A DNA stretch of 39,541 nt from Nitrospirota bacterium. GTDB lineage: Bacteria; Nitrospirota; RBG-16-64-22. The notes under the pieces were generated by a model. The model saw nothing but the letters and a program-made list of their open reading frames with translations. It had not been told where the DNA came from and searched no databases. How positions within the stretch are numbered: the stretch's first letter is position 1; every line of letters begins with the position of its first letter. Below, piece after piece: positions 1 through 39,541 of this stretch. A program made the position numbers and the translations under genes. The stretch lies in the NCBI GenBank assembly GCA_016195465.1, contig JACPZO010000114.1:1-39541 (forward strand), given 5' to 3'.

Positions 1-1
1 C

Positions 2-394
2 TCTCTCCTCCGCGAGATTCAAGACCTGGGAGTGACTTTCGTCTCCCGGCATGAGGCGCTTGACTTCTCCACGGCGACGGGAAGGCTCATGTTTCACGTC
101 ATCGCGGCCTTGGCCGAGTTTGAGCGGGACCTGATCCGCGAAAGGGTCAAGGCGGGAATGGCGAACGCGAAGGCCAAAGGAAAGCCCATCGGAAGGCATC
201 CGAAAATCGCCCTGGGGGATTTGCGGACGGTCGTTGACCTTAGAGGCCGCGGCGAGTCGATTCGAGGGATAGCGGGCGTCCTGGGTGTCTCCAAGAGTGC
301 TGTCCATAAAGCCCTGCTGTCTCCGGCCGTCCGGGGCGCGGAAGAATCAATGGGAATTCCGTCCGCCGCCCCCGTCCTTCAAGGACCTGTTTAA
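2..394 (+). CDS. Serine recombinase (resolvase/invertase family), C-terminal part, cut by window edge
   Basis: The reading frame is open from base 2, so the gene starts outside the window and the GTG at 32 is internal. The visible 130 residues hold the end of the resolvase catalytic domain, with the family signature ALAEFERDLIRERV on the long E helix. A basic linker (KGKPIGRHPK) follows, then a Hin-type helix-turn-helix (GESIRGIAGVLGVSKSAVHKAL). The catalytic serine would lie upstream and is not seen. Such proteins cut and rejoin DNA through a 5'-phosphoserine link and often serve as resolvases of plasmids, transposons or islands. The stop codon overlaps the next start by one base (TAATG), so this gene is probably co-translated with the excisionase-like gene and belongs to the same mobile element. 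Confidence 0.85.
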   Translation, partial: SLLREIQDLGVTFVSRHEALDFSTATGRLMFHVIAALAEFERDLIRERVKAGMANAKAKGKPIGRHPKIALGDLRTVVDLRGRGESIRGIAGVLGVSKSAVHKALLSPAVRGAEESMGIPSAAPVLQGPV

Positions 395-717
395 TGGACA
401 ACGCAAGCCCCTACATGACCGTTTCGGACGTGGCGGCTTACCTCCGGGTCAAGCCGAAGACGGTCTACGCCTGGGCGGGGGAAGGGAAAATTCCCGCCGT
501 GAAGATTCACGGTCTCCTTCGTTTTCGGCGTGACGAGGTGGAAGCTTGGGCGAAATCCTTCGAACGCCCGGCGACTCCCGCCCCGAAGTTCCCTGGGCGG
601 CCCTCCGGCGGCTCCCGGACCGACATTGACCGGATCGTTGACCGCGCCCGCCGGGAAGTGATAGGGTCCCGCCCTGGGGAAGCCAGGCCCGCCGTCAAGC
701 CCGGAAAGGAGGGGTGA
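394..717 (+). CDS. Excisionase-like helix-turn-helix protein (MerR/Xis superfamily)
   Basis: A 107-residue protein whose first 60 residues form the small winged-helix domain of the excisionase family: MTVSDVAAYLRVKPKTVYAWAGEGKIPAVKI followed by LRFRRDEVEAWAKS. These domains bind DNA and either direct an integrase toward excision or act as small regulators. The C-terminal 45 residues are basic and proline-rich, with no domain I recognise. It starts on the last base of the recombinase stop and ends three bases before the integrase ATG, so resolvase, excisionase and integrase look like one operon. Its place directly ahead of the integrase supports a recombination directionality factor role, though that role is inferred. 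Confidence 0.75.
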   Translation: MDNASPYMTVSDVAAYLRVKPKTVYAWAGEGKIPAVKIHGLLRFRRDEVEAWAKSFERPATPAPKFPGRPSGGSRTDIDRIVDRARREVIGSRPGEARPAVKPGKEG

Positions 718-720
718 CGG

Positions 721-1896
721 ATGGGGCTGTATAGACGTGGTGGGACCTGGTGGATGAATTTCAGGTACGGCGGTACGCAAGTCCGCCGCTCGACCGGGAC
801 GGAGAACCGCCGGATGGCGGAAGATGTATTGGTAAAGACCCGGGCCGCGCTTCTTGATCCCGCCCGCCCGGAAGAGGCTCTGCGGGAGGTTCCGAATGTG
901 TCCGAGTTCGGCGCGAAGTGGCTCGACGTGTATGCGGAGGGGATGTTGAAACCCTCGACCGTGAAGGGGTACCGCGAGACATTCCGGCGGCTGATCGAGC
1001 CGGAATTCGGAGGCCTCCGGCTCGACGAAGTGCGGAAAGCGGACGTAAAAGCGTTCGCGCTCGGTCTAAGAACAAAAGGATTGTCGGCCAAAACCGTGAA
1101 GAACGTTCTCGCGGCGCTGTCGGTGATGTTCACGCACGCCGCCGAAGACGATCTGGTGGCCGCAAATCCGGCCGCCGGAATTCGCCGGGTCCTTCGGGAC
1201 GGCGGGAAGAAGCAGGAGATTTCCGCGCTGAGTCTCGCAGAGGTGGAAACGCTCCTTGCACGAGTGAGAGAGCATTACCCTCGCTACTATCCGTTACTCT
1301 CAACGCTTGCAATGACGGGGATGAGGTGCGGGGAAGCGTTGGGGCTCAAGTGGGGTGACGTTCAATTCGGAAGGGACGAGAACGACCCGAACCGCTATAT
1401 CCGCATCGAGCGAGGCTATGTTCTGAGCCGCTACACGACGCCCAAGAATGGCAAGAGCCGGAAAGTCGATCTGGGACTCGATCTCCGGAGGATTTTCCTC
1501 GCGTACAAGGAAAAACTTGAGGCCCGCATGATCGTCGAAGGGAAAGCGGAGATCAACCCGGTGATGTTTCCGGGTCCGGAGGGCCGTCCGCTGGATAAAT
1601 CCTTCATTCGATGGGTTCTGCACAAGGCGCTCGCAAAGGCCGGCCTGCGGCAAATCCGGCCGCATGATCTGCGGCACTCCTGGGCGAGTATCCAGCTCTA
1701 CGAGTTGCACGCGCCGATTCAGTGGGTGAGCTCGCAACTGGGTCACTCGTCGGTCGGATTCACGACGGCGGTCTATGGACACCCGGCAATCGGGCGTTGT
1801 ATTGAGTCTGCTGACCGGTTTCACTGTGATAAAGTTATCACAAATTGTGATAACTTTACCGTCCCGAATGGTGTAACACATTGGAAAGATAGATAA
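721..1896 (+). CDS. Tyrosine recombinase / phage-type integrase
   Basis: A 391-residue site-specific recombinase. An N-terminal arm-binding/AP2-like region (GTWWMNFRYGGTQVRRSTGT) is followed by a SAM-like core-binding domain around residues 60-150 and the catalytic domain. The catalytic residues are readable: R202 in MTGMRCGEALGLKW, a lysine near 240-246, H315 and R318 in HDLRHSW, H342 in LGHSS, and nucleophile Y352 in TAVYGH. The ATG has GGAGGGG ten bases upstream, inside the tail of the preceding gene. About 40 residues follow the tyrosine, more than usual, and they are encoded across a perfect 29-bp palindrome. The gene runs toward the 3' end of tRNA-Glu and stops five bases short of it, the classic arrangement of an integrase next to its attachment site. 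Confidence 0.93.
   Translation: MGLYRRGGTWWMNFRYGGTQVRRSTGTENRRMAEDVLVKTRAALLDPARPEEALREVPNVSEFGAKWLDVYAEGMLKPSTVKGYRETFRRLIEPEFGGLRLDEVRKADVKAFALGLRTKGLSAKTVKNVLAALSVMFTHAAEDDLVAANPAAGIRRVLRDGGKKQEISALSLAEVETLLARVREHYPRYYPLLSTLAMTGMRCGEALGLKWGDVQFGRDENDPNRYIRIERGYVLSRYTTPKNGKSRKVDLGLDLRRIFLAYKEKLEARMIVEGKAEINPVMFPGPEGRPLDKSFIRWVLHKALAKAGLRQIRPHDLRHSWASIQLYELHAPIQWVSSQLGHSSVGFTTAVYGHPAIGRCIESADRFHCDKVITNCDNFTVPNGVTHWKDR
1830..1858. repeat. Perfect 14-bp inverted repeat (29-bp palindrome) inside the integrase 3' end
   Basis: Left arm TAAAGTTATCACAA, one central A, right arm TTGTGATAACTTTA, every base paired. It is AT-rich in a GC-rich setting and lies about 45 bp from the tRNA-Glu 3' end. It could be a binding site for the integrase, the excisionase or a regulator. 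It lacks the GC stem and T-run of a usual terminator. Confidence 0.9.
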
Positions 1897-1901
1897 AAAC
1901 T

Positions 1902-1932
1902 TGGTAGTCCCAACGGGTTTCGAACCCGTGTT
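1902..1932 (-). other. Candidate attachment site of the integrated element (tRNA-Glu 3' half)
   Basis: Tyrosine integrases commonly recombine in the T arm and acceptor end of a tRNA gene and restore it from the element. Here the integrase lies directly outside the 3' end, so the element should extend leftward out of the window. A direct repeat of this tRNA end is then expected at its far boundary. The core itself is inferred from position. Confidence 0.5.
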
Positions 1933-1977
1933 TCCGGCGTGAGAGGCCAGCGTCCTAGGCCGCTAGACGATGGGACC
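1902..1977 (-). tRNA. tRNA-Glu (anticodon CUC)
   Basis: On the minus strand the gene reads GGTCCCATCGTCTAGCGG and ends GGGACTACCA. The acceptor stem pairs GGTCCCA with TGGGACT (one G-U), the anticodon loop is CTCTCAC with CTC at 34-36, the T arm contains GGTTCGAAACC, and CCA is encoded. The length is 76 nt. The integrase gene ends just beyond its 3' end, so this tRNA is the likely integration target. Confidence 0.95.
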
Positions 1978-2016
1978 GCGGGGCGTAAGGTAGACGATCT
2001 GCCCCCGCGCTGTCAA

Positions 2017-2044
2017 CCGATAGTGGCGCACCGATAGTGGCGCA
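2017..2044. repeat. Tandem 14-bp duplication between tRNA-Glu and the toxin-antitoxin promoter
   Basis: The 14-mer CCGATAGTGGCGCA occurs twice head to tail (2017-2030 and 2031-2044). No further copy was seen nearby. Confidence 0.9.
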
Positions 2045-2075
2045 AGTGTCCGGGCTCACCACACCCAGTTCCCGT

Positions 2076-2105
2076 TTGACACGCGGTCTAGGGATTGGTT
2101 ACACT
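2076..2105 (+). promoter_or_regulatory. Candidate promoter of the toxin-antitoxin operon
   Basis: A perfect -35 TTGACA at 2076-2081 is followed after 18 bases by TACACT (2100-2105), a four-of-six -10. The antitoxin ATG lies 30 bases further on. Confidence 0.55.
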
Positions 2106-2116
2106 TTTGTGTCACC
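2097..2116. promoter_or_regulatory. Dyad overlapping the -10: candidate antitoxin operator
   Basis: GGTTACAC and GTGTCACC form an inverted repeat (7 of 8 paired) around a TTTT centre, overlapping the proposed -10 and start site. Type II antitoxins, alone or complexed with toxin, usually repress their own operon at such palindromes. Confidence 0.6.
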
Positions 2117-2135
2117 ATTCACAGGGGGTTGAAAG

Positions 2136-2411
2136 ATGCGTTTCGCGGGCATCAAGGAGCTCAAGCACCGGACGATGAATCTCATCGAAGCTTCCAGGAC
2201 GGAAGACATCATCATCACGGCCTACGGAAAGCCGACCGCTATCCTCCACCACGTCACGGAAGATGATCTGGCCGATTACCTGGTCGAGAACGACCCGGCC
2301 TTCCGACTGCGCGTGGAGGAAGCCGCTGTCGAATACGCGGCCCATGGAGGCATTACAGCGGACAACCTGATCAAGAAACTGGAAAGACGGCGTGGACGCC
2401 GGAAGGCTTGA
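2136..2411 (+). CDS. Phd/YefM-like antitoxin of a type II toxin-antitoxin pair
   Basis: A 91-residue protein with the prevent-host-death fold signature: MRFAGIKELKHRTMNLIEAS, then IIITAYGKPTAILHHVTEDDL. The first 50 residues would dimerise and bind DNA. The charged C-terminal tail (LIKKLERRRGRRKA) would wrap and neutralise the toxin. GGGGG sits ahead of the ATG. The toxin gene begins inside the last 20 bases of this gene, as expected for a translationally coupled pair with the antitoxin made first. The family assignment rests on this pattern and on context. Confidence 0.8.
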   Translation: MRFAGIKELKHRTMNLIEASRTEDIIITAYGKPTAILHHVTEDDLADYLVENDPAFRLRVEEAAVEYAAHGGITADNLIKKLERRRGRRKA

Positions 2412-2724
2412 GGTCGTCTTTGCCCCTCCCGCCCGGCGCAAAATGGAGGAGATGGACGTTGAGACGGCCCTCCAGCTCGCGAGGGACATAAAGACGTATC
2501 TGGAAGCGTCCCCATTCCCGCTTGGGAAGACACGAATCAAGAGGATGACCGGCTTCAGCCCGCCCTTGTACCGCCTGCGAAGCGGCGATTTTAGAGCCTA
2601 CTACCGGATTGTTTCCGCGGCCGACCGCCCTTCTGGCGGCCCGGCAACGGTCCGCGGCACTGTTGTCGTCCTCGGGATCACGCACAAGAAAGACAGCGAG
2701 AAAATACTCAGGAAGATCCGCTAG
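2392..2724 (+). CDS. RelE/ParE-superfamily toxin
   Basis: A 110-residue basic protein starting at a GTG inside the antitoxin gene (20-base overlap). The order of elements matches RelE-like ribonuclease toxins: a leading strand (RLEVVFAPPARRKMEEM), a two-helix region (ALQLARDIKTYLEASPFPLGKTRIKRM), then the strand block LYRLRSGDFRAYYRI and a final VVVLGITHKKDSEKI. The R-x-G-D-F-R-x-Y-Y-R core is the conserved RelE motif, and late basic residues are typical of mRNA-cleaving members. ParE-type gyrase poisons share the fold, so the target cannot be decided. The gene sits in the gap between two tRNA genes. Confidence 0.82.
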   Translation: MDAGRLEVVFAPPARRKMEEMDVETALQLARDIKTYLEASPFPLGKTRIKRMTGFSPPLYRLRSGDFRAYYRIVSAADRPSGGPATVRGTVVVLGITHKKDSEKILRKIR

Positions 2725-2740
2725 AACGTTCTCTTTAGAT

Positions 2741-2814
2741 TGGCTGGGGGGCGAGGATTCGAACCTCGGTAAGCAGGTTCAGAGCCTGCCGTCCTGCCGC
2801 TGGACGACCCCCCA
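2741..2814 (-). tRNA. tRNA-Gln (anticodon CUG)
   Basis: On the minus strand it begins TGGGGGGTCGTCCAGCGG and ends CCCCCCAGCCA. The acceptor stem TGGGGGG/CCCCCCA starts with the U1-A72 pair typical of tRNA-Gln, the anticodon loop is CTCTGAA (CTG), the T arm is GAGGTTCGAATCCTC, and CCA is encoded. The length is 74 nt. Confidence 0.95.
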
Positions 2815-2903
2815 ATCGGCGGAAGTGCGTGGAAATTATCCGTTCGGGCGCATGCTTGTCAACGGGAAACCGGGCCCGCCGCCGCGGCGGACCGCGAGCC
2901 GGA

Positions 2904-3389
2904 CTATTTCCGTTCCTGCTTCCTTAGAATCTCCACGGCCTTTTCGAGCACCATCCTGTCGGCCGCGTCCTTTTCCCGGATCCCCTTCTTCGTGAGCAGC
3001 AAGCCCTCCAGGTTGACGGTACGGACGGGGACTCCGTCTATCTCGACCGTCTCGGCGAACGGGCTCAAGCTCTCGAACGTCTCTCCGCACGCCTTGAACA
3101 TCACGTCGACAACGATCTCGTCGGCCACCCGGATGGTCTCGCCTTCATCGAACCATTCCGGGGCGATCTTCCTCGCCGCCTTGTCCGGAAGAGCCGTCAA
3201 GGCGCGAATCACGCGCATCCCGGCCTCGCGCGAGCGCGGCACCAGGATGTCGATGTCGATCGTTGTCCGGGAGTATCCGTGCGCAAACAACGCGTAGCCG
3301 CCGATCAGAAGGTAGGGCGCTCCCTGTTCGTCGAGAGCCTTGATCAGCAACTTGAGGTCATCGAGCGTCGCCGGACGGGACTCTTCCAC
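2904..3389 (-). CDS. Nucleotidyltransferase-fold protein (MNT/AbiEii-like)
   Basis: A 161-residue protein. The first third carries a minimal nucleotidyltransferase active site: LLIGGYALFAHGYSRTTIDIDILVP, with the GG loop and the D-x-D metal-binding pair, then a third acidic strand around ADEIVVDVMF. Proteins of this size with this motif resemble the NTase part of MNT-type toxin-antitoxin and AbiE-like systems, which transfer nucleotides to RNA or to a partner protein. The start overlaps the end of the upstream 87-codon gene by 32 bases on the same strand, so the two are coupled. No HEPN partner is present. Function beyond the fold is inferred. Confidence 0.65.
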   Translation of the reverse strand: MEESRPATLDDLKLLIKALDEQGAPYLLIGGYALFAHGYSRTTIDIDILVPRSREAGMRVIRALTALPDKAARKIAPEWFDEGETIRVADEIVVDVMFKACGETFESLSPFAETVEIDGVPVRTVNLEGLLLTKKGIREKDAADRMVLEKAVEILRKQERK

Positions 3390-3621
3390 CTCGCTCCTCC
3401 GCCGAAACGACCATCGAGATCCGGCGCGCCTCGCATTCCATCCGGTGCCGATCCGCGTCTTCGAGCGTCTTGAACCGGTAGAGACCCTTCGGGATCGCCG
3501 TGGTCCGCCCCCCCGGCGCCCGGAGGTTCATCTCGTCGTTCCAGCGTGCCGCGGCGACGAGCCTGTCGCCTGAAGCCAAGACTGCGATGGCCGGCTCGCG
3601 CCGGCTGCGAACAGTCTTCAT
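3358..3621 (-). CDS. Small uncharacterised partner of the nucleotidyltransferase
   Basis: An 87-residue protein with no domain I can name. It contains IAVLASGDRLVAAARWNDEMNLR, then a short strand-rich stretch ending IPKGLYRFKTLEDADRH. The tail is arginine-rich and charged. It precedes and overlaps the nucleotidyltransferase gene by 32 bases, an arrangement common for antitoxin-toxin pairs. A role as antitoxin or regulator is only a contextual guess. A possible promoter lies in the 60 bases between it and gltX. Confidence 0.5.
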   Translation of the reverse strand: MKTVRSRREPAIAVLASGDRLVAAARWNDEMNLRAPGGRTTAIPKGLYRFKTLEDADRHRMECEARRISMVVSAEERGGRVPSGDAR

Positions 3622-3684
3622 GCCGTTCTCCTTCCGCCGCCGTTCGGGCTCTCGGTCATCGTATATCCCCGCGCCTGCAAGTTG

Positions 3685-5082
3685 TCAACCCGCCTCCCGG
3701 CCCGCCGCGGCGCGGAGACGGGAGACCGCCCGCCGACGGCCGAGGAGGAGGAACACGTCGAAGATCCCAGGGCTTATGGTCTTTCCCGTCAGCGCCACGC
3801 GGGACGGCTGGGCGAGGGCGCCCATCTTGACGCCCTTCTCCGCGGCCAGGGTGTTGAAGAGAGTTTCGAGGGCGACAGCCGTGAACTCCGCCGCCTTCTC
3901 GATCCGGTCCGCGAGCTCGCCGAGAAGGTCAGCCGCTTCGGGCGTCAGGTGCTTCGAAGCCGCCGCCTCGTCGATCGCGATCTCTTCTATATAGTAGCAC
4001 GAGACCGATTCGGCCATCTCGACGAGCGTGCGGGCGCGCTCCTTGTGAGCCTGCGCCGCGGCCGCCGGATCGGGCGCGTCTTCCGGCCATGTCTCGCGCG
4101 GCGGAAGAAACGCGGCCAGAAGATCTCCCAGCCGCCCCCGTTCCGCCTCTTTGATGTAATGCGCGTTCAGCCAGATCAGCTTCTCCGGGTTGAACACGGC
4201 CGCCGCCGTCCCCACATGCCCGAGATCGAATTTCTCGATCAGTTCCTCGCGGGAAAAGATCTCCTGGTCTCCCGACGACCACCCGAGGCGGGCGAGATAG
4301 TTGACGAGCGCCTCCGGGAGGTATCCCTGCCCGCGGTAGGCCGTGACGGACGTGGCGCCGTGCCGCTTCGAGAGGCGCGCCTTGTCGGCCCCCAGGATCA
4401 TCGGCACGTGGGCGAACCGCGGCATTTCGTATCCGAAAGCCTTGTACAGCCCCGCCTGCCGGGGCGTGTTGTTCAGGTGGTCGTCGCCCCGGATCACGTG
4501 CGTGATCTTCATGTCCACGTCGTCCACGACGACGCAGAAGTTGTACGTCGGAGTCCCATCGGAGCGGAGGATGATGAGGTCGTCTAGCTGGCGGTTGTCG
4601 AAGACGACCCGCCCCTTGACGAGATCCTCGACGACCGTCTCCCCCTCCCGCGGCGCGGCGAACCGGACGGCGAACCGCCCGTCCGCCGGCGGATCGCCTC
4701 GGCCCCGGCACCGCCCGTCGTACCGCGGCGTCTTTCCCGCCGCCATCGCTTCCTTCCGGCGCGCCTCCAGCTCCTCCGCCGTGCACCAGCACCGGTACGC
4801 GAGACCGCGATCCAGGAGTTCCTGGACGCGGGCGCGGTAGACGTCCATCCGTTCCGTCTGGCGGTACGGCCCCTCGTCCCAGTCGAGGCCCAGCCAGGCG
4901 AGACCGTCGAGGATCTCCTGGATCGAGTCCTCAGTCGAACGCTCGCGGTCGGTGTCCTCGATCCGGAGAACATACGTCCCCCCGTGATGCCGGGCGAACA
5001 GCCAGTTGAAGAGCGCCGTCCGGGCCCCTCCGATGTGAAGGGCGCCGGTCGGGCTGGGGGCGAAACGAACTCGGACGGTCAC
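3685..5082 (-). CDS. gltX: Glutamyl-tRNA synthetase
   Basis: A 465-residue class I aminoacyl-tRNA synthetase that charges tRNA with glutamate in the cytoplasm. The start [15 protein letters not shown] carries the HIGH-type motif (HIGG, residues 16-19), and the KMSKS-type loop is [11 protein letters not shown] near residue 235-241. GltX hallmarks also include [24 protein letters not shown] and the mid-domain [14 protein letters not shown]. The length is normal. The start is a GTG (minus strand) preceded by AGAAGGAGAT. The nearby tRNA-Gln and tRNA-Glu genes raise the question of whether it is a non-discriminating enzyme that also charges tRNA-Gln for amidation. That cannot be told from the window. 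It is divergent from the ATP synthase operon. Confidence 0.97.
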
Positions 5083-5201
5083 GCGGGGAATCTCCTTCTC
5101 ACTGCGGCGAACGCGCGGAAGACGGCGCTATAAGTTATGGTTATGGCGACTCGGACGGCGGATTATGACAGCGCAAAAACGCGCTGTAAAGGGATTTGGC
5201 C

Positions 5202-5230
5202 TTGACACGATTCCGTCCAACCTGTTTAAT
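5202..5230 (+). promoter_or_regulatory. Strong sigma-70-type promoter of the ATP synthase operon
   Basis: TTGACA (5202-5207), exactly 17 bases, then TTTAAT (5225-5230, five of six). The first ATG is 24 bases downstream. Confidence 0.75.
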
Positions 5231-5253
5231 TCGCCGGAGTCTTTTCCTCCGCC

Positions 5254-5496
5254 ATGCCCCAAGACGAGTTTCGAAAAGGGCTGTCGCTGGCCGCGCGGAT
5301 CGGTTCCGAATTCGTCGCGGCCACGGTCGTCGGCGGGGGGATGGGGTATCTCGGGGATCGGCTGTTCGGCACGGGTCCCTGGCTCCTGGCCGCCGGGCTT
5401 ATCCTCGGAACGGCCGCGGGCGTCCTGGGCGCCTACAGGGAAGCGAGCCGGGCGTCCGGCGAAGACTCGCCGTCGGACGAAGAGAACAACCGCTGA
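5254..5496 (+). CDS. AtpZ/AtpI-family ATP synthase accessory protein
   Basis: An 80-residue protein with two hydrophobic helices, FVAATVVGGGMGYLGDRLF and WLLAAGLILGTAAGVLGAYRE. The glycine-rich GGGMGYLGDRLFGTGPW pattern is typical of the small AtpZ/AtpI proteins encoded at the head of bacterial ATP synthase operons, which assist c-ring or rotor assembly and may transport Mg2+. The charged C-terminus is in the cytoplasm. It lies 24 bases after a good promoter and six bases before atpB. The family call is good. AtpZ and AtpI cannot be separated with confidence here. Confidence 0.8.
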   Translation: MPQDEFRKGLSLAARIGSEFVAATVVGGGMGYLGDRLFGTGPWLLAAGLILGTAAGVLGAYREASRASGEDSPSDEENNR

Positions 5497-5502
5497 GGAA
5501 CG

Positions 5503-6228
5503 ATGGATAATCCTCTTCACCACTTCGAGCTCCACACCCTTGTCCCGATCCAGATCGGCGGGCTCGATCTTTCCATCACGCAGGGCGTCGTGATGATGTG
5601 GCTGGCCGTCGCCGCGGCCTTCGCCGTCCTCTTCTTTCCCGCTGGCCGCCTCAAGACCGTTCCCGGACGCCGCCAGTCGCTCGCCGAGATGGCCGTCGTA
5701 TTTCTCCGCGACATGTCCGTCGAGCTGATCGGTAAGAAGGGGCCCGTGTTCCTCCCCCTCCTCGCCGCCCTCTTCTTCTTCGTCCTCTTCTGCAACCTTC
5801 TCGGCCTGATCCCCGGCACTTTCACGGCCACGAGCCAGATCTTCGTCACCGGGGCCCTGGCCGTCACGGCCTATTTCGTCAGCGTGGGCGTCGGGCTCAA
5901 GTACCACGGCCTGTACTACTTCAAGATCTTCGCCCCGACGGGCACGCCGTCCTGGCTCGTCCCCCTCATGGTCCCGATCGAGGTCATCAGCCACCTGGCG
6001 CGGCCCTTGTCGCTCGCCCTTCGTCTCTTCGCGAACATGACGGCCGGGCACACGATCCTAGCCGTCCTGTTCAGCCTGACCGTCTCGCTCGGGATCGCTC
6101 TCGGATGGCTTCCGTTCGGGTTCACCGTGGCGATCTACCTGCTGGAATTCGCCGTCGCCTTTATCCAGGCTTATATCTTCACCATTCTCACGACCGTGTA
6201 CATCGGCGACGCGGTCCACCTACACTAA
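5503..6228 (+). CDS. atpB: F0F1 ATP synthase subunit a
   Basis: A 241-residue integral membrane protein that forms the proton half-channels against the c-ring. The core RPLSLALRLFANMTAGHTIL contains the essential arginine of helix 5 (SLALRLF), and the last helix VAFIQAYIFTILTTVYIGDAVH is the standard C-terminal signature. About five transmembrane segments are visible, starting with VVMMWLAVAAAFAVLFFP. The leading HHFELHTLVP is typical of Delta-type subunit a. The ATG follows the AtpZ/I stop by six bases, and AtpE starts 17 bases after the atpB stop. Confidence 0.96.
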   Translation: MDNPLHHFELHTLVPIQIGGLDLSITQGVVMMWLAVAAAFAVLFFPAGRLKTVPGRRQSLAEMAVVFLRDMSVELIGKKGPVFLPLLAALFFFVLFCNLLGLIPGTFTATSQIFVTGALAVTAYFVSVGVGLKYHGLYYFKIFAPTGTPSWLVPLMVPIEVISHLARPLSLALRLFANMTAGHTILAVLFSLTVSLGIALGWLPFGFTVAIYLLEFAVAFIQAYIFTILTTVYIGDAVHLH

Positions 6229-6245
6229 ACGAAGGAGGGCGTATC

Positions 6246-6473
6246 GTGGAAGCCGGAGCTGCAGCGTTCATCGGAATGGGACTCGCCGCCCTGGGGTTCG
6301 CCGGAGCGGGGATCGGGATCGGCCTGATCTTCAGCAAGATGATCGAGTCCGTCGCGCGCCAGCCGGCCGCCGAGGGAAAGCTCGGAAAGTACGTCTGGAT
6401 CGGGTTCGCCCTCGTGGAGACGACCGCCCTCTACGGCCTCGTCGTCGCGTTCATCATCATGGGCTCGCGTTAG
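6246..6473 (+). CDS. atpE: F0F1 ATP synthase subunit c
   Basis: A 75-residue hairpin of two transmembrane helices joined by the polar loop ESVARQPAAEGKL, which contacts the central stalk. The ion-binding carboxylate is E58 in helix 2 (FALVETTALYG). A GTG start is chosen because AAGGAGGG lies 7-14 bases upstream and the glycine-rich helix 1 follows at once. The position occupied by glutamine in sodium-translocating rings is isoleucine here (GAGIGIGLIF), so a proton ring is the better prediction. Longer open frames upstream run through atpB and are not real. Confidence 0.95.
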   Translation: MEAGAAAFIGMGLAALGFAGAGIGIGLIFSKMIESVARQPAAEGKLGKYVWIGFALVETTALYGLVVAFIIMGSR

Positions 6474-6485
6474 GACAGCGCCGCC

Positions 6486-6995
6486 GTGCCCCAATTCGAC
6501 GTCCACTTCCTCACATCGAGCGTCTTCTGGTCGGTCGTCTCTTTCGCGATCCTTCTCTATCTCCTTGCCAAGTACGCCCTCCCGCCCGTCCTCAAGGCTA
6601 TCGACGAGCGGGAGCAGTCGATCCGGCAGACGATCAACGAGGCCCAGCGCCTCAAGGCCGAAGGCGAGACCCTCATCAAGGAGTACGACGAGAAGCTGGC
6701 CGCCATCCGGAAGGAGAGCCAGGAAATCATCGAGGGAGCGCGTCTCCAGGCCCAGCGCCTGCTGGAGACGAACGAGCGCGAGACGCGGTCCCGCGCCGAG
6801 AAGATCCTGTCCGACGCGAAGGAGCAGATCGAGCGGGAGACCGCGCGGGCAATCCGCGAGGTCCGCGGTCACGCCGCGAGCCTGGCTCTCGCGGCCACCG
6901 AGCAGATTCTCCGGAAAAAGGTGGACGACGGCGACCAGCGCCGTCTCGTCGAGGAGTTCCTGCGTCAGATTGAAACGGGGGAAGGGCGGGGTTAG
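6486..6995 (+). CDS. atpF: F0F1 ATP synthase subunit b
   Basis: A 169-residue peripheral-stalk protein. One N-terminal membrane helix (VFWSVVSFAILLYLLAKYALPPV) is followed by a long charged coiled coil from about residue 35 to 150, rich in E, K, R, A and Q. The start is GTG, 12 bases after the atpE stop. Only one b gene is present. The F1 genes (delta, alpha, gamma, beta, epsilon) do not follow. Instead there is a repeat-filled gap, so the ATP synthase genes are split between loci. Confidence 0.93.
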   Translation: MPQFDVHFLTSSVFWSVVSFAILLYLLAKYALPPVLKAIDEREQSIRQTINEAQRLKAEGETLIKEYDEKLAAIRKESQEIIEGARLQAQRLLETNERETRSRAEKILSDAKEQIERETARAIREVRGHAASLALAATEQILRKKVDDGDQRRLVEEFLRQIETGEGRG

Positions 6996-7012
6996 GGGTT
7001 AGGTCACCAGAG

Positions 7013-7135
7013 CGATTGTAAATTGGAAATTGGAAATTTCAAAGTGAAAGGCTGGACGAAAATCGCAAAGCGGGGAACTTCTTCTCCGTTCTTTCGCTTT
7101 CCAATTTACAATTTCCAATTTCCAATTTTCAATGA
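7013..7135. repeat. Inverted AATTGGAAATT repeat array downstream of atpF
   Basis: TGTAAATTGGAAATTGGAAA on the left is mirrored by a matching CCAATTTACAATTTCC array on the right, a loose inverted repeat about 120 bp long. The same family of 7-base units recurs at 28405-28466. Confidence 0.8.
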
Positions 7136-7173
7136 GCCTTTCGTGGTCCTTAGGTGTTGGAGTTTGGAGTTCA

Positions 7174-7246
7174 GGCGGGTTCAGTGACCCGCCCTACGAA
7201 ATTCATCCGGTCATACTGCCGTAGGGCGGCACACAGTGCCCGCCCC
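7174..7246. terminator. Two GC hairpins between convergent atpF and the transporter gene
   Basis: GGCGGGT (7174-7180) pairs with ACCCGCC (7187-7193), and GGGCGG (7224-7229) with CCGCCC at 7240-7245. Neither is followed by a clear T-run, so they may be weak or factor-assisted terminators, or a dispersed repeat. They sit where the two convergent transcripts meet. Confidence 0.4.
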
Positions 7247-7254
7247 TCAACTTC

Positions 7255-8574
7255 TCAGAAAGCATAGTACCTCAGCCAGATGTAGGCCGTCGAGATCAGG
7301 ACCGACTCGATCATCAGCGGCATCCCGTACTTTGTGAACCGCATAAACGTGATCGGCCGCCCTCCCTTCTCCGAGATCCCGGCGACGACGACGTTGGCCG
7401 ACGCCCCGATCAGGGTCCCGTTCCCGCCCAGGCAGGCCCCGAGCGCAAGCGACCACCAGACCGGCATGAGATCGGGATTGTGGAGCAACTCCGTCCCCGA
7501 CAGGTTCGGCCAGATCCCCTTCGCCATCTCGATGACGAGCGGGTTCATCGTGGCCACGTAGGGAATGTTGTCCACGATCGCCGACGCGAACGCGGAGAAC
7601 CAGAGAACGATCATCGACGTGGCGAACATGTTCCCCTGCGTGACGGAGAGGACCCACTCGCTCATGATCTTGATGAGGCCGACTTTCACAACGCCGCCGA
7701 TGATGATGAAGAGCCCGATAAAGAAGAAGAGCGTCGGCCACTCGACCGCCTCGAGGATCTTGTGAGGCTCGGCGCGGGAAAGGAGGAGAAGAAGGGCTGC
7801 GCCGGCGATGGCGATCGTCGCCGGCTGGAAACCAATCTGGTGGTGGAACACGAACCCGAGCACGGTCAGTCCCATCACCCAGAGCGACTTGACCATGAGG
7901 GGCCGGTCGGTGATCGCCGTCGATTCGTCCATCCCCATGATGCGCTCCTTGTGGGAATCGCTCACACGGAGGCTGCGCCCGAAGATGAACTTGATCGTCA
8001 CGATGTAGGCGATCAGGATCACGATGACGACCGGCGTCAGATGGTAGATGAAGTCCATAAACGTGAGACCGGCCTTCGAGGCAATCATGATGTTCGGCGG
8101 ATCGCCGATCAGCGTCGCCGTGCCGCCGATGTTCGAGGCGATCGCCTCTGTGATCAGGAAGGGAATGGTGTCGACTTCGAGCGCCTCGCAGATGAGGAGG
8201 GTCACGGGGGCCACGAGGAGGACCGTCGTGACGTTGTCGAGCAGCGCCGAAATCACGGCCGTCACGACGGAGAGAATGACCATCAGGCGGATCGGCTCTC
8301 CCCTGGCGACCTTGGCCGACTTGATAGCCATCCACTGGAAGACCCCGGTCTCCTTCATCACGTTGATGATGATCATCATGCCGATGAGGAGAAAAATAAC
8401 GTTGTAGTCGATCCCGTACGTCTCGCTGCGGAACGCCTCGTCCTGCGTCAGGATCTTGAGAACGAGCATGAGAGACGCGCCCACGAGGGCGACGACCGTC
8501 TTGTGGACCCTCTCCGTGACGATGACCGCGTAGGAGAGGAGGAAGATCGCCGTCCCGACGTAGAGATCGCTCAT
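7255..8574 (-). CDS. ArsB/NhaD-like ion transporter (SLC13/P-protein superfamily)
   Basis: A 439-residue polytopic membrane protein with about eleven hydrophobic segments. Two inverted halves each carry the re-entrant signature of the ion transporter superfamily: ISALLDNVTTVLLVAPVTL with NIGGTATLIGDPPN, and ASAIVDNIPYVATMNPL with LGGNGTLIGASANVV. These are hallmark substrate/cation sites of ArsB, NhaD and P-protein relatives. Candidate substrates are arsenite, sodium/proton or another anion. No ars genes are nearby, which favours a Na+/H+-like role, but this is unresolved. The ATG overlaps the stop of the upstream CBS-domain gene (ATGA), so the two are translated together. That suggests the CBS protein controls the transporter. 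Confidence 0.88.
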   Translation of the reverse strand: MSDLYVGTAIFLLSYAVIVTERVHKTVVALVGASLMLVLKILTQDEAFRSETYGIDYNVIFLLIGMMIIINVMKETGVFQWMAIKSAKVARGEPIRLMVILSVVTAVISALLDNVTTVLLVAPVTLLICEALEVDTIPFLITEAIASNIGGTATLIGDPPNIMIASKAGLTFMDFIYHLTPVVIVILIAYIVTIKFIFGRSLRVSDSHKERIMGMDESTAITDRPLMVKSLWVMGLTVLGFVFHHQIGFQPATIAIAGAALLLLLSRAEPHKILEAVEWPTLFFFIGLFIIIGGVVKVGLIKIMSEWVLSVTQGNMFATSMIVLWFSAFASAIVDNIPYVATMNPLVIEMAKGIWPNLSGTELLHNPDLMPVWWSLALGACLGGNGTLIGASANVVVAGISEKGGRPITFMRFTKYGMPLMIESVLISTAYIWLRYYAF

Positions 8575-9044
8575 GAGGCCCCCACCTGGCAATAGGAGAA
8601 GACGCGCTTGGCCAGATCGTAGAGGTAGAGAATCCCCACCACGCTGTTCCCCCGCAAGACGGGGATCGAGTGGATGTGGCGGCTCAGGAAGTGCTCGGCG
8701 GCTTCGGCGAGAACGGCGTCTTCCTTGACCGTGACGACGTCCCGCGTCATGATGTCCCGGACCTTCCTGTCTTGGACTCTCTTGCACTGGGACTCGAGCA
8801 GGCCGTCCCATGTGATGTGGGCCAGGTGCGTGTCCTGGAGCAGATACGGCGGCAGGATCGCCTTCAGCATGTCGGTGAGAGAAACGATGCCGACAAGCCG
8901 GCCGCCATCGAGAACGACGAGGGCCGGGATCCCTCCTTCTCCCGTCCCCTTTCGGCTCTCCCGCATGATGGCGGCGGCGTCGAACAGGGAGGCATCGGGA
9001 GAAATCTTGTCGAACTCGGTGATCATTACATCGCGGGCGCGCAT
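8571..9044 (-). CDS. Tandem CBS-domain regulatory protein
   Basis: A 157-residue protein made almost wholly of two CBS motifs: RARDVMITEFDKISPDASLFDAAAIM to LVGIVSLTDMLKAI, and VRDIMTRDVVTVKEDAVLAEAAEHFL to VVGILYLYDLAKRV. CBS pairs bind adenine nucleotides such as AMP and ATP, or S-adenosylmethionine, and relay this to a partner protein. GGGAGGAG lies at good spacing before the ATG. The gene overlaps the transporter start by four bases, so it is probably a detached regulatory subunit of that transporter. The partner is inferred from coupling only. Confidence 0.9.
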   Translation of the reverse strand: MRARDVMITEFDKISPDASLFDAAAIMRESRKGTGEGGIPALVVLDGGRLVGIVSLTDMLKAILPPYLLQDTHLAHITWDGLLESQCKRVQDRKVRDIMTRDVVTVKEDAVLAEAAEHFLSRHIHSIPVLRGNSVVGILYLYDLAKRVFSYCQVGAS

Positions 9045-9152
9045 TGGAAACTCCTCCCGAGGGGTCGACGTACCCTCCGATTCCAGGTTAAACTAGCACA
9101 GGGGGCCGGAAATATTTTATTTGATCTTCAAATGAGGCGATAGGGAAAAGAC

Positions 9153-9842
9153 ATGAGACTTGTTCTATTCGACATCGACGGAACGCTCGTCTCGACGGAC
9201 GGGGCGGGGCGGCTGGCCGTGACGCGGGCATTTCAGGACGTGACGGGGATTCCGGACGGCTTCGCGGGCGTCCGGATGGCGGGAAAAACGGACCCGCAGA
9301 TCGTTCGAGAGGGGCTGGAAGCGAACGCCCTCCCCGGCACGGACGGCCTCCGTTCCCGGATCCTCGACCGCTACCTGTCGCTTCTCCCGGAGACCCTCGC
9401 CCGGGCCGAACGCCCCCGCCTCCTTCCGGGCGTCGAACGGGTCCTGGACGATCTCGCCCGGCGGCCGGGCGTCGCAATCGGCCTCCTGACGGGAAATATC
9501 GAGGATGGCGCGCGGGTCAAGCTCTCGTTCTTCGGGATCTGGGAGAGATTTGCGCTCGGGGCCTACGGAAGCGACGACGAGGAGCGGAAGAACCTGGTCC
9601 CCTTCGCCGTGGAACGGGCCGCCCGGCGTCACGGCCGCAGGCCTTCCGCCTCCGACGTCTGGCTCGTGGGCGACACGCCGAACGACATCGCCGCCGCCCG
9701 GGCCCACGGGGCGCGCGTCCTGGCCGTCGCCTCGGGGCCGCACACGCTGGAGGAACTCAAATCTCACGCGCCGGACGCGGCAGTCCGGAGCCTCGATGAG
9801 CCAGAGGGGCTTGCTCGTCTCATCGACTCCCCTCCTTCGTAA
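9153..9842 (+). CDS. HAD-superfamily hydrolase, phosphoglycolate phosphatase-like
   Basis: A 229-residue HAD phosphatase. Motif I is LFDIDGTLV (D7 and D9), motif II is GLLTGN, and motif IV is VGDTPNDIAAARAHGARVLAVASG. A helical cap domain lies at about residues 15-90. The layout matches phosphoglycolate phosphatase (Gph) and relatives that hydrolyse small phosphate esters. Substrate cannot be read from the sequence. It is transcribed away from the CBS/transporter pair and converges on the nos cluster. Confidence 0.88.
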   Translation: MRLVLFDIDGTLVSTDGAGRLAVTRAFQDVTGIPDGFAGVRMAGKTDPQIVREGLEANALPGTDGLRSRILDRYLSLLPETLARAERPRLLPGVERVLDDLARRPGVAIGLLTGNIEDGARVKLSFFGIWERFALGAYGSDDEERKNLVPFAVERAARRHGRRPSASDVWLVGDTPNDIAAARAHGARVLAVASGPHTLEELKSHAPDAAVRSLDEPEGLARLIDSPPS

Positions 9843-9884
9843 GGAGAGGCCGGGGGAGGTAGAATCCCCCACCCCTGCCCGCGC

Positions 9885-10391
9885 CTACTTCTTCACGATC
9901 TCCGCGATCGCGGCCTCGAGCTCCGTCTCCATGATGTAGTGGCCGACGACCTTCTTCACGATCCCGTCGCGCCCGACGAAGACGAGAACGGGGACGTAGT
10001 TGATGCGGTAGGCCTTGAGCAATTCCGACGTGTTCCCCGCGAGCATCGGATACCGAAACCCGACCTCCCGCTTGTACGCCTGAACGAGGCGCTGGTCCTT
10101 CGCCATGACGTTGATCCCGACGACCTGGAAGGAGCCGGCGCCGAGCTTCTCCTCCATCCGGACGAAGAAACCGGCGACCTGCGTGCAGTACCAGCAGGCG
10201 TTGTGCGTGAAGTAGATGACCGTCGGCTTGCCGCGGAAATTCTCCCACGTGACGGTTTTCCCCGTCTCGTCCTTGAGCGAGAACGCAGGCGGCGGCTGGC
10301 CGACAACCGCGCCGCCGGCCGCAGCCGCCTCTACGCCCGAAACGAGGATCAAGAGCACTGCCAGAAGCCCCGAGATTCCGCGCGCCAACAT
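9885..10391 (-). CDS. Exported thioredoxin-fold protein (TlpA/redoxin type)
   Basis: A 168-residue protein with a cleavable signal peptide (GISGLLAVLLILVSGVEAAAA) and a redoxin domain. The redox motif is CWYC in NACWYCTQVAGFF, and the cis-proline loop is YVPVLVFVGRDG. Proteins of this class reduce disulfides in the periplasm and are often used in cytochrome c or copper-site maturation. The last gene of the nos-linked run, it begins one base after the stop of the transglutaminase-like gene. A role in keeping copper-binding thiols of NosZ or the SCO protein reduced is plausible but inferred. Confidence 0.82.
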   Translation of the reverse strand: MLARGISGLLAVLLILVSGVEAAAAGGAVVGQPPPAFSLKDETGKTVTWENFRGKPTVIYFTHNACWYCTQVAGFFVRMEEKLGAGSFQVVGINVMAKDQRLVQAYKREVGFRYPMLAGNTSELLKAYRINYVPVLVFVGRDGIVKKVVGHYIMETELEAAIAEIVKK

Positions 10392-10392
10392 T

Positions 10393-11442
10393 CTAGACCA
10401 TCCCCAGCACTTTGAATGTCACCTTCGTCCGGTACGTCTTCCCGTAGACCATCGGAATCCCCTCATCCGATTCCCCGTACGGGAGGGGAAAACTCCCCAG
10501 CGGGTCGCCGCCCTGCGGAGGCGCGAGGACGATGTCCCTCCCGATCGAAACCTGCAAGTGGTTGGCAACGAGATTTCCGAAGTAAAATTCCCTGAGGTCG
10601 CGCCTCTTCCAAGCCTCGGACACGTCCACGGGAATCCACTTCCCGTTCGCGTGGACCGAGACCCAGCAATGCGCCCCCGTGCAGTCCCCCTCCAGCTCGC
10701 CCGACTTGCTCCTCTGCGAGGGGTACGGTAGCGCGAGCCCCTGCTCCCACCGCGTCGGGATTCCCCGGCCGATGAGGAGCGTCCGGTAGAGAGCGTGGAA
10801 ATCGTCGCACCGGCCGCGCTTGTTGTCGAACGTCCAGGCCGAGTTTCCCATACCGCAGCCGGGGATCGCTTTGTCGTACGTCAGGAGATCGATCAAGGCG
10901 TCGTACAGGAGACGGGCTGAGCGGACGGGGTCTTTCTCGGCCCCCGCAACCTTCCTGCCGAACGCCTCGATCGCGGACGTCGGCTCTTCCAGTCCGGCGA
11001 GCTTCAGGTGAGGAGCGAGCGCCTTCGCGTCCGCCGGACCCGGCGTCCGCCCCAGCCGCCTCAGGAGAGCCTCGTACCCCACGTCAACGGAGAAGCCCTG
11101 CTGAGGGGTTCTCGCCTCGACATGGAGCATCCGGTTCCCGTACACCGGCTCCGTCTCGATCCGGTGCGGATGCGGGGAAGAAATGGACAACCGGTCGATC
11201 TTTTGGCCGGGCCCGTCAGGAGGAAGCGGAATCCATATCTTGACGATGCCAGCTCCCGGCGGAGGCGCGATGAGCGTTGTCCGGGAATGGACGGCCAGGA
11301 CCATCTCGCTTACCTTGTCGTCCGCGACGGGATTCGCCTCCGCCCCGGCAAGCGCCGTCCGAACGAGACCGTCCCGGCTCCATCCCGAGGCCGCGGTCGT
11401 TCCCAGAACGGCGGCGAACAGGAAGCGGCGGCGCGAGATCAT
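10393..11442 (-). CDS. Exported transglutaminase-like protein
   Basis: A 349-residue protein starting MISRRRFLFAAVLGTTAASG, which looks like a Tat signal (SRRRFLF). The C-terminal half is a transglutaminase-like domain with a complete triad: C212 in GRCDDFHALYRTLL, H258 in GAHCWVSV and D273 in IPVDVSEAW. Bacterial members usually act as cysteine proteases or peptide-processing enzymes. The N-terminal half is a beta-rich domain of about 130 residues, as in many such proteins. The start ATG overlaps the upstream SCO1-like stop (ATGA). Longer upstream frames read through that neighbour and are unlikely. I do not know a role for this family in N2O reduction. Confidence 0.82.
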   Translation of the reverse strand: MISRRRFLFAAVLGTTAASGWSRDGLVRTALAGAEANPVADDKVSEMVLAVHSRTTLIAPPPGAGIVKIWIPLPPDGPGQKIDRLSISSPHPHRIETEPVYGNRMLHVEARTPQQGFSVDVGYEALLRRLGRTPGPADAKALAPHLKLAGLEEPTSAIEAFGRKVAGAEKDPVRSARLLYDALIDLLTYDKAIPGCGMGNSAWTFDNKRGRCDDFHALYRTLLIGRGIPTRWEQGLALPYPSQRSKSGELEGDCTGAHCWVSVHANGKWIPVDVSEAWKRRDLREFYFGNLVANHLQVSIGRDIVLAPPQGGDPLGSFPLPYGESDEGIPMVYGKTYRTKVTFKVLGMV

Positions 11443-12032
11443 CGCGGCTTTTCTTCCAGGAGCTTCTTCAAGGTCGAAACCGCCTCCTCTTCGGAAAAAT
11501 CGAAGCCGTCCCATTCCTTCCGGATCATGCCTCCTCGGTCGATCGCAACGACCTTGGGCGTGAAAACAATCTCGTACCCGACCGGCCAGACCATTTTCTC
11601 GATGGTTATACCGTAGGCCTTCCAAACAGGTTCAAGAACACTCCTCGAAGCGTACAGAAACAACCACCTTTTCTCCTGTTCAGGGTCGATCGCGTAGATC
11701 TTGAAGTATTTCCTTATATTCGCTTGCGTATCCCCTTCCGGATCAACGGAAATTTGTACGTAGAGAAGGTCCTGCGGAGACTTCAGGGTCTCGTCGACGT
11801 CCAGGAACCGTCCCATGATGATCGGGCAGGTGACCTGGCAGTTCGAGTAAGAGAAGGCAAGGAGGATCACCCGGCCCCTGAGCGCTTCCCAGTTGACCGG
11901 CCGGCCGTCGAACCCTGTTCCCGCAAACGATGGGGCAAGGACTCCTGCTTCCGCCCCGGCCGTCAGAAGCAGGAAGAGGAGCGCCGCCCCAAGCCTACAT
12001 CGCCTTGAGTTCGATCTGTTCCTTGAGAACAC
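11439..12032 (-). CDS. SCO1/SenC-family protein with altered copper ligand
   Basis: A 197-residue thioredoxin-fold protein with an N-terminal signal/anchor (CRLGAALLFLLLTAGAEAG). The SCO copper motif CxxxCP is present as NCQVTCP (C65, C69). The third copper ligand of SCO proteins, the histidine of the D-H-S/T loop, appears to be phenylalanine here (YEIVFTPKVVAID, F157). SCO proteins metallate CuA centres. NosZ contains CuA and no NosL is seen, so a CuA-assembly or thiol-reductase role fits. The start is a GTG 38 bases inside the preceding gene, and the end overlaps the next gene by four bases. Confidence 0.8.
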   Translation of the reverse strand: MFSRNRSNSRRCRLGAALLFLLLTAGAEAGVLAPSFAGTGFDGRPVNWEALRGRVILLAFSYSNCQVTCPIIMGRFLDVDETLKSPQDLLYVQISVDPEGDTQANIRKYFKIYAIDPEQEKRWLFLYASRSVLEPVWKAYGITIEKMVWPVGYEIVFTPKVVAIDRGGMIRKEWDGFDFSEEEAVSTLKKLLEEKPR

Positions 12033-12741
12033 CCTTCACCTCGACCGCCTTTTGTCCGGTCCCGAGCCCCTCGTGCCACCACTTGAGCGTGTACTTCCCC
12101 GGCGGGACGTCCGGCAGGGAGAACTTCCCCTCCCTGTCCGTCACTGCGGCGTACGGGTGATCGAAGACCAACAGCGTCGCCTCCTCCCAGGGGTGGAGAT
12201 TGCACCTGGCCTTGATGATCCCGGTCTCTTCTCTCGTCGTGTGGAACGGTTTGATCGGCTTGCGGATTTCGCGGTCGCCTTTCGGAAAGGCGACGTTGTA
12301 GACGGTGGCCCCCATCCTGAGCGGCCGCTGCGAAACCTTGTCGTGCTCCTTCCACTGGAGGTAAAGGTGAAAGTTGTGCATCCGCGCGCCGTCCGTCTTG
12401 AAGACAAAATCGCTCCCCACGAGCCCGACCGCGACCCGGGGCGACACCCGGCACGAATCGTTCGACATGACGATGTCCCGCTTGGGACCCCCCGGCGCCG
12501 CGACGGCCCCTTCGACCCAGACCACGACGTTCGCGACGCCTCCGTCGTTGGAGATCTCGTAGACGCTCGGAAGTTCCTTCCCCGCGCACGATCCGCCGCG
12601 CTCCGGAATTCTGCGCGGGGCCTCGGCCGGCACCTTCCCGGCCAGGCGGAAGATCCCTTCCACCGCGCCCTTCTCCCCCGCCAGAGACGGGGCTGGAACC
12701 AAGAGAATCCCGACCAGCAAGAAACCAATCCGCCTTCTCAT
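11995..12741 (-). CDS. Periplasmic cupredoxin-like protein with carboxypeptidase-regulatory-like domain
   Basis: A 248-residue exported protein (signal MRRRIGFLLVGILLVPAPSLAG). The middle resembles a blue-copper fold: ANVVVWVEG, H122 and H125 in RMHNFHLY, then C180 and H183 in RCNLHPWEE. A carnitine-type beta domain follows, VTDREGKFSLPDVPPGKYTLKWWHEGLG. Relatives usually read CxxHPWM. Here the methionine position is glutamate (E186), so copper binding may differ. The ATG at 12741 is preferred because AAAGGGGGG lies eight bases upstream. It is 16 bases after nosY and overlaps the SCO1-like gene. A periplasmic copper carrier for NosZ is a reasonable inference. Confidence 0.72.
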   Translation of the reverse strand: MRRRIGFLLVGILLVPAPSLAGEKGAVEGIFRLAGKVPAEAPRRIPERGGSCAGKELPSVYEISNDGGVANVVVWVEGAVAAPGGPKRDIVMSNDSCRVSPRVAVGLVGSDFVFKTDGARMHNFHLYLQWKEHDKVSQRPLRMGATVYNVAFPKGDREIRKPIKPFHTTREETGIIKARCNLHPWEEATLLVFDHPYAAVTDREGKFSLPDVPPGKYTLKWWHEGLGTGQKAVEVKGVLKEQIELKAM

Positions 12742-12757
12742 CCGACATTCCCCCCTT

Positions 12758-13600
12758 TTAGGAAATAAAACCCTCTCCGGCGCGCCGCCGAAAGACCGCC
12801 GCCGCAATCGCGAGCGGCGCGGCGATCCACGAGAGAAAAACACCCAAGAGGACCGGCCATGTGAGAGCGGGGGGAAAATCGACGGCGGCCAATCCCACGA
12901 ACATCTTCGTCTCGCCCACGGCGAGGAATCCCAACAGCCGGAAAAGATCGATCGGGTTTGCGGCGAGGAGGCCCGCGAAGACGCCCTCCGGCACTCTCCC
13001 GCCCGAAAGAATCAGGAGACCGATCAAACCGAGATCGTACAGAAGAGCCAGGACGAGCCAGAGGAAAACGGAGACGGCCATCACCTTCGACCTCTCCCGG
13101 ATGAAGACCGAGAGGAGGAACGCGAACCCCAGGAACACAAGACCCAGGAGAACGGCGTTCCCCGTGAAGAGGACGTACGACCCGATCCCCGCGAAGCCCA
13201 TCCGAAGCACCAGGACCGCGCCGGCCGCGCCGAACCCGCCCGCCGTCGCGCCGATGAGGGCCAGAGCCAGCCCCAGGTACTTCCCGGCGACGATTTCGCC
13301 CGGCGTAACGGGGCAGGCGAGCAGAAGGTCGAGCGTCCCGCGGTCGCGCTCATCCGCCATGACGCCCCCTCCGAGGACAAGGGCCAGAAGGGGAATGAAG
13401 TACGTCGCGAGGGACAGGAGGCTCAAAACGGTGAGGGAAAATCCCTGGAAGCCCGCCACGCCGATCGGCGCCGTCCCGAAATAGGCGATCAGGATCGAAA
13501 ACAGCGTGAACCCCACGGCCGTGATCAGGACCCACCGGCTCCTGAGCCGGTCCGAGAACTCCTTGTGGGCGATCGCCCAAACGGCCCTAGTCGACGCCAA
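12758..13600 (-). CDS. nosY: ABC transporter permease NosY
   Basis: A 280-residue membrane protein with about six hydrophobic helices, among them WVLITAVGFTLFSILIAYFG, FIPLLALVLGGGVMADERDRGTLDLLLACPVTPGEIVAGKYLG and MAVSVFLWLVLALLYDLGLIGLLIL. The block MADERDRGTLDLLLACPVTPGEIVAGK is the ABC-2/NosY signature. With NosF and NosD it forms the complex that supplies sulfur or otherwise completes the CuZ centre of NosZ. The start overlaps the end of nosF by 14 bases. Length and helices are normal for NosY. Confidence 0.9.
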   Translation of the reverse strand: MASTRAVWAIAHKEFSDRLRSRWVLITAVGFTLFSILIAYFGTAPIGVAGFQGFSLTVLSLLSLATYFIPLLALVLGGGVMADERDRGTLDLLLACPVTPGEIVAGKYLGLALALIGATAGGFGAAGAVLVLRMGFAGIGSYVLFTGNAVLLGLVFLGFAFLLSVFIRERSKVMAVSVFLWLVLALLYDLGLIGLLILSGGRVPEGVFAGLLAANPIDLFRLLGFLAVGETKMFVGLAAVDFPPALTWPVLLGVFLSWIAAPLAIAAAVFRRRAGEGFIS

Positions 13601-14486
13601 AGAAAACCTCCTCCAGGGACGGCTCCCGGATCGTAAGATCGCGGATCTCCGATTCCCGGTGCATGAGGACGCTCATCACCCTCATCTTGTTCCCGGCCGA
13701 GACGGACGCTTCGATCGTTCCGTTTCCGGCGACGAGATCGTACGCCCCTTCGGCCGCCAAGGCGGCCCCGAGATCGCCCGCCGTCCCGCGCAGGGAGAGG
13801 ATCAGGCGGAGGGGAATGTTGAGGCTCGAACGAAGCTCCTCGAGCGATCCGGCGGCCTTCAGCCGTCCATCCTTGAGGATGGCCGCGCGGTCGATCCGCC
13901 CCTCGATCTCGGCCAGGATGTGGGACGAATGAACGACCGAGACGGCCCGCTCCCGGCGGATCCCGGAGAGGAAGTCGTAGAACTCGCGGATGGCCACCGG
14001 ATCGAGCCCGCTCGTCGGCTCGTCCAGGACGAGCAGGTCGGGATCGGCCAAGAGCGCCTGGGCAAGGTTGAGCCTCTGACGCATCCCCTTGGAGTATCCC
14101 CCCACGCGGCGGTCGCGCGCAGCCTTAAGACCCACGCGATCAAGCATCGGCCCGACCCGCTCGCCGGAGACGCCCTTGAGATCGGCGTAGAACGAGAGGA
14201 CCTCCGCCGCGCTCAGGTTGTCGTAGAACGAGACCCGCTCCGGCATGTATCCGATCCGCGTTCGAAGCCGCGGCCACTCCGCCGGGGCCGGGACCCGTCC
14301 GTTCACGGCGATCTCGCCCGACGTCGGCGGAATGAGCCCCACGAGGATCTTGAGGAGCGTCGTCTTCCCCGACCCGTTCGGACCGACCAGGCCGAGTGTC
14401 TCCCCCTCGCGGACCTCGAGCGAGACATCCGCGAGCGCCTGCACATCTCCAAACGAACGCGAAACGTTACGAAGTTCGATCTTCAT
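13587..14486 (-). CDS. nosF: ABC transporter ATP-binding protein NosF
   Basis: A 299-residue ATPase. Walker A is GPNGSGKTT, the signature motif is YSKGMRQRLNLAQAL, Walker B is LLVLDEPTSGLD, and the switch histidine lies in VVHSSHILAEIE. The first 220 residues form the nucleotide-binding domain and the rest is a regulatory tail, as in NosF. A second ATG four codons upstream (14498) is possible, but it lies in a GGTGAATG-type repeat and has no ribosome site. It powers NosY and works with periplasmic NosD in copper-site maturation of NosZ. Confidence 0.92.
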   Translation of the reverse strand: MKIELRNVSRSFGDVQALADVSLEVREGETLGLVGPNGSGKTTLLKILVGLIPPTSGEIAVNGRVPAPAEWPRLRTRIGYMPERVSFYDNLSAAEVLSFYADLKGVSGERVGPMLDRVGLKAARDRRVGGYSKGMRQRLNLAQALLADPDLLVLDEPTSGLDPVAIREFYDFLSGIRRERAVSVVHSSHILAEIEGRIDRAAILKDGRLKAAGSLEELRSSLNIPLRLILSLRGTAGDLGAALAAEGAYDLVAGNGTIEASVSAGNKMRVMSVLMHRESEIRDLTIREPSLEEVFFGVD

Positions 14487-14498
14487 CGATTCACCCAT

Positions 14499-14615
14499 TC
14501 GCTGATAGCTGTCAGCGGTCAGCTTTCAGCCGTAAGCTGACTGCTGAACGCTGACTGCTTGCCGCTCCATTGTTCACCGATTCACCCATTCACCCATTCA
14601 CCCATTCACCGGCCG
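14499..14615. repeat. Two short-period repeat arrays between nosD and nosF
   Basis: 14505-14560 holds 7-base units of the GTCAGCG/CTGACTG type, repeated with drift. 14569-14612 holds an 8-base array, CATTCACC four times on the plus strand (GGTGAATG on minus). The second array recurs at 27743-27775. Confidence 0.85.
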
Positions 14616-16919
14616 TCATCCCCCCGGCATATGCGGGAGCTTTTCCATCTCGCCGTAGTATTTCGCCGGCCTCCCCGGATGGGCCGCGAGAATCTCCATC
14701 CAGCGAGGAAACATGGGATTCATCGCCGGCCGGCGGTCGACCACGCGCGGCGCCCGGAGGATCGGAAACTGCTTCTCCACCATCCAGAGGAACTGGAGCG
14801 AAGGCGAGAAGAGAAGGAGCTTGGCGGCGGGGTATCGCCATAGAAGCGCGTCCACCAGCGTGTTCGATTCGTACGGAATGTCGCCTTCCCCGTCCTGCCC
14901 CGTGTCCCATCCCATGTAGTCCGACCAGTAGTTACCGTCCCACCGCTCGTCGCGGGCAGCCACGTGCTTGACCTGGATCTCGTTCCGGAAAAACGTGTTG
15001 CGCGTGATCTCGTTCTCCTCGGACCCCCCCCAGGAATGGACGCCCAGGTTGTTGTTGGCGATCAGGTTGTCCGTAACCCTGTTCAGGATCGAATTGTACA
15101 GGAAGAGCCCCTTCGTGTTCCCGATTAGGACGTTCCCGATCATCTGGCTCCGGACCACCTGGATCGCCACGATCCCCTGCGTCGAGTTCCCCACGGAGAC
15201 GTTGCGGTTGGCCTCCGATCCCTTCGTGTACATCAGGGCCAGGCCGACCAGGTTTCCCGCCATCCGGTTGTCGTTGAAGACCCCGTGGTCGCACCACATC
15301 GTGTGAATGGAATACCGGGACCGTTCGATGTCGTTCTTTTCGACCCGGGCGTGGTGCGTGATCTCGAGGTACACGCCGTCCCGCGAGTCCCGGACCACGT
15401 TCTCCCGGACGACCGCCCCGTCCGCCGCGTTGAGCAGGACCCCGTTCCCGCGGGCCTCGACGTCCAGTTCCTTCTTTCCGAGGATCTCGTTCTTCTCGAT
15501 CGCGACGCCGTTCGCCCCGGTCACCCACACGCCGTAGTTCGTATTTTCGATCCGGTTGTTCCGGATGGCGGCGCCGTCGGCCCCCTTGATGACCAGCACG
15601 CCCGCGCCCTGCGTGTCGTGCGTCGTCGGGGCGTTCCGGATCGTGAACCCCTCCACGACGGCGCCCGCCGCCGAGATGCCGACGACCGGCCCTTCCCCGC
15701 CGCCGTCGATCACGGCCCCCGGCCGGCCGCTGAGCCGGACCCGCCTCTCGATCTGGACCCGCTCGCGGTAGGTGCCGGCCGGGACCTCGATCGTATCTCC
15801 CGGCCGCGCCCGCTTCAGGGCTTCGCCGATCGACCCCGCATCTTTCCCGACGACGAGCGTCGCGCCGAAGGCCGTCCCAGGTATTAGCACGAGAACCGTC
15901 AGACCGGCGGCCGCCATGCGTTCCGCCTTCCTCCTCGACGCACGAGGAGGCCGGGGGGCAAGTGCCGGCGGCTCAGGCGCCCGTCCCTTGGCCTTCAGCA
16001 GAAGGACCGGGCATAGCTCGTCGTCATAGTAATTCACCTGGCAGTCCAGGCAGTACAGGCACTCGGCGGCGTCGATCGATCCGTCGCGGCGGATCGCCTG
16101 GGGATCGCAGGACCGCTCGCCGATCCGGCACGTTCCGCAGTAGTCGTACCGCTTGAGCTTGACGATCGGGAAGATCGACGTGAGACGCGCCGGAAAAGCC
16201 AGCATCCCTCCGAGCGGGCAGACGTACCGGCAGAAGGAGCGGTAGACCAGCATCGAAGAGAGGACCACGAGGCCGAACCAGGCGACGAAGATCCAGCCGC
16301 GGTTGAGCTTCACGACGTACGTCTTGAACGGCTCCACCTCCGCCATGTACTCCGAGAGGTAGAAGTCGTAGAACGAGACCCCCAGGATCAGGACAAAGAA
16401 GAAGTATTTGAGATAGACGAGCCTGTTATGCCACGCGACCGGGACCTTCCACGTCCATCGCGGGAACAGCCGCTCGTATCCCTTGTAGAGCAGTTCCAGG
16501 AATGATCCGAAGGGGCAGAGCCACCCGCAAAACGCTCCCCTCCCCCAGAGGAAAACGGTCAGGAGGATGAAAGCGAACGAAAAGAAGATGAACGGATCCA
16601 TGAGGTAGAAGGTCAGGTCCGTCATCCCGCTTTTCAGGTTCTGGGCGGCGATCAGGATGTACGTCGTCCCCGGCTGGGTCCCCAGGACGAGGCCCATGTA
16701 AACGGCCGAGACAACGAGGGCTGTGTTCCTGGCGCGGTCCCGCCAGCGGGGGTGCCGGACCAGCCGGTCCCGGAAAACAAGGAGGAGGATGAGCACGGCG
16801 AGGAAGACGGAGAACGCGACGATGTGAATCGTGTTCCTCTGCCAAACCTGGATCCAGACCGGGGTGATCTCACCCAGGCCGGAAAGGAGCGGATCTTCCA
16901 GCAGAAGTTTCTCGTCCAA
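14616..16919 (-). CDS. NosR polyferredoxin membrane domain fused to NosD
   Basis: One uninterrupted 767-codon frame joins two proteins that are normally separate. Residues 1-310 match the C-terminal half of NosR: five membrane helices, two cytoplasm-facing CxxxCP loops (CGWLCP 131-136, CRYVCP 230-235), and a 2[4Fe-4S]-type cysteine set (C261, C264, C271, C287, C290, C293, C303). A proline-rich linker (residues 312-330) leads to a hydrophobic segment, MAAAGLTVLVLIPGTAFG (335-352), which looks like a retained NosD signal peptide. Residues 353-767 are a right-handed beta-helix with NosD/CASH repeats (VVEGFTIRNAP, IRNNRIENTNYGVWV, VRENVVRDSRDGVYLEI). The NosR flavin domain is encoded by the separate gene just upstream, nine bases away. 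M335 could still serve as an internal start. Confidence 0.88.
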   Translation of the reverse strand: MDEKLLLEDPLLSGLGEITPVWIQVWQRNTIHIVAFSVFLAVLILLLVFRDRLVRHPRWRDRARNTALVVSAVYMGLVLGTQPGTTYILIAAQNLKSGMTDLTFYLMDPFIFFSFAFILLTVFLWGRGAFCGWLCPFGSFLELLYKGYERLFPRWTWKVPVAWHNRLVYLKYFFFVLILGVSFYDFYLSEYMAEVEPFKTYVVKLNRGWIFVAWFGLVVLSSMLVYRSFCRYVCPLGGMLAFPARLTSIFPIVKLKRYDYCGTCRIGERSCDPQAIRRDGSIDAAECLYCLDCQVNYYDDELCPVLLLKAKGRAPEPPALAPRPPRASRRKAERMAAAGLTVLVLIPGTAFGATLVVGKDAGSIGEALKRARPGDTIEVPAGTYRERVQIERRVRLSGRPGAVIDGGGEGPVVGISAAGAVVEGFTIRNAPTTHDTQGAGVLVIKGADGAAIRNNRIENTNYGVWVTGANGVAIEKNEILGKKELDVEARGNGVLLNAADGAVVRENVVRDSRDGVYLEITHHARVEKNDIERSRYSIHTMWCDHGVFNDNRMAGNLVGLALMYTKGSEANRNVSVGNSTQGIVAIQVVRSQMIGNVLIGNTKGLFLYNSILNRVTDNLIANNNLGVHSWGGSEENEITRNTFFRNEIQVKHVAARDERWDGNYWSDYMGWDTGQDGEGDIPYESNTLVDALLWRYPAAKLLLFSPSLQFLWMVEKQFPILRAPRVVDRRPAMNPMFPRWMEILAAHPGRPAKYYGEMEKLPHMPGG

Positions 16920-16928
16920 CCGCTTCCC

Positions 16929-18029
16929 CTACTTCGCCTTCTCCATGTAGGCGTCGGGAAGCCGGTAGGTCTGCTCGAAAGACTTGACCTCCTTGCTCGT
17001 CGTTCCGACGCGGACGGGAAGAACGAGGTTGAAGGCAAATCGATCGCCCGGATCGAAGTCCTTATTGTGGATGAGGAAGATCCCGCCCTCCCGGATGGGC
17101 GGGGCTCCAGCCGCCTTGATCTCCGAGATCAGCGTGTAGTCCACGTCCCGGAAGATGAAGCTCTTGGCCTCCTGCTCGAGGTGGAAGCGGTCGAAGATCC
17201 CGCCGCGGACGAAACCCGTGCCCTTGAACGACCCCGGCCCCGAGGAGACGACGACGAGGATCGACCCGCCTCTCTTCCCCAAGGCGGCCTTGGCCTGCTC
17301 GTAGGCGTTCGCGCCAAGCAGGTTCCGGCCGACGGCCGGAGGATCGGCGAGGGCGAAGTAGAGGTCGAGGTACGGCTGGGCCTCGGCCTTGAGCCCCACG
17401 GTCTCCGGCTTGATCGTGATCCGCTGGACGGCGCCCTTGTCCAGAAGTTCCTTCCACGACTGCGCCGTGAAGGCCTGCGACACCTGGCGCGGGGCCTCGG
17501 TCTTCCGGGCCTGGAGCATGCCCGACTTGAGGGCCGCCCGTCTTGCGCTCCCCAGGACGATCGAGTTCTGGACGACGGCCGTCACGGTCGCGCCCGTGAT
17601 GGCGTCCATCGAGATGCCGCTCCCGACGGCCAGCTTCTCCTTGATGCTCTTCCCGACGTACTGCCGGATGAACGTCTTGTAGTTGTCTTCCTTGAGGCCG
17701 ATCATGACGATCGGCTCGGCGTGGAAGACGACCTTGACCCCCGTCAGGTTCCCCGCCGTGTCCATTCCGATCAGCGTCTCCAGGTGCTTCCCCGCGTACC
17801 CCACGAGGTTGGGCGTCCAATCCTTCGAAAGGAGAACGACCCCGACCATCTTGTTCCCCTTGTATCCTTCCCAGTACCCCTGCTTCTTCACGAACCGGTC
17901 GGCCCCCGGAAGGGCTTCGTTCGGCGTGTAGGGGTAACGATGTTCGAGAAAAGATCCTTCCGCCCGGACGTCATACGAAAAAACCAGGACAAGGACGAGA
18001 GAAACGACAACTGAAAACAGGCCGGTCAT
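16929..18029 (-). CDS. nosR: Stand-alone NosR-type FMN-binding periplasmic protein
   Basis: A 366-residue protein with an N-terminal signal or anchor (FSVVVSLVLVLVFSYDVRA) and an FMN-binding domain. The covalent flavinylation motif is DAITGATVTA, with T148 the likely acceptor. It matches the periplasmic N-terminal half of NosR (VKKQGYWEGYKGNKMVGVVLLSKDW, IGLKEDNYKTFIRQYVGKSIKEKL). It lacks the following membrane helices and cysteine clusters, which are encoded in the next gene fused to NosD. The two proteins together would restore NosR, an electron donor route needed to activate NosZ. It is separated from nosZ by 165 bases containing a strong hairpin. Confidence 0.9.
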   Translation of the reverse strand: MTGLFSVVVSLVLVLVFSYDVRAEGSFLEHRYPYTPNEALPGADRFVKKQGYWEGYKGNKMVGVVLLSKDWTPNLVGYAGKHLETLIGMDTAGNLTGVKVVFHAEPIVMIGLKEDNYKTFIRQYVGKSIKEKLAVGSGISMDAITGATVTAVVQNSIVLGSARRAALKSGMLQARKTEAPRQVSQAFTAQSWKELLDKGAVQRITIKPETVGLKAEAQPYLDLYFALADPPAVGRNLLGANAYEQAKAALGKRGGSILVVVSSGPGSFKGTGFVRGGIFDRFHLEQEAKSFIFRDVDYTLISEIKAAGAPPIREGGIFLIHNKDFDPGDRFAFNLVLPVRVGTTSKEVKSFEQTYRLPDAYMEKAK

Positions 18030-18112
18030 GGGGCGCTCCGTTCCCGCCGGAATGGGCCGATGGATCTGTCCTCCCTGGAAATTCCGTCAACCAACGGCGG
18101 GCAATTCTGTGG

Positions 18113-18153
18113 ACAAAATCAGGGCGGCCCCTGGCACACGCCGGGGGCCGCCC
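18113..18153 (-). terminator. Strong intrinsic terminator or attenuator after nosZ
   Basis: On the minus strand GGGCGGCCCC (18153-18144) pairs perfectly with GGGGCCGCCC (18131-18122), and the T-rich TGATTTTGT follows. It lies between nosZ and the nosR-type gene, so it should reduce expression of the downstream genes relative to nosZ, or they have their own promoter. Confidence 0.75.
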
Positions 18154-18194
18154 CGGAAGAAACCAAGACTTAAATAGTTTACCCTGCCGAGTCC

Positions 18195-20033
18195 CTAGAC
18201 TTCAACGATGAGCCGCATTCTCATCTCGAGGTGCAGGGCATGGCAGAAGTTGGTGCAGTAGATCCAGTGGACCCCCGGTTTGTCGGCCGTGAAAGTCACG
18301 GACTTGGTCTGGTAGGGAGACACCACGAAGTTGACGTTGTAGTTCGAGATATTGAACCCGTGCGACAGGTCCGTGATCTCGTCGTGGTTCGTCACGTAGA
18401 ACGTGACCTTGTTCCCCTTCTTGACCTTGACCTCCTGGAACCCGTACACGGGGGCGTTCGCCGTCATCCGGACGATGACGTCGTTTCCCTTCCGGATGAT
18501 CTCGTTCTTGTGAACGGCCATCGGATGGTCCGACATGTTGTAGCGGTGCTTGACCTTCGGCTCCACGAGGTCCCGCCTGACCATGATGACGTCGTGGGGC
18601 TCGATGTAAGCCGGCTCGTCCTTCACGATGACGAGCTTCTCCCCCGTCAGGTCGATCAACTGCTCGTTCTCGGGCTTGAGCGGACCGACGTTCAGGAACC
18701 GGTCCTTGGAGATCTTGTTGAGCGAGACGAGCCACTTCCCGTCGGCTTCCTTCGTCTCCGCCATCGTCGCCATGATGTGGCCGACCTGGTAGCTGATGTC
18801 GAGGACGTGAACGTGGGGCTTCTTCTCCCCCTTGACGGCCCGGTCGATGTTCCACTTCACGTTCGTGGAGTCGATGAAGACCGACGTGATCGCGTTCCCG
18901 CGCCCGTCGAACGTCGTGTGGAGCGGCCCCAGGCCGATCTCCGGCTGGGCGACGACGCACTTCTCGGGCTTGATCTTCCCGGCGAACGCCTCGTCGATCT
19001 TGGCCAGCTCGACCACCGAGCAGGTGGGCGAGACCTTCCCCGAGCAGACCCCGTACTTGCCGTCCGGGGAGATGTTGATGCCGTGCGGGTTCTTGGGAAC
19101 GGGGATCCGGAGCGTGAGGTCCGACCCCTTCCGGCCGTCGAGAACGCGGATGCCGGAGATCGTCTTGTACTTGCCGGCCTTGAGGGCCGCCCTGATCCGC
19201 TCCCAGTGGAAGACGATCAGAAAGTCGGTATCGAAGGCCAGGTACTCGGCGAGCGTGACCCCCTTCTCCGGGTTGTACGAAGTGGACATGGAATACTTGC
19301 CCTGGTAGTCGCACGCGGTCAAGTCCACGTTCTCGTCCAGCATGATCTGGCAGACGATCCCCATCGTCGCCGCGTCGATGATCGTGTGCATGCCGTAGTA
19401 GTTCTGCGGCTTGTTGAAGTTCGCCGCGTTCGACGCGTCGTTCGGGACCGGGATCTGGAACTCCGTGTTCGTCACGACCCATTCCGTCTTCGGGTACCGC
19501 TGGGGGAACGTCCCGTGCAACCCCTGGGCGTTGGGGATGCTCACGATCGCGTCCGTCTCCATGTAGTCCATCCGGATCCGGGCGACGCGGTTGTTCCCCT
19601 TGTCGTTGACGAAGAGCCATTTCCCGTCGTACGTCCCGTTCACGTACGAGCCGTGGACGTGGTGCGTGTCGCCCACGAAGGTCCCCTTGAGGAGCTTCTT
19701 CGACTCGTTCGTGATCCCGTAGCCGCTCCCGACGTCCATGCAGAAGACGGGGATCCGGTGAAGCTGACGCATCGAGGGAACGCCCAGGATCCGGACCTCG
19801 CCCGAGTGTCCGCCGCTCCAGAAGCCGTAGTACGGATCGAGCTCGCCCGGCTTGATCTCGTAGCTTTGCCCGCCGTTCTTCTCCGCCGCGTGGGCCGTGG
19901 ACGCTTCGAATATCTGTTTCTGGGCGTGCTCCGAGAGGATCGTCCGGGGAAGAACCAATCCCGCCCCGGCCGCCGCCCCGGTGATTCCCAGTGTCTTCAG
20001 AAAATCCCTTCGGTTGAACCTCTTTTTGCTCAT
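18195..20033 (-). CDS. nosZ: Nitrous oxide reductase
   Basis: A 612-residue periplasmic enzyme that reduces N2O to N2 with two electrons. The N-terminus RFNRRDFLKTLGITGAAAGAG is a twin-arginine signal, so the protein is exported folded. The seven-bladed propeller carries the CuZ histidines in DTHHVHG (H124, H125, H127 region), GLHGTF, PHGINISP, GPLHTTFDG, the VGHIMAT region and EPHDVIM. The C-terminal cupredoxin domain holds CuA: C593, C597, H601 and M604 in CTNFCHALHLEM, with the upstream histidine in DLSHGF. All copper ligands appear intact. AGGGGAGG precedes the ATG. The preceding gene is a dihaem cytochrome c, the probable electron donor. The Tat signal and NosR components resemble clade I. 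Some motifs resemble clade II, so the clade needs a tree. Confidence 0.97.
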   Translation of the reverse strand: MSKKRFNRRDFLKTLGITGAAAGAGLVLPRTILSEHAQKQIFEASTAHAAEKNGGQSYEIKPGELDPYYGFWSGGHSGEVRILGVPSMRQLHRIPVFCMDVGSGYGITNESKKLLKGTFVGDTHHVHGSYVNGTYDGKWLFVNDKGNNRVARIRMDYMETDAIVSIPNAQGLHGTFPQRYPKTEWVVTNTEFQIPVPNDASNAANFNKPQNYYGMHTIIDAATMGIVCQIMLDENVDLTACDYQGKYSMSTSYNPEKGVTLAEYLAFDTDFLIVFHWERIRAALKAGKYKTISGIRVLDGRKGSDLTLRIPVPKNPHGINISPDGKYGVCSGKVSPTCSVVELAKIDEAFAGKIKPEKCVVAQPEIGLGPLHTTFDGRGNAITSVFIDSTNVKWNIDRAVKGEKKPHVHVLDISYQVGHIMATMAETKEADGKWLVSLNKISKDRFLNVGPLKPENEQLIDLTGEKLVIVKDEPAYIEPHDVIMVRRDLVEPKVKHRYNMSDHPMAVHKNEIIRKGNDVIVRMTANAPVYGFQEVKVKKGNKVTFYVTNHDEITDLSHGFNISNYNVNFVVSPYQTKSVTFTADKPGVHWIYCTNFCHALHLEMRMRLIVEV

Positions 20034-20085
20034 CGATGAACCTCCCCTTCTCAGAAAGGACAGCCGTTGACGACCGAACGCTCGG

Positions 20086-20880
20086 CTACTTCACCTTGCC
20101 CATCATCTTGAGCGAATATGAAACAAGGTGCCACCGGTCGGCCTCTCCAAGAGAGTCGGCGTACGAGGGCATCGGCGTGCCGTCGACGCCGGTCGTGAAC
20201 GTGCGGTAGATGTCCTCAATGTCCGGGCCGCCCTTCAGCGCCCCCGAGGTGAAGTCGAACGGAACGCTCGGATCGCCCCAGTCGTCCTTGAGCGTGGCCA
20301 CGGACGGGCCGTCGCCCAATCCCTTTTCCCCGTGGCATTCCCAGCACTTCATGTCCTTCCATATCTTCTCGCCCTTGGCCGCGGACGCGCTGGAACCCGC
20401 TTCCGCCGGCTTCTTGATGGCGATCGACTTTCCGGGCTTGTCCTGCTTCCATCTGGGGGAGAACGCCTTGATGTAGGCCATGACGGCCTTGATTTCGTTG
20501 GCGGGAACGTCGATATGGGACGGCATGCCGGACCGGGGGATCCCGTTGCGGATCACTCTCTCCAGGTCCGCGTCCGTGGGCAGTTCGCCCGTCATCGTCG
20601 AGCGGAACTTGAAGATGCCCGCCGTAAAATCGCGCGGGTACGAGACCCAGGTCAGGCCCCTCTTCTCGACGCGGTGGATGATCCCGACGAGCCCTTTCCC
20701 GTCGCCCTTATCGCCGTGGCAGATCCCGCACCGGCTCGCGTAAACCTTCTTGCCCAAATCCGCTTCGCTGCCCGCGCCGAAGGCGTCCGCCCCGGCGAAC
20801 AGGGTCCATACCGTAATCCCCGCGATGCCCAGACCCAGACATACGCCTCGCCCGCGCTCGCGTTTCGCAATCGATCGCAT
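20086..20880 (-). CDS. Exported dihaem cytochrome c of the nos operon
   Basis: A 264-residue protein with a signal peptide (CLGLGIAGITVWTLFAGADAFG) and two cytochrome c domains. The haem motifs are CGICH (C51-H55) and CWECH (C179-H183), and the probable methionine ligands are in RSGMPSHI and GTPMPSYAD. The ATG at 20880 is chosen because GAGGAGGTG stands just before it. Longer frames upstream add only non-signal sequence. As the first gene of the run, 52 bases ahead of nosZ, it most likely feeds electrons to CuA of NosZ, as the NosC-type cytochromes of many nos clusters do. Confidence 0.92.
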   Translation of the reverse strand: MRSIAKRERGRGVCLGLGIAGITVWTLFAGADAFGAGSEADLGKKVYASRCGICHGDKGDGKGLVGIIHRVEKRGLTWVSYPRDFTAGIFKFRSTMTGELPTDADLERVIRNGIPRSGMPSHIDVPANEIKAVMAYIKAFSPRWKQDKPGKSIAIKKPAEAGSSASAAKGEKIWKDMKCWECHGEKGLGDGPSVATLKDDWGDPSVPFDFTSGALKGGPDIEDIYRTFTTGVDGTPMPSYADSLGEADRWHLVSYSLKMMGKVK

Positions 20881-21140
20881 AGCCACCTCCTCAACGGTGT
20901 TGCCGGTTAACCGTATGGCCGTGAAGCCGCTCCACGACATGAGCCGGATTCCCATCGTCCCGCGAGACTCACCTCCTCTCCCGACGGATCGGCCGGCACT
21001 TCATGAGCAAACGAAATCGCCTCGGCGTCGAGGGCCCATCCGGACAGAACAAGCCTGTCCTGTGCAAAGGGTTCTTGATTCGGTTTGGAAGAAATCAATA
21101 AACGCTGGCACCCCTCACGACCATGTGCAGGACAACCAGA

Positions 21141-21188
21141 CAGGGGGGATTGCGCGCTCGCCGCGTTCCGCGGCTCGCGATCCCCCTG
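21141..21188. repeat. Large imperfect hairpin
   Basis: CAGGGGGGATTGCGCGC on the left pairs with CTCGCGATCCCCCTG on the right, with a GC-rich loop GCGTTCC. There is no T-run. The GGGGGATTGC/GCAATCCCCC-type arm suggests a dispersed repeat rather than a terminator. Confidence 0.7.
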
Positions 21189-21268
21189 AATACCAAAATG
21201 CGGCGATCAGATCAACTTATTTCGCAGGGCGTAACCCACCCCGCCGGGCGGAATACTCTGCATCCGCC

Positions 21269-21289
21269 AATTCAACCGGCGGTTGAATT
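21269..21289. promoter_or_regulatory. Perfect 9-bp dyad upstream of argD: candidate operator
   Basis: AATTCAACC, a GGC centre, GGTTGAATT. A perfect inverted repeat in the shared regulatory region of nos and arg genes. The regulator is unknown. Confidence 0.55.
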
Positions 21290-21430
21290 CTATCCGCAAT
21301 GATTAAAAAGGACATGATTCAGGTCATACGCCGACCCTTGCCCAAGGAGAATTCCTTTGAATCTCCGCGGGCAATCTGATAATTCTTGTGTCGTTCCCTC
21401 GAACAAGCCATGGAGCGACGGACTAAGCGC

Positions 21431-22687
21431 ATGAAAACGCCTTCTCCCGGGCGGTTCTTGAGCCGCCAGATCATCGAAGAATCCGAACGGGTCCTCATGC
21501 CGACGTACGGCCGGTTTCCCGTCGCCCTCGTGCGCGGCCGGGGATGCCGGGTCTGGGACGCCGACGGGACGGAGTACCTGGACTTCCTGTCCGGCGTCGC
21601 CGTCTGCGCCCTGGGACACGCCCACCCGGAGGTCACTGCGGCGATTCGAGCGCAGGCCGAGCGCCTCGTTCACGTCTCGAACTATTTCCACATCGAACCC
21701 CAGGTCCGCCTGGCCCGGCTCCTGGTCGATCATTCGTTCGCCGACCGTGTCTTCTTCTGCAACAGCGGCGCCGAGGCGAACGAAGGGGCCATCAAGCTCG
21801 CCCGGAAGTACGCCAAGGAGCGGATCGGCGCCGGCCGCTTCGAAATCGTCGCCATGGCCGGCTCGTTCCACGGGCGAACGCTCGCCACGCTCACGGCCAC
21901 GGGACAGGAGAAGGTGAAGGAGGGCTTCGATCCCCTCCCTCCCGGCTTCGTGCACGTCCCGTTCGACGACGCCGCGGCCCTCGAAGCCGCCGTCACGGAA
22001 AAAACGGCCGCCGTCCTGATCGAGCCGATCCAGGGGGAGAGCGGCGTGAAGGTCCCCTCCGACGGCTACCTCGCCGCCGTGCGCGGGGTCTGCGACCGGC
22101 ACGGGATCCTGCTGATCCTGGACGAGATCCAGACCGGGATCGGCCGGACAGGGACCCTCTTCGCCTACGAGCAGTGCGGGATCGTGCCCGACGTCATGAC
22201 CCTGGCGAAAGGGCTTGGAAACGGCGTGCCGATCGGCGCCCTCCTGGCGACGGAGAAGATCGCCCAGGTCTTCGGCCCCGGCTCGCACGGCTCCACGTTC
22301 GGCGGGAATCCGCTCGCCTGCGCGGCGGCGGCGGCCACGCTCTCCGTCATCCTCCGCGACGGCCCCCGCGGCGAAACGCTCCTCGACAACTCCCTGCGGA
22401 TGGGCGCCCATCTCCTCGCGGGCCTGAACGCCATCCGCGCGAAGCACCCGGACGTGGTGGCGGACGTCCGCGGGCGGGGCCTGATGATCGGCCTCGAGCT
22501 GAACCGCGACGCGAAGCCCGTCGTGGACGAGGCCCTCTCCCGGGGACTCATCGCCAACGCGGCGGCCGGAAACGTCGTGCGCCTCCTTCCGCCCCTGATC
22601 GTCACCGAAGCCGAGGCGGACGAGGCGATCGAGATCCTGGACGCGGCGCTCCTCCGCGCGTCCGTTCCTTCTCCCGCGGCATGCTGA
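21431..22687 (+). CDS. argD: Acetylornithine aminotransferase
   Basis: A 418-residue class III PLP aminotransferase that converts N-acetylglutamate semialdehyde to N-acetylornithine in arginine synthesis. Signatures: FLSGVAVCALGHAHPEV, VFFCNSGAEANEGAIKLARKY, FHGRTLATL, LIEPIQGESGV, LDEIQTGIGRTGTLFAYE and the PLP lysine in LAKGLGNGVPIGALL, then HGSTFGGNPLACAAA. Three in-frame starts exist (TTG 21386, ATG 21410, ATG 21431). None has a clear ribosome site, and 21431 gives a family-like length. The stop overlaps the argF start by seven bases. Ornithine aminotransferase is an alternative by homology, but adjacency to argF favours ArgD. Confidence 0.93.
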   Translation: MKTPSPGRFLSRQIIEESERVLMPTYGRFPVALVRGRGCRVWDADGTEYLDFLSGVAVCALGHAHPEVTAAIRAQAERLVHVSNYFHIEPQVRLARLLVDHSFADRVFFCNSGAEANEGAIKLARKYAKERIGAGRFEIVAMAGSFHGRTLATLTATGQEKVKEGFDPLPPGFVHVPFDDAAALEAAVTEKTAAVLIEPIQGESGVKVPSDGYLAAVRGVCDRHGILLILDEIQTGIGRTGTLFAYEQCGIVPDVMTLAKGLGNGVPIGALLATEKIAQVFGPGSHGSTFGGNPLACAAAAATLSVILRDGPRGETLLDNSLRMGAHLLAGLNAIRAKHPDVVADVRGRGLMIGLELNRDAKPVVDEALSRGLIANAAAGNVVRLLPPLIVTEAEADEAIEILDAALLRASVPSPAAC

Positions 22688-23658
22688 CCGATCTCCTGTC
22701 GCTCGGCGAAACCGCGCCGGCGGACATTTCCCGGATCCTGGCGAGCGCGGCGGCGCTCAAGAAAGACCTCCAGCGGAGAAAGACGTCCCGTCAGCTCGCC
22801 GGCCCTCTCGCCGGCCCTCTCGCCGGAAAGACGCTCGTGATGATCTTCGAGAAGTCCTCCACGCGGACGCGCCTCTCGTTCGAGATCGGGATGTACCAGC
22901 TGGGGGGGCAGGCGATCTTCCTCTCGCCGCGCGACATCCAGCTCGGCCGGGGCGAGACGATCGAGGACACGGCCCGCGTCCTCTCCCGCTACGCCCACGC
23001 GATCATGATCCGGACCTTCGCCCACGAGACGGTCGAGGCCGCCGCCCGCGCCGCGGACGTCCCCGTGATCAACGGCCTCTCGGACAAACACCACCCCTGC
23101 CAGGTCCTGGCCGACCTCATGACGCTCAAGGAGAAGAAAGGCCGGCTCAAGGGACTCACGCTCGCCTACGTCGGCGACGGCAACAACATGGCCCACTCCC
23201 TTCTCGAAGGGTGCGCTAAGAGTGGCGTTTCGATCGCCGTCGCGACGCCCAAAGGATACGAGCCCGACGAGGCCGTCGTCGCGGGGGCCCGGAAGGCCGC
23301 CCGCGGGACCGGGGCGCGGGTCCTCTTGACGCGCGATCCCGCCCTGGCCGTCCGCGGCGCGCACGCGGTTTATACGGACGTCTGGACGAGCATGGGACAG
23401 GAGGACGAAGCCGCCCGGCGGCGGCGCGCGTTCGCCGGATACCGGGTGAACGCGGCCCTCCTCGCGGCCGCGCGCCCGGACGCCGTCGTGATGCACTGCC
23501 TTCCCGCCCATCGCGGCGAGGAGATCGCGGCCGACGTCCTCGACGGTCCCCGGTCCGTCGTCCTCGACCAGGCGGAGAACCGCCTGCACGCCCAGAAGGC
23601 CGTCCTCCTCCTCCTGATGGGCCGGCCGCCCCAGGAAAAGACGCGAAGAAGCAGATGA
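22681..23658 (+). CDS. argF: Ornithine carbamoyltransferase
   Basis: A 325-residue enzyme that joins carbamoyl phosphate and ornithine to citrulline. The carbamoyl-phosphate loop is STRTR (60-64), the second is DKHHPCQVLADL, and the ornithine loop is HCLPAHRGEEI near residue 275. The ATG overlaps the argD stop by seven bases. Near residues 39-49 a 12-base direct repeat gives LAGPLAGPLAG, just before the first active-site strand. Relatives have a single LAG there. The stop overlaps the rnj start by four bases. Confidence 0.96.
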   Translation: MLTDLLSLGETAPADISRILASAAALKKDLQRRKTSRQLAGPLAGPLAGKTLVMIFEKSSTRTRLSFEIGMYQLGGQAIFLSPRDIQLGRGETIEDTARVLSRYAHAIMIRTFAHETVEAAARAADVPVINGLSDKHHPCQVLADLMTLKEKKGRLKGLTLAYVGDGNNMAHSLLEGCAKSGVSIAVATPKGYEPDEAVVAGARKAARGTGARVLLTRDPALAVRGAHAVYTDVWTSMGQEDEAARRRRAFAGYRVNAALLAAARPDAVVMHCLPAHRGEEIAADVLDGPRSVVLDQAENRLHAQKAVLLLLMGRPPQEKTRRSR

Positions 23659-25328
23659 GCGAAGCCGTCGGCGCCGCCCTCTCCGCGATCCCCCTCGGCG
23701 GCCTGGGCGAGATCGGCATGAACATGATGGCCTTCGAGTTCGGCGACTCGATCATCGTCGTCGACTGCGGCCTCATGTTCCCCGAAGACGAGATGCTCGG
23801 GGTGGACTTCGCCATCCCCGACTTCTCTTACCTCATCGAGAACCGGGACCGCGTCCGCGCCGTCTTCCTCACGCACGGCCACGAAGACCACGTCGGCGCC
23901 CTTCCGTACTTCCTCCGCGAATTCGACGTCCCCGTCTTCGGGACCCCCCTGACGCTCGGCCTCGTGACCCAGCGGCTCAAGGAGCACGGACTCGACGAGA
24001 TCGCCACGCTCGTGTCCGTCCAGCCCCGGCAGACGATCGAGATGGGACCGTTCCGGGTCGAGTACATCCGCGTCACGCATTCCATCGGCGACGGAGCGGC
24101 CCTCGGCATTACGACGCCCATCGGACGCGTCCTCCACACCGGGGACTTCAAGATCGACCCGACGCCCGTGGACGGACAGCTCTTCGACGCCTACAAGTTC
24201 GCCGAATACGGCGACCGCGGGGTACTGGCCCTCTTCTCCGATTCGACGAACGCCGAGCGGGAGGGATTCACCCCCTCCGAGAAGGTCATCGGCCAGGCGC
24301 TGGAAGAGATTTTTTCCCAGGCCCCCGGGCGGATCATCGTCTCCACGTTCTCCTCGAACATCCACCGGGTTCAGCAGTGCGTGGACGTGGCCGTTCGTCA
24401 CGGACGCAAGGTCTTCCTCAACGGCCGCAGCATGGTCCAGAACGCCCAGATCGCCCAGGAGATGGGCTATCTCGCCATCCCGCCGGACACGTCCCTGCGT
24501 CTCGAACAGATGAAGCACTCCGCCGAAAACGAGATCGCCATCATCACGACGGGGAGCCAGGGAGAACCGATGAGCGCCCTCTCCCGGATGGCCATGGACG
24601 ACCACAAGGAAATCAAGATCAGGCCGGGGGACACAGTGGTCCTCTCCGCCAAGGCGATCCCGGGGAACGAGCGCGCGATCTCCCGCGTCATCAACCACCT
24701 TCTCCGGCGCGGCGCCGAGGTCATCTACGAGAACGTCTCGGAGATCCACGTCTCCGGTCACGCGTCGCAGGAGGAGCAGAAGATGATGATCAACCTCGTG
24801 CGGCCCCGCCACTTCGTACCCATCCACGGAGAGTACCGGCACCTCTACCACCACGCCCAGACGGCCCGGCGGCTGGATATTCCGGCCGAACGGATCCACC
24901 TCGTCGAGAACGGGGACGTCCTCGAGTTCGACGCGGAGGGAAACGCGGCGCGGCGCGGCCGGGTCACCGCGGGCCGGACGTTCATCGACGGAAAGGGAAT
25001 CGGCGACGTCGGGGACATCGTTCTCCGCGACCGGATGCGCCTTGCCCACGACGGGATCGTCCTCATCCTCATCGCCATCGAGAAGCAGACGGGACGCCTC
25101 CTCTCGGGGCCCGACATCATCTCCCGGGGGTTCGTCTTCGAGGACGCCTCGCAGGAGCTTTTCCAGGAGGTGCGGGAAGTCGTGGTCGGAACGCTCGATG
25201 AGATGGGGCCGGAAGCGAAGAGCGAGTGGACGATGGTCCAGGCCCGGGTCCGCAATCTCCTCAAGAAGTTCATCCTGAAGAAGATGGACCGCAAGCCGAT
25301 GATCCTGCCGGTGATCATCGAGATCTAG
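23655..25328 (+). CDS. rnj: Ribonuclease J
   Basis: A 557-residue metallo-beta-lactamase/beta-CASP ribonuclease. The zinc motif is THGHEDHVGALPY (H74-H79), later zinc and active-site parts are RVTHSIGDG, HTGDFKID, FSDSTNAEREG and SGHASQEEQKMM, and the C-terminal region runs to LLKKFILKKMDRKPMILPVIIEI. RNase J has both 5'-exonuclease and endonuclease activity and matures or degrades RNA in the cytoplasm. It starts inside the argF stop (ATGA), so it is made as part of the arginine operon, an unrelated partner. A tandem 15-base repeat follows the stop. Confidence 0.95.
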   Translation: MSEAVGAALSAIPLGGLGEIGMNMMAFEFGDSIIVVDCGLMFPEDEMLGVDFAIPDFSYLIENRDRVRAVFLTHGHEDHVGALPYFLREFDVPVFGTPLTLGLVTQRLKEHGLDEIATLVSVQPRQTIEMGPFRVEYIRVTHSIGDGAALGITTPIGRVLHTGDFKIDPTPVDGQLFDAYKFAEYGDRGVLALFSDSTNAEREGFTPSEKVIGQALEEIFSQAPGRIIVSTFSSNIHRVQQCVDVAVRHGRKVFLNGRSMVQNAQIAQEMGYLAIPPDTSLRLEQMKHSAENEIAIITTGSQGEPMSALSRMAMDDHKEIKIRPGDTVVLSAKAIPGNERAISRVINHLLRRGAEVIYENVSEIHVSGHASQEEQKMMINLVRPRHFVPIHGEYRHLYHHAQTARRLDIPAERIHLVENGDVLEFDAEGNAARRGRVTAGRTFIDGKGIGDVGDIVLRDRMRLAHDGIVLILIAIEKQTGRLLSGPDIISRGFVFEDASQELFQEVREVVVGTLDEMGPEAKSEWTMVQARVRNLLKKFILKKMDRKPMILPVIIEI

Positions 25329-25372
25329 TCGAAGGTCAAAGAGTCGAAGGTTAAAGAGTCGAAGGTTGAATG
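25328..25372. repeat. Three tandem 15-bp units after rnj
   Basis: GTCGAAGGTCAAAGA, GTCGAAGGTTAAAGA and GTCGAAGGTTGAATG follow head to tail, the last diverging. Confidence 0.9.
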
Positions 25373-25438
25373 TAAAATGGGAGCTTCGAGCACGCAGTAT
25401 TGGACTTGGAGCCGCCGACGCGGATATCATAGGTGGAC

Positions 25439-27733
25439 ATGACCCAGGCCGCACCCGTCCCTTCCCGGAGCCATGAGATCCGGGCCGTTTTGCTGTTCCT
25501 CTTCGCCGTCCTGTCGGCCCTCGCCCTTCTCACCTATTCGGCCGCGGACCCCTCGCTCAACAGCGCCTCATCCCGGGGCGGCATTCTGAACCGGATCGGC
25601 GTCGCCGGCGCTTTCGGGGCCGACTTCTTCTTCCAGGTCCTGGGGGGCGGGGCGTACCTTCTTCCGATCGCCTTCCTCGTCGCCGCCCTCCGCTCCCTCC
25701 GTCCGCAGGCCGACGAACACGCGCGGAGGTGGCCGGGGATCCTGGGCGTCGTCCTCCTCTTCGTTTCCGTCTCCGCCTTGTCGGCCCATTTCTATCCCGA
25801 CCGCTTCCCTCTCGGCGAACCGATTCCGCCGGGCGGCGTCGTGGGAACCTTGTCCCGCGGGGCGCTTGTTTCCCTTTTCTCCGACGTCGGAACGGTTGTC
25901 ATTCTCTTCTCTTTCCTTCTCATCGCCCTGATCGTCACCACCCGGTTTACGCTGGCCGGCCTCCTTCAAATCACGGCCTCGTCTCTTCGGCAAACGGCGG
26001 CCGCCGTCTCGGGGACCGTCGTCCTCCACCGCGAGCGGGCCCTCCGCCGGCGCGAAGCGGCCACGCACGCCGCGCCCGAGACGAAACCCAGGATCGCCGG
26101 CGGCCGGGAGACCGCCCCGGGATCCGACGGAGCGGACGAGCTGGAGCCGCCGCCGGGGGCCGCGGGAGCCGCCAAGCCGAAGATCCGCCGCCCGAAGACG
26201 GACGCGGGAACCTTGGAGCTCGACCTGGGGCCCGCGGGGCGCCGGCGGCCGGATTCGGGAGGGGTCTACCAGCTTCCCCCTCTCTCGCTCCTGGCCGATC
26301 CGCCTCCGCCCCTCACGGGACAGACGAAAGAAGAACTCTTCGCGAACGCGTCGCTCCTCGAAGCCAAACTCAGGGACTTCGCCGTCGAGGGGCGCGTCAC
26401 GCAGGTCTACCCCGGGCCGATCGTCACGATGTACGAATACGAGCCCGCGCCGGGCGTGAAGATCAATCGGGTCGTCACGCTGGCCGACGATCTGGCGCTG
26501 GCCCTCAAGGCCCCCGCCGTCCGCGTCGGAGGGCAGATCCCCGGCAAGGCCGCCATCGGCATCGAGGTCCCCAACCCCGGCCGGGAGCCGGTCCACCTCA
26601 AGGCGATCCTGACCTCGCCCGCATTCCGGGAGCCGGCCTCGCCGCTCACGATCGCGCTCGGGAAGGACATCTTCGGGACCCCCGTCGCCGCCGACCTGGC
26701 CCGGATGCCGCACCTTCTCGTCGCCGGCGCAACGGGCGCGGGCAAGAGCATGGGGCTCAACGTCATGATCCTGAGCCTCCTGTTCAACACGCACCCTCGC
26801 GACGTGAAGTTCCTTCTGATCGATCCCAAGCGGCTGGAGCTGTCCGTTTACGAAGACATCCCCCACCTGATCGAGCCGGTCGTCACCGAGTCGAAGAAGG
26901 CCGGAGAGGCGCTCGGGAGCCTGGTCGCCGAGATGGAGCACCGATACCATCTCCTGGCCGCGGCCGGGGCCCGGAACATCGAGAGCTACAACGCCATGAT
27001 CGACGGCGGCCAGGGAGATAAGAACCGCGGGGCGAAGTCGGGCGGCGATTCGCCGCCCGCCGAGCGGATCCCCTACGTGGTCGTCGTCATCGACGAGCTG
27101 GCCGACCTCATGATGGTCTCGGCCCGGCGGGTCGAGGAGTCCATCGCCCGGCTGGCACAGATGGCGCGCGCCGCCGGCATCCATCTCATTCTCGCGACAC
27201 AGCGCCCGTCGGTCGACGTGCTGACGGGCGTCATCAAGGCGAACTTCCCGGCGCGCATCGCCTTCCAGACGGCCTCCAAGATCGACTCCCGGACCATCCT
27301 GGACTCCATGGGCGCCGAGCAGCTCCTGGGCAAGGGTGACATGCTGTTCATGCCGCCCGGAACGAACCGCCTCCAGCGCATCCACGGGGCGTTCGTCACC
27401 GAAGCCGAGATCGCGCGCGTCGTCGAGCACACCAAGGCTCAAGCCGTTCCTCTATACGGAACGCTGGAGCGGATCATGGCCGCCCGCGCCGAGGCCGAGG
27501 CCTTGGCCGCGCAGGACGCGGCCGCCGAGGAGCGCGACGATCTTTACGAGCAGGCCCGCGCGATCGTCGCCTCGTCGCGCAACGCCTCGATCACGCACTT
27601 GCAGCGCAGGATGCGCGTCGGTTACAACCGCGCGGCCAGGATGATCGAGGACATGGAACGGGACGGCATCGTCTCGGCCCCCCGCGGACCGAATAGGGAT
27701 CGCGACGTCCTCGTCCCGCCGGACGAACGGTAG
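25439..27733 (+). CDS. ftsK: DNA translocase FtsK/SpoIIIE
   Basis: A 764-residue division-septum DNA pump. The N-terminus has about four membrane helices (IRAVLLFLFAVLSALALLTY, FFFQVLGGGAYLLPIAFLVAALRSL, WPGILGVVLLFVSVSAL, VVILFSFLLIALIVTT). A charged linker follows (residues about 190-280), then the motor with Walker A GATGAGKS (K436) and Walker B VVVIDELADLM. The gamma winged helix that reads KOPS sites is the last 65 residues (ARAIVASSRNASITHLQRRMRVGYNRAARMIEDME). The ATG at 25439 follows AGGTGG. A GTG two codons upstream is possible. The linker is shorter than in E. coli FtsK and like SpoIIIE. Confidence 0.95.
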   Translation: MTQAAPVPSRSHEIRAVLLFLFAVLSALALLTYSAADPSLNSASSRGGILNRIGVAGAFGADFFFQVLGGGAYLLPIAFLVAALRSLRPQADEHARRWPGILGVVLLFVSVSALSAHFYPDRFPLGEPIPPGGVVGTLSRGALVSLFSDVGTVVILFSFLLIALIVTTRFTLAGLLQITASSLRQTAAAVSGTVVLHRERALRRREAATHAAPETKPRIAGGRETAPGSDGADELEPPPGAAGAAKPKIRRPKTDAGTLELDLGPAGRRRPDSGGVYQLPPLSLLADPPPPLTGQTKEELFANASLLEAKLRDFAVEGRVTQVYPGPIVTMYEYEPAPGVKINRVVTLADDLALALKAPAVRVGGQIPGKAAIGIEVPNPGREPVHLKAILTSPAFREPASPLTIALGKDIFGTPVAADLARMPHLLVAGATGAGKSMGLNVMILSLLFNTHPRDVKFLLIDPKRLELSVYEDIPHLIEPVVTESKKAGEALGSLVAEMEHRYHLLAAAGARNIESYNAMIDGGQGDKNRGAKSGGDSPPAERIPYVVVVIDELADLMMVSARRVEESIARLAQMARAAGIHLILATQRPSVDVLTGVIKANFPARIAFQTASKIDSRTILDSMGAEQLLGKGDMLFMPPGTNRLQRIHGAFVTEAEIARVVEHTKAQAVPLYGTLERIMAARAEAEALAAQDAAAEERDDLYEQARAIVASSRNASITHLQRRMRVGYNRAARMIEDMERDGIVSAPRGPNRDRDVLVPPDER

Positions 27734-27742
27734 CTCGCACAA

Positions 27743-27775
27743 CGGTGAATAGGTGAATGGGTGAATCGGTGAATC
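27743..27775. repeat. Octamer array GGTGAATN at the head of lolA
   Basis: Four tandem 8-base units (GGTGAATA, GGTGAATG, GGTGAATC, GGTGAATC) run into the coding frame of the next gene. The same octamer forms the array at 14569-14612. Confidence 0.9.
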
Positions 27776-28393
27776 TTCTTCTCTCTGGCCCCCCCGGCCG
27801 CCGCGGCCCAGTCCCTCGACGAGGTCGTCTCGCGCCTGGAGACGGTCTACCGCGAGACGGCGGATTTCTCGGCGCACTTCTCGCAGGAAACGCTCCTCCC
27901 CGGCGGGAGCGCCGCCGAGAAGACGTCCGGAACGGTGGCGATCAAGAAGCCGTCCAAGATGCGCTGGAATTTCTCGGCGCCGATCTCCCAGGAGATCGTC
28001 CTCGACGGGACCCATGTCTGGATCTACCAGCCGGACCAGAAACAGGTCGTCAAGCGCCGGCAGGCGGAAGCCTTTCCTCCCGGCTCGGCCACGAACTTCC
28101 TGGCCGGCATCGGACGCCTCCGGGAGGACTTCGACCCCGCCTTCGCCCTGGAGAATCGCGTCAACCAGCACGGAAACATCCTCCTCCGGCTGATCCCGAA
28201 ACGGAAGGACCTGACGCTGACGCGCGTCATGCTGGAAGTCGATCCCAAGAGCTGGGCGGTCGTCCGCGTTTCCCTGCACGACAGCGCCCGCGGGACCACG
28301 ACGATCCGGTTCTCGCGGATTGCAATGAACAAGGGTATCCCGGACGAACGGTTCCGTTTCGTGCCGCCGAAGGGAACGGCGGTGGTGGAGTAG
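27773..28393 (+). CDS. lolA: Outer-membrane lipoprotein carrier LolA, start lost or frameshifted
   Basis: The open frame begins right after TGA (27770-27772) and runs 206 codons with no ATG, GTG or TTG until GTG 27935. It opens with FFSLAPPAAAAQSLDEVVSR, which looks like the end of a signal peptide plus the mature start. LolA features follow: DFSAHFSQETLLPGG, GTVAIKKPSKMRWNF, IVLDGTHVWIYQPDQKQV, SWAVVRVSLHDSARGTTTIRFSRI and FRFVPPKG. LolA shuttles lipoproteins across the periplasm from LolCDE to LolB, so it needs a signal peptide. An ATG at 27757 reads a different frame that would join this one if one C were missing from the seven-C run at 27789-27795. Either a real loss or an assembly error is possible. 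Confidence 0.7.
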   Translation: MFFSLAPPAAAAQSLDEVVSRLETVYRETADFSAHFSQETLLPGGSAAEKTSGTVAIKKPSKMRWNFSAPISQEIVLDGTHVWIYQPDQKQVVKRRQAEAFPPGSATNFLAGIGRLREDFDPAFALENRVNQHGNILLRLIPKRKDLTLTRVMLEVDPKSWAVVRVSLHDSARGTTTIRFSRIAMNKGIPDERFRFVPPKGTAVVE

Positions 28394-28404
28394 GGAGGAA
28401 TGTT

Positions 28405-28466
28405 TCAAATTGGAAATTGAAAATTGAAAATTGAAAATTTGAAATCTTAAATTTGCAATTTACAAT
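28405..28466. repeat. AATTGGAAATTGAAAATTG array upstream of the yajQ-family gene
   Basis: Seven-base units of the ATTGAAA type repeat about eight times between lolA and the next gene. Same family as 7013-7135. Confidence 0.85.
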
Positions 28467-28490
28467 CGGCTTCGGCCCGGGAGGTATTGA

Positions 28491-28982
28491 ATGTCCGACA
28501 TGCACTCGTTCGACGCGGTTTCGAAGATCGACATGCAGGAGGTCAACAACGCCGTCACGATGGCGATGAAGGAGATCGGCCAGCGGTTCGACTTCAAGGG
28601 ATCGAAGAGCGACATCTCGATCGAGAAGGACGAGCTCGTTCTGATCTCGGATGACGAGGGAAAGCTGAAGAGCGTCGTCGACATCCTGACGGGAAAGCTC
28701 GTCAAACGGGCCGTCCCGCTCAAGGGGCTCGATTTCGGCAAGATCGAGCCGGCGGCCGGCGGGACCGTCCGCCAGAGGGTCAAGATCCAGCAGGGAATCC
28801 CCGGCGACAAGGCCAAGGAGATCGTCAAGCGGATCAAGGAAACGAAGCTCAAGGTCCAGGCCGCGATCCAGGAAGACCAGGTCCGGGTATCGGCCAAGAA
28901 GATCGACGACCTCCAGGCGGTGATGAAGATGATCAAGGACGCCGATTTCGGCGTCCCGCTCCAGTTCGTCAACTACCGGTAA
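28491..28982 (+). CDS. YajQ-family nucleotide-binding protein
   Basis: A 163-residue protein with the full YajQ pattern: [62 protein letters not shown], and the C-terminal [27 protein letters not shown] with [12 protein letters not shown]. The fold is two RRM-like halves. Members bind cyclic di-GMP or RNA/GTP and act as regulators. CGGGAGG lies ahead of the ATG. A PilZ protein is also encoded in the window, but there is no direct link. Confidence 0.95.
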
Positions 28983-28993
28983 CGGCACTGCGT

Positions 28994-29087
28994 CCAACCG
29001 CGGAGAACGCGGAGCGCGCGGAGAAGAGCATGGGAGTTGTGGAAACTGCAATCCAACGGCATCTCTCCGCGACCTCTGCGGTCAACC
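28994..29087. repeat. CGCGGAGA-type repeats in inverted orientation
   Basis: CCAACCGCGGAGAACGCGGAG near 28994-29014 is mirrored by CTCCGCGACCTCTGCGGTC near 29065-29083, with about 50 bases between. Confidence 0.75.
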
Positions 29088-29115
29088 AAACGCTTCACGA
29101 TCTGGCGGAGAAATC

Positions 29116-30285
29116 ATGCGGATCGGCGTTCTGACCGGCGGCGGAGATGTTCCGGGTCTCAATCCCTGCATCAAGGCCCTTGTCTACCGGGCCGTGGACG
29201 AAGGGTGCGAGGTCGTCGGCATCCGCCGCGGCTGGGCGGGTCTCCTGGAATACGACCCGGACGACCCCCGGACGCGCGAAACGTGCGTCCAGCCCCTCGA
29301 CAAGCAGAACACCCGGACGATCGACCGCACCGGCGGGACGATCCTCCACACCTCCCGGACGAACCCGGGCCGCGTCAAGCCGTCGGAGGCCCCGGCCTTC
29401 CTCCGCAACCCGGCCGATCCGATCTCCACCAGCAAGAGTCCCTCGGTCCTCCTCGACTTCACGCCCCACATCCTGCGGGTCATCTCGCGTCTCGGACTGG
29501 ACGCACTGATTCCCATCGGCGGAGACGACACACTTTCCTACGGCCAGCGCCTAGCCCAGGAAGGCGTTCCCATCGTCGCCATCCCCAAGACGATGGACAA
29601 CGATGTCCACGGGACCGACTACTGCATCGGGTTTTCCACGGCCGTGACCCGGAGCGTCTCCTTCATCCACCAGCTCCGGACGAGCGCGGGCTCCCACGAA
29701 CGCCTCCTCGTGGTCGAACTCTTCGGCCGGAACTCCGGCGAGACGTCCCTCATCGCGTCATACCTTGCGGGCGTAGATCGGGCGATCATCTCCGAGGTTT
29801 CCTTCGACCTGGAGAAACTCGCCCGCTTCCTCGCGCAGGACAAGCGGGCGAATCCAAGCCGCTACGCCGTCGTCACGATCTCCGAAGGAGCCCGCATGAT
29901 GGGCGCACAGGCCCTGGAGCGCGGAGAAGAGGACGCCTACGGCCACAAGAAGCTCGGCGGCATCGGGCTGATCGCGGGTGAGATGCTCAAGAAGATCACC
30001 GGCGAGGAGATCATCTACCAGCCCCTCTCGTACCTCATGCGTTCCGGCGCGCCGGACTCGCTGGACCTCATGGTGGCCGTCAACTTCGCGCACATGGCCC
30101 TCAGCCTCGCTCTCTCCCGCTCTCACGCCCAGATGGTCGCCCTCCGCCAGGGAATCTACGCGCACGTCCCCCTCTCCGTGCTCACGGAAGGGGTGAAGCG
30201 GGTGGACGTGGATGAGCTGTACGATACGGACAATTACCGCCCCAAGGTCCGGTACGTGATGGGCAAGCCGATGTTCCTGTATTGA
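29116..30285 (+). CDS. pfp: 6-phosphofructokinase, predicted pyrophosphate-dependent
   Basis: A 389-residue PfkA-superfamily enzyme of upper glycolysis. [20 protein letters not shown] forms the N-terminal nucleotide/phosphate loop. Two residues tell phosphoryl donor: the motif at 135-139 is GGDDT rather than GGDG(S/T), and 157-163 is PKTMDND rather than PGTIDND. Both the second aspartate and the lysine mark pyrophosphate-using enzymes. D161 is the catalytic base, and [27 protein letters not shown] is the fructose-6-phosphate part. The enzyme would use PPi and could run in both directions. The start codon follows a GGCGGAGAA site. Confidence 0.9.
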
Positions 30286-30562
30286 CGGCGGATGAAGAAC
30301 GCCACAGAGGCACAAAGGCACAGAGTGAGTTCGGAGTAGACGGCAAGGATTGAAGGGACAGAACGGAATCGCGGGGGAACGGGACATGGATTAGGGGTGG
30401 GAGAAGGGAAGAGAAATGCTTGCGCGCAACCCATACTCCCCAATCCCAGTCTTCTCTCTGTGCCTTTGTGCCTCTGTGCCTCTGTCCCTCTGTGCCTTTG
30501 TGCCTCTGTGCCTCTGTGCCTCCGTGCCTCTGTGCCTCCGTGGCCAAGATATTGGAGAACCG
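30286..30562. repeat. Octamer array CTCTGTGC between pfp and nadB
   Basis: 277 bases without a gene. A copy in opposite orientation is at 30299-30322, and 30453-30540 holds about eleven tandem CTCTGTGC-like octamers with drift. Translating it in frame with nadB gives a spurious CLCASVPL repeat, so nadB does not begin there. Confidence 0.85.
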
Positions 30563-32164
30563 GTGAATCCGCAAACGATCCACATACCGGACACGCTGAC
30601 GACCGACTTCCTCGTCATCGGATCGGGCGTGGCGGGACTTCGCGCCGCGATCGGCCTGGCGGCTCACGGAAACGTCCTCGTCGTCACGAAGGACCTCCCC
30701 AGCGTGGGCGCCACGGAGTACGCCCAGGGCGGCGTGGCCGTCGCCCTCTCGGACGAGGACGAGATCGCCTTCCACGTCGAGGACACGCTCAAGGCGGGAG
30801 ACGGTCTCTGCGACGAAAACGCCGTCCGCGTCATGGTGGAAGAAGGCCCCTCCCGCATCCGGGAGTTGATCGACTGGGGCGCGGCGTTCGACCGCGAAGG
30901 GGCCGAGCTCGCCTTCACGCGCGAGGGGGCCCACTCCGTGCGCCGGATCGTCCACGCCCGAGGGGACTCCACGGGCCACGAGATCCAGCGCGTCCTTCTT
31001 TCCCGGGCGCAGTCCTTCGCCAACGTCACCCGCCTCCCGTTCGCCATGGCCGTCGATCTCGTCGTCGAGGACGGCGTCTGCCGGGGAGCGCTCGTCCTCG
31101 AAGAGGAGGGAAACCGCCTCCTGCTCGTCGGGGCCCGCGCCGTCATTCTGGCCACCGGCGGACTGGGCCAGCTCTACCTGCGCACGACAAACCCGCCCGT
31201 CGCCACGGGAGACGGCGTCGCCGCGGCCCACCGGGCGGGCGCGACGCTCATGGACATGGAGTTCGTCCAGTTCCACCCGACGGCCCTCTACTACACCAAC
31301 GCCCCGCAGTTCCTCCTCTCCGAGGCGATCCGCGGCGAAGGCGGAATCCTCCGGAACCTCGCGGGAGAGGCTTTCATGCGCCGGTACGATCCGGCCGCCG
31401 AGCTTGCCTCCCGCGACGTCGTCTCCCGCGCCATCTGGTCCGAGATGCAAAGGACCCAGTCGTCGAAGGTGTTCCTCGACCTCACGCACATGGACGCCTC
31501 GTTCGTCAGGCGGCGCTTCCCCCAGATCTACGCCACCTGCCTCCGCTTCGATCTGGACCTGACGGAGGACTGGATTCCCGTCTGCCCGGCCGCCCACTAC
31601 ATGATGGGCGGCGTCCGGACGGACATCGGCGGCGCGAGCGATCTGCCGGGCCTCTTCGCGGCGGGCGAGGTTGCCTGCACGGGGGTCCACGGCGCGAACC
31701 GCCTCGCCTCCAACTCCTTGCTCGAAGGGCTCGTTTTCGGCGCGCGCGTAGCCGAGAGCGCCGCCGGCCGCCCTGCCCGCGCGGCGGGTCCCGCCGGCCT
31801 CTCCGCTTTTCCCTTCCGGACCTCCCCGCCGCTCGATCCCGTCCTCGTGGAAAAACTCCGGGCCGGCCTCAGAAAGGGAATGTGGAACCGCGTGGGCATC
31901 GTCCGCGACGCCCGCGGCCTGATGGAAGAAATCGAGGAACTGGCCGGATGGGAGGAAATCGAGGCGGGGAACTACCTGGACAGGCGAACGACCGAGCTCA
32001 AGAACATGATCACACTCGGCCGGCTCACCACCGCGGCGGCCCTCAACCGCCGGGGGAGCATCGGCGCGCACTACCGGTCGGATTTTCCGGAGCGGGGCGA
32101 GGCGGACCGGAAGCACCAGCTCCAGCGCAAGGAGGCACCGGAGGCATCTTTCGTCGCTGTCTAA
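30563..32164 (+). CDS. nadB: L-aspartate oxidase
   Basis: A 533-residue flavoprotein that oxidises L-aspartate to iminoaspartate, first step of NAD synthesis. The FAD-binding Rossmann motif is GSGVAGLRAA (residues 20-29), followed by SVGATEYAQGGVAVALS, ATGGLGQLYLRTTNP, EFVQFHPTAL, GGVRTDIGGASDLPGLFAAGEVACTGVHGANRLASNSLLEGLVFG, and the C-terminal helical domain. GTG 30563 is chosen because GGAG sits five bases upstream and the conserved start follows. Upstream frame is repeat DNA. No nadA or nadC is nearby. Confidence 0.95.
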   Translation: MNPQTIHIPDTLTTDFLVIGSGVAGLRAAIGLAAHGNVLVVTKDLPSVGATEYAQGGVAVALSDEDEIAFHVEDTLKAGDGLCDENAVRVMVEEGPSRIRELIDWGAAFDREGAELAFTREGAHSVRRIVHARGDSTGHEIQRVLLSRAQSFANVTRLPFAMAVDLVVEDGVCRGALVLEEEGNRLLLVGARAVILATGGLGQLYLRTTNPPVATGDGVAAAHRAGATLMDMEFVQFHPTALYYTNAPQFLLSEAIRGEGGILRNLAGEAFMRRYDPAAELASRDVVSRAIWSEMQRTQSSKVFLDLTHMDASFVRRRFPQIYATCLRFDLDLTEDWIPVCPAAHYMMGGVRTDIGGASDLPGLFAAGEVACTGVHGANRLASNSLLEGLVFGARVAESAAGRPARAAGPAGLSAFPFRTSPPLDPVLVEKLRAGLRKGMWNRVGIVRDARGLMEEIEELAGWEEIEAGNYLDRRTTELKNMITLGRLTTAAALNRRGSIGAHYRSDFPERGEADRKHQLQRKEAPEASFVAV

Positions 32165-32259
32165 CCTGAATGCGCCGCAGAGGGACAGAGGCTCAAAGAA
32201 GCAGAGTGGCAGAGGCACAAAGGGACAAAGTGGTCAAGGCACCGAGATGAAAACCTATC
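32165..32259. repeat. Degenerate GGCACAAAGGGACAAAG repeats downstream of nadB
   Basis: CAGAGGGACAGAGGCTC and GGCAGAGGCACAAAGGGACA belong to the same family as 30299-30322, in reverse sense to the nadB upstream array. Confidence 0.8.
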
Positions 32260-32399
32260 AGGATGCTGAAAAAGTCTTTTCCCTTCTCCCCCCGGGAGAA
32301 GGTCAGGATGAGGGGGATAGTAAAAACAAACGTTTATGAGAGTAAGGTCGCCCTCACCCCCGCCCTCTCCCGAAGGGAGAGGGGGTTTTTCAGCAACCT
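32260..32399. mobile_element. MITE-like element of 140 bp with 14-bp terminal inverted repeats
   Basis: AGGATGCTGAAAAA (32260-32273) and TTTTTCAGCAACCT (32386-32399) pair in 13 of 14 bases. The interior has two GC-rich hairpins (TTCTCCCCCCGGGAGAA, CCCTCTCCCGAAGGGAGAGG) and no gene. A related end, CAGGATGTTGAAAAAG, occurs at 32581-32596. No target-site duplication was confirmed. Confidence 0.6.
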
Positions 32400-32495
32400 C
32401 CCTCTGTGCCTCTGTGCCTTTGTCCCTCTGCCCCTCTGTGCCTTTGTCCCTCTGCCCCTCTGTGCCTTTGTCCCTCTGCCCCTCTGTGCCTTCTT
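32397..32495. repeat. Tandem octamer array with 24-bp higher-order period
   Basis: CTCTGTGC, CTTTGTCC, CTCTGCCC units are arranged so that a 24-base block repeats three times. Related to the array upstream of nadB. Confidence 0.85.
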
Positions 32496-32586
32496 TTCTC
32501 CGCCGCATTCGTTCGACGCCGCCGACACCATCACCGCCTGGGCGGCCGTTTCCGTTACCTCGATCATCGCAAGCCTCTATCAGGAT

Positions 32587-32617
32587 GTTGAAAAAGTCCA
32601 TCCATGGCTTTTTCAAC
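32587..32617 (-). terminator. Hairpin downstream of the PilZ gene
   Basis: GTTGAAAAAG and CTTTTTCAAC form a perfect 10-bp stem with an 11-base loop, nine bases after the PilZ stop on the minus strand. It is AT-rich and resembles the ends of the adjacent MITE-like element, so it may be a repeat used as a terminator. Confidence 0.5.
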
Positions 32618-32625
32618 CGCGGAGA

Positions 32626-32970
32626 TCAGGCGATCTTCCCGGTCCGGGCAACGAATGTCTTGAGAAATTGCCGGTCGCCCCTGTGGATCGAAGCGGCGCT
32701 CCACTCGATTCCGTGGCGGACGCCGCCGGGCGCCTCCGCAGGATCGACCCAGACCACGCTCCCCGCGGCGGTGACGGCGAAGATCGAGTGCGCTTCGGGA
32801 AAGAAAATCTTGAACTGGACCGGCGTCCCGATCGGAAGGGTTTCGGGAAGGCAGCTCATGACCCCTTCCTCCGAGAGGTTTCTCGTGCTCGCCGTCTGCC
32901 AGGCCTCGCCCACCGAGAAAACGGAGGGAAGCCTGACTCCGACCCGTCTGAACTTCCGGCGATCTTCCAT
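32626..32970 (-). CDS. PilZ-domain protein
   Basis: A 114-residue single-domain protein starting MEDRRKFRRVGVRLPSVFSV, with the RxxxR c-di-GMP motif in RRKFRRVG and the second motif in TRNLSEEGVMSCL (N/D-x-S-x-x-G type). Strands such as AAGSVVWVD and RHGIEWSA complete the barrel. It would bind cyclic di-GMP and regulate motility, pili or exopolysaccharide through an unknown partner. AAAGGAG stands seven bases before the ATG. A longer upstream frame reads through the transglycosylase gene in another frame and is not real. Confidence 0.9.
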   Translation of the reverse strand: MEDRRKFRRVGVRLPSVFSVGEAWQTASTRNLSEEGVMSCLPETLPIGTPVQFKIFFPEAHSIFAVTAAGSVVWVDPAEAPGGVRHGIEWSAASIHRGDRQFLKTFVARTGKIA

Positions 32971-33023
32971 CCCTGGACTCCTTTCCTTGCGCGTTCCCCG
33001 CGGCAGTCCCCCGCCTCCGGCCC

Positions 33024-33752
33024 TCAGAACCGGAGCCGGCGGGCCTCGGCGGATCCGCCGGCGGTCGGAGGGACGTCCGTATACATGACCGTTCCGTCCG
33101 CCGACACCACCCGGAAGATCGGCCGGGACGCGCGGCGCGGGCCGCTGGAGACGAGCGTCGCCGGCAGCGGCGAGTTCGGATTCCGGTAGTAGTGGAGCAC
33201 CTTCGTAACGTAATCCCGCGTCTCGGAATAAGGCGGGATCCCCCCATATCGCTTGACCGCTTCTTCCCCCGCGTTGTACGCGGCCAGGGAGAGAGGGACG
33301 TTCCCGGCGAAGAGCCCCATCAGGTACTTGAAGTACCGGACCCCCCCCTCGATGTTCTGCGCCGGATCGAACGGATTCTCGACGCTCATGCGGCGGGCCG
33401 TTCCCGGCATGAGCTGCATGAGCCCCTGGGCGCCCTTTCGAGAGACCGCCGTGGCGTTGTATCCCGATTCCACCCGGATGATCGCCTTCACCAGCTCCGG
33501 ATCGACGTTGTACGCGCTCGACTTCGCCCCGATCGTCCGCGCGTGGTCTTCCCGCACCGTCGGCGGGACGGAAGAGTGTTTCCCGCTCGTTCCCTTTTCC
33601 TCCCGGACCACGAGTTGATATTGGGGGCCCTTCCTCGCGCTCGAGAAATGGACCACTCCTTCTTCGTCGACGTATTTGTAGATATCCGCCGAAGCCGCCG
33701 GAGAAAGGACCGCGACAAGAGGCAACCATAGGAAAAACCGAAGAACTTTCAC
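33024..33752 (-). CDS. Lytic transglycosylase with DUF4124-type N-terminus
   Basis: A 242-residue exported protein. The signal is VLRFFLWLPLVAVLSPAASA. Next comes the short domain DIYKYVDEEGVVHFSSA (DUF4124), then a soluble lytic transglycosylase domain with catalytic glutamate in AIIRVESGYNATAVSRKGAQGLMQLMPGTAR and the NPFDPAQNIEGGVRYFKYL and SLAAYNAGEEAVKRYGGIPPYSETRDYV motifs. It cleaves murein glycan strands, forming 1,6-anhydro ends. The C-terminal stretch IFRVVSADGTVMYTDVPP looks like a second, partial DUF4124 unit. The start is GTG, and the gene is divergent from dnaJ. Confidence 0.92.
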   Translation of the reverse strand: MKVLRFFLWLPLVAVLSPAASADIYKYVDEEGVVHFSSARKGPQYQLVVREEKGTSGKHSSVPPTVREDHARTIGAKSSAYNVDPELVKAIIRVESGYNATAVSRKGAQGLMQLMPGTARRMSVENPFDPAQNIEGGVRYFKYLMGLFAGNVPLSLAAYNAGEEAVKRYGGIPPYSETRDYVTKVLHYYRNPNSPLPATLVSSGPRRASRPIFRVVSADGTVMYTDVPPTAGGSAEARRLRF

Positions 33753-33919
33753 GATACGCCCGCCTTCAAGACCGTTTCCCTTCTATCATCAAGTACCATA
33801 CGGTGGCCCCCCTGTCAACTCGACGGATGGCCCTTCCCGATGCACGCCCATGGCCGCGCGCCTCGACGACTTCCAGAACGATGGAATTCTCCCCTCACCA
33901 AGAAGGATGAACGCCGCGA

Positions 33920-33949
33920 CTTGACAATAACCGGCTCAAGACCTATACC
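33920..33949 (+). promoter_or_regulatory. dnaJ-hspR-clpB promoter overlapped by a HAIR-like HspR site
   Basis: -35 TTGACA (33921-33926), 17 bases, -10 TATACC (33944-33949). Across it lies CTTGACA-N7-GCTCAAG (33920-33940), which fits the HspR-associated inverted repeat CTTGAGT-N7-ACTCAAG in 11 of 14 positions and with exact spacing. HspR is encoded in this same operon, so autorepression is the natural reading. Confidence 0.75.
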
Positions 33950-33975
33950 ACTTTCACGCATGCCGGGGGAATCTC

Positions 33976-35106
33976 GTGGCTAAACGCGACTATTACGACG
34001 TGCTGGGCGTCAAGCGAGACGCATCTGAGCACGAGATCAAGAAGGCGTTCCGCAAGCTCGCCCGCCAGCACCACCCCGACCTCAATCCGGGCGACAAGAC
34101 GGCCGAACAGCGCTTCAAGGATATCAACCAGGCCTACGAGGTCCTCTCCGACTCCTCCAAGCGATCCCAGTACGACCGATTCGGCCACGGCGCGTTCGAG
34201 GCCGGGCCTGCGGAAACCAGCCCCGGATTCCGGCCGGAGGAATTCGCCTTCGGTGGCGGAACGTTCCGGGACGTCTTCGGGGATTTCTTCGGCTCGATCT
34301 TCGGCGGCCCGGCGCGCCCGGCCGCCGGCCCGGAAACGGGCGCCGACATTTCCTACTCGATGGAGCTGGACCTCCAGGAAGCGATCTTCGGCACGCAAAC
34401 GATGATCTCCCTTCAGCGCGACGTGGCCTGCGGCGACTGCAACGGGATGGGGACCGAAAAAGGAACGAAACCCGAGACGTGCCAGACGTGCCGGGGAACG
34501 GGCCAGGTGACGACGGTCCGCGGCGCGATCCGCCTGTCGCAAACATGCCCCGGTTGCCGAGGCGCCGGGAGTGTCATCCGAACCCCGTGCAAAACGTGCC
34601 GGGGAGCGGGCCGCACCCGGCGAACCGAGCGGGTCCAGGTCAAGATCCCACCCGGCGTCGACAACGGATCGCGCGTCCGGCTGGCCGGAATGGGAGAGCC
34701 GGGGCGGGACGGGGGCGCGCCGGGAGATCTCTACATCATCACGCGGGTCCGCCCGCACGAGTTCTTCGAGCGGATCGGCGACAACCTTTACTGCGCGATC
34801 CCGGTCACGGCCGTGGAGGCCGCGCTCGGGGCGCGGGTCGATGTCCCCACGATCGAGGGAATGGCCTCCCTCGCTATCCCGCCCGGCACCCAGAGCGGCA
34901 AGCAGTTCCGTCTGCGCGGCAAGGGCGTCCCCCACCTCAAGGGGGGGGGCGCGGGGGACCAGTACGTGACGATCCAGGTCTCGACGCCGGAGAACCTGTC
35001 GGCCGAAGCCCGGGAGTCCCTCCGGAATTTCGAGAAGCATCATCCGGAAAACCCGAGAGAGGCGATCCGCTTCCGCGGATTCGCGCGGCGGGCCGCCAAG
35101 GCCTGA
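33976..35106 (+). CDS. dnaJ: Chaperone DnaJ
   Basis: A 376-residue Hsp40 co-chaperone. The J domain is residues 1-70 with HPD at 33-35 ([12 protein letters not shown]). A short Gly/Phe region follows ([22 protein letters not shown]). The zinc region has four CxxCxGxG-type repeats ([32 protein letters not shown]). The substrate-binding C-terminus is [22 protein letters not shown] onward. It activates DnaK for protein folding. The start is a GTG. dnaK and grpE are not in the window, so this is the second-type dnaJ found with hspR and clpB. Confidence 0.96.
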
Positions 35107-35118
35107 TCGAGGCGATCG

Positions 35119-35561
35119 ATGTCGACCGAACGGGAAGATGCGGCCTACTTGATCGGCTACGTGGCCCGAATGCTCGGCGTCCATCCGCAGACCCTCCGGA
35201 TCTACGAACGGGAAGGGCTCCTGAGACCGCGCCGATCGGAGCGGAACACGCGCGTTTACTCGGAGGTCGACGTCCGCCGGGCCGAGCTGGTCCTGACCCT
35301 CACGCGGGACCTCGGCATCAACCTGGCCGGCGTCGAGGTCATCCTTCGGCTGCGGGAGAGGATCGAGCGAATACAGGGAGACCTGGAGCGCTTCTTCGCC
35401 TCCTTTCCCGATGAGGCGCGAAGCGCCCTCCGGCGCCGCCTCCAGGACGAGAAAGCGCTCGTTCCCGTGACGCCGCGGCGCGTGATCAACGTCCAAGTGG
35501 AGCGGCCCCGGAAGCCCGCCGCGCCCAAGCGGAAGAACGCAAAACCGGAAAGAGGAAAGCG

Positions 35562-35565
<4 letters not shown>
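35119..35565 (+). CDS. hspR: MerR-family heat-shock repressor HspR
   Basis: A 148-residue protein with an N-terminal MerR winged helix ([44 protein letters not shown]), then the characteristic [24 protein letters not shown] coil. The C-terminal 40 residues are basic. It sits between dnaJ and clpB and ends by overlapping clpB (ATGA). HspR represses dnaK/clpB operons at HAIR sites and works with DnaK as co-repressor. A HAIR-like site overlaps the promoter of this operon. Confidence 0.9.
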
Positions 35566-38165
<2,600 letters not shown>

Positions 38166-38229
38166 GGGGCGGCGCTTTCGCCCGCTCCAGCTGGCGGCCC
38201 GTCTTGTTCCGTGATAGGATGGCGCAAAG

Positions 38230-38775
38230 ATGGACTTCAAGATTGTCCTCGAAAAACTTGTCTCGGCCTTCGACAAGATGGATGTCCGCTACGCCTTGAT
38301 GGGAGGGCTGGCCCTGGGCGTATGGGGAGTTCCGCGCGCCACCGTGGATATCGACTTCCTCATTCGCCGTGACGACCTGGAAAAGGTTGATCGGATCATG
38401 CATGACCTGGGATACGAATGCAGGCATCGGAGTGAGAACGTATCGCAGTACATCTCCCCGCTGAATCTATTCGGAGAAGTGGACTTTTTGCATGCGTTCA
38501 GGTCGGCGAGCATCGAAATGCTCCAGAGGGCGGCGGAGAAGGAGGTGCACGGCGGATCCCTGCGGATCAAGGTGCTAAGGCCGGAGGACATAGTGGGGCT
38601 GAAGCTTCAGGCGATCAAGAATAACCCATCGCGGGATTACTCGGACACGGCGGACATCAGGCGATTGCTGGCCGTCAGCCCGGAAAACGTTGATTGGAAT
38701 CTTATCAAGACCTATTGCGGGCTTCTTGGATTGGACGAGATGTACGACAAGATCCGTGGAGGCCTTGGGAAGTGA
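38230..38775 (+). CDS. Nucleotidyltransferase-fold protein, second copy
   Basis: A 181-residue protein with MGGLALGVWGVPRATVDIDFLIRRDDL: the GG loop and D-x-D metal ligands, followed by an acidic strand NLFGEVDFLHAF and RVLRPEDIVGLKLQAIKNNPSRDYSDTADI, which is typical of this NTase family. Similar in fold to the product at 2904-3389 but clearly different in sequence. The next small gene starts on its stop codon (GTGA), so they form a coupled pair. Activity, if any, could be nucleotide transfer to RNA or protein, by analogy with AbiEii and MNT toxins. Confidence 0.7.
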   Translation: MDFKIVLEKLVSAFDKMDVRYALMGGLALGVWGVPRATVDIDFLIRRDDLEKVDRIMHDLGYECRHRSENVSQYISPLNLFGEVDFLHAFRSASIEMLQRAAEKEVHGGSLRIKVLRPEDIVGLKLQAIKNNPSRDYSDTADIRRLLAVSPENVDWNLIKTYCGLLGLDEMYDKIRGGLGK

Positions 38776-38996
38776 GGCTCTCGCCTGAATCAGAAAGGGA
38801 GTTCGTCGAGCTCGCAGCGTCCCAATCGTTCCGACGGGACATGGAAACGGTAGCGGCCGGGCGACACAACCCCTTCCTGAAGGACGGCCGCGTTGACGTG
38901 GACGCATACATCGAGTTCGTAACACAGTTCAACGAGTTCATCAATCACGCCCGCGCGCCCTTTCGTCCGATCCAGGACAGGTTTATGGTGCTCTAA
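38772..38996 (+). CDS. Small uncharacterised partner of the second nucleotidyltransferase
   Basis: A 74-residue protein, start GTG overlapping the upstream TGA (GTGA). It begins VRLSPESEREFVELAASQSF, continues RRDMETVAAGRHNPFLKDGRVDVDAYIEFVTQF and ends FINHARAPFRPIQDRFMVL, an alpha-helical-looking protein with a conserved-seeming last block. I do not recognise a Pfam family. A longer frame upstream (38694) runs through the neighbour and is not supported. Context suggests antitoxin or accessory factor. Confidence 0.5.
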   Translation: MRLSPESEREFVELAASQSFRRDMETVAAGRHNPFLKDGRVDVDAYIEFVTQFNEFINHARAPFRPIQDRFMVL

Positions 38997-39284
38997 AAGG
39001 CGGCCTTCCCGCACAGCGGGAGTTGAGTTCTCACCCCACCCGCCCCAGGGGATCGGTCACGCTGGAAAGATAGCCGTCCGTATTATACCCAAAACCGTAC
39101 GTTCGTAAAGAAGACGTGCCCACCCAAATGCACGCTCAGTATCAACGTAGCCTGAGTGTTTTACGAAGGGGGAAGCTTCCGATAAATGTTTTGCCCTAAA
39201 TGCATCAACGTAGCCCGATGCCGTACGATGACATGGCCCTGGACTCCTGCGCCTTGACAAAAACAAAACGCCCGGGTTCTTCGC
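38997..39284. other. Intergenic region with hairpins and a diverged direct repeat
   Basis: No gene is supported. A small hairpin TCCCGC-ACA-GCGGGA (39008-39022) follows the last gene. 39102-39167 folds into an outer stem TTCGTAAA/TTTACGAA and an inner CTCAG/CTGAG. ATCAACGTAGCC occurs at 39141-39152 and again at 39204-39215, each time in the loop of a different short stem (CTCAG/CTGAG and GCATC/GATGC). Confidence 0.6.
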
Positions 39285-39352
39285 GGTAGGGACGCCCGTT
39301 GCCGGGCGCCCCCCGCACAGATCCGTACATGAGGAATTACCTCATACGGCTC
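39285..39352 (-). ncRNA. Group II intron 3' end: domain V and VI
   Basis: On the minus strand GAGCCGTATGAGG (from 39352) pairs with CCTCATGTACGGATC, giving the 33-nt domain V hairpin with the catalytic AGC triad and the usual two-base bulge. The next hairpin, GGGCGCCCG/CGGGCGTCCC with GCAA loop and a following CTACC, fits domain VI with its branch-point A. The intron therefore runs from the right edge leftward and ends near 39285-39280. The 3' flank contains CCCGGGCGTTTTGTTTTTG, terminator-like, as for class C introns. Confidence 0.65.
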
Positions 39353-39397
39353 CTACCTCGGGTGGTTCACGCAAAGCCTTTGATCGGGGTAGGGAAT

Positions 39398-39541
39398 TCA
39401 ATCGTCCCTGCCCGCCGCTTCACGTATCCTGTCAAGTCCGTTCAATGCTTCCCCCTGTCTCTGTGTACAGGTCGCAGACGTCCTTGCCAGAATTCCCCTC
39501 GGTCACCGGCCTTCCCTCCGGAACCTCCGCGACGACGTAGG
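39398..39541 (-). pseudogene. Possible remnant of the intron reverse transcriptase N-terminus
   Basis: Two short frames on the minus strand look like pieces of a group II intron maturase start: VAEVPEGRPVTEGNSGKD in one frame and ALNGLDRIREAAGRDD in another, before a stop at 39398-39400. Domain V follows within 50 bases, where the whole RT should lie. This suggests a large internal deletion and frameshift. The identification rests on memory of related proteins and needs a search. Confidence 0.35.

Follow-up and report, generated by a model that had tools for sequence, protein, structure and literature searches.

NosR is required for nitrous oxide reduction, and its role is debated: it has been viewed as an electron donor, as a regulator, or as a protein that also contributes to maturation (PMC7660919). 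The canonical protein of Pseudomonas stutzeri and Paracoccus (NF046105) possesses a TGAT-type FMN site, two CX3CP motifs and two C-terminal ferredoxin motifs, and its gene lies within a Tat-type nosZ operon. In the Pseudomonadota, NosR is a single protein, mostly of about 700-800 residues. The NosD protein of the NosDFY system (TIGR04247; PDB 7o0y) comprises a complete beta-helix and a C-terminal segment, and its gene is followed by nosF and nosY. In NapH-like flavinylated systems, a NapH/NosR-like membrane iron-sulfur protein adjoins a separate secreted FMN protein; a survey of these systems counts 539 clusters whose FMN domain is on a second gene vs 1926 in which the domain is fused (Meheust et al., 2021; PMC8238504). 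Since a separate FMN gene beside a NapH/NosR-like protein is thus already described there, the split of NosR reported below is the known half of our finding; the survey, as far as searched, makes no mention of a fusion to NosD.

The nos locus analyzed here is located on a stretch of 39,541 nucleotides (the window), a contig (JACPZO010000114.1) of a Nitrospirota metagenome-assembled genome (MAG) of 198 contigs (GCA_016195465.1). It shares the above-mentioned features with canonical NosR and with NosD of NosDFY, and differs from the former in that NosR is encoded by two genes, that NosD is attached to the C-terminus of the membrane half, and that one cysteine of the first iron-sulfur motif has been lost in the genus. 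Compared to NosD of NosDFY, the NosD part (36% identity to the P. stutzeri protein) is encoded here as the C-terminal portion of a membrane iron-sulfur protein. On the minus strand, the operon comprises, in this order, the genes for a c-type cytochrome (20086-20955), the Tat-type nitrous oxide reductase NosZ (18195-20033; TIGR04244, 802 bits with a cut-off of 625), the FMN half of NosR (16929-18029) and the fused protein (14616-16919), followed by nosF for the ABC ATPase (13587-14498), nosY for the ABC membrane subunit (12758-13600), a gene for a periplasmic-type protein, and a gene for an SCO1/SenC-like copper chaperone (11439-12032; PF02630). The NosD part is thus encoded in one operon with nosF and nosY. 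In several relatives, an SCO1/SenC-like gene occupies a comparable location in the nos locus.

The fused gene is an open reading frame of 767 codons that initiates with TTG and contains no internal stops. Residues 19-311 of its product match positions 390-679 of the NosR model (NCBIfam profile, 251 bits); the NosD family TIGR04247 is matched with 389 bits (cut-off 300) by residues 365-734. Together with the AlphaFold2 model and the alignment, these matches delimit a NosR-C module with the membrane helices (residues 1-311; 15987-16919) and, from the 7o0y_A match and Foldseek, the NosD beta-helix with its C-terminal NosY-docking segment (residues 354-767; 14619-15860). The preliminary description of this DNA had proposed a split NosR whose iron-sulfur half is joined to a complete NosD, and the open reading frame and the profile matches bear this out. 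A second copy of either the polyferredoxin half or NosD was not present in the organism's own genome at E <= 0.001.

The separate FMN gene encodes a protein of 366 amino acids with an N-terminal signal peptide and matches positions 23-375 of the NosR model (231 bits). Because the gene is split, both NosR halves (231 and 251 bits) score below the whole-protein cut-off of 1000. The flavinylation site T148 in TGATVTA (codon 17586-17588), assigned by alignment, is unchanged in 23 relatives; the notion of a separate, secreted FMN protein carrying this threonine, put forward in the preliminary description, thus holds. The genome of the window organism encodes ApbE. The structure model of the FMN half (pLDDT 86.8) found RnfG as its top PDB match.

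The FMN gene and the fused gene share one reading frame, in which a single TAG lies 10 bases ahead of the TTG start (16917-16931), with a ribosome-binding-like AGGGG sequence in between. This sequence, and the boundary as a whole (TAG plus TAGGGGAAGCGGTTG), are identical across the three species of the genus that we compared. In every Nitrospirota cluster in which an FMN gene was found, it is a gene of its own. We considered that the TAG might be read through as a rare amino acid, and rejected this because the two genes overlap or lie in different frames in several relatives, and because a cytochrome c gene is positioned between them in one genome (G373).

Alignment of the NosR-C module located both CX3CP motifs, CGWLCP (16512-16529) and CRYVCP (16215-16232), and an intact second iron-sulfur motif (16011-16061). 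The first iron-sulfur motif, CGTCRIGERSC (16107-16139), is degenerate: in this ferredoxin motif (C-x2-C-x2-G-x3-C) all three congeneric species have a glycine (G267) as a substitute for the third cysteine, while the aligned position is a cysteine in all other relatives and in canonical and pseudomonadotal NosR. The protein therefore possesses two CX3CP motifs and one complete [4Fe-4S] motif, instead of the two complete [4Fe-4S] motifs that define NosR, and the earlier statement that all cysteines are present was wrong.

To assess the distribution of the fusion, we searched 148 and then about 396 Nitrospirota genomes and read the matching loci individually. The same fusion is present in 14 of the approximately 396 genomes (G000, G001, G002, G115, G149, G155, G237, G243, G297, G349, G373, G379, G383 and G395), with 44-95% identity to the window protein and a spread over about six families; the fusion in G297 was read over a contig break at which its two contigs overlap imperfectly. 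A peculiarity of one genus is ruled out by this search. Two adjacent separate genes occur in nine Nitrospirota genomes (G061, G082, G098, G121, G191, G208, G265, G311 and G327). With the 14 fusions beside them, the relatives do not uniformly encode two genes, which the preliminary description had named as a refutation. G133 has a fused C-terminal part, with a stop lying further upstream. Among 399 Pseudomonadota genomes searched, none of the approximately 50 that contain both parts possesses the fusion, nor was it found among the matches from 72,556 plasmids. These figures pertain to the two sampled phyla, the Nitrospirota and the Pseudomonadota; other phyla were covered by one contig scan with patterns derived from the fused protein.

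In a maximum-likelihood tree built from the parts after concatenation, the fused and the two-gene state of the Nitrospirota genes are separated by five changes, which may run in either direction (gain or loss), and at least three of these are forced by well supported branches. The genus of the window, which carries the fusion, forms the first branch of this tree. Such repeated interconversion is what one would expect if the end products of both arrangements were identical. Comparison of the three species yielded low dN/dS values within the genus (FER, 0.11-0.13; NosD, 0.18-0.19), which indicates that both domains flanking the join are under purifying selection.

The region of the join, by contrast, changes fast. 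Behind the iron-sulfur domain come basic residues and a hydrophobic helix, which leads into the first strand of NosD. The linker of the window protein (residues 312-334; 15918-15986), as judged from alignment, dN/dS and pLDDT, is proline-rich, then basic, and unconserved; its dN/dS is near 0.9 in comparison to the third congeneric species, whose linker contains about 50 extra residues with the frame kept. The proline-rich linker of the preliminary description is accordingly correct for the window species and the relative nearest to it, but most of the fusions have a short, basic one. The helix had been described as signal-like and retained; it is indeed retained, and we can specify it as the signal peptide of NosD in intact form (residues 335-352, MAAAGLTVLVLIPGTAFG; 15864-15917) with a kept motif for cleavage. 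The predicted signal peptidase I site, AFG|A, falls between residue 352 and residue 353 (15864/15863).

The signal peptide is complete in all 14 fusions. In each of them the signal peptidase -3/-1 motif, with a small residue at -1 and an allowed one at -3, is found at the same fixed offset before the first NosD strand; it occurs at the matching offset in eight of the nine two-gene NosD proteins. The residue between -3 and -1 varies in the fusions (F, S, Y, D, R, W, T, L, A or H), and likewise in the two-gene proteins. When the motif rule was applied to neighbouring offsets, 1/14 and 0/14 fusions passed at -2 and -4, respectively, and 9/14 at each of -3 and -5, the latter owing to the abundance of small residues (Ala/Ser) in this region. 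Within the genus of the window, the signal helix has a dN/dS of 0.64-0.84 (linker and signal helix, 0.84-0.92 vs the third species), yet the motif is kept. We take this as a sign of selection to maintain a signal peptidase I site, a reading that is based on 14 sequences which are all related to one another. A permanent anchor would have no need for a -3/-1 motif, and its retention therefore speaks for cleavage.

Based on these sequence data, we consider it somewhat more probable than the opposite that the product of the fused gene is a polyprotein that signal peptidase I cuts into NosR-C and free NosD. In those Nitrospirota with a Tat-type nosZ, the gene layout distributes NosR over two proteins, a secreted one with the FMN domain and a membrane-bound polyferredoxin protein, and the gene of the latter is joined in frame to the neighbouring nosD. 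The resulting single polyprotein would insert into the membrane with its NosR-C part, the iron-sulfur domain facing the cytoplasm; next, the signal peptide retained from NosD would cross the membrane, and NosD would be exported. Cleavage behind the signal peptide would leave an additional helix at the C-terminus of NosR-C and release normal mature NosD to serve the NosDFY transporter for copper-site assembly. NosR-C and the ApbE-flavinylated FMN protein would presumably hand electrons to NosZ in the way canonical NosR does. The fusion would thereby fix equal synthesis and co-delivery of NosR-C and NosD and leave the final products unchanged. Against cleavage, Ala/Ser-rich c-regions pass the motif rule fairly often, signal-peptide-like helices sometimes remain uncleaved, and an internal ATG of the window species (see below) could yield NosD separately.

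A comparable gene layout is known from FbcH, the cytochrome b-c1 precursor of Bradyrhizobium, in which a single open reading frame runs from a membrane protein through an internal signal peptide, which contains a cut site, into a periplasmic protein. Cleavage of FbcH has been demonstrated experimentally; the proteins are unrelated to those studied here, for which cleavage is a prediction.

The preliminary description had favoured a permanent tether, in which an uncleaved transmembrane helix keeps NosD on the iron-sulfur module of NosR and thus couples electron supply to the assembly of CuZ. The in-frame fusion has been retained in several lineages; its topology, with the iron-sulfur domain inside, a single helix, and NosD outside, fits this proposal, and most of the fusions have an uncharged run of at least 19 residues, which is sufficient to span the membrane. 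Cleavage is nevertheless better in accord with the signal peptidase motif at its fixed position in 14/14 fusions and with the frequent switching to and from two-gene forms, and the geometry of NosD also weighs against a tether. In NosDFY, NosD contacts NosY through its C-terminal segment, which is at the opposite end of the beta-helix from the N-terminus.

AlphaFold2 predicted a confident membrane bundle (approximately residues 20-250) and a confident NosD (residues 354-750, pLDDT mostly > 90) for the fused protein; confidence was weak for the iron-sulfur region, the linker and the signal helix (326-344), and pLDDT fell below 50 at residues 314-326. With a pTM of 0.60, the model does not fix the placement of NosR-C and NosD relative to each other. 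The NosD part is matched by PDB 7o0y chain A across residues 378-734 (Foldseek TM-score 0.84, target-normalised; 36% identity), and the C-terminal segment that contacts NosY is conserved in the fused protein. A search of solved structures with P0001 as query returned no NosR relative. With NosD contacting NosY in this way, the N-terminal end of the beta-helix would be situated at a long distance from the membrane, given roughly 12 coils of about 4.8 A each, and the model provides only about nine flexible residues between the helix and the first beta-strand. A linker of this length could hardly bridge some 12 coils, and a tethered NosD would be ill-placed on NosY. The evidence hence favours cleavage over the tether, which we regard as an unlikely arrangement. 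It is similarly doubtful that, in many Nitrospirota, an uncut fusion unites electron delivery and CuZ assembly (copper/sulfur loading) in one NosR-NosDFY membrane complex.

Improbable, too, is an arrangement of overlapping products, in which ribosomes also initiate at an internal ATG and produce an ordinary NosD, so that the open frame across the join would partly be incidental. A candidate start of this kind was noted by reading the sequence (15915-15935): both the window species and the relative closest to it have an ATG where the signal peptide begins (15915-15917 in the window) with an AGGAGG (15930-15935) 12 bases upstream, and in G297, AAAGGAGG precedes the internal start by 8 bases. A spacing of 12 is long, however, and the signal peptide that would begin at the internal methionine lacks basic residues in the window species. 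Furthermore, no usable start was found ahead of the helix in at least eight fusions, among them that of the third congeneric species; NosD must derive from the long product in these organisms, and internal initiation is thereby ruled out as a general explanation. For the window species itself, NosD may be made via the long protein or via the internal ATG, both routes being open. An artefact of assembly or sequencing (e.g., a lost stop codon), or a decaying pseudogene, has a negligible probability: although the window is a contig from a MAG of 198 contigs, the identical architecture recurs in 14 genomes at 44-95% identity, dN/dS is low on either side of the join, and the operon is complete.

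The NosR-C/NosD gene architecture is thus real and recurrent, and it is apparently undescribed: we found no relevant description of a NosR-NosD fusion or of a split NosR in the literature searched, in which subscription journals were thinly covered, and this agrees with the preliminary description, which knew of none. Its recurrence across one phylum provides independent genomic evidence that NosR-C and NosD act at one site and in equal numbers, and with the fused genes this can be tested directly. A protein that is cut would represent a rare bacterial signal-peptidase polyprotein of a respiratory system; if it remains uncut, electron supply and copper-site assembly would be combined in one complex, and NosR would have a role in maturation. 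With respect to annotation, searches with full-length NosR can overlook the Nitrospirota. Tat-type NosZ is known from Nitrospirota of aquifers, including the class RBG-16-64-22, in a study that makes no mention of NosR (PMC11033732). The relatives of the window MAG include Nitrospirae bacterium RBG_16_64_22 and a MAG from Hainich groundwater; the Nitrospirota as a phylum consist of groundwater bacteria that are, for the most part, uncultured.

In one of the sampled Nitrospirota genomes with two adjacent genes (G191), a single TAG codon parts the iron-sulfur half of NosR from NosD, both of which lie in the same frame (L077:5991-8327, minus strand); this arrangement is intermediate between the fused state and that with two genes. 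In genome G133, the C-terminus of FER is fused to NosD (L049:4917-6383, minus strand), and an in-frame TGA is present upstream within the FER part. No intact copy of either the FMN gene or nosZ was found within the stretch retrieved around this locus, which is possibly decaying or misassembled.

The first [4Fe-4S] motif of the fused protein reads CGTCRIGERSC (residues 261-271; window 16107-16139, minus strand) and is one cysteine short in each of the genus's three species; the site may hold a [3Fe-4S] cluster or use another ligand. The linkers of the fused genes of G002, the third species of the genus, and of G297 contain additional in-frame stretches (SPLAGEDQGGG...HPHPDLPPSRGKG; NPPLSPLVRGKLKEG), located approximately at L091:14950-15120 and near position 8200 of L085 (both plus strand), which look like translated intergenic repeats. 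Short direct repeats of the cacccattcacccattcaccc and gctgtcagcggtcagc types are present between the fused gene and nosF (window 14500-14616).

Although nosZDFY are present, NosL (PF05573) was not found in the window's genome (93% complete); the SCO-like gene at 11439-12032 (minus strand) might serve as copper supplier. In G373, the gene for the FMN half is separated from the fused gene by an inserted cytochrome c gene (L079:6925-7821, plus strand), a hint that the FMN protein may have a cytochrome as its partner. Clade II NosZ is usually accompanied by NosB rather than NosR. In contrast, G369 encodes, next to one another, Sec-type (clade II) NosZ, NosD as a separate protein and NosR in two halves (L090:7583-13893, minus strand). 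Finally, nosF and nosY of G002 form a single open frame of 584 residues (L091:16498-18249, plus strand), a second in-frame fusion within a nos operon carrying the NosR-C/NosD fusion.
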